DNA from: Williamsia soli
Lineage (GTDB): Bacteria > Actinomycetota > Actinomycetes > Mycobacteriales > Mycobacteriaceae
Direction: 5' to 3'
Assembly (NCBI RefSeq): GCF_017377795.1
Contig: NZ_JAFRDR010000001.1
Coordinates: forward strand, 186,001 to 250,000
Length of the DNA stretch: 64,000 bases
Every line of letters begins with the position of its first letter. Within the stretch, counting starts at the first letter, position 1. The notes under the pieces were generated by a model that was given only the letters and a program-made list of their open reading frames with translations, did no database searches and was not told the origin of the DNA. The translations under genes and the position numbers were made by a program. Below are positions 1 to 64,000 of the stretch, one piece after another.

Positions 1-150
1 GGCTGCCTATTGTTCCGACCGCGACAATCGGCCTTCGAAAGGACCGTTTTTGATGACCTCCAGCACTGGAATGCTGTACTGCGACAAAGATTCGCTGTGT
101 CTCACCGCACCTGAGGGCGTGTGCGGGCACCCGCTCGCCGGAAGTCGAGC

Positions 151-1440
151 GTGAGCATCATGACGAACCCGAAAATTCGAGCGGCCTTGGCGATTGCCGC
201 GGCAGCAGTGCTCGCCCTGAGCGCGTGCACGTCGCAATCACCGACCGGCGCCACCGATACATCGACGACGGCGGCCGAGCCCGACTATTCGGCCCAGCTG
301 CGCAGCGCCATCCCCGCAGTCATGAAGGACAACGCCATCCCGGGCGTTGTCGTCATGGTGCAATCGCCCTCTCGAGGGGACTGGACCTCCACATTCGGCA
401 CAGCTGAGCTCGGCCGAGATGTGCCGATCGAGATCAATGACTACCTGCGCATCGGCAGCAACACCAAGACCATGACCTCGACCGTCATCCTGCAGCTCGT
501 TCAAGAGGGCGTTCTCTCGCTCGACGACCCGATCTCGAAGTTTCGGCCCGACGTGCCTGGCGGCGACAACATCACCATCGCCGACCTTTCCGAAATGCGC
601 AGCGGGCTCTACAGTTACACCTTCGACCCGGCCTTCAATGCCACGCTGGATGCTGATCCGCAGAAGGCGTGGACGCCGGATGAGCTGCTCGCGATCGCCT
701 TCTCTCATCCGCCCAATTCGGCGCCGGATCAGGTCTTCGACTACAGCAACACCAACATCGTGCTGCTCGGGGTGGTGATCGAACAGCTCACCGGGATGTC
801 GGCCTCAGAGGCGTTCGCACAGCGCATCTTCGAACCGCTGGGTCTGACGCACACCCACCTGCCGGCGCCAGACGATTCGTCGATTCCCGACACTCATCCG
901 CAGGGTTATCAGTTCGGCACGAACGTCGAAACGATCGACTCGTACGCCGTCCCCGCCGCTCTCCTGCCCGACGCGCTGAATGGAACCCTGAAGCCGCTCA
1001 ACCAAACAGACGCGAACCCGTCGTGGGCGTGGACGGCCGGCGGCGCCATCTCCACCCCCACTGACCTTGCCACCTACGTCAAGGCCCTCGTCCGCGGCGG
1101 CTTACTCGACGACGAGACCCAGAAGCTGCGACTGGACAGTGTGCAGTCGATGACCTCTGGCACACCGAGCGGCGTCGGCTATGGCCTCGGGATCGCACAG
1201 TTCGCCCCCGGCATCTTCGGGCATGACGGTCAACTGCCCGGCTTCTCTACGTTCATGGCTTACAACATCGACACGGGCGACACCATCATCATCGGCACGA
1301 ATCTTTCGGCCTCCCCGGTCGACGGAGAGAACGCCGCAGTAGTGGTGGCGAAGTCCATCATCGGCACGCTCTACGGAAAATCCGCCGTACCCGGCGACCC
1401 GGCCGCCGCGCCCACTCAAACCTCGGGAGTGCCCAAGTGA
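151..1440 (+). CDS. Serine beta-lactamase-fold hydrolase, lipoprotein
   Basis: The protein (429 aa) carries the class C beta-lactamase / D,D-peptidase (MEROPS S12) motifs in order: S-N-T-K at residues 103-106 (nucleophile and general base), Y-S-N near 198-200, and H-D-G near 358-360. A signal peptide ends in the lipobox L-S-A-C with Cys26, so it should be lipid-anchored outside the membrane. I chose GTG at 151 because GGAAG lies 6 bases upstream; ATG at 160 is an in-frame alternative. It overlaps the next gene by 4 bases (GTGA), so the two are probably translationally coupled. The family acts on peptidoglycan stem peptides, beta-lactams or other esters and amides; the substrate cannot be read from sequence, and true beta-lactamase activity is not shown. 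Confidence 0.88.
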   Translation: MSIMTNPKIRAALAIAAAAVLALSACTSQSPTGATDTSTTAAEPDYSAQLRSAIPAVMKDNAIPGVVVMVQSPSRGDWTSTFGTAELGRDVPIEINDYLRIGSNTKTMTSTVILQLVQEGVLSLDDPISKFRPDVPGGDNITIADLSEMRSGLYSYTFDPAFNATLDADPQKAWTPDELLAIAFSHPPNSAPDQVFDYSNTNIVLLGVVIEQLTGMSASEAFAQRIFEPLGLTHTHLPAPDDSSIPDTHPQGYQFGTNVETIDSYAVPAALLPDALNGTLKPLNQTDANPSWAWTAGGAISTPTDLATYVKALVRGGLLDDETQKLRLDSVQSMTSGTPSGVGYGLGIAQFAPGIFGHDGQLPGFSTFMAYNIDTGDTIIIGTNLSASPVDGENAAVVVAKSIIGTLYGKSAVPGDPAAAPTQTSGVPK

Positions 1441-2327
1441 CAACCACACCCACACACTCTGCAGCAATACCACCGAACCCCGATCCCGACGGGGCCGCTG
1501 CAGCAGGAGAGGCGACGTCATCGCCCGCTCGACGGAGAGTCTGGCAGATGTTCGCTGCGATGCCGGTCATCATGATCGTCACGCACTATCTGACGGTCAT
1601 TCCGCATGAGTACAGCCATTCGTTCATGGCCTGGATTGTGGGCATCAAGAGCAACCCGTTGCTGATCGACTGGGGCGGCACCGGCGCGTGGAATCTGTTC
1701 CTGCTCGCACACATCGACGAGAACGTCGACTACACCCAGGCGCTGGCAGCAGGCGATCACTGGCAGGTGGCGTTGGCCGCGTTCGCAGGACCAGGAATCG
1801 GCAACGGTCTGGGATACGTCGTGGCCCGGCTGATGATCAAGCGAAGGCCGATCGTCAGCCGGCCGTGGGTTGCCCTCTGGCTGTTCTGGTACCTGTTCTT
1901 CTGCGTCGCGAACCTGTACGACTACGTCCCCCTGCGAGTGTTCGCCGATGACGGAGACGTCACTCATTTTGTCCTCGGCTGGCAGATCGACCGCTGGTGG
2001 ATCTACACCATCGTGGGCTATCTGGTGCTGTGGATCGTGGTCGACTTCTACCGTTCCGTTCTCCCGTCCAGCCTCCAGGCCATAGGATTTGAGTCGTTCA
2101 CCCTCGCTCGGGCGGCGATGCTCGTGGCAGTGACGCTGTGGCTGTTCGGCTACTTCGCCCTTCCGGCTCTGATGGAGGAAGATTCGGTGTCGTTGTTCAT
2201 GGGACGGACCTCGCTCGCGTTGATCCCCGTCGTGGTCGTGGCTGCGTGGAACCGGAGCGTCGTCCGGCCTCTACGGACGGAACCGACGGTCGGCGCCACC
2301 GCGGCCGAGCATGAAGGCACACGGTGA
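1437..2327 (+). CDS. Polytopic membrane protein with HExxH zinc-protease-like motif
   Basis: This 296 aa protein has a disordered Pro/Ala-rich N-terminus of about 35 residues and then roughly six hydrophobic segments. H-E-Y-S-H at residues 57-61 sits at the end of the first membrane segment, an arrangement that resembles membrane-embedded zinc metalloproteases such as M50 site-2 proteases. I do not see a clear second M50 motif (an NPDG-like loop), so catalytic activity is an inference. The GTG start overlaps the stop of the serine-hydrolase gene by 4 bases, and its own stop overlaps the next start by 4 bases, so the three genes form a coupled operon. It could instead be a non-enzymatic membrane protein. 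Confidence 0.7.
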   Translation: MTTTPTHSAAIPPNPDPDGAAAAGEATSSPARRRVWQMFAAMPVIMIVTHYLTVIPHEYSHSFMAWIVGIKSNPLLIDWGGTGAWNLFLLAHIDENVDYTQALAAGDHWQVALAAFAGPGIGNGLGYVVARLMIKRRPIVSRPWVALWLFWYLFFCVANLYDYVPLRVFADDGDVTHFVLGWQIDRWWIYTIVGYLVLWIVVDFYRSVLPSSLQAIGFESFTLARAAMLVAVTLWLFGYFALPALMEEDSVSLFMGRTSLALIPVVVVAAWNRSVVRPLRTEPTVGATAAEHEGTR

Positions 2328-2938
2328 TCAGGTCGATCGCGCCGCGATACGCTTGGCGCGCAGTGACAGTCGTATTGCTCTGCTTATCACCGGTTGTGCT
2401 GTGTTTCGCGCATGCGAACGCGGCGCCGGGTGACGTCACGACCGTGTCGGCGGTGTCGGGCAACATCGCTACTGCGACCATCACCAACCGGTCGACAGCT
2501 GTGATCGGGTGCAAGCTGTTCGGGTTGCCTGCAGGTTCGGTGGCGGACAGCGGATCGCGGCCGCCATTCGGCTACGTCAACCCTGTTGATCCGGGTGCAC
2601 TGATCCTGCCCGGGACCACGAGAACGGTGACTCTTGAGGTGTTCACAGAGGACGGCCCGAACGGATCCACTGCCCTTCCTGAAGGGGTCTACGACCTGTA
2701 CTGGGGCTGCACCACCGTGCCGAATGTCGACGGCGTCGAACAATGGGGCACTCTCGCCCCTGCCGGCGGGGTGCCGACGGCGGTGACGTCGCGGCTGGTG
2801 GTGCCCGGAGACGCTCCGGAGACTCCGTTGCCTGCGCCGCAGGCGGTCGTGCCCGGACCCTGTTACGACGCACGTTGTTTGCCACCCGACCTCGCCGATG
2901 TCGTCGACGACCTGTGGAACGAATTGACCTCCCCGTAG
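2324..2938 (+). CDS. Secreted protein of unknown function
   Basis: The product (204 aa) has a clear Sec signal peptide with likely cleavage after A-H-A-N-A near residue 33. The mature part is rich in Thr, Val and Pro, looks like a beta-sandwich, and has four cysteines, two of them in a C-Y-D-A-R-C element near the C-terminus. I do not recognise a named family. The GTG start overlaps the HExxH membrane-protein gene by 4 bases, so it is the third member of a coupled operon; an exported partner or substrate of the two upstream hydrolase-like proteins is plausible but only inferred. Confidence 0.7.
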   Translation: MIRSIAPRYAWRAVTVVLLCLSPVVLCFAHANAAPGDVTTVSAVSGNIATATITNRSTAVIGCKLFGLPAGSVADSGSRPPFGYVNPVDPGALILPGTTRTVTLEVFTEDGPNGSTALPEGVYDLYWGCTTVPNVDGVEQWGTLAPAGGVPTAVTSRLVVPGDAPETPLPAPQAVVPGPCYDARCLPPDLADVVDDLWNELTSP

Positions 2939-3047
2939 CACCATCGGTCGGGGCCGCGAGTGGCGTCCGTTGCGACCGGGCTTTCACTGCGGACCCCGAT
3001 AGGCTCCGAGCGTAGCTACACGTACTGCGTGAGGCTGTGATCGATGG

Positions 3048-3809
3048 TCAGAGGGGCAGAGGGTTGGTGAGGAGCCCGGTGGCCTCGCCGCGGCCGGACA
3101 GAATCGAGCAGAACTCGACGGCGTCGATCTCGAGTGACTCACCACCGTGGCCGGACCGGTATGAGCCCCCTGCCGGACCGGTCAGGTCCAGGGTGAACGG
3201 TAGACCGTGCGTGCCTGCCCATTCCGCGACAATGTCGGCGACGAGGCGCCCGTCGTGCTCGGCGTCGATGTCGAGCTCGGTGCCGGCTGCGCGGGCGATG
3301 TCGACTCGGTGCATCCAGACGTCGCGAGTGAAGCCGACGTCGAACAGGTACGCGACCGTCTGACGTCCCACCGGGGCGGGCAGACCCAGCAGCGGCAGCT
3401 TGGCAATCGGGCGGGGCAACGTCGTGCGGGATTTGAGCGCCTTGGGGGCGATGGCGTCCCACTCGGCGATCAGCTCGTCGGGCGAGTTGGTGGACCGCTC
3501 GCGGACGTGTACTTCGTTCATGCCGTCCCACCAGTACTGCCCGCCGATCTCGGCGACCAGTGGCTTGCCCTTCCGGATCTGCCGAACGAACTCGACCGGA
3601 GACGCCTGCCCGGCGGCCGATCCGACTATATGGGCCGCGACGGCGTGCACATCCCACAGCTGACACGCGGTGGGTTTCGTCCAATCGCCCTCGCGGAGTG
3701 CGCGTAGGGCGGCGGCGAACTTGCCGTTCTCGACTGCGGCGATCTGCATCGCCTCTCGGTGCTCGATTCGTGGGATCGAGGTGACGTCAGTGTACGAGGG
3801 GACGGTCAT
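3048..3809 (-). CDS. Maleylpyruvate isomerase family mycothiol-dependent protein
   Basis: This 253 aa protein matches the actinobacterial DinB-like four-helix family named after mycothiol-dependent maleylpyruvate isomerase. It opens with a long helical segment and a D-V-H-A-V-A-A-H element typical of the metal-binding N-terminal domain, followed by a C-terminal domain ending near the stop. Members use a metal and often mycothiol; most are uncharacterised, so the specific isomerase reaction is not claimed. I start at ATG 3809, preceded by AAAGG 7 bases upstream, rather than at the longer in-frame option at 3863. It converges with the secreted-protein gene across a gap of about 110 bases. Confidence 0.8.
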   Translation of the reverse strand: MTVPSYTDVTSIPRIEHREAMQIAAVENGKFAAALRALREGDWTKPTACQLWDVHAVAAHIVGSAAGQASPVEFVRQIRKGKPLVAEIGGQYWWDGMNEVHVRERSTNSPDELIAEWDAIAPKALKSRTTLPRPIAKLPLLGLPAPVGRQTVAYLFDVGFTRDVWMHRVDIARAAGTELDIDAEHDGRLVADIVAEWAGTHGLPFTLDLTGPAGGSYRSGHGGESLEIDAVEFCSILSGRGEATGLLTNPLPL

Positions 3810-3900
3810 GGTCGGCCTTTCGAGGCAGTTCGTGATCGGAAACTGGTTCAGTTGGCTCGGCATGGAGCACCGAAAGCGTCAGATGCATCCGGCGACGCGG

Positions 3901-4290
3901 CTATCGCTCGGTAGCACTTCCGAACTGGTCGATGTTGGCCTCGACCCAATTGCGCAGCGCGGCGAGGGGTTCGCTGGCTCCCCGGCCGAGCTCGGTCAGT
4001 TCGTACTCGACGTGCAGTGGGACCGCGGGCAGCACCGTCCGCGTCAGAAAGCCGCCGGACTCGAGCCGCCGGAGCGCAGCGGTGAGCACCTTGGGGCTGA
4101 CCCCCTGCAGCCGCGCCTTGAGTGCGCCGAAACGCAGCGGACCGTGCTCGAGAGCGCCGATGATCAGCGCGCTCCACTTATCGGCGAGGAGATCGAGAAT
4201 CGGCCTGCAGGGGCATGTCGCGGAGTAGACATCACCAACGTGCGTGGACAAGTGCCGGCTCCATTCGTCTCCGAAGTGCTTGGTTCCCAC
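3901..4290 (-). CDS. HxlR-family winged-helix regulator
   Basis: The core (129 aa with this start) is a typical HxlR winged helix: C-P-C-R-P-I-L-D-L-L-A-D-K-W-S, then the recognition region G-V-S-P-K-V-L-T-A-A-L-R-R-L and the wing around H-V-E-Y-E-L-T-E-L-G. It begins with the conserved cysteine pair used by redox- or electrophile-sensing HxlR members (YodB, HypR, QorR). It diverges from a quinone-oxidoreductase-like gene, the classic QorR/qor layout, so it probably represses that gene in response to thiol stress. A GTG at 4290 leaves room for two promoters; ATG at 4332 is in frame but lies only 11 bases from the divergent start. Confidence 0.8.
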   Translation of the reverse strand: MGTKHFGDEWSRHLSTHVGDVYSATCPCRPILDLLADKWSALIIGALEHGPLRFGALKARLQGVSPKVLTAALRRLESGGFLTRTVLPAVPLHVEYELTELGRGASEPLAALRNWVEANIDQFGSATER

Positions 4291-4343
4291 AGGGTACCAG
4301 AAGCCCTTGCGGGTAACTAGGGGGTCTTGCATACCGTCGAGGC

Positions 4344-5354
4344 ATGACACTTCCAACAACCACCAAGTCCATAGCCGCGCTCTCGCCAGGGTCGGTGGAT
4401 GATGCAGATGCCTTTGTCGAACTCGAACTGCCGGTCGGCGATATCGGTCCTCGTGACCTCGTGGTTCAGGTCAAAGCGGTCTCGGTCAACCCTGTCGATG
4501 TGAAACAGCGCCGCGGTTTCGCGCCGCAGGATGGTCCGAAAGTGCTCGGTTACGACGCTGCGGGAACGGTGGTCGCGATCGGTGCTGACGTCGACCTCTT
4601 CGCCGTCGGCGACGACGTCTTCTATGCAGGCTCCATCGGACGTCCCGGCACCAATACCGAACTTCACGTTGTCGACGAGCGTGTGGTCGGCCGCAAGCCG
4701 GTGAGCTTGTCTTACGGTGATGCCGCAGCGCTTCCCCTCACCTCGATCACCGCGTGGGAGGCCTTGTTCACCGAGATGAGGTTGACCACCGAGTCCACGG
4801 GCACCTTGCTGGTGATGGGTGGGGCGGGCGGTGTCGGTTCGGTGATGATCCAGCTCGCGAGGGCTCTGACCGGAGTCACGGTGATCGCCACGGCGTCGCG
4901 GACGGAGTCCATCACGTGGGCCGGTGAGCTCGGTGCCCACCACGTCATCGATCACCACAACCTCGCAGCTGAGGCGAAAGCGGTTGCCCCGCAGGGGATC
5001 AACTACATCTTCTCGCCATTCTCGGCGGGTAATGTAGAAATTTACGCCGACATCATGGCGGTCCGGGGGACCGTGGTGGCGATAGACGAGCCGGCAGGAC
5101 TCGACATCCTGCCGTTGAAGTCGAAGAGCCAGTCCTGGCAGTGGGAACTGATGTTCACGGTTCCGCTGCATATGCCCGACAGCACCAGTCAACACGAGCT
5201 GCTCAATCGCGTGGCGGACCTGGTGGACCGGGGCATCGTGAGAACCACCGTCAACAAGCGATTCAGCCCGATCGATGCGGTTTCACTGCGGGAAGCCCAT
5301 CGCGCGGTGGAAAGCGGTGCGATGGTCGGAAAGGTCATCGTCGAGGCAGGTTGA
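4344..5354 (+). CDS. Zinc-type alcohol dehydrogenase-like / NADPH:quinone oxidoreductase family protein
   Basis: This 336 aa protein is a medium-chain dehydrogenase/reductase. It has an N-terminal GroES-like domain (V-S-V-N-P-V-D-V-K) and a Rossmann domain with G-G-A-G-G-V-G-S near residue 157 that binds NADPH. It lacks the cysteine-rich structural zinc loop of alcohol dehydrogenases, which fits the quinone or enone reductase branch (Qor-like, adh_fam_1). GAGG precedes the ATG. The divergent HxlR regulator suggests induction by quinones or other electrophiles; the natural substrate is unknown. Confidence 0.86.
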   Translation: MTLPTTTKSIAALSPGSVDDADAFVELELPVGDIGPRDLVVQVKAVSVNPVDVKQRRGFAPQDGPKVLGYDAAGTVVAIGADVDLFAVGDDVFYAGSIGRPGTNTELHVVDERVVGRKPVSLSYGDAAALPLTSITAWEALFTEMRLTTESTGTLLVMGGAGGVGSVMIQLARALTGVTVIATASRTESITWAGELGAHHVIDHHNLAAEAKAVAPQGINYIFSPFSAGNVEIYADIMAVRGTVVAIDEPAGLDILPLKSKSQSWQWELMFTVPLHMPDSTSQHELLNRVADLVDRGIVRTTVNKRFSPIDAVSLREAHRAVESGAMVGKVIVEAG

Positions 5355-5356
5355 GG

Positions 5357-5917
5357 TCAGGGCACCTCGAACACCAGGAGTGAGGTGGAGGTGGTGGCGA
5401 CGGTCCTGCCGAGCGAGTCGGTGATCTCCGCTTCGGCGAAAGCCACTCGCCGGCCAGCCTTCTTCACCCAGCCCCGGGCGATCAGATCTCCGGAGTCGAG
5501 TGTGGTCCCACGCATGAAGTTCACCTTGATCTCGACGGAGGTGTAACCGAACCCCTGCGGAAGAGTTGTGTGGACCGCGCAACCGGCGGCGGAGTCGAGC
5601 AACGTGCAGATGATGCCGCCGTGGACGGCTCCGATCGGATTGAAGTGAGATTCGTTCGGCGTCAGCGTGAACTCGGCTGCTCCCGGTGTCACCGAGGTCA
5701 GGCGTGCGTCGATCAGTCCGACGATCGGTGGCGCCGGAATCCGGCCGTCGGCGAGCGCGTGCATGTAGTCGATTCCGGACAGCGTGGTGGCAACCTGGGC
5801 GGGTATGGCGGGGTCATGCCAGGTCACGTTGCGGTTCCGGACTTCTCCCCAGTCGATGCCTGCGATGGCGGCGTCCACGGCGTCGCTCGAAATCGGTTGC
5901 GTTTCATCGATACTCAT
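5357..5917 (-). CDS. PaaI-family hotdog thioesterase
   Basis: The 186 aa product has the hotdog-fold acyl-CoA thioesterase signature H-F-N-P-I-G-A-V-H-G-G-I-I-C-T-L-L-D-S-A in its middle and G-Y-T-S-V-E-I-K-V-N-F-M-R further on, as in PaaI/YdiI enzymes that hydrolyse aryl- or acyl-CoA. The N-terminal extension of about 60 residues is typical of actinobacterial members. ATG 5917 has AAGGA 8 bases upstream and lies 10 bases after the stop of the exporter gene, so the pair is an operon. The true thioester substrate is not evident. Confidence 0.85.
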   Translation of the reverse strand: MSIDETQPISSDAVDAAIAGIDWGEVRNRNVTWHDPAIPAQVATTLSGIDYMHALADGRIPAPPIVGLIDARLTSVTPGAAEFTLTPNESHFNPIGAVHGGIICTLLDSAAGCAVHTTLPQGFGYTSVEIKVNFMRGTTLDSGDLIARGWVKKAGRRVAFAEAEITDSLGRTVATTSTSLLVFEVP

Positions 5918-5927
5918 AGTTGATCCT

Positions 5928-7349
5928 TCAGTGTGCGGGTCGACTTCGGACAAATAGGGCGGTGGGAACGGCCACGACGGCGAACACGACGGCTGCGACG
6001 ACGGCGCAGATGTGGAAGGCCGACTCGAAGGCCTCGGCGGGTGAGTCGGTCAACGCTGCGGCGGCGACCTGCGACGTCAGGATGGATCCGAGGACGCTCG
6101 TCCCGAGCACGCCGCCGAGCTGTCGGAACATGTTCACGGTGCCACTTGCCATTCCGGCACGGGCCGGCTCGACGCTGCTCATCGCCGCCGCTGTGGCGGG
6201 GGCGATCAACGAGCCGAATCCGACGCCCAAGACCACGAGCGCGATCGTCATGTTCGTCCAGCCCTCGCCCGGGTGGACCCGCAGCAGAAGCAGGGCCCCG
6301 ACTGCGATGGTGAGAAGGCCGGACGTCAACATCACCTTGAAGCCGGTCCGGGGCAACAGACGTGGTGCGATACCGCTGACGACGACGTAGGTGCCCATCA
6401 GTGCCAGTAGGTGCAGACCGGTCGTCCAGGCGTCGAGTCGGCCGACTCTCTCGAAGAAGAGCACGGAGATGAACGCCAGGCCTGTGAACCCGAACAGCAC
6501 TGTGGCGCTGACCAGCATGACCGTGGAGAACGAGGGCGATCGGAACAGGCGCACGTCGAGCATCGGGGCGTCCACCGCGCGCTCGAACGCGATGAAGACG
6601 GCGAGTGCGCCGACGAACACGACGATCGCGATGATCGCTCGGGCAGAACCGAATCCGCTGTGCGAGCCGTCGATGACCCAGAACGTGAGTGCGGCGATGG
6701 CGGTCGTTGCGCTGAGCAGACCCGGTAGGTCCAGCCTGGCGCCCGGCACCTTGCTGGCCGGGACGACGAACGGGGCGATGAGAGTGACGGCGAGCGCTGC
6801 GATCGCGTTCACCCCGAAGACGGCGTTCCAGGAGAACGCCCCGAGTACCGCTCCGGCGGACAGTGGCCCGATCGCCAGGCCCAGGCCCGAACATGCCGCC
6901 CAGATGCTGATCGCCTCGGTGCGCTCTTTCGGGTCGGTGAAGCTGTTGCTGATGATGGACAGGCTGTTCGGAAGTACGAGCGCTGCGCCCACGCCTGTGA
7001 TGGCCTGAGCGGCCAAAAGCCATGCGCTGGTGTGGGACAGGAATGAGGTGAGGCTGCCTGCCGACATGATCGCGGATCCGATGACAAAAGCCGTCCGTCG
7101 GCCGATCACGTCACCCAGGGTTCCGGCCGAGAGTACGAGGCTGGCCACCACCAGGGCGAAGACGCTCGGGATCCAGACCATCGTTGCGCTGTCGGCGGCA
7201 AGGTCGGACTGGATCGCCGGGACCGAGGAGATGGTGGCGGTGATGTTGAGGAACGTGAGCATCATCCCGAAACAGACCGCAGCAAGCGCGACCCATCGCG
7301 ATCTGTCGGCGTGCACGGGCGGGGCAGTCGGCTGACTTGCAGTGAGCAT
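5928..7349 (-). CDS. MFS drug exporter, DHA2 (14-TMS) type
   Basis: The 473 aa protein is almost entirely hydrophobic, and its length fits 14 transmembrane helices. It shows the DHA2 motifs: L-N-I-T-A-T-I-S-S-V-P-A-I in helix 1, G-D-V-I-G-R-R in the loop after helix 2, and a motif-C-like G-V-G-A-A-L-V-L-P-N-S. This family (EmrB/QacA) exports cationic or lipophilic compounds by proton antiport. It is first in an operon with the thioesterase gene 10 bases downstream. No adjacent regulator is present on this strand, and the substrate is unknown. Confidence 0.88.
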   Translation of the reverse strand: MLTASQPTAPPVHADRSRWVALAAVCFGMMLTFLNITATISSVPAIQSDLAADSATMVWIPSVFALVVASLVLSAGTLGDVIGRRTAFVIGSAIMSAGSLTSFLSHTSAWLLAAQAITGVGAALVLPNSLSIISNSFTDPKERTEAISIWAACSGLGLAIGPLSAGAVLGAFSWNAVFGVNAIAALAVTLIAPFVVPASKVPGARLDLPGLLSATTAIAALTFWVIDGSHSGFGSARAIIAIVVFVGALAVFIAFERAVDAPMLDVRLFRSPSFSTVMLVSATVLFGFTGLAFISVLFFERVGRLDAWTTGLHLLALMGTYVVVSGIAPRLLPRTGFKVMLTSGLLTIAVGALLLLRVHPGEGWTNMTIALVVLGVGFGSLIAPATAAAMSSVEPARAGMASGTVNMFRQLGGVLGTSVLGSILTSQVAAAALTDSPAEAFESAFHICAVVAAVVFAVVAVPTALFVRSRPAH

Positions 7350-7450
7350 AGTCAGAACAGTAGAGGCTGGCTAGTGGTAATACAAGGCAGGGGGTGAAGC
7401 GGAGCGGAACTCGACCAGATTTCTGCAGGTGCACTGCGTAGGCTGCCAAG

Positions 7451-8542
7451 ATGCCGTTCGCCGACGAACTCTTGGGTGCCCCTGCAGTAAAAGCTCTGGC
7501 CGGTTGTCTCACGGTTGCCGGACAGCGCAGCACCGCAACCAAGAGGTCTGCGAAGGCCTTCGATGGAATGGCCCTCAAAGAGCGGTCTGACCTGGTGTGC
7601 GACGCCCTCCTCGAGGACCTCCCGGACGACTACGTCGACTTCGTCGCGGCGGTCAACGCTCTGGTGGCCCAACCGGAATGCTCGGGTTGGATGGTGTGGC
7701 CGATAACCGAGGCCGTCGCGTCGCGGGCTTCCACCGCCGGATCGGCCAGGGCGTTCGACACCGGGCTCGTACTTCTCAAGAAGTTGACCCCCAGGCTCAC
7801 GGCAGAGTTCGCGTTACGGACGATGCTCATCGCCGACGTCGATCGCACCCTTGCCGCTGCCAAGCGGTGGACCACCGCAAGGGACGAACACGTGAGGCGA
7901 CTCGCCAGCGAGGGAACGAGGCACTACCTGCCCTGGGCCAGGCGCGTCCCCCAACTGCTCACCAGGCCCGACGCCACCCTGCCGATCATCGACGCCCTCT
8001 ACCGCGACCCCAGCGACTACGTCCGGCGATCGGTTGCCAACCATCTCAACGACCTGAGTCGGCAACACCCTGAGCTCGTGGTCGACACCGCGACCCGCTG
8101 GCTGGCGGCGCCGGACGCCAACACCGACCGGCTGGTGCGCCACGCACTGCGGACGCTGATCAAACGGGGCGACGCGAATGCTCTGGCGCTGCTGGGTTTC
8201 GCCGCGCCGGCCAGCATCAGCCTCGTGGGGTTGAACGTGGATCCGACTGTCTCCGTCGGCGGCACGTTGGGCATCTCGGCAACCCTGATCAACTCCGGTG
8301 ACGAGCCGGTCAGAGTGATCGTCGACTACAGCGTGGGGTTCCGTAAGGCGAACGGCACCGTCGCCCACAAGGTCTTCAAACTGGCCGCCAAGACGGTCGG
8401 CCCAGGCGAGCGAGTCGACATCGCCAAGACGCATTCCTTTGCGCCGATCACGACGCGGCGGTACTACCCCGGGGGTCACGAACTCGCGATTCAGGTCAAC
8501 GGTCTGCGGATGGGTCTGGCGGAGTTCGAACTGCTGGGGTAG
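7451..8542 (+). CDS. DNA alkylation repair (AlkC/AlkD-like) protein with C-terminal beta domain
   Basis: Residues 1-250 or so form HEAT-like helical repeats, with a stretch reading R-D-P-S-D-Y-V-R-R-S-V-A-N-H-L-N-D-L that matches the AlkD/AlkC fold, a DNA glycosylase family removing alkylated purines without base flipping. Residues 255-363 look like an Ig-like beta domain, which is characteristic of AlkC rather than AlkD. The 363 aa length also fits AlkC. It stands alone, divergent from the exporter gene and convergent with a hypothetical membrane-protein gene. Function is by family resemblance. Confidence 0.82.
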   Translation: MPFADELLGAPAVKALAGCLTVAGQRSTATKRSAKAFDGMALKERSDLVCDALLEDLPDDYVDFVAAVNALVAQPECSGWMVWPITEAVASRASTAGSARAFDTGLVLLKKLTPRLTAEFALRTMLIADVDRTLAAAKRWTTARDEHVRRLASEGTRHYLPWARRVPQLLTRPDATLPIIDALYRDPSDYVRRSVANHLNDLSRQHPELVVDTATRWLAAPDANTDRLVRHALRTLIKRGDANALALLGFAAPASISLVGLNVDPTVSVGGTLGISATLINSGDEPVRVIVDYSVGFRKANGTVAHKVFKLAAKTVGPGERVDIAKTHSFAPITTRRYYPGGHELAIQVNGLRMGLAEFELLG

Positions 8543-8597
8543 TCGCCTGCGATCTCGACGGAATATAGGGATGGTCTGGCCGCTGTCGCAGGTCGCT

Positions 8598-9497
8598 CTA
8601 TCTGCTCGATGCGTCGTAGTGCATGGGGACGGGTGACTGCTGCAGGAACTGCTCCTGCTCTGCCGCAATGGCGAGCTGCACCGGGTCGAGTTCGGCAGTC
8701 GGGTACACGGAAGCTCCTGGGAACGTCACTCGGGTGATCGCCGATCGCTTGTCGGTGTACTCGATGTAGGTGATCTCCATGGAGATCGACGACATGTCCG
8801 GCCATCGAGACGTGAACGACTCCCACACCGCGAGTTCCGCCGGAACGGGACGGGTGCCGTTGAGCGAGAGCGACAGACTCGGCTGCGGCTTGACGGGGTC
8901 GACGCCATCAGCTGGTGACGTCCCGACGACGACGGTGCCTGACTTGCTTCCGAAAACCACCGCATACCGGTCTGCCACGTCGTTCATCGTCCTCGCGATG
9001 GCGATGCCATCGGACCCGGCGGGGACGGAGATGGTCCAGTCGCCTCCTCTCGCGTCGACCTCCACGAACGCGGGGTCGTTCAGCATTGCGAACCAGGTCT
9101 CGATCTTTTCGGGCGCGGCCGGGACGTACGAGTAGACATTGGATCGGAGCGTGACCGACAGCGTGGTCTGGTAGTCCTCGAAATCCGGATGGTCGGTTTC
9201 GTCGTGGAACAGCGTTGCCGCGCGACTGACCTCGTTCGACCGGGCGTTGTCGTGGAAGACGAGGTCGACCAGGAAATCATTGCCGTGAGTGAATGAGTGC
9301 TGGTAGCTGTAGTCGACCGTGGCAACCCCGGGGAGCTCGCGCAACGCCTGGGCGATCGATGCCGACTCGTCCGACTGATCTGAGCCGGGCGCTGCGAAAA
9401 TCGTTCGGATGAAGAGCACCAGGGCGAGAACTCCGATGACGAACAATCCGACGAGAAGATAGAACAGTTTCAACAACGGGTGCCTGCCCTCTGCCAT
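8598..9497 (-). CDS. Membrane-anchored protein of unknown function
   Basis: This 299 aa protein has one N-terminal transmembrane helix (residues 8-32, rich in Leu, Val and Phe) and a large soluble part predicted to lie outside the cell. The soluble part alternates beta strands with acidic loops, with a weak suggestion of two similar halves (around residues 40-110 and 125-200). I recognise no family. ATG 9497 is used because AAGGGA precedes it at good spacing; a GTG codon directly before it is an alternative. It converges with the AlkC-like gene across 55 bases. Confidence 0.65.
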   Translation of the reverse strand: MAEGRHPLLKLFYLLVGLFVIGVLALVLFIRTIFAAPGSDQSDESASIAQALRELPGVATVDYSYQHSFTHGNDFLVDLVFHDNARSNEVSRAATLFHDETDHPDFEDYQTTLSVTLRSNVYSYVPAAPEKIETWFAMLNDPAFVEVDARGGDWTISVPAGSDGIAIARTMNDVADRYAVVFGSKSGTVVVGTSPADGVDPVKPQPSLSLSLNGTRPVPAELAVWESFTSRWPDMSSISMEITYIEYTDKRSAITRVTFPGASVYPTAELDPVQLAIAAEQEQFLQQSPVPMHYDASSR

Positions 9498-9659
9498 CAC
9501 GTTCCCTTCGTCCGCGGTCGTCGACGATTGGACGCACCGCCGCGACTATCGGTTCAGTGTCGGTCGGTCCGATCCGTAGGCCGACCGGCAGGCTCCACAT
9601 AGGATGGCCCATGTTCTGGCACGTCGACAGCAGGGCCGACCACCACTGGGGGCACAACA

Positions 9660-10487
9660 ATGAGCAGCAGAGTCGCACTGGTCACCGGTGCCTCATCGGG
9701 CATCGGCGAATCGACCGCCATCAGGCTGGCGGCAGCTGGTTTCGTCGTCTACGCCGCCGCACGGCGGGTCGAGAAGATGGAACCGTTGAAGACCAATGGC
9801 ATTCGGGTCATCGGTATGGACGTCACCGACGAGGATTCGATGTCGCACGGTGTCGAAGAGATTCTCGCGGAAGCGGGCCGGATCGACGTGCTGGTCAACA
9901 ACGCCGGTTACGGCAGCTACGGATCGATCGAAGATGTTCCTCTGGACGAGGCCCGGGGCCAGTTCGAGGTCAACGTGTTCGGTGCCGCGCGATTGATCCA
10001 GTTGGTGCTGCCGGGCATGCGCGAACGCCGGTCGGGCACGATCATCAACATCACCTCGATGGGTGGCATCATCACCGCACCTTTCGGCGGCTGGTACCAC
10101 AGCACGAAGTTCGCACTCGAGGGACTCAGCGACTGCCTGCGTCTCGAGTTGCGGCCCTTCGGTATCGACGTCGTCGTGGTGGAACCGGGCATGATCAAGA
10201 CCGAGTGGGGCACGATCTCAGCAGACAACCTGGTGAAAACTGCGGGCGAGGGGCCCTACGCGCACGATGCATCAGCTGTCGCCGACGTGCTCCGAAGCCA
10301 GAGCGCATCACGGTTGCCGTCGTCGCCGGAGGCGGTGGCGAAGTCGATCGTCAAAGCAGCGCAGGCGAGTCGGCCACGGACGCGATATACGGTCGGGACC
10401 GGCGCCAAACCGATGATCTTCCTGAAGCGAGTCCTGCCGGACCGGGCCTGGGACTTCGTGATCACCAAGGGCATGCGCGCGATGTGA
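9660..10487 (+). CDS. Short-chain dehydrogenase/reductase (SDR)
   Basis: A classical SDR of 275 aa: the cofactor motif T-G-A-S-S-G-I-G is at residues 9-16, N-N-A-G at 80-83, and the catalytic Ser133, Tyr146 and Lys150 (Y-H-S-T-K) are intact. R35-R36 after the second strand favours NADPH over NADH. The oxidised or reduced substrate is unknown. The stop codon directly abuts the stop of the convergent exporter gene, with no base between them. Confidence 0.88.
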   Translation: MSSRVALVTGASSGIGESTAIRLAAAGFVVYAAARRVEKMEPLKTNGIRVIGMDVTDEDSMSHGVEEILAEAGRIDVLVNNAGYGSYGSIEDVPLDEARGQFEVNVFGAARLIQLVLPGMRERRSGTIINITSMGGIITAPFGGWYHSTKFALEGLSDCLRLELRPFGIDVVVVEPGMIKTEWGTISADNLVKTAGEGPYAHDASAVADVLRSQSASRLPSSPEAVAKSIVKAAQASRPRTRYTVGTGAKPMIFLKRVLPDRAWDFVITKGMRAM

Positions 10488-12053
10488 TCACGGCAAGACC
10501 TCGGTGGTCGATTCCAACGGCTCGTCGTGCTCGACCGTTGTCGCCAGGGGCTTTTCGATCACGAAACACAGCAGGATCGCGCCGAGAAGGGCGAGCGGGC
10601 TGACGAACAAGAAAACCGGCATGAGTGCGTCGTTGTACGACTCGATGATCGGGTCCTTCACCGCGTCGGGGAACCCGCGCACCAATTCTGGAGTCAGTGA
10701 TTTCGCGCCGTCCGCAGAGCCTGCGGCGTCGCCGGGGACCTTGCCGACGAGCAGGTCGGCGAGTCGAGAGGCGAAGAGGCTACCGACCGCCGCGGCACCC
10801 AGCGAGGCGCCGATCTGGCGGAAGTAGTTGTTCGCCGCCGTCGCCGTGCCTACAAGACTGTACGGAAAAGTGTTCTGCACGATCAGGATCAAGATCTGGA
10901 TGGAGATGCCCAGGCCCGCACCGAGAATGCCGAGGTAGACACAGATCAGCCAGGTCATCGTGGCCAGGGAGATCGTCGACAGCAGGAACAGGCTCAGGGC
11001 AAGCAGGAGCGACCCGACGATCGGCATCGCTTTGTAGTGTCCGGTCCTGGACACGAGTCGTCCCACGGTGATGGAGCAGACGAGCATGGTGCCCATCATC
11101 GGCACCATCAGGAGACCGGCGTGGCTGGATGTGACGCCCAGGGCCATCTGCAGGTACGTCGGCATGTAGGAGATCGCACCGAACATGCCGACACTCGCCA
11201 GCAACCCACCCGCGGTGGTGAGGTTGAAGTTGCGCTGCCGAAAAAGTGACATGGGCATCACGGGTTCGGCTGCGCGGCGTTCGACCATGATGAAGACCAG
11301 CCAGGCGACGACGGTGCCCATCACTATCCCGATGATGGTGGGTGAGGTCCACGCGTAGTGCGAACCGCCCCAGCTGGCCACGAGGACGATTCCGGTGGTG
11401 GCGACTCCGAGCACGGTCATGCCCAGGATGTCGATCTTGTGCCGGACACGGATCTTTGTGGGCGGGTGCAGGAACGCGACGGCGGCCACGACCGCCAGCA
11501 CTCCGAGAGGCAGGTTCATCCAGAACACCCAGCGCCATCCGGGTCCTTCGGTCAGCCAGCCGCCGAGCAGCGGACCGGCAACCGAGGAGACAGCGAAGAC
11601 GGCGCCCATGATGCCGGCGTACCGACCGCGTTCTCTGGCCGGGACGACGTCGGCGATCGTGGCCTGCGAGAGGATGATCAGGCCGCCTGCACCCAGCCCC
11701 TGCAGGACCCGGGCGATGATGAGGCACACCATGTTCGGTGACAGCGCACCAAGAACCGACCCGACGGTGAAGATGCAGATCGCAACGATCAGCAGGATCT
11801 TTCGGCCGAAGAGGTCGCCGAGCTTTCCGTAGATCGGCATCCCGATGGTGGAGGCGAGGATGTACGAGGTGATGACCCAGTACATCTGGTCGTTGCCGTC
11901 GAGCTCGCCGACGATCGTCGGTAAGGCCGCACTCATCACGGTCATGTTCAGAGAAGCCAGCAGCATGGCGACCAGCAGCCCGGCGAACAGGAGCAGGACA
12001 CCGCGGCGGGACGGCGTGGCCGGTGCCTCGACCGCGCGGGTATCGATCGCCAC
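10488..12053 (-). CDS. MFS exporter, DHA2 (EmrB/QacA) type
   Basis: The 521 aa protein has the length and motifs of a 14-helix DHA2 exporter: L-N-M-T-V-M-S-A-A-L-P-T-I in helix 1, G-K-L-G-D-L-F-G-R-K after helix 2, and R-V-L-Q-G-L-G-A-G-G-L further on. GTG 12053 lies 1 base after the stop of the upstream TetR-family gene, so repressor and pump are co-transcribed and probably translationally coupled. The pump is likely induced by its own substrates through that TetR protein; the substrates are not known. Confidence 0.9.
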   Translation of the reverse strand: MAIDTRAVEAPATPSRRGVLLLFAGLLVAMLLASLNMTVMSAALPTIVGELDGNDQMYWVITSYILASTIGMPIYGKLGDLFGRKILLIVAICIFTVGSVLGALSPNMVCLIIARVLQGLGAGGLIILSQATIADVVPARERGRYAGIMGAVFAVSSVAGPLLGGWLTEGPGWRWVFWMNLPLGVLAVVAAVAFLHPPTKIRVRHKIDILGMTVLGVATTGIVLVASWGGSHYAWTSPTIIGIVMGTVVAWLVFIMVERRAAEPVMPMSLFRQRNFNLTTAGGLLASVGMFGAISYMPTYLQMALGVTSSHAGLLMVPMMGTMLVCSITVGRLVSRTGHYKAMPIVGSLLLALSLFLLSTISLATMTWLICVYLGILGAGLGISIQILILIVQNTFPYSLVGTATAANNYFRQIGASLGAAAVGSLFASRLADLLVGKVPGDAAGSADGAKSLTPELVRGFPDAVKDPIIESYNDALMPVFLFVSPLALLGAILLCFVIEKPLATTVEHDEPLESTTEVLP

Positions 12054-12054
12054 G

Positions 12055-12696
12055 TCAGGCCTCTTCCAGGACGGTGGTGAACGACTGTGCGGCGCGATGT
12101 ACCAGCTCGTCGAGTGGTTGGCCGTCCCGAGGCTCGGCGAGCATCCAGTCGACGGCAATGCGGACGACCGATTGTCCTGCCGCTACAAGGATCTGAGCAG
12201 TCGCGCGGATGTCGACGGTGTGGGTGCGGTCCTTCCATCGGTCGGTCTCGGTGAGGCGGGACTCGATGAGTGCCCGGGCGAGGTGATGAAGTTTTTCGGT
12301 GTGGGCCAAGCGGATCCGCGACAATTCGGGATGGCGGTGCATCAGTGACATCCGGAGTTCGCGTGACCCGGGCCCGCCCGCGGTCTTGTCGAAGATCTCG
12401 AACAGAAGCAGCGCAACCTTCTCGATCAGGTTGTCGTCGCCTCGGATCGCGAAACCCGAGGCGGTGTCGTCGTCGATGGAGGGTTGCCGGAGGCCGAGTA
12501 TCGCGTCCTCCTTGGAGGGGAAGTAGTTGAAGAAGGTGCGCGGCGAGATGTCGGCTGTCTCTGCGATGTCTTCGATCGTGACCTTCGACAGGTCATCGTG
12601 AACGAGCGCCGCGGCGGCCGCGGCCTCATGGATTGCCGTCCACGTGGCGGCGCGCTTGCGCTCACGGAGGGATGGCTGTGCAGAGGTCGGGGACAC
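12055..12696 (-). CDS. TetR-family repressor of the downstream exporter
   Basis: This 213 aa regulator has the N-terminal TetR helix-turn-helix (T-I-E-D-I-A-E-T-A-D-I-S-P-R-T-F-F-N-Y-F at about residues 40-59) followed by a helical ligand domain. It starts at GTG 12696 behind a G-rich stretch. It is first in an operon with the DHA2 exporter, and two tandem palindromes lie 20-49 bases upstream of its start, so autoregulation of the whole operon is the simplest reading. Confidence 0.9.
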   Translation of the reverse strand: MSPTSAQPSLRERKRAATWTAIHEAAAAAALVHDDLSKVTIEDIAETADISPRTFFNYFPSKEDAILGLRQPSIDDDTASGFAIRGDDNLIEKVALLLFEIFDKTAGGPGSRELRMSLMHRHPELSRIRLAHTEKLHHLARALIESRLTETDRWKDRTHTVDIRATAQILVAAGQSVVRIAVDWMLAEPRDGQPLDELVHRAAQSFTTVLEEA

Positions 12697-12715
12697 CCAC
12701 CCACCGTATCAAAAA

Positions 12716-12745
12716 TTGCAGTCCTGCAAAATTGCACCCCTGCAT
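12716..12745. promoter_or_regulatory. Two tandem operator palindromes for the TetR-exporter operon
   Basis: Two copies of a 14-base unit lie end to end with a 16-base period: TTGCAGTCCTGCAA at 12716-12729 is a perfect palindrome with a 2-base centre, and TTGCACCCCTGCAT at 12732-12745 keeps TGCA-N4-TGCA. The position just upstream of the TetR gene start makes this the likely binding site of that repressor. The repeat is seen directly; binding is inferred. Confidence 0.7.
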
Positions 12746-12756
12746 ACTCCGGAAGT

Positions 12757-12805
12757 GGTGGGTTTTGGCGAGCGTGACCTGCGGTTATGCTCGTCAGAAC
12801 CCACC
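12757..12805. terminator. Imperfect inverted repeat at the 3' end of prpE
   Basis: Arms of 17 bases (12757-12773 and 12789-12805) pair with two mismatches around a 15-base loop. The element begins 9 bases beyond the stop of prpE on the minus strand. There is no following T-run, so it would be a non-canonical terminator or mRNA 3' end stabiliser. The left arm shares GGGTTTTGGCGA with a single-arm sequence at 56455-56467. Confidence 0.45.
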
Positions 12806-12813
12806 AAAATCGG

Positions 12814-14688
12814 TCAGCCGAGTTGCGACTTCAGGGCGTCGAGAACAGCAACATCTTCGATGGTGGACGGCACGGTGTAGTCCTCGCGGTCGGCGATCTG
12901 TCGCATCGTCTTGCGCAAGATCTTTCCCGATCGGGTCTTGGGCAGACCGTTGACGACGGTGACGTCGCGGAAGGTCGCCACCGCGCCGATCTCGTCGCGC
13001 ACCATGGCCACGAGTTCGGATCGTAAGACATCCGGGTCGATGTCGACGCCCTCCTTCAGGACCACGTATCCACTCGGCCGCTGTCCTTTGAGCTCGTCGT
13101 GGATCCCGATCACAGCACATTCGGCGACGGCGGGGTGAGCGGCGACCACGGCTTCGATGCTGCCGGTCGACAGTCGATGTCCGGCAACGTTGATCACGTC
13201 GTCGGAGCGGCCGAGCACGAAGACGTAGCCGTCGTCGTCGAGGTACCCGGAGTCGCCGGTCAGGTAGTAACCGGGGAAGGTCTTCAGGTAGGAGGCCTGG
13301 AAACGTTCCTCGTCGTTCCACAGCCCGGTCAGCGTGCCGGGCGGCAACGGCAGTTTGATGACGATGTTGCCCTCGTCGCCCGCCGCGACCTGCTCGCCGG
13401 CGGCGTCGACGATCTGAACCTGGAAGCCGGGCACCGGGACCGTCGCGGAACCGGGCTTGAGCGGCATCGGTTCGAGACCGAGGAGATTGGCGGCGATCGC
13501 CCAACCGGTCTCGGTCTGCCACCAGTGGTCGACGACGGGAACGCCCAGGACTTTCGTCGCCCACGTGTAGGTGTCGGGGTCGAGTCGCTCACCGGCGGCG
13601 AACAGGGTGTGCAGCGACGAGATGTCGTGATCGGCGAGAAGCGTGGCGTCAGGGTCCTTCTTGCGGATCGCCCGAATCGCGGTGGGCGCGGTGAACAGTG
13701 CCCGGACCCCGTGGTCGGCGATCACCCGCCAGAACGCCCCGGCATCGGGTGTGCCGACCGGCTTCCCTTCGTAGAGAACGGACGTGGCGCCGGCGAGCAG
13801 CGGACCGTAGACGATGTAGGAGTGCCCTACCACCCATCCGACATCGGATGCGGTCCACCAGACGTCGCCCGCAGAGATGTTGTACAGATTGCGCATCGAC
13901 CACGTCAGCGCGACCGCGTGGCCGCCGTTGTCGCGGACGACACCCTTCGGCTTGCCGGTGGTCCCGGATGTGTAGAGGATGTAGAGCGGATCAGTGGCGT
14001 CCACCGGAACGGGTTCTGCAGCAACGGCATCGGTGGACAGTTCGTCCCAGTCGAACCAGCCTTCGTGGTCGGCGGCACTGCCCTCGACCTCTTCGCGGTT
14101 CTTGACGATGATCGTCGCCGGTGGGTGGGCGGAGAGTTCCAGCGCTTTCGCGACCATCGGCAGGTACTCGACGGTGCGGCCGGGTTCCAGGCCGCCCGAC
14201 GCCGTCACGAGGGCGACGGGCTGTGCGTCGTCGATACGGGTGGCCAGTTCGCGGCCCGCGAATCCGCCGAACACCACCGAGTGCACCGCGCCGATCCGGG
14301 CGCAGGCCAGCATCGCGATCGCCGCCTCCGGGATCATCGGCATGTAGACGATGACCCGATCCCCGGCCGCGACCCCGCGATCGCGCAAGACACCGGCGAA
14401 GCGGGCGACCTCGCCGAGCAACTCGGCGTAGGTGTAGATCCGGGTGGTTCCGACCATCGCCGAATCCCAAATCAGCGCAGGGCGATCGCCATGGCCTGCT
14501 TCGACGTGCCGGTCGAGAGCATTGTGGCTGGTGTTGAGTTTCGCCCCAGGGAACCACTGGTAGCCACCGTCACCGATACCGAGGGCGATCGTCGGCGGCA
14601 CGTACCAGTCGACGGCGCCTGCCGCCTCCATCCAGAATGCGTCCGGATCCTCGACGCTGTGGTGGAAAGCTTCCGTGTACGACACCAT
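12814..14688 (-). CDS. prpE: Propionate--CoA ligase (PrpE-like acyl-CoA synthetase)
   Basis: The 624 aa protein is an adenylate-forming enzyme of the acetyl/propionyl-CoA synthetase group. It has the N-terminal ACAS extension (residues 1-60), the AMP-binding P-loop L-Y-T-S-G-T-T-G-K-P-K-G followed by V-V-R-D-N-G-G, a feature of PrpE rather than Acs, and the C-terminal lysine in L-P-K-T-R-S-G-K-I-L-R-K that catalyses adenylation. It should convert propionate, ATP and CoA to propionyl-CoA, feeding methylcitrate or methylmalonyl routes. No prp cluster surrounds it. The metal ABC genes lie just upstream on the same strand, about 21 bases away, with no obvious functional link. Confidence 0.88.
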   Translation of the reverse strand: MVSYTEAFHHSVEDPDAFWMEAAGAVDWYVPPTIALGIGDGGYQWFPGAKLNTSHNALDRHVEAGHGDRPALIWDSAMVGTTRIYTYAELLGEVARFAGVLRDRGVAAGDRVIVYMPMIPEAAIAMLACARIGAVHSVVFGGFAGRELATRIDDAQPVALVTASGGLEPGRTVEYLPMVAKALELSAHPPATIIVKNREEVEGSAADHEGWFDWDELSTDAVAAEPVPVDATDPLYILYTSGTTGKPKGVVRDNGGHAVALTWSMRNLYNISAGDVWWTASDVGWVVGHSYIVYGPLLAGATSVLYEGKPVGTPDAGAFWRVIADHGVRALFTAPTAIRAIRKKDPDATLLADHDISSLHTLFAAGERLDPDTYTWATKVLGVPVVDHWWQTETGWAIAANLLGLEPMPLKPGSATVPVPGFQVQIVDAAGEQVAAGDEGNIVIKLPLPPGTLTGLWNDEERFQASYLKTFPGYYLTGDSGYLDDDGYVFVLGRSDDVINVAGHRLSTGSIEAVVAAHPAVAECAVIGIHDELKGQRPSGYVVLKEGVDIDPDVLRSELVAMVRDEIGAVATFRDVTVVNGLPKTRSGKILRKTMRQIADREDYTVPSTIEDVAVLDALKSQLG

Positions 14689-14709
14689 CGTCTGTCACCT
14701 CTCGCTGCG

Positions 14710-15585
14710 TCAGGGCGCAGCGAGGGCCGTGGAGCGTCGTCGCTGTGCCCGGTTGACCGCTTTGATCAACACACCCTGGCGCGGCGCGAACAAGTAGATG
14801 ACCGCGAAGGCCAGGCCCTGGGCGAGCACCACCATCGCACCGGGCGCAACGTCCAGGTAATACGCATAGTAGATCCCCAGGACGGCGCAGGAACAGGCCA
14901 GGATCGGAGCGATGACGAGCATCCTGTTGAAGCGGTCGGTGAGCAGGTACGCCGATGCACCCGGGATGATCAGCATCGCGACAACGAGCACGACGCCGAC
15001 AATCTGAAGTGCCACAACACAAGTCAGGGCCAGCAGGCCGAGTAGAAGTGCACCGAGTCGGCGCGGCGACAGCCCGATCGCATGGGCGTGCGTGGGGTCG
15101 AACGCGAAAAGCGTGAGGTCGCGGCGTTTGAGGGTCAGGACGACAACCGCCACCACAGCCAAAATGATGATCTGCCACAGATCGGCCTCGGACACCCCGA
15201 GGACGTTGCCGAACAGGATGTGGTTGAGGTCCGTCTGACTGGGCGTGATCGAGATCAGGACCAGCCCGAAAGCGAACAACGTGCTGAACACGATCCCGAT
15301 CGCGGCATCCTCTTTCACGCGGCTGGTGTCTCGGACCACTCCGATCAGCAACACCGCACCGAGGCCGAAGATCAACGCTCCCACCGCGAACGGGGCACCG
15401 AAGATGTAGGCGAGGACAACACCCGGTAGCACCGCGTGCGACACCGCGTCACCCATCAACGACCAGCCGATCAGCACGATCCAGCAACTGATCATCGCGC
15501 AGACCGCCGCTGCGATGGTCGTCGCGAGGAGCATGTTGACCATGAAATCCTCGGCGAGCGGATCCAGCCACCAGTCGACTATCAC
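14710..15585 (-). CDS. Metal ABC transporter permease (Mn/Zn/Fe type)
   Basis: This 291 aa integral membrane protein belongs to the ABC-3 permease family (ZnuB/MntB/SitD), with about eight or nine hydrophobic segments and the conserved G-D-A-V-S-H-A-V-L-P-G element near residue 45 that contacts the ATPase. The GTG start overlaps the ATPase stop by 4 bases. It is the third gene of the importer operon, and the substrate-binding protein suggests manganese. The C-terminus is a short basic tail. Confidence 0.9.
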   Translation of the reverse strand: MIVDWWLDPLAEDFMVNMLLATTIAAAVCAMISCWIVLIGWSLMGDAVSHAVLPGVVLAYIFGAPFAVGALIFGLGAVLLIGVVRDTSRVKEDAAIGIVFSTLFAFGLVLISITPSQTDLNHILFGNVLGVSEADLWQIIILAVVAVVVLTLKRRDLTLFAFDPTHAHAIGLSPRRLGALLLGLLALTCVVALQIVGVVLVVAMLIIPGASAYLLTDRFNRMLVIAPILACSCAVLGIYYAYYLDVAPGAMVVLAQGLAFAVIYLFAPRQGVLIKAVNRAQRRRSTALAAP

Positions 15586-16352
15586 GGGACCACCTGCCCG
15601 TCGAGGACGTCCATCCCGAAAGCCCGGGCAAGGACTCGTGGCCGCAGGACCTCCCCGGGAAGATCGTGCATGAGAACCGTTCGCATCAGCAGGACCGCCT
15701 CGTCGCAGAAGGTCCCGAGGGAACCGAGGTCGTGGGTGGAGATCAGGATCGTCTTGCCTTCTGCCGCGAGGGACACCAGCAACCGGATGATGGTCGCCTC
15801 GGACTTCTTGTCCACCCCGGCGAACGGTTCGTCGAGCAGCAGCACGTCGGCGTCCTGGGCGATACCTCGAGCGACGAACGCCCGTTTACGCTGACCGCCC
15901 GAGAGCCTGCCGATCTGCCGGTCCGCCAGATCAGTGAGCTCGACCTGCTCGAGAGCGTGTGCGACCGCGTCCTTGTCCGCCTTGCGGGGTCGGCGCATGA
16001 AGTTCTGGTGTCCGTACCGGCCCGTCATCGCGACCTCACGAACCGAGATCGGGAACGTCCAATCGACGTCCTCGGACTGGGGGACATACGAGATGAGGCC
16101 GTTGCTCCGGGCCTGCGCGGGGGTGCCGCCCGAGATGGACACTGACCCGGCGTCGGGCTTGACCAGCCCCATGATCGATTTGAACAGCGTGGACTTGCCG
16201 GAGCCGTTCATCCCGATGAGGCCGCAGATCCGGCCGGGAGCGATGTCGAGGTCGACATGTTCGAGGGCGTGTACGTCCCCGTAGTAGACGCTCACGTCTT
16301 TGACGGAGATGGCAGGTGGGGCAGGCGACGAGGCATCGGAGAGAGGAGTCAT
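15582..16352 (-). CDS. Metal ABC transporter ATP-binding protein
   Basis: The 256 aa ATPase has Walker A G-M-N-G-S-G-K-S-T, signature L-S-G-G-Q-R-K-R, Walker B V-L-L-L-D-E-P-F and the switch histidine in S-T-H-D. Its sequence resembles MntB/ZnuC-type proteins, including the V-P-Q-S-E-D-V-D-W-T-F-P segment found in manganese importers. It overlaps both neighbouring genes by 4 bases, so the three components are translationally coupled. Confidence 0.92.
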   Translation of the reverse strand: MTPLSDASSPAPPAISVKDVSVYYGDVHALEHVDLDIAPGRICGLIGMNGSGKSTLFKSIMGLVKPDAGSVSISGGTPAQARSNGLISYVPQSEDVDWTFPISVREVAMTGRYGHQNFMRRPRKADKDAVAHALEQVELTDLADRQIGRLSGGQRKRAFVARGIAQDADVLLLDEPFAGVDKKSEATIIRLLVSLAAEGKTILISTHDLGSLGTFCDEAVLLMRTVLMHDLPGEVLRPRVLARAFGMDVLDGQVVP

Positions 16353-17272
16353 CGGTTACCACCTTCGGTGAGCGCATTGACGATCGTGTCGGAGTCGTAC
16401 CGGATGAGGTCGAGATAGGTCGGAACGGGCCCGCCCGCCTCGGACAGCGAATCGACGTACAGTGTGCCGCCGAAGACGGCGTCGGTAGCACGCTCGACCT
16501 GTCGCATCACGGCATCGCTGACCGTCGACTCGCAGAACACCGCCCGGATGTTGTTCTCGCGTACGAAATCGAGGGTCGATTGCAGTTGCTTCGAGGTGCC
16601 CTGCTGTTCGGCGTTCACCGGCCAGACGAACTTTTCGCGCATCCCGGTGTCGCGGGCGAGATAGGAGAACGCACCTTCGCAGCTGACCAGCGCTCGGCGC
16701 TGCTCGGGGACCGTTGCGAGTCGGGCGACCATCCGGTCGTGCACCTGCTGGAGTTCGGCTTTGTAGTCATCGGCGTTCTCGCGGTACTCCAGGGCGTGTT
16801 CGGGATCGAGGTCGCTCAACGCTCTCGTGATGTTGTCGACGTAGATCTGCACGTTCAGCGGCGACATCCAGGCGTGAGGGTTCGGCTTGCCCGCACCTGC
16901 GTCGCCCGTGATCGGGATCGGGACGACGCCGTCGCTGGCGACGATGTGTTCGGCGTCGAGACGGTCGACGAATTGCTTGAACCAGGCCTCGAGGTTGAGC
17001 CCGTTGTCGATGATGAGGTCGGCGTCGGCTGCTCGGCGTAGGTCGCCCGGAGTCGGTTCGTAGCCGTGAATCTCCGCGCCGGCCTTGGTCACGGACTCGA
17101 CCCTGACCTTGTCGCCCGCGACGCCTGCGACGATGTCCTGCAAGACCGTGAAGGTGGTCAGGACCGTCAGCCGGGAGTCGTCGCGATCGCGCTTGCCGAC
17201 ACACGCGCTCAGTGCCAGTACGCAGGCAGCGACCAGGAGGATCGCGCCGCTGCGTACAGCTGCTGTTCGCAT
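16349..17272 (-). CDS. Metal-binding ABC lipoprotein, manganese type
   Basis: This 307 aa cluster A-I solute-binding protein has a signal peptide with lipobox L-S-A-C (Cys24). The four metal ligands of the PsaA/MntC family are visible: His69 (in H-G-Y-E-P), His133 (N-P-H-A-W), Glu199 (C-E-G-A-F) and Asp274 (Y-V-D-S-L-S). Glu in third place, where zinc-specific ZnuA proteins have His, and the absence of a His-rich loop, point to Mn2+ (or Mn/Fe) rather than Zn2+. It is first in a three-gene importer operon and would deliver metal to the permease at the membrane. Two overlapping palindromes upstream may be the metal-dependent operator. Confidence 0.88.
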   Translation of the reverse strand: MRTAAVRSGAILLVAACVLALSACVGKRDRDDSRLTVLTTFTVLQDIVAGVAGDKVRVESVTKAGAEIHGYEPTPGDLRRAADADLIIDNGLNLEAWFKQFVDRLDAEHIVASDGVVPIPITGDAGAGKPNPHAWMSPLNVQIYVDNITRALSDLDPEHALEYRENADDYKAELQQVHDRMVARLATVPEQRRALVSCEGAFSYLARDTGMREKFVWPVNAEQQGTSKQLQSTLDFVRENNIRAVFCESTVSDAVMRQVERATDAVFGGTLYVDSLSEAGGPVPTYLDLIRYDSDTIVNALTEGGNR

Positions 17273-17286
17273 CCGCTCATCTTAGA

Positions 17287-17312
17287 GTTCGGGTGGCCGA
17301 ACTTTCAAGTTC
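17287..17312. promoter_or_regulatory. Two overlapping palindromes upstream of the Mn-type importer
   Basis: GTTCGG-GTGG-CCGAAC (17287-17302) and GAACTT-TC-AAGTTC (17299-17312) are both perfect inverted repeats and share the bases GAAC. They lie 15-40 bases upstream of the importer start and just beyond the stop of the hydrolase gene on the same strand. A metalloregulator operator or a transcription terminator would both fit; I cannot assign a known MntR, Zur or IdeR consensus. Confidence 0.4.
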
Positions 17313-17326
17313 AACCACCTCTGCGA

Positions 17327-18112
17327 TCAGGTCTGCAGGAAGGCGGCGACGACCTCGGGCCAGCGACGCACCTGTTCGGGAGTGTCGGCTGTCATCAGCC
17401 GGGCGCCGGGAATGATCGCGGTGAGCGAGCGGGCGGACGACAACGGATGGCCGTCATCGCCCGACCAGGCGAGCACCAACACCGGCACACCGATGGCAGC
17501 AAGGGCTGCGGCCGGGGGCAGGTCTGACAGGGCTGCGCCACGCAACACCGACGGCAGTAGTGACCGGGGGACCGACGGAGGGGAAGGGCTCTGCACGATT
17601 CCGTTCAACACCGGCGGCGGCGGTCCTGCCGTGGCCTCGAAGGCGGCCATGCCCTCGCGCTCGATGAGTGCAGCGCCGTCCCGATATCCGGCGACGTGCC
17701 GGGCACGGGTCTGTCCTGCCGTCGGCGGCGTCGTGAGAACCAGACTGCGGAACCGGCCCGGTTGGGCGACCGCGGCGTAGAGCAGGGTGGCGGTGCCCAT
17801 GGAGGCACCGATGCCCGAGACCTGTTCCGTGCCGGCGGTGTGGTCGAGCAGGTCGAGTAGATCGAGGGCGAGATTGGGCCACGTGTAGTGCTCGGGCATG
17901 GCATCTCCGGTGGAATTCCCATGTGCCCGAGCGTCGTAACGAATCAGGCGGTGCCCGCCTTCGAGTGGGGACCAGTCGAACGGCCCGGCAGGCTGATCTC
18001 CGGTTGCGCTCGCGGTCAGGCCGTGCGCCCAGAGCGCAGGCGGGCCCACCCCGGACTCGGTCCACGCGAGCCGGGCTCCGCGAACCGTGCAGTAGTGTGG
18101 CGCTCCGGTCAT
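17327..18112 (-). CDS. Alpha/beta hydrolase
   Basis: The 261 aa protein has the alpha/beta hydrolase fold: oxyanion loop W-A-H-G-L-T-A-S near residue 28, nucleophile elbow G-A-S-M-G with Ser near 103, a probable acid in W-S-G-D-D-G-H-P near 215, and a lid region rich in Pro. The catalytic histidine is not in the usual G-H element near the C-terminus; the last third lacks a clear H, so the H in D-D-G-H-P or a variant arrangement must serve, and activity is uncertain. It overlaps the upstream LysR gene by 4 bases (ATGA). Confidence 0.78.
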   Translation of the reverse strand: MTGAPHYCTVRGARLAWTESGVGPPALWAHGLTASATGDQPAGPFDWSPLEGGHRLIRYDARAHGNSTGDAMPEHYTWPNLALDLLDLLDHTAGTEQVSGIGASMGTATLLYAAVAQPGRFRSLVLTTPPTAGQTRARHVAGYRDGAALIEREGMAAFEATAGPPPPVLNGIVQSPSPPSVPRSLLPSVLRGAALSDLPPAAALAAIGVPVLVLAWSGDDGHPLSSARSLTAIIPGARLMTADTPEQVRRWPEVVAAFLQT

Positions 18113-19017
18113 CGCCCCGGTCCGGCCTGGGTGGCGAGCTCCACCAGATCCCGTGCAGGGCCCCGTAATCCGCCGCTGCGGTTCCAGACCGCCCGTAGCG
18201 TGCGGGGCATCCGGACGCCGGTCACGGAGATCCGCACGAGTCTGCCGTCCGCCAATTCCGGGGTCACGGACAGACTCGAGAGCACCGCGGGTGCGTCCGA
18301 ACTCAACACCGCAGCCTTGACCGCAGCGACCGAGGTCAGCTCCAACAGGGGATCGGCGACCGCTCCGAACGCAGCCTCGAACGTGACGCGCGTACCGGAC
18401 CCCGGTTCCCGTTGGACCAATGGTGTTCGTGCCAACTCCTCCGTGGTGATCGCGTGTTCGCTTCTGGCCCAGGGGTGTTCAGGGCGGGTGACCACCACCA
18501 GCTCGTCGCGGCCGACAGCCAGGTTGTCCAGCCGCGACTCCACGTCGGGGCCCTCGACGAATCCCAGGTCGACGGTGCCGCCCAGCACCTCGCGCGCCAC
18601 ATCCGCTGAGTTCATGGGCCGGACACTGATGCGGGCCTCGGGATGGAGTCGGCGCAGACTCAGTGCCCATGAGGGGATGAGGTATTCGGCGATCGTCATC
18701 GATGCCGCGACAGTCAGCGAGGCCCGTTTGCTGCCGAGCAACGATTCGACACCGGCAGAGAACTTCGCGGCGGCGTCGAGCAGGCCCGCCGCCCATTCCA
18801 GCACGGCGACACCCTCGGTGGTCAGTTCGGTACCCGCCGGCGAGCGGCGGAAGAGCACGACGCCGAGTTCGCGCTCCACCGCGCGCACGCGGGAGCTGAT
18901 CGCCTGCTGGCTCAGGTTCTGTTCACGAGCTGCGGCGCTCATGCTTCCGCTCCGCGCCACCGACACCACCACGTCCAGCGCAGACAGGTCGGGGACGCGC
19001 GCGGGCAACACCATCAT
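18109..19017 (-). CDS. LysR-type transcriptional regulator
   Basis: The 302 aa protein has an N-terminal LysR winged helix (V-A-R-S-G-S-M-S-A-A-A-R-E-Q-N-L-S-Q-Q-A-I-S-S-R-V-R) and a periplasmic-binding-like effector domain. I begin at ATG 19017; a longer frame to 19095 would run into the divergent transporter promoter. It diverges from a TDT-family transporter, the usual LysR target position, and overlaps the alpha/beta hydrolase gene, so it may control both. The inducer is unknown. Confidence 0.85.
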   Translation of the reverse strand: MMVLPARVPDLSALDVVVSVARSGSMSAAAREQNLSQQAISSRVRAVERELGVVLFRRSPAGTELTTEGVAVLEWAAGLLDAAAKFSAGVESLLGSKRASLTVAASMTIAEYLIPSWALSLRRLHPEARISVRPMNSADVAREVLGGTVDLGFVEGPDVESRLDNLAVGRDELVVVTRPEHPWARSEHAITTEELARTPLVQREPGSGTRVTFEAAFGAVADPLLELTSVAAVKAAVLSSDAPAVLSSLSVTPELADGRLVRISVTGVRMPRTLRAVWNRSGGLRGPARDLVELATQAGPGR

Positions 19018-19025
19018 CGCAGGGT

Positions 19026-19057
19026 ACAAGGCAAACTTGTGACATGACAAGTACAAG
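19026..19057. promoter_or_regulatory. Repeated ACAAG/CTTGT boxes between LysR and TDT transporter genes
   Basis: ACAAG (19026-19030), CTTGT (19036-19040), ACAAG (19047-19051) and TACAAG (19052-19057) form two interlocking inverted repeats in the 81-base divergent region. This fits the multiple half-sites bound by LysR proteins. The pattern is directly visible; its role is inferred. Confidence 0.5.
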
Positions 19058-19098
19058 CCGTCTACCGGTGAGAACGTCTGAGCTGCACGATTCAAAGC

Positions 19099-20214
19099 AT
19101 GACGCCGAACTGGTTTGCCGCAATCATGGGTACGGGGATCGTGGCCACCTCAGGGGTGGCCCTGCACTCGGACTTCCCGGGTCTGTACACATCCGCCACC
19201 GGTTTCTGGCTCCTCGCGTCGGTGGGGTTGGTGATCGCGACCGTCCTGTTCCTGCGCGGAGGCCCTTCCGAGCACGCCGGCGACCCGACGATGGTCCACT
19301 TCTACGGAGCGCCCGCCATGGCACTGCTGACCGTCGGCGCCGGCACCATCGAGCTCGGTCCGCAGTTCCTCGGCAACCATGTCGCGGTGTGGGTCGGCGG
19401 GTTGCTGTGGCTGGCCGGCACCGCGGCCGGACTCTTCACCGCCGTGTGGATCCCGTTTCGGATGATCACCGGGGCACAGAGTGCGCAGGCGGGTGCGATG
19501 CCGAGCTGGCTCATGCCGGTGGTCCCGCCGATGGTCTCGGCTGCCACCGGATCGCTGCTGATCCAGCACATCCCGGCGGGACAACTGCGGCTCGGCGTCC
19601 TGGCGACCTGCTACGGCATGTTCGGCCTGAGTCTCGTCCTCGGGTTCCTGACCATCGCAATGGTCTACTCCCGCCTCGTCCATCGGGGTCTACCGTCGGT
19701 CGACGTGGCCCCGACAGTCTGGATCATGCTCGGTATGATCGGTCAATCCATCACCGCTGCAGTGCTGTTGGGCAACAACTCGGCACTGGTATTCCGGGGG
19801 CAGCAAGCGCCGATCGCGGCCGGGCTACACATCCTCGGGATCGGCTACGGACTGGTGATGTCCGGGTTCGCCGTCTTCGTCTTCGCACTGGCAGTGTCCA
19901 TCACGGTGCACAACGTGCGCCGCGGGATGAGTTTCACCCCTGCCTGGTGGAGCTTCACCTTCCCGACCGGCACCTGTGTCACCGGATCTGCAGCTCTTGC
20001 ATTCGCCACCGACTCCGGGTTGTTGCAGATCATCGCGGGGGCGCTGTATGTGCTGCTGATCCTCGCCTGGGTGGTCGTCGCCTCTCGGAGTCTGATGCAG
20101 GTTGTCGGACAGACACTGGCGCCGAAGGTGCCGGGTTTCCAGATGCGTACCGGCACTGCAACACCTGCGCTCGAACGGAATGCCGGCACCGACGTACACG
20201 CAGTTTCGGTCTAG
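19099..20214 (+). CDS. TDT-family transporter (TehA/SLAC1 fold)
   Basis: This 371 aa membrane protein begins with T-P-N-W-F-A-A-I-M-G-T-G-I-V-A, the signature of the tellurite-resistance/dicarboxylate transporter family (TehA, Mae1, Ssu1, SLAC1), and has about ten hydrophobic helices. Family members move small anions such as malate, sulfite or tellurite-related species; the substrate cannot be chosen from sequence. The divergent LysR gene is its likely regulator. Its TAG stop overlaps the stop of the convergent nadB gene by three bases within CTAG. Confidence 0.87.
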   Translation: MTPNWFAAIMGTGIVATSGVALHSDFPGLYTSATGFWLLASVGLVIATVLFLRGGPSEHAGDPTMVHFYGAPAMALLTVGAGTIELGPQFLGNHVAVWVGGLLWLAGTAAGLFTAVWIPFRMITGAQSAQAGAMPSWLMPVVPPMVSAATGSLLIQHIPAGQLRLGVLATCYGMFGLSLVLGFLTIAMVYSRLVHRGLPSVDVAPTVWIMLGMIGQSITAAVLLGNNSALVFRGQQAPIAAGLHILGIGYGLVMSGFAVFVFALAVSITVHNVRRGMSFTPAWWSFTFPTGTCVTGSAALAFATDSGLLQIIAGALYVLLILAWVVVASRSLMQVVGQTLAPKVPGFQMRTGTATPALERNAGTDVHAVSV

Positions 20215-21731
20215 GTTCCCGGTTCATCCGTGCGGTGATGGCAACCGCGAGATCGCTTGCGGGCCAACGCCGCATTCACCACCAGCATCGCCGTGACGGT
20301 GAGTGCGGCGTCCTCGTGGTCGGTGGCAGTGACCGGTGTGCGTCGGGGTGCCGACTGTAGTTGCTCGGCCAAGGTGCTGAGCCCGGTGTGGTCACGGCTG
20401 AGCGCGGCGCGGTCGGACATCTGATTCTGCAATTCACCGCGTGGTGCGATGGGACGGTCCGCGACTGCAGTGAGTCCATCGGGCCGTGCCACCGGCCCGC
20501 CGGCCCGGTCGATCGCGGCGTCGGCCACGCGTCGTCCCATGACCAGACCTTCGAGCAAACTGTTGGACGCCAGACGATTTGCGCCGTGTAGTCCGGTGCG
20601 GGCGACCTCGCCCGCGGCGTACAGCCCTGGGATGGACGTCGCTCCCGAGGTGTCGGTGACGATTCCACCACACAGGTAATGGGCGCCGGGAACCACCGGA
20701 ATGAGGTCGGTGGCCGGATCGATGCCGATCACCTCAACCCCTGCGGTCACGGTGGGGAATCGGCGGGCGAAGTCGCTGATGTGCCGCGCGTCGAGGTAGA
20801 CGTGCTCGGCACCCGTCCTGGCCATCGCAGCGGTCACCGCGTTCGCGACCACATCGCGCGGTGCGAGGTCACCGAGGAGATGGACGCCTTCGGTGACCGA
20901 ATGGCCGTCGATGTCGACCAGGATCGCGCCCTCCCCACGAAGCGCTTCGGTGATGAGGGTGCGGCGCCCTCGAACTCCCGGGCGGTAGAGCATCGTGGGA
21001 TGGAACTGGATGAATTCCATGTCGGCCACTACTGCCCCGACCGCGTGTGCCAGAGCTATCCCGTCCCCGGTCGAACCGAGGGGATTGGTGGTGGCACGGT
21101 ACATGTGGCCGGCGCCGCCGGTGGCGAGAACGACGGTGGGAGCGAACACTTCGGCGGTGCGACCGTCGCCCGACCCGATGCGTAGGCCCACTGCGTCACC
21201 GCCCGTGGACAGCACCACCTGCTGGGCGTGCGACTCGTCGATGACCCGAATCTGCGAATGGGACAGGGCGCGGGTGGCGAGTGAGCGTTGCACCTGCGCG
21301 CCGGTCGCATCTCCTCCTGCGTGGATGACGCGGCGGACGCTGTGTCCGCCTTCTCTCGTACGCAGGAACCGACCGTCGGGACCCCGGTCGAACTGCGCCC
21401 CCCATTCCACAAGGGTCGAGACCGCCGCGAAGCCGTCGCCGAGGATCGATGCGGTGGCGACCTCGTCGGTCAGTCCGGCACCGGCGACCACGGTGTCGCG
21501 GGTGTGCAGCGCCACCGAGTCCTCGTCGTTGTCGGGCTCGACGACCGCGATACCGCCTTGGGCGAAATAAGTCGCGGTTCCCGGGTCGAGGTCGTCTGGG
21601 CGCCAACCGCGCCCCTTGTTGAGAACGATCACGGTCAGACCCGCCTCGGCGGCCCTGACCGCAGCGGTGAGACCGGCGACGCCGGCACCGACGACCACGA
21701 GATCAGCACGCAACGCAGCGTCGGCAACCAT
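20211..21731 (-). CDS. nadB: L-aspartate oxidase
   Basis: The 506 aa flavoenzyme has the N-terminal FAD motif V-V-G-A-G-V-A-G near residue 16, the covalent-like G-G-I-A-V fumarate-reductase family loop, the catalytic region R-T-R-E-G-G-H-S-V-R-R, and the C-terminal A-S-N-S-L-L-E-G-L-V element of NadB. It oxidises L-aspartate to iminoaspartate, the first step of de novo NAD synthesis. Usually nadA, nadB and nadC are adjacent; here neither nadA nor nadC flanks it, so this may be a detached copy or a second paralog. The C-terminal helical domain is present but ends in a short basic tail. Confidence 0.88.
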   Translation of the reverse strand: MVADAALRADLVVVGAGVAGLTAAVRAAEAGLTVIVLNKGRGWRPDDLDPGTATYFAQGGIAVVEPDNDEDSVALHTRDTVVAGAGLTDEVATASILGDGFAAVSTLVEWGAQFDRGPDGRFLRTREGGHSVRRVIHAGGDATGAQVQRSLATRALSHSQIRVIDESHAQQVVLSTGGDAVGLRIGSGDGRTAEVFAPTVVLATGGAGHMYRATTNPLGSTGDGIALAHAVGAVVADMEFIQFHPTMLYRPGVRGRRTLITEALRGEGAILVDIDGHSVTEGVHLLGDLAPRDVVANAVTAAMARTGAEHVYLDARHISDFARRFPTVTAGVEVIGIDPATDLIPVVPGAHYLCGGIVTDTSGATSIPGLYAAGEVARTGLHGANRLASNSLLEGLVMGRRVADAAIDRAGGPVARPDGLTAVADRPIAPRGELQNQMSDRAALSRDHTGLSTLAEQLQSAPRRTPVTATDHEDAALTVTAMLVVNAALARKRSRGCHHRTDEPGT

Positions 21732-21749
21732 GGGTGGAAAGTCTATCGG

Positions 21750-22226
21750 TCAGCGTTTGACCAGTGATATCCGTAGCTCGTCGAGCGGCACCTCGACGCC
21801 GTCCGGGGTGGACACCGTCACCTGCACCGGCGCGCCGGTCTTGTCGGAGACCATCTCGAGTGGCTTGCCCTTGGGCTGGCAGTACTTGTCACCCCACTGC
21901 ATCAACCCGAACAAGACCGGCACGAGGTCGGCGCCCTTCTCGGTGAGTCGGTACTCGAAACGGGTCCGCTGGCCGGGCTCCTGATACGGCGACTTCTCCA
22001 GCAGACCCTCGGCGACGAGGGCCTTGAGCCGCGCGGCGGCGACGGCGTCGCTGACCCCGACCCGCCGGGCGAAGCCGTCGAAGCGGGTGGTGCCGTACAT
22101 CGATTCGCGCATGATCAGCATCGCGGTCTTGGTCCCGACGACGTCGAGGGCGCGCACGATGGAGCACCGATTCCCGGGAACCCAGCGGTCGAGGTCAGCC
22201 AGCTTGTCGTCGAGTACTACAGCCAT
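21750..22226 (-). CDS. HxlR-family transcriptional regulator
   Basis: This 158 aa protein has the HxlR winged helix (C-S-I-V-R-A-L-D-V-V-G-T-K-T-A-M-L-I-M-R-E, then T-R-F-D-G-F-A-R-R-V-G-V-S-D) and a longer C-terminal extension of about 50 residues that may dimerise or bind ligand. Only one cysteine sits in the N-terminal sensing position. It lies downstream of the VOC-protein gene on the same strand with a 49-base gap holding an inverted repeat, so it probably has its own promoter and regulates itself. Confidence 0.86.
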   Translation of the reverse strand: MAVVLDDKLADLDRWVPGNRCSIVRALDVVGTKTAMLIMRESMYGTTRFDGFARRVGVSDAVAAARLKALVAEGLLEKSPYQEPGQRTRFEYRLTEKGADLVPVLFGLMQWGDKYCQPKGKPLEMVSDKTGAPVQVTVSTPDGVEVPLDELRISLVKR

Positions 22227-22243
22227 GCGTCCATGGTACGCGG

Positions 22244-22269
22244 CCTGACTAGGGTGTACAGCAGTCAGG
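22244..22269. promoter_or_regulatory. Inverted repeat upstream of the HxlR gene
   Basis: CCTGACT (22244-22250) and AGTCAGG (22263-22269) are exact complements separated by 12 bases, 18-43 bases upstream of the HxlR start. The spacing suits a dimeric winged-helix regulator. Binding is inferred from position only. Confidence 0.5.
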
Positions 22270-22275
22270 AGGCAG

Positions 22276-22635
22276 TCAGCTCAGGACGAGGCAGAACGGA
22301 TGGCCGACCGGATCGAGGTAGACGCGAAAGCCCTCGTGCTCCTGCCCCTCGACCTTGGTGGCACCGAGCGCGAGAACCTGGGGTTCGGCGGTCTCGAAGT
22401 CGGAGACCTGGACGTCGAGATGGAACTGCTGACTACCGTGCGGGTCGGGGAACTGCGGTGGCACGTAACTGGTGGAGGGTTGGAATGTCAGTTTCGCCTT
22501 GCCCAGACCGCAGTCGAGTTCGACCCAATCGGAATCGCTGGTGTCGAGTTCTCCGCCGAGCAGCTGCTGGTAGAACCGGGCCAACTCCACCGGATTCGGA
22601 CCGTCAAGTGCAATTGCATTCACGAAACCGATCAT
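22276..22635 (-). CDS. VOC-family (glyoxalase/dioxygenase fold) protein
   Basis: The 119 aa protein is a single vicinal-oxygen-chelate domain with two beta-alpha-beta-beta-beta modules: N-P-V-E-L-A-R-F-Y-Q-Q-L-L-G at the start and the ending Y-L-D-P-V-G-H-P-F-C-L-V. It resembles the actinobacterial Glyoxalase_6 type, whose members include drug-binding and uncharacterised proteins. I use ATG 22635, which has GGGAG 6 bases upstream. The catalytic metal site is not complete, so a binding function is as likely as catalysis. Confidence 0.82.
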   Translation of the reverse strand: MIGFVNAIALDGPNPVELARFYQQLLGGELDTSDSDWVELDCGLGKAKLTFQPSTSYVPPQFPDPHGSQQFHLDVQVSDFETAEPQVLALGATKVEGQEHEGFRVYLDPVGHPFCLVLS

Positions 22636-22695
22636 CAGTACTCCCATCTCGTGTGTCGACTCGCCACCAGGGTCACTTGAGGACAAGATGTACTC

Positions 22696-23400
22696 GTGGT
22701 GGGCGAATTCGATGCGTGTTGGTCAACGGTAATTGCTGCCGCCGACACTCACGCGGCGTTCGGTGACGCCCCCGACAACGGATGGGTGCAGCGGTGCCGG
22801 TTGGAATCAGGTCACCCCGGGCTCCACGGTAGTGATGCCGGCGCCAAGCCGGTGACCGGTCGCAGGCTGTGGCTGCAGTGGGTCGACGAGGTCTCGGGCC
22901 ATCGATTGATCGAATTGTCGCCGTGTCCCGGAACCGACGGCGCCGACTCCGCGTGTGCCCTCTTCGCCGATCACGGCGGACCCCACAGGTTCGTTCCTAC
23001 GTCGTCGACTCTCACGTTCGGTACGCACTACCAATCGGAGACCACCGTCAGCCGCAACGGCTCGAGCCGGGGTGGCTCGGTTGCGACCGCTCGCGGGTCC
23101 GTGGCGCCCGCACCGCCCCAGCGACACGCCACCGAGCAACCCCGGGTGTCCGTTCCCGAGTCTGTCGGAGAACAGGTGAGTACCGGTCGTCGGTCGCGGC
23201 ATCTCGACGACACGCAGCAGGAATCCGACGATCAGACGTCGCAGACTTCCCCGCCGAGTGCGCCTGGGACGGCGCGGACGCGTCGGGCCGCCGACAGGGC
23301 AGCTGAGGCTGTACCCACCGTCGACGAGGCACTGCTCGCTGTCGCGGAAGCTCTGGCCGCGTTGGCCAGGGCGATCCGCCGCCGCGACGACACCGTCTAG
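22696..23400 (+). CDS. Hypothetical protein with two matched C-x5-H-x3-H motifs
   Basis: This 234 aa protein is not one I recognise. Residues 34-44 (C-R-L-E-S-G-H-P-G-L-H) and 87-97 (C-A-L-F-A-D-H-G-G-P-H) follow the same C-x5-H-x3-H pattern with glycine in the same region, so the N-terminal 100 residues may hold two copies of a small metal-binding unit. Residues 105-195 are low-complexity, polar and probably disordered, and the C-terminal 40 residues form an Ala/Arg-rich helix. GTG 22696 is the working start; the next codon is also GTG. It diverges from the VOC gene across 60 bases. Confidence 0.68.
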   Translation: MVGEFDACWSTVIAAADTHAAFGDAPDNGWVQRCRLESGHPGLHGSDAGAKPVTGRRLWLQWVDEVSGHRLIELSPCPGTDGADSACALFADHGGPHRFVPTSSTLTFGTHYQSETTVSRNGSSRGGSVATARGSVAPAPPQRHATEQPRVSVPESVGEQVSTGRRSRHLDDTQQESDDQTSQTSPPSAPGTARTRRAADRAAEAVPTVDEALLAVAEALAALARAIRRRDDTV

Positions 23401-23511
23401 CCCCGATCACCCGCCGACGTCATCCCCGGTGAACGTCCGTCGAGGCACTGTGTCCTCGACGGGTCATGTCGGGTCTGGATGTGGTGTGCGTGGCCGCTCG
23501 TGGCGCCTCAG

Positions 23512-23526
23512 TACCCTAGGGGGGTA
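23512..23526. promoter_or_regulatory. CsoR operator
   Basis: TACCCTAGGGGGGTA at 23512-23526 is a near-palindrome of the TACCC...GGGTA type bound by copper-sensing CsoR repressors. It lies 33-48 bases upstream of csoR, and its right edge overlaps a possible -10 element TATGGT (23525-23530), so bound repressor would block polymerase. Confidence 0.75.
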
Positions 23527-23559
23527 TGGTAGCCGACAAGCGCCGAACGAGGAGTGATC

Positions 23560-23874
23560 ATGGCAGACGAACATCTGGAACACGAGCAGCACCAGCACGG
23601 TTACATCCACCGCAAGGACGATTACCTCAAGCGGTTACGCCGGATCGAGGGGCAAGCCCGTGGACTCCAGAAGATGGTCGAAGAAGAGAAATACTGCATC
23701 GACATCCTGACGCAGGTGTCCGCGATGACGAAGGCGCTGCAAGCGGTCAGTCTGGGGCTCTTGGAAGAGCACATGTCTCACTGCGTGATCGACGCCGCCC
23801 GCGAGAGTGACGAGGCAGGTCAGGCGAAGGTCAAAGAGGCCACCGAGGCGATAGCCCGGCTGGTCCGTTCATAG
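23560..23874 (+). CDS. csoR: Copper-sensing transcriptional repressor CsoR
   Basis: The 104 aa protein is a CsoR/RcnR-type four-helix repressor: R-L-R-R-I-E-G-Q-A-R-G at the N-terminus, then the Cu(I) ligands Cys in K-Y-C-I-D-I-L and the H-x3-C pair in E-E-H-M-S-H-C. Those three residues match the C-H-C site of M. tuberculosis CsoR. Cu(I) binding releases DNA and induces the copper operon. ATG 23560 has GAGGAG 5 bases upstream. An N-terminal tail with five histidines in the first 17 residues precedes the core. The operator and the copZ-copA genes that follow confirm the role. Confidence 0.92.
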   Translation: MADEHLEHEQHQHGYIHRKDDYLKRLRRIEGQARGLQKMVEEEKYCIDILTQVSAMTKALQAVSLGLLEEHMSHCVIDAARESDEAGQAKVKEATEAIARLVRS

Positions 23875-23890
23875 AAGGGGACGTCACGAC

Positions 23891-24094
23891 ATGAGTGCAG
23901 ACACGTACACAGTGGTCGGGATGACCTGCGGGCATTGCGTCGCATCGGTCACCGAAGAGGTCAGCGAAGTGTCCGGAGTCGATCGGGTCGAGGTCGACCT
24001 GGAATCCGGTGGCCTGACCGTTCACGTCTCGGAACCCGTTGCGCGCAAGGAGATCGAGGCCGCGGTCACAGAGGCCGGATATCGGTTGGCGTGA
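23891..24094 (+). CDS. copZ: Copper chaperone CopZ (HMA domain)
   Basis: This 67 aa protein is a single heavy-metal-associated domain with the Cu(I)-binding motif G-M-T-C-G-H-C at residues 10-16. It should carry Cu(I) in the cytoplasm to the exporter CopA. It lies 16 bases after csoR and 4 bases before copA, in one operon under CsoR control. Confidence 0.92.
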
Positions 24095-24098
24095 GGTC

Positions 24099-26330
24099 AT
24101 GGCCACTGCTGCGCCACAGGCGCGTATAGATCTCGAGATCGGCGGCATGACCTGCGCGTCCTGCGCCAATCGAATCGAACGCAAACTGAACAAACTCGAC
24201 GGTGTCGAGGCGACGGTCAATTATGCGACCGAGAAGGCCAGCGTTCGTTACGCCGACCCGATCGACACCGCGGCCCTCATCGCCGCCGTTGAGGCGGCCG
24301 GTTATTCCGCCACCCCACCGGCGAGAGCCGATGACGACGAGGCGCCCGGTGAACCCGCGAAAGACGGCGAACTGCGGGCGCTTCGACACCGCACACTGGT
24401 CAGTGCGGCGCTCTCGGTGCCGGTCATCGCCATGGCGATGATCCCGGCGCTGCAGTTCGACAACTGGCAGTGGCTGTCGCTGACCCTGGCCGCGCCGGTG
24501 GTGGTGTGGGGCGGCTGGCAGTTCCATCGCGCTGCCGTCATCAATGCCCGGCACGGGGCCGCGACCATGGACACCCTGGTGTCGGTCGGGACCGTCGCAG
24601 CGCTCGGTTGGTCGCTCTACGCACTCTTCTTCGGATCTGCCGGCGATCCGCAGACCGCCCATGGCGCAATGGATATGGGCGGTACCGATGGAACCGGGAA
24701 CATCTATCTCGAAGCGGCCGCGGGTGTGACCACGTTCATTCTCGCCGGCCGCTACTTCGAGATGCGCTCCAAGCGGCGGGCCGGTGCAGCGCTCCGTACG
24801 CTGCTCGGTCTGGGTGCCAAGGATGTGACGCTCCTGGTGGACGGTGTCGAAAGGTTGGTTCCCATCGAGCAACTCGCGGTCGGGGATCTGTTCGTCGTGC
24901 GGCCGGGCGAGCGCATCGCCACCGACGGGGTGATCGACAGCGGAACGTCGGCGGTCGACGCCTCGATGTTGACCGGAGAAGCGGTCCCGATCGAGGTCAA
25001 TCCGGGTGACACCGTGGTCGGGGCGACGGTCAATGCCGGCGGACGCGTTGTCGTGCGGGCGAGTCGAATCGGTGCCGACACCCAGCTTGCCCAGATGGCC
25101 CGGTTGGTGGAGCAGGCGCAAACAGGTAAGGCACGGGTACAGCGCCTCGCCGACCGGATATCGGGCGTGTTCGTGCCGATCGTCATCGCGCTTGCCCTCG
25201 GCACCCTGGCAGTTTGGCTCCTGCTCGGATACGGCGCAACCGACGCTTTCACCGCCGCGGTTGCCGTGCTGATTATCGCCTGCCCGTGTGCGCTGGGCCT
25301 GGCCACCCCGACCGCGCTGATGGTCGGTACCGGCCGAGGGGCGACGATGGGTGTGCTGATCAAGGGGCCGGAGGTGCTCGAGTCCACCCGACAGGTCGAC
25401 ACCGTCGTGCTCGACAAGACCGGGACGGTGACCACCGGCCAGATGGTCTTGACGGACGTGAGGGTCGCCGACGGCGAGGAACACGACCATGTCGTCGCGA
25501 TGGCCGGATCCGTCGAGGACGCGTCCGAGCATCCCATCGCCCGGGCGGTTGCCGACGGGGCTCGTCGGCTCGTCGGCACCCTGCACCCGGTGACCGAATT
25601 CTCGAGTACCGCGGGTCTCGGGGTGCGTGCCACCATCAACGGCGTCGAGGTGGTGGTCGGTCGGCCGAAGCTGCTGACGGACAGCGGTTTCGAGCTGCCT
25701 GCCGAGCTCGATGTGGCGCTCGAGGAGGCCGGTGCAGCAGGGTACACGGCGGTGGTCGTCGGTTGGGACAGGCGGATCCGCGGGGTCTTGGTGGTGGCCG
25801 ATGAGGTGAAGCCGACATCAAAGCAGGCGGTGGCCGAGTTCAAGGGGCTCGGTCTGATGCCGGTCCTTTTGACCGGCGATCACGAAACGGTGGCGACAAC
25901 CGTTGCGGCGCAGGTCGGTATCGAGACCGTGATCGCGGGGGTACTGCCCGCGGACAAGGTCGACGTGATCAAACGACTGCAGGCCGAGGGAAGAATCGTC
26001 GCGATGGTCGGCGACGGCGTCAATGACGCCGCGGCACTGGCCCAAGCCGATCTCGGGCTCGCGATGGGCACCGGGACCGATGCCGCCATCGAGGCGAGCG
26101 ACATCACCCTGGTCCGCGGGGACCTGCGCGCGGCGGGCGATGCCATCCGGCTGTCCCGGGCCACGCTGCGCACCATCAAGGGCAATCTGTTCTGGGCCTT
26201 CGGCTACAACGTGGCGGCCATCCCGCTGGCGGCGGCCGGACTGCTCAGTCCCATGATCGCCGGAGCGGCGATGGCCCTGTCGTCGGTGTTCGTGGTCGGA
26301 AACAGTTTGCGGCTGCGTCGCTTTCGGTGA
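24099..26330 (+). CDS. copA: Copper-exporting P1B-type ATPase CopA
   Basis: The 743 aa pump has one N-terminal HMA domain (G-M-T-C-A-S-C at residues 16-22), membrane helices, the actuator loop T-G-E, the CPC transport motif with Cys395, the phosphorylated Asp439 in D-K-T-G-T, an HP motif in S-E-H-P-I-A, and G-D-G-V-N-D-A from about residue 638. CPC marks it as a P1B-1 Cu(I) exporter. ATG 24099 has GAGG just upstream and is 4 bases from copZ. It is the effector of the copper-resistance operon. Confidence 0.94.
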
Positions 26331-26352
26331 CGGGATGCGAGGGCTCGCCGGT

Positions 26353-27135
26353 CTACGTCGGAACCGGCGGGTTCGGAATCTGGTCGAGCTCGGGCTCGTC
26401 GGCGCCCTTGGCGAACACCAGGGGATAGAGAATGCCGGCGATCACCGCACCGAGCAGCGGAGCCAGCCAGAACAGCCACAGCTGACCCGGCGCCCCATTG
26501 CCGTTGAAGAACGCGACGGCAGTCGATCGGGCCGGGTTCACCGACGTGTTGGTGATCGGGATGCTGATGAGGTGGATCAGGGTCAGTGTCAGTCCGATCG
26601 CGATGCCCGCGATGCCTGCTGGTGCACGAGTGTCGGTGGCGCCGAGGATCACGACGACGAAGATCGCCGTGAGGACGACCTCGGCGATCAGGGCAGCCAA
26701 GAGGGTGTATCCGGACGGGGAGTGGTCGCCGAATCCGTTCGCGGCCATATTGCCCTCGGCTTCGAAACCGTCTTTGCCTTTGGCTATGACAAGAATGACA
26801 ACGCCTGCAATAAGACCGCCGACCACTTGCACCACTATGTAACCGGGTACGTCTTTCCATTCGAATCGTTTGGCCAGTGCGGCCCCTACGGTGACAGCGG
26901 GATTGAAATGACCTCCCGAAATGTGGCCGAGTGCGTACACACCGGTCAGGACGGTGAGGCCGAACGCAATCGACACACCGAGGAAGCCGACGCCCACCTG
27001 GAAACTCGTTCCGGTGTCATCGTCTTGGGCAATCGACTTGGCGGCGAATACGGCTGTACCGCAACCGCCCAGAACCAGCCAGAATGTGCCCAGCGCTTCC
27101 GCAGCGAGCTTCTGGACAGTGGTCGGAGAGGACAT
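26353..27135 (-). CDS. aqpZ: Aquaporin Z-type channel (MIP family)
   Basis: The 260 aa protein has six hydrophobic helices and both pore motifs, N-P-A at residues 78-80 (H-F-N-P-A-V-T) and N-P-A-R at 200-203 (S-V-N-P-A-R-S). The sequence around them is of the water-selective AqpZ class rather than glycerol facilitators, which carry N-P-A-R-D and longer loops. I start at ATG 27135, preceded by GGAGG at 10 bases. It is convergent with copA across 22 bases and probably a single-gene unit. Confidence 0.92.
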
Positions 27136-27347
27136 GTGGGTTATACCTCCATCAATGGGACGTGCCGGGCACCGACGAATAGACTCATGGCAGCGTGGAG
27201 CGCTCATGATGAACACGGGTGAATCCGCCGTTTGCTCTGCCGAAAGTATTACCACTGTGACCGCTGAATCGTTCTTCCGATTGCAAATTGAAATGTCACG
27301 GATCGAGAAAGGTGGCCGATCGTGCCGATGATTGCGGAGTCATACCC

Positions 27348-28322
27348 ATGAGCAACGTTGTCGATGGTCCCGAAATTGATTGCCTGCCCGTTCCCGGCGA
27401 TCCGGAACGGGTGCAGATCCTGACCTCGCGAGACGTTCCGCTCGGTGGTCCGAGGGCGATGGTGGTCCACCGCACACTGCCTCAGCGGGCCCGTTCGCTG
27501 ATCGGGGCGTGGTGCTTCGTCGACCATTATGGACCGGCGGACGTCAGCGAAACCGGTGGAATGGATGTACCCCCGCACCCGCATACCGGCCTGCAGACAG
27601 TGAGTTGGCTTTTCGAGGGTGAGATCGAGCATCGCGACAGTCTCGGTGAACACGCGATGGTGCGGCCCGGGGAGGTCAATCTGATGACCGCCGGTCACGG
27701 TATCTGCCACTCCGAGGTGTCGACGCCCGACACCACGGTGTTGCATGGCGTGCAGCTCTGGGTGGCGATGCCGGACGATGCACGTGACTCCGAGCGGCGT
27801 TTCGAGCACTTCGTCCCGGAGCCCTTCTCGGTCGACGGAGGGCGCGTGAGTGTCTTCATCGGAGAATTGCTCGGCAGGACATCGCCGGTCTCGACGTTCA
27901 CCCCGCTGGTCGGCGCGCAGATCGACCTCGACTCCGGGTCGTCGCTGACCATCCCGGTGCAGACCGATTTCGAATACGGGATCCTGGTCGATCAGGGAAC
28001 GGTCGGCGTCGAGGGCTCCGAGGTCGCCCGTACTGAGCTGGGATATGTGGGTATTGGCCATGACCAGATCACCGTGCAGAGTTCGGGCGACGGGCCTGCG
28101 CGACTGATTCTGCTGGGCGGCACACCTTTTGAGGAAGAACTGGTGATGTGGTGGAACTTCGTCGGACGCAGTCACGAGGAGATCGTGGCGTACCGGCAGC
28201 AATGGCAGGATCACTCGGACCGGTTTGGTGAGGTGTCCGGATACAGCGGTGATGTCGATCGGCTGCCTGCGCCGACGCTGCCGAATGCGAGGATCAAACC
28301 GCGCTCCGGCCCCGGTGCGTGA
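27348..28322 (+). CDS. Pirin-family bicupin protein
   Basis: The 324 aa protein is a pirin: two cupin barrels with the metal-binding residues H-P-H-T-G-L near residue 74 and G-H-G-I-C-H-S-E near 115, followed by the pirin C-terminal domain with G-G-T-P-F-E-E near 270. Pirins bind Fe and some act as quercetin dioxygenases or redox cofactors; activity here is not established. ATG 27348 has a GGAG nearby. It stands alone between divergent aqpZ and a small acetyltransferase gene. Confidence 0.9.
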   Translation: MSNVVDGPEIDCLPVPGDPERVQILTSRDVPLGGPRAMVVHRTLPQRARSLIGAWCFVDHYGPADVSETGGMDVPPHPHTGLQTVSWLFEGEIEHRDSLGEHAMVRPGEVNLMTAGHGICHSEVSTPDTTVLHGVQLWVAMPDDARDSERRFEHFVPEPFSVDGGRVSVFIGELLGRTSPVSTFTPLVGAQIDLDSGSSLTIPVQTDFEYGILVDQGTVGVEGSEVARTELGYVGIGHDQITVQSSGDGPARLILLGGTPFEEELVMWWNFVGRSHEEIVAYRQQWQDHSDRFGEVSGYSGDVDRLPAPTLPNARIKPRSGPGA

Positions 28323-28361
28323 CCCCGGAATAGCAGTGATGGGAAGGTGGTTGAGCGGGGC

Positions 28362-28727
28362 ATGACGCAAAACAGTGAAGCATTGACGGACAAGACCGGT
28401 GCGGCGGTGATCGTTTCGCCGGATCCGGCGAAACGCCGGTACACGGTCTCGGTGGAGGGGCAGGTCGCCGGGTTCACCCAGTACGCAGATCGGACCGCGC
28501 AAGGGTCGAGTCAGCGCGTTTTCTACCACACGGAGGTCGACGACGCCTTCGGTGGCCGCGGGCTGGCGACCATCCTGGTGAAGGAGGCCCTCGATGATGT
28601 TCGTGCGCAGGGGAAACGGATCGTAGGGGTGTGCCCGCTGGTGGCGGCGTACCTCAAGAAGCATCCTGAGTATTCCGACATCACCGACCCGGTCACCAAA
28701 GATGTTCTCACCTGGCTAGGGGTCTGA
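28362..28727 (+). CDS. Small GNAT-like N-acetyltransferase
   Basis: This 121 aa protein matches the short GCN5-related acetyltransferase type (Acetyltransf_CG): F-Y-H-T-E-V-D-D-A-F-G-G-R-G-L-A carries the acetyl-CoA pyrophosphate-binding loop, and the C-terminus R-I-V-G-V-C-P-L-V-A-A-Y-L-K-K-H-P-E-Y holds the conserved cysteine of the family. The acceptor is unknown. It follows the pirin gene by 39 bases. Confidence 0.85.
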   Translation: MTQNSEALTDKTGAAVIVSPDPAKRRYTVSVEGQVAGFTQYADRTAQGSSQRVFYHTEVDDAFGGRGLATILVKEALDDVRAQGKRIVGVCPLVAAYLKKHPEYSDITDPVTKDVLTWLGV

Positions 28728-28739
28728 GACCACAGCGAA

Positions 28740-29066
28740 TCAGGGCATACCGACCAGACGTGACAACGCGGCGGTGCCGGCTGCTGCCAGCACCACGACG
28801 ACGAACGGTGCCTTTCGCCACGCGAGGACACCACCGACGGTGACGCCGAGAATTCTCGCCGGGGTTGCGATGTCGCCGCCGTCGGTGAACGTCGCGGTGG
28901 CGACCAACGCGGCGAGCAGGACGACGGTGCCGGCGGTGGTGAGTTGCTGCAGGCGGTCGGGCAGCGTCCACCGCGCGGCAAGCACCGGTCCGGCAAACCG
29001 GAACGCGTACGTGCCGACGGCCAGCACGGCAATGCCCGCGAGCAGGACCGGGACCGATGTGGTCAT
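28740..29066 (-). CDS. azlD: Branched-chain amino acid exporter small subunit, AzlD family
   Basis: The 108 aa protein has three or four hydrophobic segments and the AzlD pattern G-T-Y-A-F-R-F-A-G-P-V-L near residue 18. With AzlC it forms a two-component exporter of branched-chain amino acids or similar compounds. The ATG at 29066 overlaps the AzlC stop by 4 bases. It converges with the acetyltransferase gene across 12 bases. Confidence 0.86.
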   Translation of the reverse strand: MTTSVPVLLAGIAVLAVGTYAFRFAGPVLAARWTLPDRLQQLTTAGTVVLLAALVATATFTDGGDIATPARILGVTVGGVLAWRKAPFVVVVLAAAGTAALSRLVGMP

Positions 29067-29755
29067 GAGTGGATCGCCGGTTTCGGACGCCGGAGGGGCA
29101 TGGTCAGCACCAGTGCCGACAACGCCAGCAGGATCGGGACGCCGGCGGGCAGCAACGGCGAGACCGCGACCGCGATCACCGCTCCGACTACCGCTGCGCG
29201 GCGGGTCGCCCGCTCTGCGAGCGACGGCAGTATCAAGGCGAGCAGTACCGCTGGGAATGCGGCATCGAGCCCGAACGCGTCGGTATCGCTGACCAGCGTC
29301 CCGCCGAGCGCGCCGACCAGGACCCCCAGGTTCCAGGAGACGAAGAGACCGCCCCCGCAGAGCCAGTACACCGATCGACGTTCGTGCGACGAGGTTTGCG
29401 ACAGGGTGAAGGCGACCGATTCGTCCACCATCAGATGTGATCCGACGAGCCGGCTCGCGAGCGAGGTACCGAAGACGTCGCCGAGGGAGAACCCGAACAA
29501 GATGTGGCGGGCGTTCGCGAGTAGGCCGGCCGACACAGCAGCGACGATGCCTCCGCCGGCGGCAACGATGGCAACGAACGCGAACTGGGATGCGCCCGCG
29601 AAAACGACGATCGACATCACCAGCGGCACCCACAAGGGGAGACCACTGCTGACGGCGATGGCGCCGAAGGAGAGGCCGACGACGGAGATCGCCGCGCACA
29701 CCAGAGCGATGTCGCGTGTGAGCTGAGGATCGAGTGTTCGCCATATCGAACGCAT
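29063..29755 (-). CDS. azlC: Branched-chain amino acid exporter large subunit, AzlC family
   Basis: This 230 aa membrane protein has the AzlC signature V-F-A-G-A-S-Q-F-A near residue 55 and L-N/L-L-A-N-A-R-H-I-L-F-G near 80, with about seven helices. It pairs with the overlapping azlD. ATG 29755 is used. The divergent XRE-cupin regulator gene starts 88 bases away, a layout typical of amino-acid-responsive control of this exporter. Confidence 0.88.
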   Translation of the reverse strand: MRSIWRTLDPQLTRDIALVCAAISVVGLSFGAIAVSSGLPLWVPLVMSIVVFAGASQFAFVAIVAAGGGIVAAVSAGLLANARHILFGFSLGDVFGTSLASRLVGSHLMVDESVAFTLSQTSSHERRSVYWLCGGGLFVSWNLGVLVGALGGTLVSDTDAFGLDAAFPAVLLALILPSLAERATRRAAVVGAVIAVAVSPLLPAGVPILLALSALVLTMPLRRPKPAIHS

Positions 29756-29782
29756 GACCAAAATAATGGACCACAGCTGCCT

Positions 29783-29800
29783 CGTTCGTCAAGCCGAACG
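29783..29800. promoter_or_regulatory. Inverted repeat between azlC and the XRE-cupin gene
   Basis: CGTTCG (29783-29788) and CGAACG (29795-29800) are exact complements with a 6-base spacer, followed by two further CGAAC copies nearby (29799-29803 partly, 29816-29820). The 88-base divergent region is the natural operator position for the XRE regulator. Confidence 0.5.
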
Positions 29801-29843
29801 AACGGTAGTCTGTGTCGAACGTATCGATCGAGGGGTCCACGAC

Positions 29844-30395
29844 ATGAGCGGCGCACCACTACAGGCAATAGCGACATCGCTGCAACGAGAACGAAAACGT
29901 ACCGGGTTGTCGCTCGCCGAGGTCGCACGGCGAGCCGGGGTCGCGAAATCCACCCTGTCGAGTCTGGAGGCGGGCAACGGCAACCCGAGTGTGGAGACGC
30001 TGTGGGCGCTCAGTACCGCACTGGGTGTTCCCTTTGCGCACCTCGTGCAGCCCCCGATTCCGCGCGTACAGGTGATTCGCGCAGGTGAGGGTCCCGCATT
30101 CTCCTCAGAACGGTCGAATTACCTGGCCACCTTGCTGGCCACGTGCCCGCCCAACGCCCGTCGCGACATCTACCTCATCGCGGCGCAGCCCGGTGAGCCT
30201 CGCGACGCCGATCCGCACGCAGCCGGTGTGGTGGAGCACGTTGTGCTCAGCGCCGGGCGGGCTCTGGTCGGCCTGACCGCCGAACCGGTCGAACTCGGGC
30301 CTGGTGACTACATCAGCTACCCCGGCGACCTTCCACACATCTTCAAGGCGTTGGTCCCCGACTGCAGTGCGGTGTTGATCTCCGAACACATCTGA
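29844..30395 (+). CDS. XRE-family regulator with C-terminal cupin domain
   Basis: The 183 aa protein has an N-terminal helix-turn-helix (S-L-A-E-V-A-R-R-A-G-V-A-K-S-T-L-S-S-L-E at about residues 20-40) and a C-terminal single cupin barrel ending in G-D-Y-I-S-Y-P-G-D-L-P-H. This architecture regulates transport and metabolism genes through a small ligand bound in the cupin. ATG 29844 has GAGGGG 8 bases upstream. It diverges from azlCD and is the likely regulator of that exporter. Confidence 0.88.
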   Translation: MSGAPLQAIATSLQRERKRTGLSLAEVARRAGVAKSTLSSLEAGNGNPSVETLWALSTALGVPFAHLVQPPIPRVQVIRAGEGPAFSSERSNYLATLLATCPPNARRDIYLIAAQPGEPRDADPHAAGVVEHVVLSAGRALVGLTAEPVELGPGDYISYPGDLPHIFKALVPDCSAVLISEHI

Positions 30396-30478
30396 GCCCG
30401 GCCCGGCGATGAGTTGTCTCCTGCGCCCTGGTCCATATGGGTGTACGCGAACCACACGGACCGGTAGGAGGTACCTCG

Positions 30479-31342
30479 ATGGCGGCACCTCGCCGCGGTG
30501 TCGGTCTGCCGACCTTTGGCCCGCTGGCCGGTCCGGAAGCGGTGTCTGTCATCGCCCGCACCGCCGATGACCTGGGCCTCGATGGCGTCTCTGCTACCGA
30601 TCGGCTGTTGCTGCCCGCCGACCCGGGCCCCGTCGGAAGGCCCTGTCAGCTGCCGATGCCCGTCTGGGATCCGATAGAGACGCTGACCTGGGCGGCGGCG
30701 CATACGACGCGCGTCCGGCTGGCGACGACGGTGATCCACTCGCTGTTCCAACCCCCGGTGGCGCTCGCTCGTCGGCTCGGGACTCTTGACCGGCTCAGCG
30801 GGGGCAGGCTGATGGTGGGCATCGGCCAGGGATGGACACCGCACGAACATGAGGCCGCGGGCGTGGCGATGTCCACGCGAGGAAGGCAGTTCGTGGAGCA
30901 CCTGGAGCTGATGCGCGAGTGCTGGCGGGCGGGACCGGTGTCCCATGCCGGAGAGTTCTACGATCTGAGATCTAGTTGGGTCGAACCCAAGCCGGTTCAA
31001 GACCCGCTCCCGGTGTTCATCGCCGCGGTGACCCCGGACGGGATCGCGCAGGCGGCCGCAATCGCAGACGGCTTCATGTTCCCCGTGACCTGCTGGGATG
31101 CCGCACGCGATGCCGTCCGAGGATATCGAGAGGCGGGAGGGAGCGGCCCGATCGCGCTGCGGCTCAATCCGATTCGGGACCGGCGCGATCATGCTCTCGA
31201 GAGATTCTCCGAGTCGCTGGCCGCCGACTTCGGTCGGGCCCTGGCTCTCGGTGCGGACGAGGTGCACTGGGAGTTCAACCAGTCGTCGATGACTTTGGCC
31301 GATCAGTGCAAGGCCATGGCACTCATCGCCGATATGGCCTAA
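30479..31342 (+). CDS. LLM-class (luciferase-like) flavin or F420 oxidoreductase
   Basis: This 287 aa protein is a bacterial luciferase-like TIM barrel, with V-G-L-P-T-F-G-P at the start, T-R-V-R-L-A-T-T-V in the third strand, and L-D-R-L-S-G-G-R-L-M-V-G-I-G-Q-G-W near residue 100. In mycobacterial relatives such proteins often use F420 rather than FMN; the cofactor cannot be decided here. It has a strong AGGAGG 8 bases before ATG 30479. Its stop is 2 bases from a KstR-type operator that controls the next gene. Confidence 0.85.
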   Translation: MAAPRRGVGLPTFGPLAGPEAVSVIARTADDLGLDGVSATDRLLLPADPGPVGRPCQLPMPVWDPIETLTWAAAHTTRVRLATTVIHSLFQPPVALARRLGTLDRLSGGRLMVGIGQGWTPHEHEAAGVAMSTRGRQFVEHLELMRECWRAGPVSHAGEFYDLRSSWVEPKPVQDPLPVFIAAVTPDGIAQAAAIADGFMFPVTCWDAARDAVRGYREAGGSGPIALRLNPIRDRRDHALERFSESLAADFGRALALGADEVHWEFNQSSMTLADQCKAMALIADMA

Positions 31343-31344
31343 AT

Positions 31345-31358
31345 TAGAACGAGTTCTA
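31345..31358. promoter_or_regulatory. KstR-type operator
   Basis: TAGAACGAGTTCTA at 31345-31358 is a palindrome with 6-base arms and fits the KstR consensus TNNAACNNGTTNNA at every fixed position. KstR is the TetR repressor of cholesterol and steroid catabolism in mycobacteria and rhodococci. It lies 29-42 bases upstream of the FAD-dehydrogenase start. Confidence 0.75.
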
Positions 31359-31386
31359 GTTTGGGTCGCGTCAGTGAGGAAATGTG

Positions 31387-32838
31387 ATGAAGGCAGAGTT
31401 GCCCGAGGTAGTACCCGTGTCGGACGTCGACGCGTGGACCGATGAGGTCGACGTCCTGGTGGTCGGATGCGGTGTCTCCGGCGGCAGCGCCGCGGTGGCG
31501 GCGGCCTCCGACGGGGCGCAGGTGCTCGTCCTCGAACGCGCCGCCGTTGCCGGTGGCACCTCATCGATGGCAGGCGGCCATTTCTACCTCGGTGGCGGGA
31601 CCGCCGTGCAGAAGGCAACAGGCCACGACGACTCACCCGAGGAGATGGAGAAGTACCTGCTCGCGGTCTCACGTGACCCCGAACCCGAGAAGATCCACGC
31701 CTACAGCCATGGCAGCGTCGAGCATTTCGACTGGCTGGAGTCGCTGGGGTTCGAGTTCGAGCGCAGCTATTACCCCGAGAAGGCCGTCATCCAGCCCGAG
31801 ACACAGGGCCTGATGTACACGGGGAACGAGAAGGTCTGGCCGTTCTGTGAACAGGCCGTTCCCGCTCCCCGTGGGCACAAGGTCCCCGTGAAGGGTGACC
31901 TGGGCGGTGCCGGAATGGTGGTCGATCTGCTCGTCAAACGCCTCGCTGAGTTGGGTACAGAGATCCGGTACGAGACGGGTGCCCGCAACCTGGTCGTGGA
32001 TGAGTCCGGTGCCGTGGTCGGGGTGAAGTGGAAGCGACTGCAAGACACCGGCTTCATCAAGGCGAAGTCCGTGATCATCGCGGCGGGCGGTTTCGTGATG
32101 AACGAATCGATGGTCGCCGAGTTCGTCCCGCAGATGGCCGAGAAGCCGTACACGCTGGGCAGTACCTATGACGACGGGCTCGGTATCCGCCTCGGCGCAT
32201 CTGTGGGCGCCGCACTCAAACACATGGATCAGCCCTTTGTCACCGCCCCCGTCTACCCTCCGTCGATCTTGCTGACCGGCATCGCCGTCAACAAGGACGG
32301 GAACAGATTCGTCAACGAGGATTCGTATCACTCACGGACCTCGGCGTTCGTCATGGAGCAACCGGACGCCATCGCCTATCTGATCGTCGACGAGGCGCAC
32401 CTGGAGCGACCCGAGTTTCCTCTCGCCCCACTCATCGACGGCTGGGAGACTGTTGCTGAGATGGAGTCGGCATTGGGGATCCCGACGGGGAACCTGACGA
32501 AGTCGCTCGACCGATACAACGACAACGCCGCCCGGGGAGAGGATCCCGACTTCAACAAGCGGCCGGAATGGCTTGCACCGCAGAACAGTGGCCCGTGGGG
32601 CGCGTTCGATCTCTCCCTTGGTAAGGCGATGTACGCGGGTTTCACGATGGGTGGGGTGGCGACATCGGTCGACGGTGAGGTCCTCACGGAGGCCGGCGAC
32701 GTGGTGCCGGGGCTCTACGCGGCGGGTGCCGGGGCTGCGAACATCGCCCAGGACGGGAAGGGTTACGCGAGCGGGACGCAGCTGGGTGAGGGGTCGTTCT
32801 TCGGTCGGCGGGCGGGACGCCACGCGGCGGCACGCTGA
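31387..32838 (+). CDS. FAD-binding dehydrogenase of the fumarate reductase/KstD-like family, probably steroid-related
   Basis: The 483 aa protein has the FAD Rossmann motif V-V-G-C-G-V-S-G-G near residue 27, the flavin loop A-G-G-T-S-S-M-A-G-G, and the C-terminal G-L-Y-A-A-G-A-G motif of FAD_binding_2 proteins. This family includes 3-ketosteroid delta-1- and delta-4-dehydrogenases and fumarate reductases. The KstR box just upstream ties it to steroid degradation, but I do not claim KstD itself because the sequence is not a clear match. ATG 31387 follows a GAGG; GTG at 31384 is adjacent. Confidence 0.85.
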   Translation: MKAELPEVVPVSDVDAWTDEVDVLVVGCGVSGGSAAVAAASDGAQVLVLERAAVAGGTSSMAGGHFYLGGGTAVQKATGHDDSPEEMEKYLLAVSRDPEPEKIHAYSHGSVEHFDWLESLGFEFERSYYPEKAVIQPETQGLMYTGNEKVWPFCEQAVPAPRGHKVPVKGDLGGAGMVVDLLVKRLAELGTEIRYETGARNLVVDESGAVVGVKWKRLQDTGFIKAKSVIIAAGGFVMNESMVAEFVPQMAEKPYTLGSTYDDGLGIRLGASVGAALKHMDQPFVTAPVYPPSILLTGIAVNKDGNRFVNEDSYHSRTSAFVMEQPDAIAYLIVDEAHLERPEFPLAPLIDGWETVAEMESALGIPTGNLTKSLDRYNDNAARGEDPDFNKRPEWLAPQNSGPWGAFDLSLGKAMYAGFTMGGVATSVDGEVLTEAGDVVPGLYAAGAGAANIAQDGKGYASGTQLGEGSFFGRRAGRHAAAR

Positions 32839-32844
32839 GCCACG

Positions 32845-33369
32845 CTATGGGGAGACCGACACTTCTTCCTGGGCGATCTGGCGTCGTCGGGCGCGCACGA
32901 ACACATGACGGAAGGTCAGGAACCTGACTGCTGTGGCGATCAGGTTGACCGTCATCAGCACCACCAGCTCGAGCCGGCTCGAGGGGTGCTCGGAGATCTG
33001 GTGCAACGCCATCAGTGACAGTGCGCTGAGTGCTGCGCCGAAGCCGAACACCAAGATGCCTTGCACGTGATGCACCAGCAGTCGATGGCTGCCGCGCAGC
33101 GCAAAAGTGAACGCGCGGTTGGCTGCGGTGTTGAGAATGGCCGCGATGAGCATCGATACGAAGTTTGCCGCCTGAGCGCCCATCAGCGGATGAAGCGACA
33201 GGTACATCAGTGCGTACGCCGTCGTGCAGAGGATGCCTACAGCACAAAAACGCAAGACCTGGGTCGACAAGGGCTTACGAAGTAGTTCGACGAGAAAGTG
33301 CCGCCGGGGAGGATCTTGCGCCGCCTCAGCGGTCTCGATCGCGTCTCCGGGGACCGGGCCTACCGTCAC
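32845..33369 (-). CDS. GtrA-family membrane protein
   Basis: The protein (174 aa with this start) has four transmembrane segments and the GtrA pattern F-C-A-V-G-I-L-C-T-T-A-Y near residue 42 and R-F-L-T-F-R-H-V-F near the end. GtrA proteins flip polyprenyl-linked sugars for cell-wall or lipopolysaccharide modification. GTG 33369 is a working start; GTG at 33375 and 33378 are also possible, and a longer frame would run through a strong hairpin upstream. The stop is 6 bases from that of the convergent FAD-dehydrogenase gene. Confidence 0.85.
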   Translation of the reverse strand: MTVGPVPGDAIETAEAAQDPPRRHFLVELLRKPLSTQVLRFCAVGILCTTAYALMYLSLHPLMGAQAANFVSMLIAAILNTAANRAFTFALRGSHRLLVHHVQGILVFGFGAALSALSLMALHQISEHPSSRLELVVLMTVNLIATAVRFLTFRHVFVRARRRQIAQEEVSVSP

Positions 33370-33403
33370 ACCCACCACGATATGGCAGGAACCCCCAAAA
33401 TGT

Positions 33404-33436
33404 GTTATCGCCCCGGCCGGTGGCCGGGGCGACAAC
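33404..33436. terminator. Strong stem-loop upstream of the GtrA gene
   Basis: Arms of 15 bases (33404-33418 and 33422-33436) pair with one mismatch around a 3-base loop, giving a very GC-rich hairpin. On the minus strand it is followed by CACATTTTG. It lies 35-67 bases before the GtrA start and after a first hairpin that ends the fasciclin gene, so it may be a second terminator or a leader structure. Confidence 0.5.
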
Positions 33437-33462
33437 TTCTATGTTTGCTGTATCAAAGGAGC

Positions 33463-33512
33463 GACTCGAGTCGGGACGGTCGGTCGGGGGGTGTACCGCC
33501 CCGACCCGAGTC
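33463..33512 (-). terminator. Hairpin after the fasciclin-lipoprotein gene
   Basis: Arms 33463-33475 and 33500-33512 pair over 13 bases with one mismatch, and an inner alternative pairing (33482-33489 with 33499-33506) overlaps. It begins 38 bases beyond the fasciclin stop on the minus strand and is followed by CTCCTTTG. It is the likely transcription terminator of that gene. Confidence 0.55.
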
Positions 33513-33549
33513 TTGATCTACCCCAGATGCTGGTTCTCGCAGTCGCGGA

Positions 33550-34221
33550 TTACGCGGCCGGAGGCGTCAGCACCGTGTCGATGAGGTAGACGGTTGCGTT
33601 GGCGGTTTTCACACCGCCACAGACCACAGAGGCATCCTGAACCTTGAGGGTGTCGACCGGACCGGCGACGGTCACGGTGCCGCCTTCGACGGTCGCGTGG
33701 TCGCCGATGACCTGCTCAGGGGTGAGCTGGCCGGGGACAACGTGGTAGGTCAGGATCTTGGTCAGGGTTGCGCTGTCGGTCTTGAGGGACTCGACGGTCG
33801 CCGGGGGCAGCTTGGCGAAGGCGTCATCGGTCGGGGCGAAGACGGTGAACTCGCCGCCGTTCAGGGTGTCCACCAGGTTGACATCGGGGTTGAGCTGGCC
33901 GGATACGGCCTGCGTCAGGGTCTTGAGCATCGGGTTGTTGCTCGCGGCGGTGGCAACCGGATCGGCAGCCATTCCGTCAACCGATCCTGCGCCGGTGGGG
34001 TTTGCCTCGGCGTATGCCGCACAACCGGGTCCGACCAGGGTGGCGGGCTCCATCGAAGTGCTTGAATCCGAGGACATCTCGGAAGAAGTCATGGGTGCCG
34101 ACGTCGCGGCACTGGACGAAGAGGAGTCGGAACTGTCGTCCGAACAACCTGCCACGAGGCCGATTGCCAAGCCAACGCTCGCCACTGTTACTGCGACGCG
34201 CTGAATTCGTTTGAGAGCCAT
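33550..34221 (-). CDS. MPT83-like fasciclin-domain lipoprotein
   Basis: The 223 aa protein closely follows M. tuberculosis MPT83/MPT70: lipobox V-A-G-C with Cys26, a Ser/Thr-rich linker, then [14 protein letters not shown] and a fasciclin (FAS1) domain with [11 protein letters not shown] and [10 protein letters not shown], ending in [11 protein letters not shown]. It should be a surface lipoprotein with a role in adhesion or cell-envelope function; the exact role is unknown even in mycobacteria. A SigK-type promoter lies 109-135 bases upstream, and SigK is encoded nearby. Confidence 0.93.
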
Positions 34222-34329
34222 GTTCGCTGTCCTATCGATTGCTGTCGGTCTACTGCACGGTGTGGGCGACGCTGCCGTTGCTCGGACTCGAGCTCCGGCT
34301 TCTGCCGATCACTTGGTCGATCACTGCAG

Positions 34330-34356
34330 GTTCGGAGCTGTGCGCAGAGCGGATGG
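34330..34356 (-). promoter_or_regulatory. SigK-type promoter for the fasciclin gene
   Basis: Read on the minus strand, the sequence is CCATCC (34351-34356), 15 bases, then CCGAAC (34330-34335). The SigK consensus known from mycobacterial mpt70/mpt83 promoters is CCATCC and CCGAAT, so only the last base differs. It would give a 5' untranslated region of about 100 bases. Confidence 0.65.
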
Positions 34357-34392
34357 GTATGGATCGAAAAGAATTTTTCCGAGTTCGGAGAA

Positions 34393-34419
34393 CCATCCGG
34401 AATGCCGACGACTCCGAAT
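34393..34419 (+). promoter_or_regulatory. SigK-type promoter for the molybdoenzyme-sigK-rskA operon
   Basis: CCATCC at 34393-34398 and CCGAAT at 34414-34419 are separated by exactly 15 bases, a perfect match to the mycobacterial SigK promoter. The gene start is 63 bases downstream. Since sigK is in this operon, the promoter would make SigK self-amplifying. Confidence 0.75.
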
Positions 34420-34482
34420 CCCCTTCGTTATCAACACTTGCCAGTGCGTTACCCAATCGAGATCTTCTGAAGGGCTGAGGAA

Positions 34483-36084
34483 ATGCGAACAGCAGCGACG
34501 GCACGCAACGGGCTCGCGGGCCTGATTGCAGTGGGTGCCGGGCTCGCTGCCGGTGAGGTCACGGCAGCAGCCGTCTCGTCCTATGCCTCGCCGTTCTATG
34601 CAGTGGGTTCTTTCTTGGTGGATCGGGCGCCGGCTCCCGTGCGTGAGTTCGCCATCGACACGTTCGGCACGAATGACAAGCCGGTTCTGTTGTGGGGCAT
34701 AGCTATTGCCGTAGTCGTGCTCGCAATCATCGCCGGCATCGCCGAACGCCGCACCGTACCGATCGGTTCTGCGTTGATAGTGGCGTTCGGGGCATTCGGG
34801 GTCCTGGCTGCGCTTCATCGACCGACGTCTGACATGTGGTATGCCGCACCGTCATTGGTTGCCGCGGTGGTGGGCATTCTCGTGCTTCGCGGTTTGCGTG
34901 GCTTCTTGTGGAGCGGTTCTTCGCCGGGTGGACGGATGAGGGGTTCGGCTACCCGGCAACAGACCGGTCCGAACGGCGGCGCGGCGGTGGAGAAGCCGCA
35001 GTCCGATGGCAACCGCGATCTGTCGAGAAGGCAGTTCGGTGTCGCGGCGGGTGTGATCGCGGCCGTCTCGGTGGCCGGAGCATTCATCGGGAGGCAGGTG
35101 TCGACGATGGGCGATGTCGTGGCCGACCGGAAGCGGGTCCGGCTGCCGCGGCCGAGCCGGGCGGCGGCACCGATCCCCGCGGGTACCGACGTCGAGATCG
35201 AGGGCATAACGCCCTTCGTGACGAACAACGCCGACTTCTATCGCATCGACACCGCACTCCAGGTGCCGAAGTTGACGACAGGCGAGTGGAAACTTCGGAT
35301 CCACGGAATGGTCGACAACGAGATCACCCTCGATTGGGACGACCTGATGGACATGCAGGCCGAGGAGAAGATCATCACACTCACCTGTGTCTCGAATGAG
35401 GTGGGTGGAAACCTGGCAGGCACCGCCCGCTGGATCGGCTACCCGATGAAGACGATCCTCGAGCGCGCCGGCGTACAGGACGACGCCGACATGCTCTTCT
35501 CCACCAGCGTCGACGGCTGGACCTCAGGCACTCCGCTCGACGACGTCACCGACGGCCGCGACGCAATGCTCGTCATCGGCATGAACGGTGAACCGCTACC
35601 ACTCGAGCACGGGTATCCCGTGCGGCAGGTGGTTCCGGGCCTGTACGGATACGTCTCGGCCTGCAAGTGGGTGGTCGACTGGGAGATCACCAGGTTCGAC
35701 AAGGCCGAGGCCTACTGGACAAAGCGGAACTGGGGCGTGAAGGGGCCGATCAAGACAGCATCCCGGATCGACCGGCCCGAGGGACTCTCCAGGCATCCCG
35801 TCGGGGATGTGGTCATCGCGGGAACCGCATGGGCGCAGCACCGCGGTATCGCCAAGGTCGAGGTGCGCGTAGACAAGGGGCCGTGGAACACCGCGACCCT
35901 TGCTCCCGAGTACACGAATGACACCTGGCGGCAATGGTTCTGGACCTGGCCCGCAACGGCAGGTCAACACACTGTCTATTGTCGCGCCACCGATGTGACG
36001 GGGGCGGTGCAACCCGAGCAGAGGGTCGCTCCGATTCCCGATGGGGCGACCGGCTGGCACAACCGAGTGTTCCGGATTGAGTAG
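34483..36084 (+). CDS. Membrane-anchored sulfite-oxidase-family molybdenum enzyme
   Basis: The 533 aa protein has about four transmembrane helices in residues 8-140, a hydrophilic linker, a twin-arginine-like motif S-R-R-Q-F-G at 181-186 leading into a fifth helix (187-205), and then a SUOX-type molybdopterin domain with the Mo-ligand Cys302 (T-C-V-S-N-E) and a C-terminal dimerisation (Mo-co_dimer) domain. The enzymatic domain should lie outside the membrane; the internal Tat motif suggests Sec inserts the first helices and Tat exports the cofactor-loaded part. The substrate is unknown (a sulfur or nitrogen oxide is typical). It is first in an operon with sigK, 8 bases downstream. Confidence 0.9.
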   Translation: MRTAATARNGLAGLIAVGAGLAAGEVTAAAVSSYASPFYAVGSFLVDRAPAPVREFAIDTFGTNDKPVLLWGIAIAVVVLAIIAGIAERRTVPIGSALIVAFGAFGVLAALHRPTSDMWYAAPSLVAAVVGILVLRGLRGFLWSGSSPGGRMRGSATRQQTGPNGGAAVEKPQSDGNRDLSRRQFGVAAGVIAAVSVAGAFIGRQVSTMGDVVADRKRVRLPRPSRAAAPIPAGTDVEIEGITPFVTNNADFYRIDTALQVPKLTTGEWKLRIHGMVDNEITLDWDDLMDMQAEEKIITLTCVSNEVGGNLAGTARWIGYPMKTILERAGVQDDADMLFSTSVDGWTSGTPLDDVTDGRDAMLVIGMNGEPLPLEHGYPVRQVVPGLYGYVSACKWVVDWEITRFDKAEAYWTKRNWGVKGPIKTASRIDRPEGLSRHPVGDVVIAGTAWAQHRGIAKVEVRVDKGPWNTATLAPEYTNDTWRQWFWTWPATAGQHTVYCRATDVTGAVQPEQRVAPIPDGATGWHNRVFRIE

Positions 36085-36092
36085 GTGTTCTG

Positions 36093-36692
36093 ATGACTAT
36101 CGCTAGTGTTATGGATGTGACCGACCGAATCCCCGAAGCTCAGGTGGATCTGACTGATCTGCTGATCAGGACGGCCGGCCATGATCGACAGGCCTTTGCT
36201 GAGTTGTATGACGCGACGGGCGCCCGGGTATTCGGGCTCATCCTTCGCGTACTACGCGATCGTGGTTACGCCGAAGAGACACTGCAAGAGGTATATCTGC
36301 AGATCTGGCAGAAGGCGGGCGGGTTCGACCCGTCGGCCGGTTCAGCGCTCAGCTGGATGCTGACCATCGCCCACCGCCGTGCCGTGGACCGGGTACGGAG
36401 TGAAGAGGCCGCCGGCAAGCGCTCGAACGACTACTCGGTATCCAACTTCGAGGCGCCGGGCGACACTGTCGCCGACTCGGTGATCGCCGAAGAGGAACGC
36501 TCGGACGTGATGTTATGCCTGGGCAGCCTCACCGCCACCCAGCGTCAGAGCATCGAGTTGTCTTACTATGGAGGCCTGACCTACCGGCAGGTCGCGGAGC
36601 GTTTGGACGCCGCCCTACCGACGATCAAGTCCCGTATCCGCGACGGCCTCCGCCGCCTCAAGACTTGCTTGGAGGCGAACCCCCATGGCTGA
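36093..36692 (+). CDS. sigK: ECF RNA polymerase sigma factor SigK
   Basis: The 199 aa protein has ECF regions 2 (F-A-E-L-Y-D-A-T-G-A-R-V-F-G-L through W-M-L-T-I-A-H-R-R-A-V-D-R) and 4 (L-T-A-T-Q-R-Q-S-I-E-L-S-Y-Y-G-G-L-T-Y-R-Q-V-A). Cys142 and Cys192 are 50 residues apart, the same spacing as Cys133 and Cys183 of M. tuberculosis SigK, whose disulfide controls release from RskA. The rskA gene overlaps it by 8 bases, and the fasciclin gene and this operon both carry SigK-type promoters, so the identification is firm. ATG 36093 is used; ATG at 36111 is an alternative. Confidence 0.93.
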   Translation: MTIASVMDVTDRIPEAQVDLTDLLIRTAGHDRQAFAELYDATGARVFGLILRVLRDRGYAEETLQEVYLQIWQKAGGFDPSAGSALSWMLTIAHRRAVDRVRSEEAAGKRSNDYSVSNFEAPGDTVADSVIAEEERSDVMLCLGSLTATQRQSIELSYYGGLTYRQVAERLDAALPTIKSRIRDGLRRLKTCLEANPHG

Positions 36693-37476
36693 ACACAGCT
36701 GGATCGATGAGCACATCGAGCTCTATGCGGTGGGTGCGCTCGACGACACCGAGATCGACCGAATCGAGGTCGAGATCGCCCGGGAGACGGTGGCCGAGCA
36801 GCGCAGGTACCGGCACGAGGTGTCCCGTACCCGTGAGGCGCTGGCGAAGATGACCATCGAGGTCGCGACGCCGCCACCCCCACGGATCCGAGAGCAGTTG
36901 CTCGCCAGCCTGTCGTCGCAGCCGCTGGATCCGCCGGATTTTGACCGGTCCACCGACGGCGTGGACCCAGGCAAGGCCGTCAGCGCATCGAACAATGTCA
37001 TCGACCTTGCTGCCCGTCGTCGTCGTATCAGCCTGGCCGTCGGCTCGGTCGCAGCTGCCCTCATGCTCGTCATCGGAGGGGTGCTCGTCGGCAGGGTGAC
37101 CGCCCCGGACACGGGCGCTCCTGTGGCCAGCGAGCTGGAGCAGGACACGAGCAAGGTGCTCAGCGCACCCGATATGCAGCTACGACAGGATGCGGTCGGC
37201 GGCGGAAATGTCACTGTCGCGGCGTCACGCGAAGCGAACACTGCGGTGGTGTTCGCCGACGGTCTACCGCCGACCCCGACTGGCCAGACGTACCAGATGT
37301 GGCTGCTCGGTGACTCGCACGATCCGACGTCGGTAGGCCTGATGCAGGGCGACCCCGGGCGTCAGGTGATCGCTCTCGATGATCTGACGGGCTCCGACAA
37401 GCTGGGCATCACCATCGAACCCGATGGGGGATCTCCTCAGCCGACCGGCGAAGTGATCACGGCGGTCCAGTTCTAG
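36685..37476 (+). CDS. rskA: Anti-sigma-K factor RskA
   Basis: This 263 aa protein has the RskA layout: an N-terminal cytoplasmic anti-sigma domain (residues 5-75, W-I-D-E-H-I-E-L-Y-A-V-G-A-L-D) without a zinc HxxxCxxC motif, one transmembrane helix at about 115-136, and an extracytoplasmic C-terminal domain with T-Y-Q-M-W-L-L-G. It holds SigK inactive at the membrane and in mycobacteria is cleaved in regulated intramembrane proteolysis by Rip1. The start lies inside the end of sigK (8-base overlap), so the two are made in step. Confidence 0.93.
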   Translation: MAEHSWIDEHIELYAVGALDDTEIDRIEVEIARETVAEQRRYRHEVSRTREALAKMTIEVATPPPPRIREQLLASLSSQPLDPPDFDRSTDGVDPGKAVSASNNVIDLAARRRRISLAVGSVAAALMLVIGGVLVGRVTAPDTGAPVASELEQDTSKVLSAPDMQLRQDAVGGGNVTVAASREANTAVVFADGLPPTPTGQTYQMWLLGDSHDPTSVGLMQGDPGRQVIALDDLTGSDKLGITIEPDGGSPQPTGEVITAVQF

Positions 37477-37605
37477 TCTGAGATTCACCGTTTGTACTGC
37501 CCAAACGCGTGCAGCCATCTGCTTCGGTTCGGGTGTCGGTAACTGTTGAGTGTGTCGAGTTCAACACCATGACCACCCCGCTTCGCATGCTATGTTCCAA
37601 CGCAG

Positions 37606-37638
37606 TGATGTGGCGCACGCGTGTCGTGCGCCACATCA
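37606..37638 (+). other. Perfect 14-base stem-loop in the rskA-pntAa gap
   Basis: Arms 37606-37619 and 37625-37638 are exact complements around a 5-base loop. A -10-like TATGTT lies at 37591-37596, so this hairpin would be near the 5' end of the transhydrogenase transcript; alternatively it ends the rskA message. It is followed by CTATTTAGG rather than a T-run. Confidence 0.5.
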
Positions 37639-37648
37639 GGCTATTTAG

Positions 37649-37684
37649 GGGTGGGCGCCAGAGCACACGTTCGGTTGCCCACCC
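37649..37684 (+). other. Second stem-loop in the pntAa leader
   Basis: GGGTGGGC (37649-37656) and GCCCACCC (37677-37684) are exact complements with a 20-base loop. The right arm is 17 bases before the GAGGGAG ribosome-binding site of pntAa at 37695-37701 or so, so folding could affect translation. Confidence 0.4.
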
Positions 37685-37707
37685 ATACCCATGACGAGGG
37701 AGCTTGT

Positions 37708-38796
37708 ATGAGTGTGGGTGTCGTGCGTGAGACGACGGCTGGGGAGAATCGGGTGGCGTTGGTCCCGAAGGTCGTCGCGACGCTGGTGAACAAGGGTGTG
37801 CCGGTGGTGGTGGAGTCGGGTGCAGGTGAGGCTGCCTTGATTCCGGATCAGTTGTATGTCGATGCTGGTGCGTCGATTGGTGATGGGTGGTCGGCTGATG
37901 TGGTGGTGAAGGTCGATGCCCCGACTGATGCCGAGATCGGGAAGTTGTCGTCGGGTTCGTCGTTGATCGGGTTCTTGGCTCCGCGCAATGATGAGAATCA
38001 GATCGGTGCGTTGAAGGCTGCCGGTGTGCAGGCGTTCGCGGTCGAGGCCATCCCGCGGATCTCTCGTGCCCAGTCGATGGACGCTTTGTCCTCGCAGGGC
38101 AACGTCTCGGGCTACAAGGCGGTGATCTTGGCGGCGGAGAAGTCGACGCGCTTTTTCCCGATGCTGACCACCGCGGCCGGGACGGTGAAGCCGGCGACGG
38201 TGCTGGTCCTGGGTGTGGGTGTGGCGGGTTTGCAGGCGCTGGCCACGGCCAAGCGGCTCGGTGCCCGCACCACGGGGTACGACGTGCGCCCGGAGGTGGC
38301 CGAGCAGGTCAAGTCCGTGGGCGGGCAGTGGCTCGATCTGGGGATCGACGCTGCCGGTGAAGGCGGGTATGCCCGTGAGTTGACCGATGAGGAGCGCGCG
38401 AAGCAGCAGCAGGCCCTTGAGGATGCGATCAAGAGTTTCGATGTGGTGATCACGACCGCGTTGGTGCCGGGTCGTCCGGCGCCGCGGTTGGTGACCGCGG
38501 CCGCGGTCGAAGGTATGAAGCCGGGCAGTGTGGTGGTGGATCTGGCTGGTGAGACCGGCGGCAACTGTGAGCTGACCGAGCCCGGTGAGAATGTGATCAA
38601 GCACGACGTGCTGATCTGCAGCCCGCTGAATCTGCCCGCGGGTATGCCTGAGCATGCCAGCGAGTTGTATGCGAAGAACATTCTGGCGCTGATCGAACTC
38701 GCGCTCGATGATGACGGTAATTTCGCGCCGGACTTTTCTGACGAGGTGTTGGCCGCGGCGTGTGTGACGCGCGAAACCGAGAAGGCAGGTGCCTGA
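37708..38796 (+). CDS. pntAa: NAD(P) transhydrogenase subunit alpha 1
   Basis: The 362 aa protein is domain I of proton-translocating transhydrogenase: it begins V-G-V-V-R-E-T-T-A-G-E-N-R-V-A-L-V-P-K and has the NAD-binding Rossmann motif G-V-G-V-A-G-L-Q-A near residue 173. It binds NADH/NAD and passes hydride to NADP in PntB. ATG 37708 has GAGGGAG upstream. The soluble domain is split from the membrane part, giving the three-subunit form (PntAa, Ab, B) seen in mycobacteria and Rhodospirillum. Codon use is richer in TTG, GGT and GAT than in flanking genes. Confidence 0.94.
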   Translation: MSVGVVRETTAGENRVALVPKVVATLVNKGVPVVVESGAGEAALIPDQLYVDAGASIGDGWSADVVVKVDAPTDAEIGKLSSGSSLIGFLAPRNDENQIGALKAAGVQAFAVEAIPRISRAQSMDALSSQGNVSGYKAVILAAEKSTRFFPMLTTAAGTVKPATVLVLGVGVAGLQALATAKRLGARTTGYDVRPEVAEQVKSVGGQWLDLGIDAAGEGGYARELTDEERAKQQQALEDAIKSFDVVITTALVPGRPAPRLVTAAAVEGMKPGSVVVDLAGETGGNCELTEPGENVIKHDVLICSPLNLPAGMPEHASELYAKNILALIELALDDDGNFAPDFSDEVLAAACVTRETEKAGA

Positions 38797-38797
38797 G

Positions 38798-39127
38798 ATG
38801 TATACGGGTTTACTCGCGAATATCGCGATCCTGGTGTTGGCGGGCTTTGTCGGCTTCGCTGTCATTTCCAAGGTGCCCAACACCTTGCACACGCCGTTGA
38901 TGTCGGGGACGAACGCCATTCACGGGATCGTGGTGCTCGGTGCGTTGATCGTGTTGGGCCGGTTGCCTGATGATGCGCCGTGGGGTGTGCGGATCATCGC
39001 GTTCGTCGCGTTGATCTTCGGAACGTTGAATGTGGTGGGTGGGTTCTTGGTGACCGACCGGATGTTGGGCATGTTCAAGAGCAAGAAGGCCCCTGTGGCG
39101 GCGCCGGAGCAGGGAGCTGACAAGTGA
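38798..39127 (+). CDS. pntAb: NAD(P) transhydrogenase subunit alpha 2 (membrane)
   Basis: This 109 aa protein holds three or four hydrophobic helices with V-P-N-T-L-H-T-P-L-M-S-G-T-N-A-I-H-G-I-V, the conserved membrane-domain segment of PntA. It forms part of the proton channel with PntB. ATG 38798 is 1 base after the pntAa stop. Confidence 0.93.
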   Translation: MYTGLLANIAILVLAGFVGFAVISKVPNTLHTPLMSGTNAIHGIVVLGALIVLGRLPDDAPWGVRIIAFVALIFGTLNVVGGFLVTDRMLGMFKSKKAPVAAPEQGADK

Positions 39128-40566
39128 ACAATCTGGTCAATATTTTTTATATTGTTGCGTTTTCGATGTTCATCCTCGGTTTGTCGGGGCTGACTGGTCC
39201 GAAGACCGCGGTGCGTGGCAACTGGATCGCCGCGACCGGTATGGGTATCGCCGTGATCGCGACGTTGATCGAGATCCGCGACACCTATGCCATCAACTGG
39301 ATTTTGATCGTGGCTGGGTTGGCGATCGGTGTGATCTTGGGTGTGCCGCCGGCCAAGCGGACGAAGATGACGGCGATGCCGCAGTTGGTGGCGTTGTTCA
39401 ACGGTGTCGGTGGCGGCACGGTGGCGTTGATCGCGTGGTCGGAGTTCATCGAGACGGCAGGTTTTTCGGAGTTCAAGCACGGTGAGTCCCCGACCGTTCA
39501 CATCGTGATCGGGTCGCTGTTCGCGGCGATCATCGGTTCGGTGTCGTTCTGGGGGTCGCTGATCGCGTTCCTGAAACTGCAGGAGTTGCTGAACAAGAAT
39601 GTGGAGAAGGCGTTCGTGAAGAACGCCAAGATCTTCCAGCTCGCCAACATCGTGTTGTTGGTCATCGCGCTGGCGGCGTGTGTGTTCATCGGGGTCAACG
39701 CCACCCCGGGTGAAGGCTCGAGCCAGTGGTGGATCGTGCTGGTACTCGTCGCCGCCGCGGTCATGGGGTTGTTCGTGGTGCTGCCGATCGGCGGCGCCGA
39801 CATGCCTGTGGTCATCTCGCTGCTCAACGCATTGACCGGTTTGTCGGCCGCGGCGGCGGGTTTGGCGCTGAACAACACGGCGATGATCGTGGCCGGCATG
39901 ATCGTCGGCGCCTCGGGCAGCATTTTGACGAACCTGATGGCTACCGCGATGAACCGGTCCATCCCGGCGATCGTGTTCGGGTCCTTCGGTGGCGGCGGCG
40001 GCGCGGCTGCAGCCGGTCCTGCCGGCGAGCAGGGGACGGTCAAGGCCACCAGCGCTGCCGATGCGGCGATTCAGATGGCGTACGCCTCCCAGGTGATCGT
40101 GGTTCCCGGGTACGGACTCGCGGTTGCCCAGGCGCAGCACGCGGTCAAGGACATGGCGAGCATTCTGGAGGAGAAGGGTGTGGAGGTGAAGTATGCCATC
40201 CACCCCGTTGCCGGCCGGATGCCCGGACACATGAACGTCCTTCTCGCCGAGGCTGATGTGGAGTACGACGCGATGAAGGAGATGGACGACATCAACGGTG
40301 AGTTCTCCCGCACCGATGTCACCCTGGTCATCGGGGCCAACGACGTCACCAACCCCGCCGCCCGCAACGATCCGTCGTCCCCGATTCACGGGATGCCGAT
40401 CTTGAACGTCGACCAGTCCCGCTCGGTCATCGTCCTCAAACGCGGCATGGCCTCGGGCTACGCCGGCATCGACAACCCACTGTTCACCGCACCAGGAACC
40501 TCGATGCTCTTCGGCGACGCCAAAAAATCCGTCGGCCTGGTCATCGAAGAACTCAAAGCGCTGTAA
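39124..40566 (+). CDS. pntB: NAD(P) transhydrogenase subunit beta
   Basis: The 480 aa protein has about nine N-terminal helices (residues 1-270) and the C-terminal NADP-binding domain III with G-Y-G-L-A-V-A-Q-A-Q, H-P-V-A-G-R-M-P-G-H-M-N-V and I-G-A-N-D-V-T-N-P. It couples inward proton flow to NADPH formation. The GTG start overlaps the pntAb stop by 4 bases. Like pntAa, it uses more T-ending codons than its surroundings. Confidence 0.94.
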   Translation: MNNLVNIFYIVAFSMFILGLSGLTGPKTAVRGNWIAATGMGIAVIATLIEIRDTYAINWILIVAGLAIGVILGVPPAKRTKMTAMPQLVALFNGVGGGTVALIAWSEFIETAGFSEFKHGESPTVHIVIGSLFAAIIGSVSFWGSLIAFLKLQELLNKNVEKAFVKNAKIFQLANIVLLVIALAACVFIGVNATPGEGSSQWWIVLVLVAAAVMGLFVVLPIGGADMPVVISLLNALTGLSAAAAGLALNNTAMIVAGMIVGASGSILTNLMATAMNRSIPAIVFGSFGGGGGAAAAGPAGEQGTVKATSAADAAIQMAYASQVIVVPGYGLAVAQAQHAVKDMASILEEKGVEVKYAIHPVAGRMPGHMNVLLAEADVEYDAMKEMDDINGEFSRTDVTLVIGANDVTNPAARNDPSSPIHGMPILNVDQSRSVIVLKRGMASGYAGIDNPLFTAPGTSMLFGDAKKSVGLVIEELKAL

Positions 40567-40571
40567 CAAGC

Positions 40572-41009
40572 GTGCTCTACGCAGAGGATCTCGTCGAAGG
40601 TCAGACGTACGAACTTGGTTCGTATCTCGTGACCCGGGACGAGATCCTCTCGTTTGCGCAGCAGTGGGATCCGCAAGGTTTCCATACCGATACAGCCATC
40701 GCAGAGGCAGGATTCTTCGGCGAGGTCATCGCCAGTGGCATCCACACCCTTGCCGTCTTCCAGCGCCTCTCGGTGCTCGGTGCCTACAACCGCTGGGCCG
40801 TCATCGCAGGACGGACGTTGCGAGATGTGCAGTTCCGCAGTCCCGTTCGCTCGGGCCAAGAACTGACCGGCTCGTTGAAGGTCACCAAGGTCGACCTCGA
40901 CAAACCGGGTCGGGCCCTCGTGGTCACCGAAGGTGTACTCGCCACCGGCGACACCACCGTGCTGACGGTCGATCTCGACATGTATGTCCGTACGCGACCC
41001 GTCGCCTGA
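40572..41009 (+). CDS. MaoC-like (R)-specific enoyl-CoA hydratase family protein
   Basis: This 145 aa hotdog protein carries the hydratase-2 motif with the catalytic Asp and His in W-D-P-Q-G-F-H-T-D near residues 34-41, as in MaoC and (R)-hydratases acting on 2-enoyl-CoA. The GTG start is only 5 bases after pntB, so it may be read from the same transcript, though its codon use is like the surrounding chromosome rather than the pnt genes. Confidence 0.86.
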   Translation: MLYAEDLVEGQTYELGSYLVTRDEILSFAQQWDPQGFHTDTAIAEAGFFGEVIASGIHTLAVFQRLSVLGAYNRWAVIAGRTLRDVQFRSPVRSGQELTGSLKVTKVDLDKPGRALVVTEGVLATGDTTVLTVDLDMYVRTRPVA

Positions 41010-41020
41010 CGACGTCACCA

Positions 41021-41098
41021 CCCAAAGTTCGCGCCACCTACTGCGATACGCGCCGGATACAACGGGAGCGAATCGCGGCAGGTGGCGCGAATTTTGGG
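41021..41098. terminator. Long inverted repeat between convergent maoC-like and fadE genes
   Basis: Arms 41021-41039 and 41080-41098 pair over 19 bases with one mismatch, enclosing a 40-base loop that contains a shorter CGAT/ATCG pairing. Both flanking genes end here (41009 and 41116), so it can serve as a bidirectional terminator. Confidence 0.55.
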
Positions 41099-41115
41099 GT
41101 CGGGGACCAGTCGGA

Positions 41116-42891
41116 TCAGAGCCAGTCGGCCGGGGTGTCGAGGGTGGTGCGGTCGAGACTGGCGAGGAGGTCGAACTGCGGACCCGTCTTCGGCAACTCG
41201 TACCGGTAGAAGTACTGCGCCGCTGCGCGTTTGCCGTCATAGAAGTCGCCGGTCTTCGCGCCCACCGCCAGCAGCTGCTCCAGCCAGATCCAGGCGATCA
41301 CCAGGTGTCCGGTGGCTTCGAGATACACCGTCGAGTTCGCCAGGCTGACTGCGGGATCACCTGCAGACCACAGGGTTCCGGTGATCTCCACCAGCCGCTC
41401 GAGTGCCGTGCGGAGCTGTCCGGCGTACTCCGGTTCGGCCGATTCGGCTCTCTCGATCGTCTCAGTGATCGTCCTGGTCAGCAGCTGCAGACCGGCCCCA
41501 CCCTGCATGACGACCTTCCGGCCGAGCAGGTCGAGACCGTGGATCCCATGGGCGCCTTCGTGAATAGGGTTGAGACGGTTGTCGCGGTAGAGCTGTTCGA
41601 CGTCGAACTCTTTGGTGTAACCGTATCCGCCGAGGACCTGAATCGCGAGGCTGTTGGCCTCGAGGCACCACTGCGACGGCCAGCTCTTCGCGATCGGGGT
41701 CAGCACATCGAGTAGCAGTAGTCGCTGTGCGGCTATGGCCGGATCGGTGGCGGTCTGCTGTTCGTCGACGAGCCGTGAACAGTAGAGCCCCAATGCCAAA
41801 GCGCCTTCGACATAACACTTCTGGGCCAGGAGCATCCGCTTCACGTCAGGGTGGGAGATGATCGCGACGGGTGCGGAGTTCGGGTCCTTGTTCGTCACCG
41901 GACGGCCCTGGGTCCGGGTCTTCGCGTAGTCGAGCGATTGCAGGTATCCCGCGTAACCCAGTGAGGTGGCGAGGAATCCGACACCGATCCGGGCTTCGTT
42001 CATCATCTTGAACATGTAGCTCAGGCCGCGGTGTTCATCGCCGACCAGGTAGCCGACAGCGCCGGACTCGGCCACGGGGTGATGCGTTCCGTCACCGAAG
42101 TTCAGCAGGGTGTTGGTGGTGCCGCGGTTGCCCATCTTGTGATTGAGCCCTACGAGCGCCACATCATTGCGGGTGCCGTCGGCGAGGAACTTCGGCACCA
42201 CGAACAACGAGATCCCCTTGACGCCCGGACCGCCTCCCGGCGCCTTGGCGAGGACGAGATGCACGATGTTCTCGGACAATTCGTGATCTCCGCCGGAGAT
42301 CCACATCTTGGTCCCGGTGACCCGGTAGGAGCCGTCGTCGGCAGGCTCTGCCTTGGTGGTGATGTCGGCGAGCGACGACCCGGCCCCGGGCTCGGAGAGG
42401 CACATGGTCCCGAAGAACCGGCCCTCGAGCATCGGCTTCACCCAGGTGTCGACCTGCTCGGGAGTGCCGTACTCGACGAGGAGGTTGGCGTTCGCCATCG
42501 TGAGGAACGGGTACGACGCGGTCGCGGCGTTGGCCGCCTGGAACCAGGCCATGGCCGCACGGGCCACGACGGTCGGCAGCTGCATGCCGCCCAGCGATTC
42601 GTCGAACTGGGCTGCGACGATTCCGGCCTTGCCGAACTCGTCCAGGGCAGCTGAAACCTCGTCGATGATCACGACCTTGCCCTCGGCATCCATCCGCGGC
42701 TCGTTCTGGTCGGACTTCTTGTTGTGTGGGGCGAATCGTTTGACCGCGATGTCGGCGCAGAGGTCGAGGATTCCGTCGAACGTCTCCTTGGAGTGTTCGG
42801 TGTAGCGCTCGAGCGAGGTCAATGCAGCGACGTCGAGCCACTCGTATAGCAGGAAGTCGAGGTCACGACGGGACAGCGGGGAGACGGCCAT
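41116..42891 (-). CDS. Acyl-CoA dehydrogenase (FadE type, long form)
   Basis: The 591 aa flavoenzyme has an N-terminal extension, then the acyl-CoA dehydrogenase core with F-F-G-T-M-C-L-S-E-P-G-A-G-S-S-L-A-D (FAD/substrate loop), the middle beta domain W-I-S-G-G-D-H-E-L, and V-L-G-G-Y-G-Y-T-K-E-F in the C-terminal helical domain, followed by an extra Acyl-CoA_dh_C-like domain of about 100 residues. This long form is common among mycobacterial FadE proteins. It should catalyse the first step of beta-oxidation; chain length is unknown. ATG 42891 has AAGGA 5 bases upstream, and a TetR gene diverges. Confidence 0.9.
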   Translation of the reverse strand: MAVSPLSRRDLDFLLYEWLDVAALTSLERYTEHSKETFDGILDLCADIAVKRFAPHNKKSDQNEPRMDAEGKVVIIDEVSAALDEFGKAGIVAAQFDESLGGMQLPTVVARAAMAWFQAANAATASYPFLTMANANLLVEYGTPEQVDTWVKPMLEGRFFGTMCLSEPGAGSSLADITTKAEPADDGSYRVTGTKMWISGGDHELSENIVHLVLAKAPGGGPGVKGISLFVVPKFLADGTRNDVALVGLNHKMGNRGTTNTLLNFGDGTHHPVAESGAVGYLVGDEHRGLSYMFKMMNEARIGVGFLATSLGYAGYLQSLDYAKTRTQGRPVTNKDPNSAPVAIISHPDVKRMLLAQKCYVEGALALGLYCSRLVDEQQTATDPAIAAQRLLLLDVLTPIAKSWPSQWCLEANSLAIQVLGGYGYTKEFDVEQLYRDNRLNPIHEGAHGIHGLDLLGRKVVMQGGAGLQLLTRTITETIERAESAEPEYAGQLRTALERLVEITGTLWSAGDPAVSLANSTVYLEATGHLVIAWIWLEQLLAVGAKTGDFYDGKRAAAQYFYRYELPKTGPQFDLLASLDRTTLDTPADWL

Positions 42892-42928
42892 GGGTGTCCT
42901 TGTAGTTGAACGGGCTCGAGCGTAGAAC

Positions 42929-42960
42929 TTAGCGCTCGCTTATATATGAGCACTCGCTTA
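42929..42960. promoter_or_regulatory. Tandem operators between fadE and the TetR gene
   Basis: TTAGCGCTCGCTTA (42929-42942) and TGAGCACTCGCTTA (42947-42960) are two copies of a TNAGCG-N2-CGCTNA type palindrome with an 18-base period, the second copy with one imperfect half-site. The position in the 123-base divergent region suggests the TetR protein controls both genes. Confidence 0.65.
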
Positions 42961-43014
42961 GGATGCACTCTGCACCGATCTTCGTCAAGATCCCTCGATG
43001 CGAAAGGTGGGCAC

Positions 43015-43605
43015 ATGGTCCAGCAGGTCTCGGACTCGGCGGCGGCAGAGCGAATCAGGCGCGCAGCCATCGAGGCCTTTGCGGAATCGGGGTACGGCGG
43101 AACGTCGACCCGGGAGATCACCAAGCGTCTCGGCATGAGTGCGACGGCGATGTACCCGCATTATCGGTCCAAGGAAGAACTCCTCTTCGTCATCAGTCTC
43201 CAGGGTCACCGGGCAGCACTGGAGGTACTTCAGGTGGCCGACGATCCGGCCGCCGATCATCTCACCCGACTACGTGCGGTCGTTGCCGCCTTCGCAGGTT
43301 GGCAGGCCGAGCAGCGTCAGGTGGCGCGAGTCGTCCAGTACGAGTTGCACGCGTTGACGCCCGAGCACTACCGGACCATCGTCGCGATCCGACGACAGAC
43401 GACGGCGGTCATCGCCGAAATCGTGGAAGGCGGAAAGAAGTCGGGGGAGTTCGACATCGATGATCCCGACGACGTGGTGCTGGCGATCTCATCGCTCTGC
43501 GTGGATGTCTGCCGATGGTTTCCGTCGACCCGACATCGCGATCCCGAACGCCTGGCCCGGACCTATGCCGATCTGGCTGCGCGGTTGGTGTTGGGAGCTC
43601 GGTAG
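43015..43605 (+). CDS. TetR-family regulator, divergent from fadE
   Basis: The 196 aa protein has the TetR helix-turn-helix (T-S-T-R-E-I-T-K-R-L-G-M-S-A-T-A-M-Y-P-H-Y near residues 26-46) and a TetR_C ligand domain with Y-E-L-H-A-L-T-P-E-H-Y-R near 105, a pattern seen in KstR2- and fatty-acid-responsive regulators. ATG 43015 has AAAGG upstream. Acyl-CoA is a likely inducer given the divergent fadE; this is inferred. Confidence 0.88.
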   Translation: MVQQVSDSAAAERIRRAAIEAFAESGYGGTSTREITKRLGMSATAMYPHYRSKEELLFVISLQGHRAALEVLQVADDPAADHLTRLRAVVAAFAGWQAEQRQVARVVQYELHALTPEHYRTIVAIRRQTTAVIAEIVEGGKKSGEFDIDDPDDVVLAISSLCVDVCRWFPSTRHRDPERLARTYADLAARLVLGAR

Positions 43606-43626
43606 ACCGGCGACCAGCGACCCGCC

Positions 43627-43690
43627 CACCCACCCGTTTTTGCGTCGCCCACCGGTTGTTCCAGGTGGTGCGCGCAAATTCGGGTGGGGG
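43627..43690. terminator. Terminator-like inverted repeat after the TetR gene
   Basis: Arms 43627-43653 and 43664-43690 pair imperfectly (CACCCG with CGGGTG, TTTGCG with CGCAAA, CCACC with GGTGG) around a 10-base loop. It lies 22 bases after the TetR stop. Its right arm, CGGGTGGGGGAGG, also occurs with one extra G in the element at 61160-61223, so these belong to one repeat family. Confidence 0.5.
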
Positions 43691-43788
43691 AGGGTGTTGG
43701 AGCCGGGCAGCCCCACCCGTAACCGGTGTTATCGAGCTGAGACCTCTTCAGTGCGGACCTGTAGCTTCGGTCGGATACTGTTGCGCCA

Positions 43789-44754
43789 GTGACTCAAGTT
43801 GCGCGTGTGACGCGTGTGAATAGGACGCTCGTGGCTGCTGCGGCGGCCATCGGGATGTCGACCGGCGCTGTGGCACTGATTCCGACAGTGATGAATCCGG
43901 CGTCGTCGGCCGTGGTGCCGACGGTCTCCGAGGCCGACCTCACCGCCATGTTCAACGCTGCCCAGGACGAGTTCGGTCGCGGCAACGCAACGGCCGGCCT
44001 GAGCAAACTGCGCACCCTGCTCGCCGCCAATCCTCGCGACACCGACGCGCTGGCCCTGCAGGCACTGTGGTCCGACTACTGCGCCGACAGGAACGCGACG
44101 CAGTCGGCGCTGACGTCGCTCGACGCCCTCGACCGAACGCTGGCGCAACGAGTCAGGAACTCGATCTCCGCCATCGACGCAGGCGTGCGGATCGGCCCCG
44201 ACCCCGTGCCGCGGTACTACCCGCAGACCACCGGCATCGTGGTCCTCGGTGCGGGACTCCGGCCCGACGGTGCGCCCACCGACGAGACGGCGAGCAGGCT
44301 CTTCGCTGCCTGGACCCAGGCGATCGTGGCGTACCAATCCCCGATCATCATCTCGGCGGGCGGCTCGCACCATGGCCGAACCGAGGCCACCGTGATGCGC
44401 GACTGGCTGGTTGCGCATGCGCTCCCCGCCACGCGGATACACCTCGAGACGCGCGCCCAGAGCCTGCCGCAGCATGCCGCGCTGGCGGCTGACGCGGTAC
44501 GCGGACTGCGCGTGCGGGAAGTCGTCCTGGTGACCTCGCCCGACGAGATCCGGCGCGCGGCCAGCGACTTCCTGATCGCAGGGGTTCCGGTGGTCGCCGC
44601 GACCACGTCGACCCGCAATCTGGTGACCAACGCGGCACCGCCGTCGAAGGTCAACCAGAAGTCCTTTTATCAAGACGCCGCCCAGGTGGTGGGCATACCG
44701 GCCGAGCGTGGCACCGGGGTTGCGCCACGGGCCTTCATCGCGCCGGCTGCCTGA
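43789..44754 (+). CDS. YdcF-family (DUF218) protein with N-terminal export signal
   Basis: The 321 aa protein has a hydrophobic N-terminal segment (residues 13-33), a helical TPR-like stretch (50-115), and a YdcF/SanA/ElyC domain with T-G-I-V-V-L-G-A-G near 147 and E-T-R-A-Q-S near 223. Members are linked to envelope integrity or bind S-adenosylmethionine, but no general reaction is known. GTG 43789 is uncertain; GTG at 43807 and 43816 are also in frame. Confidence 0.8.
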   Translation: MTQVARVTRVNRTLVAAAAAIGMSTGAVALIPTVMNPASSAVVPTVSEADLTAMFNAAQDEFGRGNATAGLSKLRTLLAANPRDTDALALQALWSDYCADRNATQSALTSLDALDRTLAQRVRNSISAIDAGVRIGPDPVPRYYPQTTGIVVLGAGLRPDGAPTDETASRLFAAWTQAIVAYQSPIIISAGGSHHGRTEATVMRDWLVAHALPATRIHLETRAQSLPQHAALAADAVRGLRVREVVLVTSPDEIRRAASDFLIAGVPVVAATTSTRNLVTNAAPPSKVNQKSFYQDAAQVVGIPAERGTGVAPRAFIAPAA

Positions 44755-44768
44755 TCGGCGCTGCCGAC

Positions 44769-45512
44769 TCAGGCGGCGGGCACCGACCGGAAGTGACTGA
44801 TGATGCGGCCCTCCGCATAGACGTGGAACGCAAGCCCGGGAGGCTGGGTTTCGTTGATCACGTCCGAACCCTCGAACGGCAGATTGAGCGTCGATGACAC
44901 CCCGGGGGCCAGGCACAACGGCCGGCCTGCGAACGCGGTGACCGCGCCGGTGTGGGCATGTCCGCACAGGAACGCGACGATGTTGGGGTGCTTGTCGACC
45001 AGCGCGATGAGCCGTTCCTCACCCGACTGCCGGATGGTGTCCATGAACGGCATCTGCAGCGTGACCGGCGGATGGTGGAACGCCACGAACACCGGGATGT
45101 GAGACCCTGCCCCCGCGATCTGCGCATCCATCCAGGTGAGGGTGTCGTCGTCGAGACGACCCTCGTTCTGGCCGGGGATCGAGCTGTCACACATCAGGAA
45201 CAGTGCGCCCGCGATCATCTGTGAGTAGTTGAGCGGACCGGTCTCGGTGGTCCCGCGCAGCAGCGCGTGCCCGAATTCGCCGCGGACGTCGTGGTTGCCG
45301 GGTAGCACCAGCATCGGCAGCGGGGTGATCAGGGTTGCCGCGGCTTCCTCGTACTCGCTCTGGCGACCGTCGTCGGCGATGTCGCCGGTGACGACCAGCG
45401 CGTCGATGCCGTCGGCCCGGCGGTTGATGTAGTCCAGGACCGAGGTGACCCGATCGCGTCCGCCGGCGGTGCCGTTGAAATGCAGATCGCTGATGTGCGC
45501 GACGACGAGCAC
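44769..45512 (-). CDS. Calcineurin-like phosphodiesterase, CpdA/Rv0805 type
   Basis: This 247 aa protein has all motifs of class III cyclic nucleotide phosphodiesterases: D-L-H (9-11... D9, H11), G-D-I-A-D-D at 43-48, G-N-H-D at 72-75, H-H at 146-147 and G-H-A-H at 184-187. It would use two metals to hydrolyse 3',5'-cAMP or related phosphodiesters, as does M. tuberculosis Rv0805. GTG 45512 has GGAG just upstream. It follows ligD on the same strand after 185 bases, with no apparent functional link. Confidence 0.9.
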   Translation of the reverse strand: MLVVAHISDLHFNGTAGGRDRVTSVLDYINRRADGIDALVVTGDIADDGRQSEYEEAAATLITPLPMLVLPGNHDVRGEFGHALLRGTTETGPLNYSQMIAGALFLMCDSSIPGQNEGRLDDDTLTWMDAQIAGAGSHIPVFVAFHHPPVTLQMPFMDTIRQSGEERLIALVDKHPNIVAFLCGHAHTGAVTAFAGRPLCLAPGVSSTLNLPFEGSDVINETQPPGLAFHVYAEGRIISHFRSVPAA

Positions 45513-45697
45513 GTGCTCTCCTCCAAGTCTTGTGGTCCAGCGTGAACGCGTGCTCCGGCGTCGGCTCCGGCTCTGCCTTCGTTCGGCTCGAGTCCGGCTC
45601 CGGCCACGCCATCGTGTCGGCTGGGCAACGCTCTGACTGCTACCTGTGTACGACCGTAACGTTTGGCCCCGCGCAGGTCACATTCTCCCGGCGATAC

Positions 45698-48043
45698 TCA
45701 CAGGTCACCGGGCAGCTTGTCCCGGCGGATACCCCGCCACGACGGGTGACGCAGATGACCCGCGGTGGTCCAGTCCATGAATCTCACATCGGCGACCAAC
45801 TTCGGCAGCACCCAGACGGCGTCGGCCGAAACCTTGCGGTCGAGGGTGTCGAGAAAGGGGGAGGTCTTGCGACGCAGGGGTTCCAGTTCGGTCATCAGAG
45901 CATCGAGTTGGCTGTCGCTGAAACCCGTCCCGACCCGCCCCACATAGCGAAGCCCGGTCTCCTCGGGCAGACCCATCAGCAATGACCCGATGCGAGCGCC
46001 CCGGCCCCCTTTGCCCGGACGCCACCCGCCGATCACCACTTCGATGTCGCTCCAGTTCTTCTGCTTGAGCCACGTCTTCGATCGCCGGCCCTGCTGGTAG
46101 GTGGAATCGCGGCGTTTGGCGACCACACCCTCCCAGCCGCGATCGCGGCTCGTGGCGATGGCAACCGACCCCGGCCCATCGAGCAGGGGCGGGAGTTGGA
46201 CGAGGTCGGAGCGAAAAGCCTTGGCGATCTCTTCCAGCAATCCTCGCCGGTCCTCCCACTTGAGCTTCAGCAGCGACGACCCGTTGAGGTAAAGAATGTC
46301 GAAGAGCAGCAGTTTGACGTCGACATCCCCGATCTCGCTGCGGCCGGCGAGACGGGTGAAGTTGGTCCGGCCCTGTTCGTCGAAGGCCACGACCTCCCCG
46401 TCCAGCACCACATCGAGCAGGCCCAGGTCGTCGCCGATGGTGTGCAGTGACGGGAAGTCCTTGGTCATGTCGATGCCGGACCGTGACGTCAGCCGGAGCT
46501 TGCCGTCGATGTAACGCAACAGGATTCGATATCCATCCCACTTGCCTTCGAATGCCCATGTGTCGCCGGTCAATTTCTCGATGGACTCGTCGGTGGCCAG
46601 CATCGGCCGCGGGTCACGCAGGCTGTCAGGCACGATCGGGCGCGGCTCGTCGGACATCAGGTGAGCCAGCCAGTTCTTGTCGCCGGTCTTGATCAGGGCA
46701 TACCGGCCCTGGACACGCTCCCCGTGCAAGCGCACGATGATCTCTTTGTCGCGCCACTTCTCGGTCTCATAGGTGCCTCGGTCCCAGATCTCGACATGGC
46801 CACCGCCGTACTCTCCGGCGGGGATGTCACCCTCGAAGTCGCCGTAGTCGATCGGGTGGTCTTCGGTCTGGACGGCGAGGCGGTTCTTGTCCCCCTCGAG
46901 TGGCAGGTTCTTGGGTATCGCCCACGACACCAGCACTCCGTTGCGTTCGAGCCGGAAGTCGTAGTGCAGCCGACGGGCGTGGTGTTCCTGGATCACGAAC
47001 ATCGGGCCTTCGGCGCGGTCGTCGTCGGATCTCGTGTTACCGAACGGCTCCGGCGTCTTGGTCTCGTCTCGCTTGCGCCGGTACTCGCCGAGGTCGACAA
47101 CGTCGGTGTCCGCGGCTGTCGTGGCCTGTGGAATCGGAGCCGAGCCGGTGGCGGACACATCCTCCAGGCCGGTGAGCAGATCGCCGAACTCGTCGAGTCG
47201 GGCCGTCATCTCGTCGAACATGATGTGCCGGATTTCTTTGTCTTCCAACTCTTCCCACGCACGGGGTGCGGCTACCCGGGGCTCGTCGCGGCCACGCATC
47301 GAATACGGGGCGAGCGTCGTCTTCGACGCGCTGTTCTGGCTCCAGTCGACGAAGACGCGGCCACCGCGCACCGACTTCGTCATCTGTGCGGTCACCAGGT
47401 CCGGGCTTTCCGACTGCAGTTGGTTCGCGATCTGCTTGGCGACCTTGCGCGCCGAGTCGGCGGAGATCGGGGCGTCGAGCCGGAAGTAGACGTGAATGCC
47501 TTTGGAGCCGCTCGTCACCGGGAAGCTACGCAACCCGATCCCGTCGAGCATCTCTCTGATACGCAACGCGACACTCGCGCACTGGAACAGGGTGACGTCG
47601 GGTCCGGGGTCGAGATCGAGGACGACGCGGTCGGTCATCCGATCCTGTTTGTACGACACACCCGCAGCGTCGGAGCCGAGCGTCCACTGCGGGACGTGTA
47701 GTTCGAGCGCAGCCTGCTGGGCCAGCCAGACGAGTTCGGCGCGCGACGAGAGAACCGGGTAGACGACGCTACGGTCGCTGTGTTCGAGCTGCACCCGGCC
47801 CACCCATTCCGGTGCGTGGCCCGGCAGGTTCTTTTCGAAGAACGGGGTGCTCTCGACCCCGTCGGGCCAGCGTTTACGGGTCACCGGCCGGTCACGGATA
47901 TGCGGCAACATCACGTCGGAGATCTCGCTGTAGTACTCGATGACCTGTGCCTTGATGGTCCCCGTTGCGGGGTAAAGCACCTTGTCGAGGTGGGTCACCG
48001 AGATGGTGTGCCCGTCGACGTCGAGGCTGTTACGGCTGGGCAT
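45698..48043 (-). CDS. ligD: ATP-dependent DNA ligase D (multifunctional NHEJ enzyme)
   Basis: The 781 aa protein has the mycobacterial domain order: polymerase/primase at residues 1-290 (catalytic D-L-D-P), 3'-phosphoesterase near 345-470 (E-H-H-A-R-R-L-H-Y-D-F-R-L), and ATP-dependent ligase near 490-770 with the adenylated lysine in E-G-K-W-D-G-Y-R. It fills, trims and seals broken ends in non-homologous end joining with Ku. ATG 48043, with AAAGG 7 bases upstream, is preferred to a longer frame that would overlap ku. It diverges from ku across 61 bases. Confidence 0.95.
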   Translation of the reverse strand: MPSRNSLDVDGHTISVTHLDKVLYPATGTIKAQVIEYYSEISDVMLPHIRDRPVTRKRWPDGVESTPFFEKNLPGHAPEWVGRVQLEHSDRSVVYPVLSSRAELVWLAQQAALELHVPQWTLGSDAAGVSYKQDRMTDRVVLDLDPGPDVTLFQCASVALRIREMLDGIGLRSFPVTSGSKGIHVYFRLDAPISADSARKVAKQIANQLQSESPDLVTAQMTKSVRGGRVFVDWSQNSASKTTLAPYSMRGRDEPRVAAPRAWEELEDKEIRHIMFDEMTARLDEFGDLLTGLEDVSATGSAPIPQATTAADTDVVDLGEYRRKRDETKTPEPFGNTRSDDDRAEGPMFVIQEHHARRLHYDFRLERNGVLVSWAIPKNLPLEGDKNRLAVQTEDHPIDYGDFEGDIPAGEYGGGHVEIWDRGTYETEKWRDKEIIVRLHGERVQGRYALIKTGDKNWLAHLMSDEPRPIVPDSLRDPRPMLATDESIEKLTGDTWAFEGKWDGYRILLRYIDGKLRLTSRSGIDMTKDFPSLHTIGDDLGLLDVVLDGEVVAFDEQGRTNFTRLAGRSEIGDVDVKLLLFDILYLNGSSLLKLKWEDRRGLLEEIAKAFRSDLVQLPPLLDGPGSVAIATSRDRGWEGVVAKRRDSTYQQGRRSKTWLKQKNWSDIEVVIGGWRPGKGGRGARIGSLLMGLPEETGLRYVGRVGTGFSDSQLDALMTELEPLRRKTSPFLDTLDRKVSADAVWVLPKLVADVRFMDWTTAGHLRHPSWRGIRRDKLPGDL

Positions 48044-48104
48044 GACCCGACCTTTCCCGCGCCAGGGGGCTGCGTCAAATGGCCGATACCTGCACAATGA
48101 CGAT

Positions 48105-49037
48105 ATGCGTTCGATTTGGAAGGGCGATCTCAGCTTTGGCCTGGTCAATGTGCCGGTCAAGGTGTACTCGGCGACGGAGAGTCATGACCGGAAGTCGCAT
48201 CAGGTCGATTCGAAGGACGGGACCCGGATCCGGTACCGCAAGGTCCGTGAAGGAACGGACGACGAGGTCGAGTTCTCGTCCATCGCGAACGCCTACGAGA
48301 GCGAGGCCGGCGAGACCGTGGTCCTGACCAAGGACGACCTCTCCGAGTTGCCCGTGCAACGCAGCCCCGAGATCTCGATCACCGACTTCGTGCCGGTCGA
48401 CCAGGTCGATCCCATCTTCTTCGACAAGCCGTACTACCTCGAGCCCGCGAGCAAATCGCCCAAGGCCTATGCGCTGATGCGGGAAGCGCTGCAGGAAACC
48501 GACCGACTGGCCATCGCCACGTTCACCCTCCGCAACCGCACCCGTCTGGCTGCTCTGCGGGTCGTCGGCAACGTCCTGACCTTGCAGACCTTGCTGTGGC
48601 CCGACGAGGTGCGGGAGGCGGCCTTCCCTTCGCTCGACGAGTCACCGGACCTCAAGCCCCAAGAATTGAAGATGGCTGCCTCGCTCATCGAATCGATGTC
48701 AGGTGACTTCGACCCCCAGCAGTACGAAGACACCTACCAGTTGGAGCTGAGCAAGCTCATCGAGGCGAAGGCCGAGGGCACCGAGGCGTTCAGCGCACCG
48801 GAGAAGGCCGACGATGACGATGACGACTCGGAGGTCGCGGACCTGCTGGCCGCCTTGCGTGCGTCGGTGAAGGACCGGGGAGGGTCTGCGTCCGCAGACT
48901 CCGAGGACGACGAAGACGAGGACGCGCCGAAGAAGGCGCCCGCGAAGAAAGCGGCCGCCAAGAAGGCCCCCGCCAAGAAGGCAGCAGCCAAGAAAGCGCC
49001 GGCCAAGAAGGCGCCTGCCAAACGCAAGGCCGGCTGA
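48105..49037 (+). CDS. ku: Ku DNA end-binding protein
   Basis: This 310 aa protein is a bacterial Ku homodimer subunit: M-R-S-I-W-K-G-D-L-S-F-G-L-V-N-V-P-V-K at the start, the bridge-and-pillar core to about residue 255, an acidic segment (D-D-D-D-D near 260 and D-E-D-E-D near 280), and a Lys/Ala/Pro-rich tail of repeated K-K-A-P-A units. The tail resembles that of mycobacterial and other Ku proteins that bind DNA and recruit LigD. ATG 48105 is at the conserved N-terminus. Confidence 0.95.
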   Translation: MRSIWKGDLSFGLVNVPVKVYSATESHDRKSHQVDSKDGTRIRYRKVREGTDDEVEFSSIANAYESEAGETVVLTKDDLSELPVQRSPEISITDFVPVDQVDPIFFDKPYYLEPASKSPKAYALMREALQETDRLAIATFTLRNRTRLAALRVVGNVLTLQTLLWPDEVREAAFPSLDESPDLKPQELKMAASLIESMSGDFDPQQYEDTYQLELSKLIEAKAEGTEAFSAPEKADDDDDDSEVADLLAALRASVKDRGGSASADSEDDEDEDAPKKAPAKKAAAKKAPAKKAAAKKAPAKKAPAKRKAG

Positions 49038-49059
49038 GAACCTCCGTTTCCGACGGTCT

Positions 49060-51936
49060 GTGCTGCCCGAGATCGGCGCGCTCTGGCAATCTGGACACAT
49101 CACACGCAAAGCAGTAGGACCAGACCTCGGTGACGTCGCAGCGCCGCCGAAAGACACCCGTGCCCGCAGACGGGTCACCGCCGTCGAGATCGCCGAGGCC
49201 GCGGCCCTGGCCGATGTCGCCGCGGCCATCTGCGTCCTGAGCCGGGTCCTGCCGATCGGAGGAGCGGCGTCGTTGGTCGCCTCGGTGCCGTACGCGATCC
49301 TTGCAGGCAGGCGCCGGTTCCGCGTCAGCCTCCTGGCGGCGTTCACCGGCTGGGTCGTCGCATTCCTCTTCGGTGGGGTGACCGCGGCGAATCTCGTTGG
49401 CAGCGCAGCCGTTTTCGGAACGCTGGTCGGTATCGCCTTTCGTCGCAGCTGGAAAGCGCCGCGAGTCACGCTCTCCGCCTTCCTCTTCCTGGCGATTCCG
49501 TCGTCGGCGATCGCGACCGGACTCATCGCACTCTTGACCGACTACCGCGAGTTCATGATCACCCAGATCCGCAACGGCTGGCAGGGCACCGAGCGGGTGA
49601 TGAACAACGCGGGCTTCGAATCGGCCACCGCGATCATCGACCCGGCGGTCACGTGGTGCCTGAGGTACTGGTGGATTGCGATCCCGGCAGCTGGTGTCGT
49701 GGGCGTGACCCTGTCGGGCCTGGCTGTCTACGTGGTACTGAAGGGTCCGGTGCCCGGGATGATCGCCCGTCTGGGAGCCCCGCACACCGACAACAGGATC
49801 GATGAACACGGGCCGGTGGCGCCGTTGCCGCTGCAGTTGCGTGGGGTGGGCGTGCAGTACCCGGGCGCGGCGGTACCGGCGATCCACGACGTGTCGATGA
49901 GACTCGGCGCCGGAGAGGTCGTCGCGGTGACCGGGCCTAACGGAGTCGGGAAATCCACTCTCGCAAGGGTCGTCGCGGGTCGGGCCCCGACCGCAGGCAC
50001 CGTCGAGCGTCCCGGAGCTGTCGGGTTGGGCAAGCGCGGCGGCACCGCGGTGATCAGCCAGCGGCCGGAGACGCAGGTACTGGGCATGGTGGTCGCCGAC
50101 GACCTCGCCTGGGGCAATCCGCAGCTGACCGAGGACCAGATGACCGTTCTGCTCGATCGGGTCGGCCTGTCGGGGATGCTGACGCGGGAGACGACAACGC
50201 TGTCCGGTGGTCAGCTCCAGCGACTGGCGATCGCAGCCGCGCTGTCGCGGGAACCGGCGGTACTCATCAGCGACGAGTCGACGGCGATGGTCGACCAGGA
50301 CGGTCGCCGGGCTGTGATCGGTGTTTTCCGGGAGCTCGCCGACAGCGGCGACACCGCGGTCCTGCAGATCACCCACGACGTGGGCGAGGCCTCGCTTGCA
50401 GACCGTGAGGTGGTGCTCGACTCGAGCCACCGCGACGCCGGTGCCGAACTGCTCAGCCCCAGCCGGGGGATCGGGCACATCCACGGTGCGCATGTCGGTC
50501 TGTACGACGTCGGCTACGCCCACGACGCCGGAACCCCTTGGCACAACCAGATCTTCAGCGGACTCAACCTACAGATCGCGGCCGGTTCTGCCGTCCTGAT
50601 CACCGGACCGAATGGTGCAGGCAAGTCGACGCTCGCCAGGGTTCTCACCGGACTGCAACCGCCCACCAGCGGGTCGGTGATGGTCGACGGGGCGCAGGTC
50701 CGCAACGGCCGGAAACACGCGTTGCTCGGGTTCCAGTACTCCCGATTGCAGCTGGTCCGGTCGAAGGTGCGGTCCGACATCCGAGACGCCGCGGGCGTCG
50801 ATGACACCGCGGTGAACGTCGCCCTCATCGAACTCGGCCTCAATCCCGCCGTGCTCGGCGACGCGCTCGTCGATCAGCTCTCCGTCGGCCAGCAACGCCG
50901 GGTGGCCCTCGCCGGTCTGTTGGCCTGCCGGCCGCGTCTGCTGGTGCTCGACGAACCGCTCGCCGGTCTCGACACCCCGGCCCGCGCGGCGATGGTGCGG
51001 GCACTGGCCAGGGTCAAGGCATCCGGCACCACGCTCATCGTGATCTCGCACGACGTCGGCGAGCTCACCGAACTCGTGGACCGGACCATCGTCGTGGACA
51101 GGGGGACCATCGACGGACAACCGGTCGCCCCGGCCCCGGATCCGTCGACACTGAAGTCGACGGCAAACCTGGCGAGCGTCGTGCGGACGCTTCCGAACCC
51201 CTCGCCCGCCCGAGGATGGTGGGTCGGCACCAAGCTGATGATGCTGGCGGCGATAGCGGTCATGTTCGCGCTGGAGCCGACCTGGCTCAGCGTGGCGGTG
51301 GGAGCGGGGATCGCGACGGGGTGGACCCTGCTCGGCAGGGTGCCGCGCGCGGCGCTCCCCAGGCTGCCACTGTGGCTCATCTGGATCACCCTGTTCGGCG
51401 GACTGATCACCGCGCTCGGCGGAGCCGATCCGTATGTCACGGTGGCCGGGGTCGAATTGGGTCTGGGCGGGGCGTCCTACTGGGGAATCCTGATCTCGAT
51501 GACGGTGCTGTCGCTGTACAGCGCGCTGCTGTTCTGCTGGACCACTCCCATGGTCGAGATCCCCTCGTTCGCCCAGCGATTGGTGGGTTGGGCCGAGCGG
51601 GTGGGGATCCCGGCCCAGTCGGCTGCGGTGTCGGTCGCGCTCGCGTTGCGGCTGTGCCCCTTCCTGATCAGCGACTTCCGTACGTTGTTGCAGACCATCG
51701 CGCAACGCAAACCCGAACACAAACAGAGTGTGACCGAGCGGATCAACGGCTGGGCGGCCTGCCTGCCGGTCGTCTGCTCGCTGGCGGTGCAGAACGGCCG
51801 TGAGCTCGCGGCGGCCATCGAGGCCAGGGGCGGGATCGGATCAGTTGCACGCATCGACCGGAGTCCGAGATTTATCGACCTCGTCGTGCTTATCGTGGTG
51901 CTCGGGTCGGTCGGCGCGGTGATCACCCTGGGCTGA
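49060..51936 (+). CDS. Single-chain ECF-type ABC transporter (S-like, two ATPases and T component fused)
   Basis: The 958 aa protein joins four modules. Residues 40-240 are membrane helices resembling the DUF2232/YybS substrate-type component. ATPase 1 (about 260-470) has G-P-N-G-V-G-K-S-T, L-S-G-G-Q-L-Q-R and a Walker B ending D-E-S. ATPase 2 (about 480-690) has G-P-N-G-A-G-K-S-T, a degenerate signature L-S-V-G-Q-Q-R-R and V-L-D-E-P. Residues 715-958 are an EcfT-like transmembrane protein with A-I-E-A-R-G near the end. In M. tuberculosis the corresponding parts appear to be split over Rv2326c and Rv2325c. ECF systems import vitamins or metal ions; the substrate is unknown. GTG 49060 is the working start, 22 bases after ku. 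Confidence 0.85.
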   Translation: MLPEIGALWQSGHITRKAVGPDLGDVAAPPKDTRARRRVTAVEIAEAAALADVAAAICVLSRVLPIGGAASLVASVPYAILAGRRRFRVSLLAAFTGWVVAFLFGGVTAANLVGSAAVFGTLVGIAFRRSWKAPRVTLSAFLFLAIPSSAIATGLIALLTDYREFMITQIRNGWQGTERVMNNAGFESATAIIDPAVTWCLRYWWIAIPAAGVVGVTLSGLAVYVVLKGPVPGMIARLGAPHTDNRIDEHGPVAPLPLQLRGVGVQYPGAAVPAIHDVSMRLGAGEVVAVTGPNGVGKSTLARVVAGRAPTAGTVERPGAVGLGKRGGTAVISQRPETQVLGMVVADDLAWGNPQLTEDQMTVLLDRVGLSGMLTRETTTLSGGQLQRLAIAAALSREPAVLISDESTAMVDQDGRRAVIGVFRELADSGDTAVLQITHDVGEASLADREVVLDSSHRDAGAELLSPSRGIGHIHGAHVGLYDVGYAHDAGTPWHNQIFSGLNLQIAAGSAVLITGPNGAGKSTLARVLTGLQPPTSGSVMVDGAQVRNGRKHALLGFQYSRLQLVRSKVRSDIRDAAGVDDTAVNVALIELGLNPAVLGDALVDQLSVGQQRRVALAGLLACRPRLLVLDEPLAGLDTPARAAMVRALARVKASGTTLIVISHDVGELTELVDRTIVVDRGTIDGQPVAPAPDPSTLKSTANLASVVRTLPNPSPARGWWVGTKLMMLAAIAVMFALEPTWLSVAVGAGIATGWTLLGRVPRAALPRLPLWLIWITLFGGLITALGGADPYVTVAGVELGLGGASYWGILISMTVLSLYSALLFCWTTPMVEIPSFAQRLVGWAERVGIPAQSAAVSVALALRLCPFLISDFRTLLQTIAQRKPEHKQSVTERINGWAACLPVVCSLAVQNGRELAAAIEARGGIGSVARIDRSPRFIDLVVLIVVLGSVGAVITLG

Positions 51937-51998
51937 TTGCGGGTCCGGGTCGGGGTCGGGCGAGCACCGGCCGATGTCGACCACCTGGGAGTACTCGT

Positions 51999-53561
51999 AT
52001 GACCGCACAACCAGAGCATGACCGTTCCGGCGCGGACAGCCCGGTACCGAACGCCGCGGCGCCGGACGCCCTTGTCACCGATGTCCTGATCATCGGGGCG
52101 GGCATCTCCGGGATCGGTGCTGCATATCGGATCAAAGAACGAAATCCGGGCCTCAGTTACACGATCCTCGAGCGACGCAGCCGGATCGGCGGGACCTGGG
52201 ATCTGTTTCGCTATCCGGGCATCCGGTCGGACAGCGACATCTTCACGCTGAGTTACCCGTTCGAACCGTGGACCCGGCCCGAGACCGTCGCCGACGGCGG
52301 CGACATCAGGGACTATCTGACCGAGACGGCGCGCAAGCACCAGATCGACCGGCACATCTCGTTCGACACCAGGGTCCATTCCGCCGACTGGGATTCGAAG
52401 ACTGATACCTGGACGGTGCGGGCGGAGCACGACGGTGACCCGGTGACGTTCAGTTGCCGGTTCCTCTTCTTCGGCACCGGGTACTACGACTACGACGACG
52501 GGTACACCCCCGACATCACCGGCATGGATCGGTTCGAGGGACAGATCGTCCATCCCCAGTTCTGGCCGGAGGATCTCGACTACGCCGGCAAGGAGGTCGT
52601 GGTCATCGGCAGCGGGGCCACAGCGATCACGCTGATCCCCTCACTGGCGCGGACGGCGAACAAGGTGACGATGCTGCAGCGGTCGCCGACCTACATCGCG
52701 TCGATCTCGCGGGTCAGCAAGGTCTCCAACGCAATCCGGAAAGTGCTACCCCTCAGGATGTCTCACGCGATCATCCGGTGGCGCAACATTGCGATCATCG
52801 TGGTGTCCTACGCGGTCGCGCGTAAGTTCCCCACCGCCATCAAGAAGTTCCTGCGGAAGGTGGCCGTCACGAACCTTCCCGAAGGTTTCGATGTCGACAA
52901 ACATTTCAAGCCCACCTACCAGCCGTGGGATCAGCGAATGTGCGCCGTACCCGACGCCGACATCTACAAAGCGATCGCCGAGGGCCGGGCAGCCGTGGTC
53001 ACCGACCGTATCGACTCGTTCGACGAGAAGGGAATCCGGCTTCAGTCCGGTGAGCGATTGGACGCGGACATCGTCGTGACCGCCACCGGGTTGCAGCTGC
53101 AATCGCTCGGCGGTATCGCCGTGAGCGTCGACGGAGCGGACGTCAAGACCAGCGACCGGTTCGTCTACAAAGGTCATCTGCTCGAAGACGTCCCGAACCT
53201 GGCCTGGTGCGTGGGCTACACCAACGCCTCGTGGACGATGCGCTCGGACATGACGGCACAAGCCGTGGCAAAGCTGTTGGCGTACATGGGAGAAAAGGGG
53301 TACACGCATTCCTACCCGCACCTCGGCGATCGGGTCATGGCGGAAAAGCCCAGCTGGGATCTCAAGGCCGGGTACGTGATGCGAAACCCGGACGCGTTGC
53401 CGAAGTCGGGTACCAAACGGCCCTGGAACGTTCGCCAGAACTTCGTGCTCGACTCTTTTGATCATCGGTTCGATCGGATCGGGGAGTCGATGGTGTTCGG
53501 TACTGCCGGGAGTCCGGATGAGTCGGGCGTGGTGGCGAAAAGCGGTGCTGCGCAGCGATAA
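51999..53561 (+). CDS. EthA-like Baeyer-Villiger monooxygenase
   Basis: The 520 aa flavoprotein has two Rossmann motifs (I-I-G-A-G-I-S-G near residue 30 and V-I-G-S-G-A-T-A near 200) flanking the type I BVMO fingerprint F-x-G-x3-H-x3-W-P at residues 179-190. Segments such as G-G-T-W-D-L-F-R-Y-P-G-I-R-S-D-S-D and Y-T-N-A-S-W-T match M. tuberculosis EthA, which oxidises ketones and activates ethionamide. It should convert ketones to esters with NADPH and oxygen. No ethR-like TetR gene is adjacent, so regulation differs. Confidence 0.92.
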   Translation: MTAQPEHDRSGADSPVPNAAAPDALVTDVLIIGAGISGIGAAYRIKERNPGLSYTILERRSRIGGTWDLFRYPGIRSDSDIFTLSYPFEPWTRPETVADGGDIRDYLTETARKHQIDRHISFDTRVHSADWDSKTDTWTVRAEHDGDPVTFSCRFLFFGTGYYDYDDGYTPDITGMDRFEGQIVHPQFWPEDLDYAGKEVVVIGSGATAITLIPSLARTANKVTMLQRSPTYIASISRVSKVSNAIRKVLPLRMSHAIIRWRNIAIIVVSYAVARKFPTAIKKFLRKVAVTNLPEGFDVDKHFKPTYQPWDQRMCAVPDADIYKAIAEGRAAVVTDRIDSFDEKGIRLQSGERLDADIVVTATGLQLQSLGGIAVSVDGADVKTSDRFVYKGHLLEDVPNLAWCVGYTNASWTMRSDMTAQAVAKLLAYMGEKGYTHSYPHLGDRVMAEKPSWDLKAGYVMRNPDALPKSGTKRPWNVRQNFVLDSFDHRFDRIGESMVFGTAGSPDESGVVAKSGAAQR

Positions 53562-53570
53562 GGTCGACGT

Positions 53571-55175
53571 ATGAAGTTCTACGTCCTGTGTGGCCTACTG
53601 GGTGCGGCGGGTGTGTTGACGGTTGCCGCCGCCGTGAACGAGGACACCACCTGGTGGTTCGCGGTCGCGATGGTGGTGATCGTGTTTCTGGTGGCGATCC
53701 ACGATGTCGTGCAGAAGAAGCACGCCATCCTGCGAAATTACCCGGTCCTGGGACACATGCGGTTCCTGCTCGAGTCCATTCGGCCGGAGCTGCAACAGTA
53801 TTTCATCGAACGGAACTACGACGGCAGGCCGTACGACCGCAACGTGCGTTCTCTGATCTACCAGCGGTCGAAGGGTTTACATGCAGAGCAGGCCTTCGGC
53901 ACCGAGCGGGAGATCACCGAACCGGGGTACGACTACCTGTTGCACTCGATGGCGCCGGTGAAGATCGGGGCCTCGGTACCAACGGTCCGGATCGGCGGGC
54001 CGCAGTGCAGCAAACCCTTCGATGCGTCGTTGTTCAACATTTCGTCGATGAGCTTCGGTGCGTTGTCGGCCAACGCGGTCCGGGCCATGAACAAAGGCGC
54101 CGCACGAGGTGGATTCCTGCATGAGACCGGAGAGGGTGGTATCACCGCCCACCACCTCGAATACGGGGCGCCGCTGGTGTGGGAGATCGGGTCAGGCTAC
54201 TTCGGTTGCCGTGACCGTGACGGGAACTTCGATCAGGAACTGTTTGCGCAGAAAGCATCCCACCCGAACGTGAAGATGATCCTGATCAAACTGAGCCAGG
54301 GCGCGAAGCCTGGGCTCGGCGGCGTGCTGCCCGGCGCCAAGGTGACTGCCGCGATCGCCGAGGCGCGGGGCGTGCCGCTCGGCGTGACGGTGATCAGTCC
54401 ACCCGCCCACAGTGCGTTCACCAGTCCGATCGAACTGATGCACTTCGTGGGGGAACTGCGGCGACTGAGCGGCGGGAAACCGGTCGGCTTCAAGCTCTGT
54501 GTCGGTACTCGCACCGACGTACTCGCTCTGTGCAAGGCGATGCTGCGGACCGGTGTACTGCCGGACTTCATCACCGTCGACGGGGCCGAAGGTGGCACGG
54601 GCGCAGCGCCGCCCGAGTTCTCCGACCATGTCGGCACACCGCTGAAACTGGGTCTGATGATGATGCACAACGCGTTGGTGGGCTCGGGGTTACGCGGTGC
54701 CATCAAGATCGGGGCCGCGGGGAAGGTCGCCAGCGGCACCGACATCGTCAAGGCTCTGGCCCTCGGTGCCGACTTCACCAATGCTGCCCGCGCCATGATG
54801 ATGGCCGTCGGGTGTATCCAGGCGCAGAGCTGCCACACCAACCGCTGCCCGGTCGGCGTCGCGACACAGGATCCGCGCCGCGCGCGGGCACTGAACGTCG
54901 AGGACAAGGGCGACCGCGTCCACAACTATCAGCACGGCACCGTGGAGTCCGCAATGCAGGTGCTGGCCGCCATGGGGCTGACCAGTTTCGAGGACCTCGG
55001 ACCGGCGCTGGTCATGCGCAGGGTCGGACATTCGTCGGCGGAGTCGTTCGAGGATCTCTTCGAGTGGCTCGACGAAGGTGAGCTGATCCGTGGGTCGCAG
55101 CGCACGGAGTGGAGCCGGGACTGGGAACGCGCGGATCCGACCACGTTTGCGGTGCCGAAGGTGCGCACCGCGTAG
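53571..55175 (+). CDS. FMN-binding glutamate-synthase-like protein, membrane anchored
   Basis: This 534 aa protein has two N-terminal transmembrane helices (residues 3-22 and 29-46), then the FMN-binding TIM barrel of glutamate synthase: S-S-M-S-F-G-A-L-S-A near 160, G-A-K-P-G-L-G-G-V-L-P near 243, and D-G-A-E-G-G-T-G-A-A. Cys415, Cys421 and Cys426 (C-x5-C-x4-C) fit the 3Fe-4S site of GltB. The amidotransferase domain is absent, so it is not full GltB; electron donor and substrate are unknown. It starts 9 bases after the EthA-like gene, so the two are probably co-transcribed. Confidence 0.88.
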   Translation: MKFYVLCGLLGAAGVLTVAAAVNEDTTWWFAVAMVVIVFLVAIHDVVQKKHAILRNYPVLGHMRFLLESIRPELQQYFIERNYDGRPYDRNVRSLIYQRSKGLHAEQAFGTEREITEPGYDYLLHSMAPVKIGASVPTVRIGGPQCSKPFDASLFNISSMSFGALSANAVRAMNKGAARGGFLHETGEGGITAHHLEYGAPLVWEIGSGYFGCRDRDGNFDQELFAQKASHPNVKMILIKLSQGAKPGLGGVLPGAKVTAAIAEARGVPLGVTVISPPAHSAFTSPIELMHFVGELRRLSGGKPVGFKLCVGTRTDVLALCKAMLRTGVLPDFITVDGAEGGTGAAPPEFSDHVGTPLKLGLMMMHNALVGSGLRGAIKIGAAGKVASGTDIVKALALGADFTNAARAMMMAVGCIQAQSCHTNRCPVGVATQDPRRARALNVEDKGDRVHNYQHGTVESAMQVLAAMGLTSFEDLGPALVMRRVGHSSAESFEDLFEWLDEGELIRGSQRTEWSRDWERADPTTFAVPKVRTA

Positions 55176-55243
55176 CTCATCAGCCACCTCGGTCACGTGC
55201 GTCACTCGCGTTCGATCACGCCTGTGATCTCGGTCTCCGGTGC

Positions 55244-55268
55244 GTTTGTTCGAAAATCGGTCGGGTAC
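55244..55268 (+). promoter_or_regulatory. SigB/SigF-like stress promoter
   Basis: GTTT at 55244-55247 and GGGTAC at 55263-55268 are separated by 15 bases, matching the actinobacterial general-stress promoter type GTTT-N15-17-GGGTAY. The downstream gene starts 52 bases later. Confidence 0.5.
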
Positions 55269-55319
55269 GCCTTGTGTCGAACGCTCAATATCGCCCCCAT
55301 CCAACCGAAGGAGAATGAT

Positions 55320-56378
55320 ATGAGCATTTCGACAAGCACTTTGCGCAACCAGCTGCGCACCCTGTTGACCTTGACGAATACCGAGGTCCAGGTCGCGGAA
55401 ACCCGTATTGCCCAGGCTCGCACCGACGCGGTGCGTAAGGAATTGTCCGAGAATGCGGCCAATGGTCGTATCCGCGCAGTGGCCATCGAGAAGGCCATCC
55501 GCGACCTCGGTGGGCTGCCCGATGTCCTGCGTCCGGTTCTCGGACGACTTGCGGCCACGGTGAAGGCGCTCGCCGAGCAGGCGCAACCCTTCGACGAAGC
55601 GCTGCTCGGTGACCTTGCACTCGAGCATCAGTTGCTCGACCGGTCCATCTACGTCAAGGCGCTGGCCACGGCCGAGAGCGAGCCCGAGGTCGTCGCGTTG
55701 GCCGAACGCTTGATCACCGCGCATCAGGCAACCGTCGACTGGCTGACCATCGTCCTCGCCGAGGAAGCGATTGGCGGACCGGTCGCGCTCCGGCGCGGAC
55801 CGCTGCAGGCCGCCAGCGGCGCGGCACTGCGCGTCGCTGGTATCCCGGCAACGCTCACCGCACGCGGCGTCGACCGTGCCGTCGATGTACTGCGCAGTGC
55901 CCCGGCACGTCTCGGCGGATTCGTCGACAAGACCGAAGAGGCAGGTGGAGCTGCGGTCGCACTCGCGACCGACGCTCGCGACAAGGCGGTCAAGCGTGTC
56001 ACCGACGCCGGCGAGACCGTCGTCGAGCGCGCCTCGGACGCGGGTAAGGCAGCGAGCAAGACTGTCAAGGCAACTCGCGATGCGGCGCTCGACGCTGCGG
56101 AGGACACCGCTCGGGCACAGGGCGCGACCGGCGCAGCCGACGCAATCCACGCCGTGCGCGACGCCACCGGCCTCGTCGACCCCGAAGATCTGCCGATCGT
56201 CGACTACGACTCGCTCAACGTGAACTCGGTGGTCTCGGCGGTCAAGCAACTCGACGAGCCGTCTGACATCCGTACCGTCATCGCGTACGAAGAGGCACAC
56301 AAGGGACGCCACGGTGTCATCTCGGCAGCCCAGACCCGCCTCGCCGCCATCGCGGAAGAAATCGTCGGTGTGAAGTGA
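55320..56378 (+). CDS. Helix-rich stress-type protein with ferritin-like N-terminal and phasin-like middle region
   Basis: The 352 aa protein is almost fully alpha-helical. Residues 1-150 form a bundle with E-H and E-S-E-P elements like ferritin-like (DUF892-type) domains. Residues 190-275 are an Ala/Lys/Asp/Val-rich amphipathic helix of the sort found in phasins and HBHA-like lipid-droplet proteins. Residues 290-352 (L-P-I-V-D-Y-D-S-L-N-V-N-S-V through Y-E-E-A-H-K-G-R) are a conserved C-terminal module that I know from similar actinobacterial proteins without a function. AAGGAG is 6 bases before ATG 55320. A SigB/SigF-like promoter and a terminator bracket it as a single-gene unit. Confidence 0.78.
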   Translation: MSISTSTLRNQLRTLLTLTNTEVQVAETRIAQARTDAVRKELSENAANGRIRAVAIEKAIRDLGGLPDVLRPVLGRLAATVKALAEQAQPFDEALLGDLALEHQLLDRSIYVKALATAESEPEVVALAERLITAHQATVDWLTIVLAEEAIGGPVALRRGPLQAASGAALRVAGIPATLTARGVDRAVDVLRSAPARLGGFVDKTEEAGGAAVALATDARDKAVKRVTDAGETVVERASDAGKAASKTVKATRDAALDAAEDTARAQGATGAADAIHAVRDATGLVDPEDLPIVDYDSLNVNSVVSAVKQLDEPSDIRTVIAYEEAHKGRHGVISAAQTRLAAIAEEIVGVK

Positions 56379-56406
56379 CCTGATCGGTCTCTTGCACTGA
56401 ACTCCG

Positions 56407-56440
56407 CTCGCCGTCACCGCAACCCGGTGGCGGCGAGTTT
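56407..56440 (+). terminator. Intrinsic terminator of the helix-rich protein gene
   Basis: Arms 56407-56419 and 56425-56437 pair over 13 bases with one G-T wobble around the loop CAACC, followed by TTTGCGTT. It begins 29 bases after the stop at 56378. Confidence 0.75.
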
Positions 56441-56554
56441 GCGTTCGGATAGTGGGGGTTTTGGCGACCGTTTTCCCAGGTCGATCTCGCCGGAAGCCAC
56501 CGAGATCGGGATAATCGCTGGCCTCCCACCGAGCGGATGGGGCACAGTTGATCG

Positions 56555-57856
56555 GTGACCGCACCCTCCGCTCTGCCCCGGGCTCTGAAGCCGTTTCGGC
56601 ATCAGCAGTATCGGTTGCTGTGCATGGGCCTGGTGCTCGCGATGTTCGCGGACGGTATCTGGACCGTCGGTGTGGTGTGGCAGGTCATCGGGATGGGCGG
56701 CGGGCCCGGTCAGCTGTCGCTGGTGACCGCTGTGGCCGCGGTCGGGATGGTCGCCTCGACCCTGCTCGGAGGCGTGCTCGCGGACCGGATGTCGCAACGC
56801 ACGATCCTCATCGCACTGGAGGCGACCAAGCTGGTCGCGATCGGCGGGGTCGGGCTGCTGGCAATGACGGATTCCGTCGTCCTGTGGCACCTCGTCCTGG
56901 TGTCGCTCATCGGTGGCATCACCACCGGTATCTACTATCCGACGTACTCGGCATTGCTCCCGACGCTGGTGCCACGCGACGAACTGATGGCCGCCAACGG
57001 CATCGAAGGTACGTTGCGGCCCACAATCTTTCAGGCTGCGGGTCCCGCGGTGGCCGGAGGACTGATCGCGATGTCGTCGCCGGCGGTGGCGATCATCGGG
57101 TCGGCGGTGGCCTCCGCACTCTCGGGCATCCTGTACCTGCTGATGCGGCCGACGCCGTCGCGCAGCGAGTCCCGCCCCAAAGCCGAACTCGTGCGCGGAA
57201 CGGTCACCGACATCGCCGAGGGCTTCGTCTACATGTGGCGAACCCCGTGGCTGCTGGCGACCCTGTTGTTCGCGATGGTGCTTGTGCTCTTGGTGATGGG
57301 CCCCTTGGAGGTCCTCATCCCGTTCGCTCTCAAGGACAGGGCAGACGGTGACGCCGGCTCCCATGCGATGGTGTTGGCGGCCTTCGGGATCGGGGGTGCG
57401 ATCGGCTCTCTCGTACTCGCGTCGATGCAGATGCCCCGGCGTTACCTCACGGTCATGTTCGTCATCTGGGGACTGTCGTCGCTGCCCCTGGTGGTGATGG
57501 GTGTGACCGACCAGGTGTGGGTGTTCGTCGTCGCGGGCCTGGTGTTGGGTTTCGCCTTCGACGGGCCGATGGTCATCTGGGGAACGCTGCTGCAGCGCCG
57601 GGTACCACTCCACATGCTGGGGCGGGTGTCGAGTCTCGACTTCTTCGTGTCGGTCGCACTGATGCCGGTGTCCATGGCGATTGCCGCACCGGTCAGCGAA
57701 TTGATCGGGCTGACAGCGACCTTCGTCATCGCGGGCATCGCGCCTGTGCCGATCGCCGCGATCGCCTATTTCTGGGCAAGGTTGAACATCGACGAGATCG
57801 CCCATCCGTTGCGAGACGACATCGAGGTCGTGTCACCGGTCGGCGGCAGGACGTAG
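56555..57856 (+). CDS. MFS transporter (DHA3-like exporter)
   Basis: The 433 aa protein has 12 hydrophobic helices with G-V-L-A-D-R-M-S-Q-R after helix 2 and a central linker near residue 195, resembling the MFS_3/EntS group of exporters. Substrates in that group include siderophores and macrolides; nothing nearby identifies one here. GTG 56555 starts the frame; the ribosome-binding site is weak. Confidence 0.82.
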   Translation: MTAPSALPRALKPFRHQQYRLLCMGLVLAMFADGIWTVGVVWQVIGMGGGPGQLSLVTAVAAVGMVASTLLGGVLADRMSQRTILIALEATKLVAIGGVGLLAMTDSVVLWHLVLVSLIGGITTGIYYPTYSALLPTLVPRDELMAANGIEGTLRPTIFQAAGPAVAGGLIAMSSPAVAIIGSAVASALSGILYLLMRPTPSRSESRPKAELVRGTVTDIAEGFVYMWRTPWLLATLLFAMVLVLLVMGPLEVLIPFALKDRADGDAGSHAMVLAAFGIGGAIGSLVLASMQMPRRYLTVMFVIWGLSSLPLVVMGVTDQVWVFVVAGLVLGFAFDGPMVIWGTLLQRRVPLHMLGRVSSLDFFVSVALMPVSMAIAAPVSELIGLTATFVIAGIAPVPIAAIAYFWARLNIDEIAHPLRDDIEVVSPVGGRT

Positions 57857-57909
57857 TACGTCCGCCTGAGTCGCCTGAGAACCGCGGACGCTGCTGCCGC
57901 CTGAGGGGT

Positions 57910-58821
57910 TCACACCAGGAACGCGCTCGCGGCGTCGCGCACCAGAACGGTCAGGTCGTTGACGATCGGTGACTCCAATGTCCAGAACTGCCAGAACAAC
58001 TGGACATCCACGTGACGATTGCCGAGCGTCTTCACCGTGCCGGCAGCGAGCGCAGGCTGGATCTGAGCGGCCGGTACCGCACCCCAGCCTGCGCCGAGTT
58101 CAACCGCGCGCCGGTACTCGGTCGAGGCCGGGACGTAGGTGATCGGTGGGTCGACGTGGCGGCGGGTCAGGCGCCCGAGAAGATCGAACTGGATGGTGTC
58201 CTTGCGATCGAACGCCACCATCGGGGCCCGCCCGAGGTCGGCCGCCCGCAGTCCGTTCGGTAGCCATGTCTCGATGAAATCGACACTCGCCACCGGTAGA
58301 TAACGCATCGCGCCGAGTGGCAGTACGGTGCACCCACGCACCGGTCGCGGATCGGAGGTGACCGCGCCCACCGCCTGACCGGCGCGGAGAAAACCGGTGG
58401 AGTGGCTCTCGTCGTCCCGGAGGATCTCCACCGCAACCGGGTGACGGCGCTGGATCTCGGCGACCACCGGTAGGAGCCAGATGGAGATCGAGTCGGCGTT
58501 CGCGGCGATCGGCAGATGCATCCGGGGAGTGTCTCGCGGATCTTCATGTCCCACTTCGGGTTCACCGGCGAGATCGGCTGCGGCTTCGAGGCGGAGTAGG
58601 TCCCATTGCGCGGCCAGTCGGAGCAGGACCTCACCGTCGGGGGTGGCCCTGGCGGGTTTTGTGCGTTGCACGAGGACGCGCCCGACCGTGGCCTCCAGGG
58701 CCTTCATGCGCTGACTCACCGCAGACGGTGTCAGGTGTAGCGACTCGGCTGCGGCATCGAATGTGCCTTCACGCACCACCGCCGCAAGTGTCTGCAGGCC
58801 CTCGCTGCTGATGTCCATCAT
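57910..58821 (-). CDS. lysG: LysR-type regulator LysG (ArgP family)
   Basis: This 303 aa regulator has the ArgP/LysG-type N-terminus (L-Q-T-L-A-A-V-V-R-E-G-T-F-D-A-A-A-E-S-L-H-L-T-P-S-A-V-S-Q-R-M-K-A-L-E) and a matching effector domain. It diverges from lysE, as in Corynebacterium, where LysG activates lysE when lysine or arginine accumulates. ATG at 58821 or 58818; a TTAGAAT sequence 9 bases upstream on the minus strand may be a -10 element of a leaderless transcript. Confidence 0.9.
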   Translation of the reverse strand: MMDISSEGLQTLAAVVREGTFDAAAESLHLTPSAVSQRMKALEATVGRVLVQRTKPARATPDGEVLLRLAAQWDLLRLEAAADLAGEPEVGHEDPRDTPRMHLPIAANADSISIWLLPVVAEIQRRHPVAVEILRDDESHSTGFLRAGQAVGAVTSDPRPVRGCTVLPLGAMRYLPVASVDFIETWLPNGLRAADLGRAPMVAFDRKDTIQFDLLGRLTRRHVDPPITYVPASTEYRRAVELGAGWGAVPAAQIQPALAAGTVKTLGNRHVDVQLFWQFWTLESPIVNDLTVLVRDAASAFLV

Positions 58822-58890
58822 GAATCATTCTAATGGATCGTGAAAAACATTCGCTGGATTGACGGTCGCGACGGCCTTAGCGTGTGTCGG

Positions 58891-59511
58891 GTGACTTACT
58901 TCGTACCTGCCGTCGCCGGCCTCTTCACCGGGGCCGGGCTCATCATCGCCATTGGCGCCCAAAACGTATTCTTGCTCCGGCAAGGGATTCGACGCGAGCA
59001 CGTGCTGTCGGTCGTGGCGGTCTGTACTGCGTCGGATATCGTTCTCATCCTGGCCGGCGTGGCCGGACTCGGCGCGCTCGTCACGGCATATCCACAGGTG
59101 GTCGACATCGCGACGATCGCCGGTGGTGCATATCTGTTGGTTCTTGCGACCATGGCCGCGCGTCGGGTGGCCCGTCCGGTCGCCATGGACACCGCCGGTG
59201 GGGCGGCGGCGGCGAGTCGCTGGGCCGCTGTGGGCACCGCGGTCGCGCTGACGTGGCTCAACCCGCACGTATACCTCGACACCCTGATCACCCTCGGTGC
59301 GATTGCGAACAGCCATGGTCCGCAGGAGAAATGGGTGTTCGCCGCCGGCGCGTGTGTGGCGTCGCTGCTGTGGTTCGCCGCGCTGGGGTTCGGATCGGCC
59401 CGCCTGGCCCCGCTGTTCGCCAAACCGCGGGCCTGGCAGATGCTCGACGTGCTCGTCGCCGTGGTGATGGGCACACTCGGTGCCGGGCTGATCCTCAGTG
59501 CCGTGTTCTGA
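58891..59511 (+). CDS. lysE: LysE-type basic amino acid exporter
   Basis: The 206 aa membrane protein has five or six helices and the LysE signature I-I-A-I-G-A-Q-N-V-F-L-L-R-Q-G near residue 20, plus W-L-N-P-H-V-Y-L-D near 115. It exports L-lysine and L-arginine. I start at GTG 58891, which puts the signature at the usual place; a longer frame to 58840 would cover the divergent promoter. lysG is the expected activator. Confidence 0.92.
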   Translation: MTYFVPAVAGLFTGAGLIIAIGAQNVFLLRQGIRREHVLSVVAVCTASDIVLILAGVAGLGALVTAYPQVVDIATIAGGAYLLVLATMAARRVARPVAMDTAGGAAAASRWAAVGTAVALTWLNPHVYLDTLITLGAIANSHGPQEKWVFAAGACVASLLWFAALGFGSARLAPLFAKPRAWQMLDVLVAVVMGTLGAGLILSAVF

Positions 59512-59584
59512 CGGCGGTCTTGGCTCCGCGCCGGTTTCTGACTACTGTTGTTCTCAGAGTTCCCCGGCAGTGAGGTACACCAGC

Positions 59585-60052
59585 ATGGACAACGACAAGG
59601 CAGTCGCCACCTTCTTCGAACTGAAGGAGAGTCAGGCGGTGAGCGCACCGGCCGATCTCGACGAGCTGTGGGCGGCCCTCGAACCGATCGGCCGCGACTT
59701 CATGCTCGGAGCCTGGTCGGGTGGAGAGCTGCCCAGCGGCCACGCCATGGACGGCCAGTTGGAGCAGGTCAACTGGCACGGCAAGACGTTCGACGCATAT
59801 CACGATGTCAAGCCACTGGTCTGCCGCGACGACGAGGGCAACCTCTACTCGAACAAGGAATTGGGCAAGGGCGAGGCCAGCCTGTGGGCGGTCGAGTTCC
59901 GGGGTGAGACCACCGCGGCCATGGTCTACGACGGTCAACCCGTCATCGACCACTTCAAGAAGGTCGACGACACCCACGTCATGGGCATCATGAACGGCAA
60001 GACCTCACTGGTGCGCGACAAGCACTTCTACTTTTACCTCGAACGCGAGTGA
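59585..60052 (+). CDS. GXWXG / DUF4334 domain protein
   Basis: The 155 aa protein has the GXWXG element L-G-A-W-S-G-G-E-L near residue 40, then a DUF4334 domain ending in H-F-Y-F-Y-L-E. No biochemical function is known for this family; the shape suggests a lipocalin-like binding fold. It overlaps the alcohol-dehydrogenase gene by 4 bases, so the two are likely to work on a related compound. Confidence 0.85.
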   Translation: MDNDKAVATFFELKESQAVSAPADLDELWAALEPIGRDFMLGAWSGGELPSGHAMDGQLEQVNWHGKTFDAYHDVKPLVCRDDEGNLYSNKELGKGEASLWAVEFRGETTAAMVYDGQPVIDHFKKVDDTHVMGIMNGKTSLVRDKHFYFYLERE

Positions 60053-61152
60053 CCCCCGCTTCATTCGAGGCGCGGGCCGCGGTGCTCAGCGAGGTGGGTG
60101 CGCCGCCGGCGTTGCGCGACGTGCAGGTTCGCGAACCGGTTGGTGATGAAGTCCTGGTGCGCATGCAGGCGGTCGGCATCTGCCACACCGACATCTCGTT
60201 GGCCGACCGGTGGCCGGACAAGCGGATGCCGATGGTGTTCGGTCATGAGGGCGCCGGGGTCGTCGAGGCGGTCGGCCGTACAGCCACTTTGCGGGTCGGC
60301 ACGAGGGTCGTCCTGACGTTCAACAGCTGCGGACAGTGCAACCATTGCAAGGCAGGCGAGCCCGCGTATTGCCGGCAGTCGACCGCTCTGAACATGCGTG
60401 GAGACAGAGGTGAGGTGACGGGATCAGTGCGTGGCGAGCACGGTCCGATCAACGGTGACTTCTTCGGTCAGTCCAGTTTCGCCACATATGCGCTCGCGCA
60501 CCAGCGCAATACTGTGCCGATAGGCGAAGAGATCGGAATGTCGGTGGCTGCTCCGCTCGGATGCAGCGTGCAGACCGGTGTGGGCGCGATCCTCAACGCC
60601 TTGCGCCCCGTGCTCGGGCAGAGCGTGGTGGTCTTCGGCGCAGGCGCGGTGGGTCTCTCCGCAGTCATGGGTGCCCGGATCGCGGGTGCTCGCGTCATCG
60701 TTGCCGTTGATCCCATCGCCGAGCGGCGAGCGCTGGCGGTCGAGCTCGGCGCCACCGCAACGGTGGATCCTGCTGCGGGCGATGTGGTGTCGGTTGTGGC
60801 GGAGTTCACCGGAGGTGGTGCCGATCATGTCCTGGACACCACTGCCATTCCCGCGGTCCTCGCCGAGGCGGTCACCGCCTTGCGCTCTCGCGGACAGCTG
60901 GGCATCGTCGGCCTCGGAGCCCCGACCGCGGCGCTTCCGGTCGGACTGATCATGGGTAGAGGTCTACGGATCCGCGGAATCGTAGAAGGCGACAGCGTGC
61001 CCACCACCTTCATCCCGGAACTGATAGATCTCTACAAACGTGGTGATCTCCCGCTCGAGAAGCTGATCACGACCTACGACTTCGCTGATTTCGACAATGC
61101 CTGGGCCGCCGCACAATCCGGAGCGGCGATCAAACCGGTCCTCACCTTCTGA
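60049..61152 (+). CDS. Zinc-dependent alcohol dehydrogenase (medium chain, class III-like)
   Basis: This 367 aa enzyme has the catalytic zinc ligands Cys45 (G-I-C-H-T-D), His66-Glu67 (G-H-E-G) and Cys near 172 (P-L-G-C-S-V), the structural zinc cysteines at 94, 97, 100 and 108, and the NAD motif G-A-G-A-V-G-L near 198 followed by an Asp (A-V-D-P) that favours NAD. It resembles aryl-alcohol dehydrogenases and mycothiol-related alcohol dehydrogenases. The GTG start overlaps the DUF4334 gene by 4 bases. Confidence 0.9.
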   Translation: MTPASFEARAAVLSEVGAPPALRDVQVREPVGDEVLVRMQAVGICHTDISLADRWPDKRMPMVFGHEGAGVVEAVGRTATLRVGTRVVLTFNSCGQCNHCKAGEPAYCRQSTALNMRGDRGEVTGSVRGEHGPINGDFFGQSSFATYALAHQRNTVPIGEEIGMSVAAPLGCSVQTGVGAILNALRPVLGQSVVVFGAGAVGLSAVMGARIAGARVIVAVDPIAERRALAVELGATATVDPAAGDVVSVVAEFTGGGADHVLDTTAIPAVLAEAVTALRSRGQLGIVGLGAPTAALPVGLIMGRGLRIRGIVEGDSVPTTFIPELIDLYKRGDLPLEKLITTYDFADFDNAWAAAQSGAAIKPVLTF

Positions 61153-61159
61153 TCGCCTT

Positions 61160-61223
61160 CCCCCACCGATTTTCGCGCCGTCCACCCGCCTCTGCGAGTG
61201 GATGGCGCAAAAACGGGTGGGGG
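61160..61223. terminator. Long inverted repeat after the alcohol-dehydrogenase gene
   Basis: Arms 61160-61185 and 61198-61223 match at 22 of 26 positions around a 12-base loop. It lies 8 bases after the dehydrogenase stop and before a convergent gene ending at 61246. The outer arm resembles that of the element at 43627-43690. Confidence 0.6.
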
Positions 61224-61245
61224 GAGGTACCAGGCTCGGGGAAAC

Positions 61246-61836
61246 TCAGGCTGTCGAACCGAGATCGGGGAGCGGGAAGGGCAGCGGTGAACTGCGACGC
61301 GGACAGGGTGAGTCGAACTCGTCGCGACAGGTGATGGTGATCGACAGATCGTTGTTCTGGTGGCAGTCGAGATGCCGAGAGTCGCCGCCCAGGCACGTGA
61401 GTGTGAAGGGCGACTGGGCGGGTTGACCGTCTTCATCCTCCTGGAAGCTGATCTCGACATGGCCCTGATACGGACTGGTGACGTAGACGTCGAACCAGGC
61501 GTAGCTCTTCACGGTGAAACAGGCGGGGACCACGGACACGCTCACATCCATCCACAGGTCGTGGACCTCAGGAAGCCAACTGGTCGTCCGAAAAGGGAAC
61601 TCGCCGTTCGCGTTGACGCATTTGAACGCGTCGGGGTCGCGCTGCACGCCACCGGCGACCCCGGGGCCGAGGTCGAGGGTGATCGCACTGTGGACGCGGT
61701 ATTCACCAACCCCCGGCAGAACTCCGACAGTGTCGGGTTCGTCGGCCGATGCGGCGGCGGGGAGCGTGGCCACGAGACCGACAGTCATGAGTACGGCAAA
61801 CAGCGAGCGGAAGACCATCCCGGCACTTTTTGGCAT
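61246..61836 (-). CDS. Secreted cysteine-rich protein of unknown function
   Basis: The 196 aa protein has a Sec signal peptide with likely cleavage after A-A-A-S-A near residue 31. The mature part has six cysteines, suitable for three disulfides, and strand-rich sequence with aromatic residues. I recognise no family. It starts at ATG 61836; ATG at 61818 is an alternative. A TAATCT sequence 5 bases upstream may be the -10 element of a leaderless message. Confidence 0.65.
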   Translation of the reverse strand: MPKSAGMVFRSLFAVLMTVGLVATLPAAASADEPDTVGVLPGVGEYRVHSAITLDLGPGVAGGVQRDPDAFKCVNANGEFPFRTTSWLPEVHDLWMDVSVSVVPACFTVKSYAWFDVYVTSPYQGHVEISFQEDEDGQPAQSPFTLTCLGGDSRHLDCHQNNDLSITITCRDEFDSPCPRRSSPLPFPLPDLGSTA

Positions 61837-61919
61837 GCGCTAGATTAGATCCGTTTCGACGCTGAGGTTGGGTCAACGCCGAAACCGTATTCCTTTGTCT
61901 GGCTATCTTTCCCGGTCAG

Positions 61920-61939
61920 GGCCTGATGATCGTCAGGCC
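61920..61939 (-). terminator. Short hairpin across the AraC-gene stop
   Basis: GGCCTGA (61920-61926) and TCAGGCC (61933-61939) are exact complements around a 6-base loop; the AraC stop codon is at 61933-61935. There is no T-run, so termination is only a possibility. Confidence 0.35.
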
Positions 61940-62826
61940 GAGTCGATGGCGCCCAACGCGTACCGCCCCGGCGTATGGCCGTACTCACGCGAGAAGGCCG
62001 TCACGAACGCGGGCACGCTGGAGTATCCGACGCGGTGCGCAACCTCGGTCACCGATTTCGTCTCGAGTAGGACGACGGCCGCGTCGAGCCGAGTTCTGGT
62101 GCGCCACTGCGAATACGACACCCCGAACTCGCGGACGAAGTCGCGCTGCAGGGTCTTGGTACTGGTGTGCAGTCGGGCTGCCCACTCGTCGAGGCGAGTC
62201 TGGTCGGCGGGGTCGTGCAGGAGCGTTCGGGCGATGGTCTGCGCGAAACCTGTGGCGCGCGACGATGACGGTATCCCGATGGGGTCACGGCCGACGAAAT
62301 CGCGGTGGGTGGCGCCCAGACCCGCCATGATCGTGGCCCGAGCCGCCAGCGCCTTCGCCTCGTCCTGGCCAGGTCGAGCGATCTGCTCGATGAGCCTGCG
62401 CGACTGCTGGTCCGCCGATACCGCCGCCACCCGCAACATACGCAGGCACTGCGGTACTTCGCGCAGACAGATGCGATAGATGATCTGCTTCCGCGACGTG
62501 AAGACCTCGTGGGTGACGCCGCGGCGCACCCACAATGCCTCGGTGGCGCCGATGAACTCGGTTCTGTTGGCGTGACGCACAGACAACATGCCGTCGGGGG
62601 TCCAGTACAGCTGGTGCACGAAGTCGCTGCGGGATTCGGGGATCTCGAGTGCGCCGCCGGACCCGTATTTGAGGATCAGGATTCCGGTGGGTGGACCGAG
62701 GCCGTATCCGTACTCCTCGACCCAGAGCGGGTCGGCGCCTGCCCCGAAGCTGCCGGCAGGTCCGGACCTGTCGAAGTGTCCTCCGAGCGTCACAGAGTGT
62801 CCTCCCGACGAAGCCGCTGTGGTCAT
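61933..62826 (-). CDS. AraC-family regulator, divergent from a siderophore-binding gene
   Basis: The 297 aa protein has a cupin-like N-terminal half and a C-terminal pair of AraC helix-turn-helix motifs (T-K-T-L-Q-R-D-F-V-R-E-F-G-V and V-T-E-V-A-H-R-V-G-Y-S-S-V-P-A-F-V-T-A-F-S-R-E-Y-G). An iron box overlaps its start codon, so its expression should be iron-controlled. That recalls DtxR-repressed AraC proteins such as RipA of Corynebacterium, which tune iron-using enzymes. It may act on the divergent uptake gene, on itself, or on distant targets. Confidence 0.88.
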   Translation of the reverse strand: MTTAASSGGHSVTLGGHFDRSGPAGSFGAGADPLWVEEYGYGLGPPTGILILKYGSGGALEIPESRSDFVHQLYWTPDGMLSVRHANRTEFIGATEALWVRRGVTHEVFTSRKQIIYRICLREVPQCLRMLRVAAVSADQQSRRLIEQIARPGQDEAKALAARATIMAGLGATHRDFVGRDPIGIPSSSRATGFAQTIARTLLHDPADQTRLDEWAARLHTSTKTLQRDFVREFGVSYSQWRTRTRLDAAVVLLETKSVTEVAHRVGYSSVPAFVTAFSREYGHTPGRYALGAIDSA

Positions 62827-62843
62827 TGGTAAGGCTAGCCTCA
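62825..62843. promoter_or_regulatory. IdeR/DtxR-type iron box
   Basis: The 19 bases at 62825-62843 match the IdeR consensus (TTAGGTTAGGCTAACCTAA) at 14 of 19 positions, centred on the perfect palindrome AGGCTAGCCT. It overlaps the AraC start codon and lies 47-65 bases before the siderophore-binding gene, so Fe-loaded IdeR would repress both. Confidence 0.65.
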
Positions 62844-62889
62844 GCTGGAAAGCTCGGCGCGTCGGGGCCCGCGTCGCGAGTCCACTCCT

Positions 62890-63975
62890 GTGAGAAAGAA
62901 GTACATCTTGTTTGCACGTCATCTCGGGTTTCGTATGGCTGCTGCTGCCGCCACGCTGGGCCTTGCTCTGTCCGCCGTGGCCTGCGGCAGTGATTCCGAC
63001 AGCGGTTCGGCCGCCGAATCGACGACCAGCGAGACCCGGGTTTTCGCTGCCGACAACGGTGAGATCGAGATCCCGGTGGCGCCGCAGCGGATCGTCGCCA
63101 CCGGCTACGCGGTACCGCCCCTGATCGAGGCGGACGCACCGCTCGTCGGTATCTCCGAATGGAAGCGCGGGATCCCGCTGATGACGCCTGACGATCTGGC
63201 CGACTATGAGTCGACCCAGAAGATCGCAGGCGACACGTCGGCTGCCGACACCAACTACGAGGCCATCGCCGGCGTCAACCCGGACCTCATCATCATCGGG
63301 GTACCGCAACCGGCGATGGTCGACCTCGACCTGGGCGCTCTGGAGGCGATCGCACCCGTCGTCGCCATCGGACCGACCAACCCGGCAGCATGGCGGGAAC
63401 TGACCAAAAGACAACTCGATGCCGCGGGCAAGCTCGACGCCTACGAGTCGACCAAGAAGACCTACGACGAGAAAGCGGCTGGACTCGAGCAGAAGTACGC
63501 GGGAGTCCTCGGACCGCTGGAGTTCGGACACCTGGGTGCATACGGCGAATCGGCCGCAGGCAACTTTCAGCGGGAGTTCGGTGGATCGTGGGGCACCAAC
63601 ATCGCGCAGGACGTCGGAGTGAACTACTACGGCGAGGTCAAGGAGAAACTCGGCGGATCGCAGGACAGTTCGGAGTACCCGTCCATCGAGAGCATCCCGG
63701 AGAGCTTCGCCGACGCCGACGTGATCACGTACACCGTCGAAGCCGATGGATCGGTCGGACCCGAGGTCCGATATGTCCTGGACTCGCCCTTGTTCAAGAC
63801 CCTGCCCGCAGTCCAGGCAGGCAAGGTCTACGGCCTCAAGTACACCGAGGCCGCGACCTACACCTCGGCGCTGCAGACCCTCGACGCGATCGATGAGGCG
63901 CTGGCTCCGTTGCTGACCGGATCGGCCGGACCGAGTAGCTCGGCACCCACATCGTCGACCCCCAGCGGGTCGTGA
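62890..63975 (+). CDS. Iron-siderophore ABC transporter substrate-binding lipoprotein
   Basis: This 361 aa protein is a cluster A-II (FecB/FepB-type) periplasmic-binding protein: a basic N-terminus and hydrophobic segment end at Cys32 (S-A-V-A-C-G-S), followed by I-E-I-P-V-A-P-Q-R-I-V-A and N-P-D-L-I-I-I-G near residue 135. The lipobox lacks the usual Leu, so lipidation is probable rather than certain. It should bind a ferric siderophore at the cell surface for import. No permease or ATPase gene is in the window. GTG 62890 is used; the next gene overlaps its stop. Confidence 0.88.
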   Translation: MRKKYILFARHLGFRMAAAAATLGLALSAVACGSDSDSGSAAESTTSETRVFAADNGEIEIPVAPQRIVATGYAVPPLIEADAPLVGISEWKRGIPLMTPDDLADYESTQKIAGDTSAADTNYEAIAGVNPDLIIIGVPQPAMVDLDLGALEAIAPVVAIGPTNPAAWRELTKRQLDAAGKLDAYESTKKTYDEKAAGLEQKYAGVLGPLEFGHLGAYGESAAGNFQREFGGSWGTNIAQDVGVNYYGEVKEKLGGSQDSSEYPSIESIPESFADADVITYTVEADGSVGPEVRYVLDSPLFKTLPAVQAGKVYGLKYTEAATYTSALQTLDAIDEALAPLLTGSAGPSSSAPTSSTPSGS

Positions 63976-64000
63976 AGATCACCCGAGACGATCCACGGAG
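63972..64000 (+). CDS. Start of a further gene, cut by the window edge
   Basis: A GTG at 63972 overlaps the lipoprotein stop by 4 bases (GTGA) and reads M-K-I-T-R-D-D-P-R to the edge. Position and first residues are those expected of a siderophore-interacting (ferric reductase) protein, but nine residues are too few to confirm this. Confidence 0.4.

Follow-up and report, generated by a model that had tools for sequence, protein, structure and literature searches.

The four genes at positions 33550..37476 of the window, the whole stretch of 64,000 nucleotides from Williamsia soli that was analysed, rather probably constitute a SigK-controlled cell-envelope redox module, in which two opposed promoters serve a molybdoenzyme and its dedicated lipoprotein partner. 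A sequence check of the window confirmed all four genes (Table 1). As the first-pass annotation had described, an MPT83-like gene diverges from a molybdoenzyme-sigK-rskA operon in which sigK and rskA overlap (by 8 bp), with 261 bp between the two divergent genes. Only 8 bp separate the molybdoenzyme gene from sigK, so that transcription from the molybdoenzyme promoter is anatomically expected to run on into sigK-rskA.

Table 1. Genes and candidate promoters of the sigK locus (positions in the window).
Feature	Position	Strand	Basis
MPT70/MPT83-type fasciclin lipoprotein gene	33550..34221	-	223 aa; Fasciclin PF02469 E 7e-28
SigK-type promoter CCATCC-N16-CGAA, lipoprotein gene	34331..34356	-	motif match
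SigK-type promoter CCATCC-N16-CGAA, molybdoenzyme-sigK-rskA operon	34393..34418	+	motif match
membrane molybdoenzyme gene	34483..36084	+	533 aa; Oxidored_molyb E 1.9e-42
sigK (ECF sigma factor)	36093..36692	+	NF007228 276.4 bits, cut-off 226
rskA (membrane anti-sigma factor)	36685..37476	+	RskA_C E 8.8e-26; NF052375 156.7 bits, cut-off 100

In the mechanism that we propose, an outside signal would lift the restraint of RskA on SigK, as is known in relatives, and SigK would then fire the two opposed promoters, the activity of which we infer from their motif. One promoter would yield the lipoprotein, the other the molybdoenzyme and, as transcription runs on, further SigK and RskA, which would amount to positive feedback with its own brake. 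Helices 1-4 of the enzyme would presumably be inserted by Sec and helix 5 by Tat, with the Moco domain held outside the membrane, and the lipoprotein may be anchored beside it as a dedicated partner that presents the substrate, serves for docking or relays electrons. The most plausible inducing signal is an oxidant or light. According to excerpts from PMC9861118, light raises the mpt83/mpt70 homologues in M. kansasii; for SigK itself, the available portion of PMC7509140 names macrophage contact only.

The closest solved relative of the sigma factor is SigK 4nqw (219 bits, E 4.5e-64), which places it in the SigK family; its Cys142 and Cys192 align with the 4nqw cysteines, are kept in 91/93 and 89/93 sequences, respectively, and are the equivalent of the Cys133/Cys183 pair of M. 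tuberculosis SigK. The RskA homologue adjoins sigK and is predicted to restrain it; its RskA_N match (26.3 bits, E 8.8e-6) lies just below the cut-off of 27. The lipoprotein carries a lipobox, VAGC, ending at Cys26, and aligns with MPT70 (1nyo) at 220 bits over residues 62-222, both cysteines included. Cys67 and Cys201 are present in 122/122 aligned lipoprotein sequences and Cys26 in 114/122. With its fasciclin domain, MPT70 N-terminal stretch and cysteine pair it belongs to the MPT70/MPT83 group, and it is the only fasciclin match in the genome at E 0.001. The locus resembles the SigK-RskA regulon with MPT70/MPT83 in its SigK, RskA, MPT70/83-type protein, cysteine pair and SigK motif before the lipoprotein gene.

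The novelty implied by the first-pass annotation has to be reduced, as the cassette mpt83-sigK-rskA, found in actinobacteria and in Yersinia and equipped with a conserved SigK site, is already in print (PMC7509140, in part, citing Veyrier 2008), as are fasciclin-molybdoenzyme fusions (PMC1949818, in part). Unlike the published cassette, the present one has, as first gene of the sigK operon, a membrane molybdoenzyme gene next to the shared promoter region. Neither 'oxidoreductase' nor 'fasciclin' appears in the main text of PMC7509140 (figures being outside this scope), and the molybdoenzyme was not found as a core member or target of the SigK system in the literature searched, Veyrier 2008 lying outside its scope.

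SigK-type promoters had been claimed in both directions, and CCATCC-N16-CGAA indeed occurs each way and is conserved upstream of both genes in relatives. About 0.005 motif sites are expected in the 261-bp gap, where two opposed sites are present. Over both strands, the 6.07 Mb genome has 118 matches to CCATCC-N15..18-CGAA and 13 to the backwards pattern; since the former is commoner genome-wide than this control, the single-genome count is weak evidence, and the case for the motif is carried by the comparative evidence. The strict motif (N15-18) lies upstream of 78/97 fasciclin and 45/141 molybdoenzyme matches, the backwards pattern, on either strand, upstream of 0/97 and 1/141. De novo, CCATCC-N16-CGAA was the top motif upstream of fasciclin genes (77/97, 18 genera) and, with its own one-base shift, upstream of molybdoenzyme genes (36/141). 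Scores of at least 12 were reached by 46/141 molybdoenzyme upstream regions (coding control 0, reversed 0) and by 88/97 fasciclin upstream regions, on whose sites the model was trained (coding 7, reversed 0). At a score of at least 10 the motif accompanies 48/85 survey rows in the SigK-type branch of the enzyme, the window row included, versus 1/57 outside; ten of the 37/85 branch rows scoring below 10 belong to genus g4, which has a variant motif, and no CCATCC motif was found beside the enzyme in genera g20, g24, g11, g17, g15 and g6. The promoter counts and the enzyme tree cover 141 of 150 molybdoenzyme matches; the nine left out (eight of g30, one of g29) show scattered sites in a looser scan. 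The strict motif is common on the opposite strand too (42/141 molybdoenzyme, 36/97 fasciclin), and strand is no clean control here because divergent partners would give opposite-strand sites. The motif is retained at Rhodococcus molybdoenzyme genes that have no sigK within 6 kb. Present and conserved as it is, the motif makes the lipoprotein promoter a predicted SigK-dependent one.

As to a wider SigK regulon, CCCATCC-N16-CGAA is found at 13 places in this genome and its control at 0. One of these sites belongs to the lipoprotein gene itself and three are copies of a single sequence; another three lie 79-107 bp before frames of more than 400 aa (L346, L348, L349). Frame overlap was rejected as a filter for such sites, as 12/13, including the lipoprotein's own, overlap a stop-to-stop frame of at least 100 aa, so that it sorts nothing.

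Linkage confined to close relatives, which would have spoken against the first-pass proposal, can be rejected: fasciclin, molybdoenzyme and sigK genes occur together in 47/151 family genomes from 13 genera, far beyond close relatives, and with rskA in 45. The linked loci show at least seven gene orders, and all four genes are found in 10/10 named Williamsia loci. For these counts sigK of g20, g24, g11, g17, g31 and part of g22 was added by a profile search of 178 regions to a first list of at least 150 matches; some loci were chosen because enzyme and fasciclin genes looked adjacent, and two genomes of g20 and g24 were added.

But do enzyme and lipoprotein work together, or are they merely switched on together? 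In the latter case the lipoprotein would act on its own as a surface adhesin, and the redox work of the molybdoenzyme under the same stress would be unrelated to it, which we consider rather unlikely. The enzyme of the SigK-type branch almost never occurs without a fasciclin gene, which is present in 79/81 genomes of the branch versus 38/69 others (plain counts over 150 of 151 genomes that ignore kinship, the nine left-out enzyme matches counted as not in the branch). An alternative table that adds ten genomes for a fasciclin-linked enzyme (89/91 vs 28/59) is circular, and the branch-only table was used. The branch itself comes from a quick tree search with 25 of 78 named loci, in which long branches meet and the window row duplicates L130; a Mycolicibacterium locus, L066, falls inside it on a long branch and lacks the motif. 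Within genus g6 fasciclin is found in 5/5 genomes in the branch vs 0/5 outside; the contrast within g8 runs against a partnership, and g15, g18, g21 and g27 are uninformative. Then again, shared regulation alone is in keeping with the printed cassette of mpt83, sigK and rskA (PMC7509140, in part), with fasciclin-sigK-rskA loci that have no enzyme nearby in several genera, and with the 38 out-of-branch genomes with fasciclin. In genus g29, 4/10 fasciclin loci (L319-L322) carry the motif and no tree-placed enzyme falls in the SigK-type branch; because of these loci and the 38 genomes, the lipoprotein can act without a SigK-type enzyme. In a draw across the phylum, 38 of the 66 genomes that contain a homologue of the enzyme from any subfamily (E 1e-40) have no fasciclin gene, which likewise fits shared regulation, and the two genes lie side by side in 9/28 genomes having both (own included). 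sigK follows the pair in two of these loci (L328, L335). Against shared regulation alone stand six enzyme-fasciclin tandems outside the family with no sigK in the short stretches examined, where a diverged sigK could be missed, as well as secreted enzymes in which, according to the part of PMC1949818 at hand, the same two domain types, separate here, are fused in one chain. Co-occurrence and domain fusions together suggest a partnership of lipoprotein and enzyme. Since the printed fusions and the phylum counts pull in opposite ways, our confidence in the module as a whole is unchanged.

The predicted enzyme model has helices at residues 2-31, 51-90, 94-111, 118-143 and 176-208, that is, four N-terminal helices, a twin arginine (Arg182-Arg183) and a fifth helix, followed by a sulfite-oxidase-fold Moco domain with Cys302 as the Moco ligand and a dimerisation domain; the structure alignment comprised 83 rows, 82 of 104 picked plus the window. 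The dimerisation domain, of the type found in sulfite oxidases, is covered by the model, and its Mo-co_dimer match (21.6 bits) is just below the cut-off of 22.7. This is the layout of the Sec/Tat dual-inserted Sco3746-type proteins, and the same route of insertion is predicted here. In the partial source, Sco3746 and its homologues have a twin arginine directly before helix 5 and conserved histidines in helices 2-4 that are predicted to bind two b hemes. No such heme ligands are conserved here, as every column among residues 1-205 stays at or below 30% His over 164 rows, and a heme-b relay within the enzyme was rejected on this ground.

We also find it improbable that the enzyme acts on envelope proteins as a protein-methionine-sulfoxide reductase of the MsrP type, the lipoprotein serving as main substrate or scavenger, on the pattern of MsrPQ and a Met-rich peptide controlled by an ECF sigma factor. 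Such a system exists in Brucella, where MsrP/MsrQ homologues and a Met-rich peptide are under the control of BcrS (PMC8315932, in part), and we regard it as a parallel to the redox module proposed here. Like the present locus, Brucella BcrS-AbcS/bcrXQP (ECF16) and Azospira YedYZ-MrpX, as far as the sources at hand go, combine an autoregulated ECF sigma factor and anti-sigma factor with an exported molybdoenzyme of the sulfite-oxidase family and a small partner. They differ in the sigma family, in the motif, (T/C)GTAAC-N17-CGAA, and in having MsrP with a separate MsrQ and a Met-rich peptide instead of a fasciclin lipoprotein. The enzyme scores 60.1 bits with the MsrP equivalog model (cut-off 207), its dimerisation domain is unaligned in the comparison with 1xdy, and its membrane part has no conserved heme-binding histidine. 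A role of the lipoprotein as Met-rich sacrificial protein or decoy was rejected, the linker methionines 44, 49 and 57 not being conserved.

The catalytic set of sulfite oxidases and dehydrogenases consists of a Cys, two Arg and a Tyr. The best PDB relatives of the enzyme are SorA, animal sulfite oxidase, SoxC and SorT, and Arg254 and Cys302 match SorA Arg55 and Cys104. SorA Arg109, which we take to be the second substrate arginine, has no counterpart, position 307 being Val, Ile or Leu in 164/164 rows, and the position of SorA Tyr236 is occupied by Trp417 in 160/164 (Tyr in 3). A plain sulfite oxidase is disfavoured by these residues, and the membrane anchor is a further difference from all four relatives. 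That the enzyme is a sulfite dehydrogenase, induced by sulfite via SigK much as ECF sigma factors respond to sulfite in Sinorhizobium, where they are tied to sulfite oxidation (PMC3511301, PMC6527743, both in part), with the lipoprotein merely co-regulated, is highly unlikely, its scores with the SoxC, SorA and SorT models (104.7, 99.7 and 73.9 bits) also lying far below the cut-offs (420, 600 and 570). As the probable direction of the chemistry we favour reductive repair of oxidised envelope groups over sulfite oxidation. Of the redox interpretation in the first-pass annotation, the promoters and the linkage stand and the partnership appears plausible; the sulfur or nitrogen oxide chemistry remains a guess, because two sulfite-oxidase residues and the conserved heme ligands are missing.

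MPT70 and MPT83 are, to our knowledge, among the best-known antigens of tubercle bacilli, and they have no settled function. Most of the mycobacteria sampled appear to have no molybdoenzyme in the SigK regulon and do have the fasciclin proteins (MPT70/MPT83); in some, two fasciclin genes flank one for a DipZ-like thiol-redox membrane protein. We tentatively raise the possibility that the ancestral job of SigK across actinobacteria was to deploy a Sec/Tat-anchored molybdoenzyme and its fasciclin lipoprotein partner on a substrate new to the sulfite-oxidase fold, the enzyme having been lost from the regulon in most mycobacteria sampled and the fasciclin kept. If so, MPT70 and MPT83 would be partner subunits whose original redox enzyme has been exchanged for another. 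The locus draws attention to a group with the sulfite-oxidase fold, an altered active site and no conserved heme ligands; the same gene set in many actinobacteria hints at the original role of MPT70/MPT83, and the conserved enzyme partner in harmless relatives offers a concrete and safe route to their function and to the SigK signal.

The gene layout and overlaps proposed in the first-pass annotation are borne out by the gene calls in the window, and the module of fasciclin lipoprotein, molybdoenzyme, sigK and rskA is real and well conserved. The lipoprotein is of the MPT70/83 type, as it matches MPT70 with 220 bits over residues 62-222, including both cysteines common to MPT70, and a lipobox is seen in its translation; a fasciclin search of the whole genome (6.07 Mb, 25 contigs) returned no second match. 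The identities of SigK and RskA are clear from family and structure matches. The nearest named relatives of the molybdoenzyme come from ten Williamsia loci (98 to 62% identity), all of which contain the four genes. Four Oxidored_molyb matches occur in the genome, this enzyme being one. A match other than the enzyme, on contig C22, has a single TGA within its frame. Directly 3' of rskA lie frames resembling, by eye, a split pyridine nucleotide transhydrogenase (two-part pntA plus pntB), which are not part of the module.

Coordinates of the module and of further features in the same genome (G000)
Feature	Position	Strand
Fasciclin lipoprotein	window 33550-34221	-
Molybdoenzyme	window 34483-36084	+
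sigK	window 36093-36692	+
rskA	window 36685-37476	+
pntA/pntB-like frames	window 37621-40566	
Further Oxidored_molyb match	G000:C22:112845-113243	
CCCATCC-N16-CGAA site	G000:C19:406074-406100	

Linkage was assessed by a 6-kb rule on search matches and then by profile searches of 178 regions. Fasciclin, molybdoenzyme and sigK genes occur together in 47 of the 151 genomes of the survey family (13 genera), in 45 of them with rskA as well, and at three fasciclin-molybdoenzyme loci of genus g9 sigK is absent within 6 kb but lies 15 to 30 kb off on the same contig. The order of the genes varies between genera; for some g4 and g13 loci the use of stop-to-stop frames gives the profile search an order that differs from that of the search matches, and the latter is used here. 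That the gene set has been rearranged repeatedly yet remained unseparated points to selection keeping it together.

Gene orders in the survey family (F, fasciclin; M, molybdoenzyme; S, sigK; R, rskA; > and <, gene direction)
Order	Genera
F< M> S> R>	g1, g18, g4
R< S< M> F>	g2
S> R> F< M>	g13
R< S< F< M>	g19
S> R> M> F>	g20, g24
F> S> R> M>	g22
F< M> R< S<	g10

Some loci depart from the single module. Genome G001 carries two four-gene modules (L139 and L140) on a single contig, separated by about 227 kb, and at loci L201 and L203 of genus g15 two sigK-rskA pairs flank a single fasciclin gene. A record of Kitasatospora arboriphila NRRL B-24581 (L040) contains a Williamsia four-gene module whose molybdoenzyme, at 84% identity, equals the Williamsia muralis loci; this record is probably mislabelled or contaminated. 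A 5-kb contig recorded as Acidobacteriaceae bacterium isolate BOG_194 (L048) carries a fasciclin gene, sigK and a molybdoenzyme gene (58% identity), and may be either a mis-binned actinobacterial contig or a transfer.

The 261-bp gap between the lipoprotein and molybdoenzyme genes contains one CCATCC-N16-CGAA site directed at each of them. Within the family, strict sites (N15-18) were found upstream of 78 of 97 fasciclin, 45 of 141 molybdoenzyme and 9 of 75 sigK matches, as compared to 0, 1 and 0, respectively, for the backwards-read motif on both strands. On the opposite strand, 36, 42 and 7 of the same upstream windows contained the strict motif, but such counts are expected from divergent genes and this strand is thus no clean control. 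In a de novo count of hexamer-gap-tetramer combinations CCATCC-16-CGAA was the commonest upstream of fasciclin genes (77/97, 18 genera) and also came first upstream of molybdoenzyme genes (36/141, 12 genera), there alongside its own one-base shift. Genus g4 has a variant, SSVTCC-N16-CGAA, upstream of all ten of its molybdoenzyme genes (coding control 0; reversed control 1/141 over all molybdoenzyme genes). In four (L319-L322) of the ten fetched fasciclin loci of genus g29, CCATCC sites lie close to where the gene begins. Elsewhere in the window's genome, the CCCATCC-N16-CGAA site on contig C19 lies 79 bp 5' of a frame that resembles, by eye, the beginning of a non-ribosomal peptide synthetase and may be a further SigK target.

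The motif tracks one branch of the molybdoenzyme tree. In a quick tree of 167 rows the branch carrying most of the motifs, here termed SigK-type, comprises 97 rows (support 94), and a motif score of at least 10 was reached by 48 of the 85 survey rows within it, the window's row counted, versus 1 of 57 outside. Outside the branch, and with no strict motif, are the second Williamsia copies, L077 from Mycolicibacterium and L090 from Mycobacterium lehmannii; since L077 and L090 nest among the g29 rows, we regard g29 as mycobacterial. The Mycolicibacterium arenosum locus L066 is placed within the branch and has no motif. The linked genera g20, g24, g11, g17 and g31 are placed outside, and among these g31 alone has it. 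Ten of eleven named Rhodococcus loci retain a strict site in the same orientation as the gene (the exception is L063). Nine of these ten, with the site 84-139 bp 5' of the match start, have no fasciclin and no sigK gene within 6 kb on either side, which argues that co-regulation is independent of linkage. None of three Rhodococcoides loci has a strict site.

Does the fasciclin gene also accompany the enzyme across genomes? It is present in 79 of 81 family genomes with a SigK-type-branch molybdoenzyme versus 38 of 69 others (Fisher p 1e-10, kinship ignored). In genus g6 it occurs in 5/5 genomes with and 0/5 without the branch enzyme; the contrasts within g9, g10 and g13 tend in this direction too (in g13 the exception comes from a genome 81% complete), the g8 contrast runs against the pairing, and those within g15, g18, g21 and g27 are uninformative. 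In the phylum draw of 149 genomes, a molybdoenzyme homologue was found in 66 and a fasciclin match in 30, with 28 genomes having both. In nine of these 28 the genes are adjacent, one being the window's genome and the other eight spread over seven further families (f3, f5, f12, f13, f17, f26 and f42), with sigK following the pair at two loci (L328 and L335). Whereas 28 of the 30 fasciclin genomes have a homologue, fasciclin is missing from 38 of the 66 genomes in which a homologue, whatever its subfamily, is present. The association is thus looser at phylum scale, and fasciclin is tied to the SigK-type branch and the linked lineages and not to the whole molybdoenzyme family. Certain secreted enzymes reportedly combine fasciclin and molybdopterin-oxidoreductase domains in a single chain (PMC1949818), which lends the pairing independent support.

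In relatives SigK is known to be restrained by RskA, which can also activate it, and to depend on a cysteine pair, and sigK of M. tuberculosis to be autoregulated via an upstream promoter (PMC7509140). In the window the molybdoenzyme promoter would supply the equivalent autoregulation. At the g29 locus L319 a DipZ-like frame (by eye) sits between two fasciclin genes, which resembles the mpt83-dipZ-mpt70 arrangement already described (PMC9861118). The same source reports that the mpt83 and mpt70 homologues of M. kansasii are raised by light, a response that fits an oxidant signal. The nearest functional parallel to the module is the Brucella ECF16 system, in which an ECF sigma factor, inducible by hypochlorous acid, is described as driving homologues of MsrP and MsrQ along with a Met-rich peptide (PMC8315932). 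The core of the cassette is already known. What our work adds, unless Veyrier 2008 (J Bacteriol 190:1891) already depicts it, is the place of the molybdoenzyme in the core of the module, as a member predicted to be under SigK control and as a likely partner of the fasciclin protein. We propose that the module follows a Brucella-like logic with other parts, namely an envelope redox enzyme and its lipoprotein partner.
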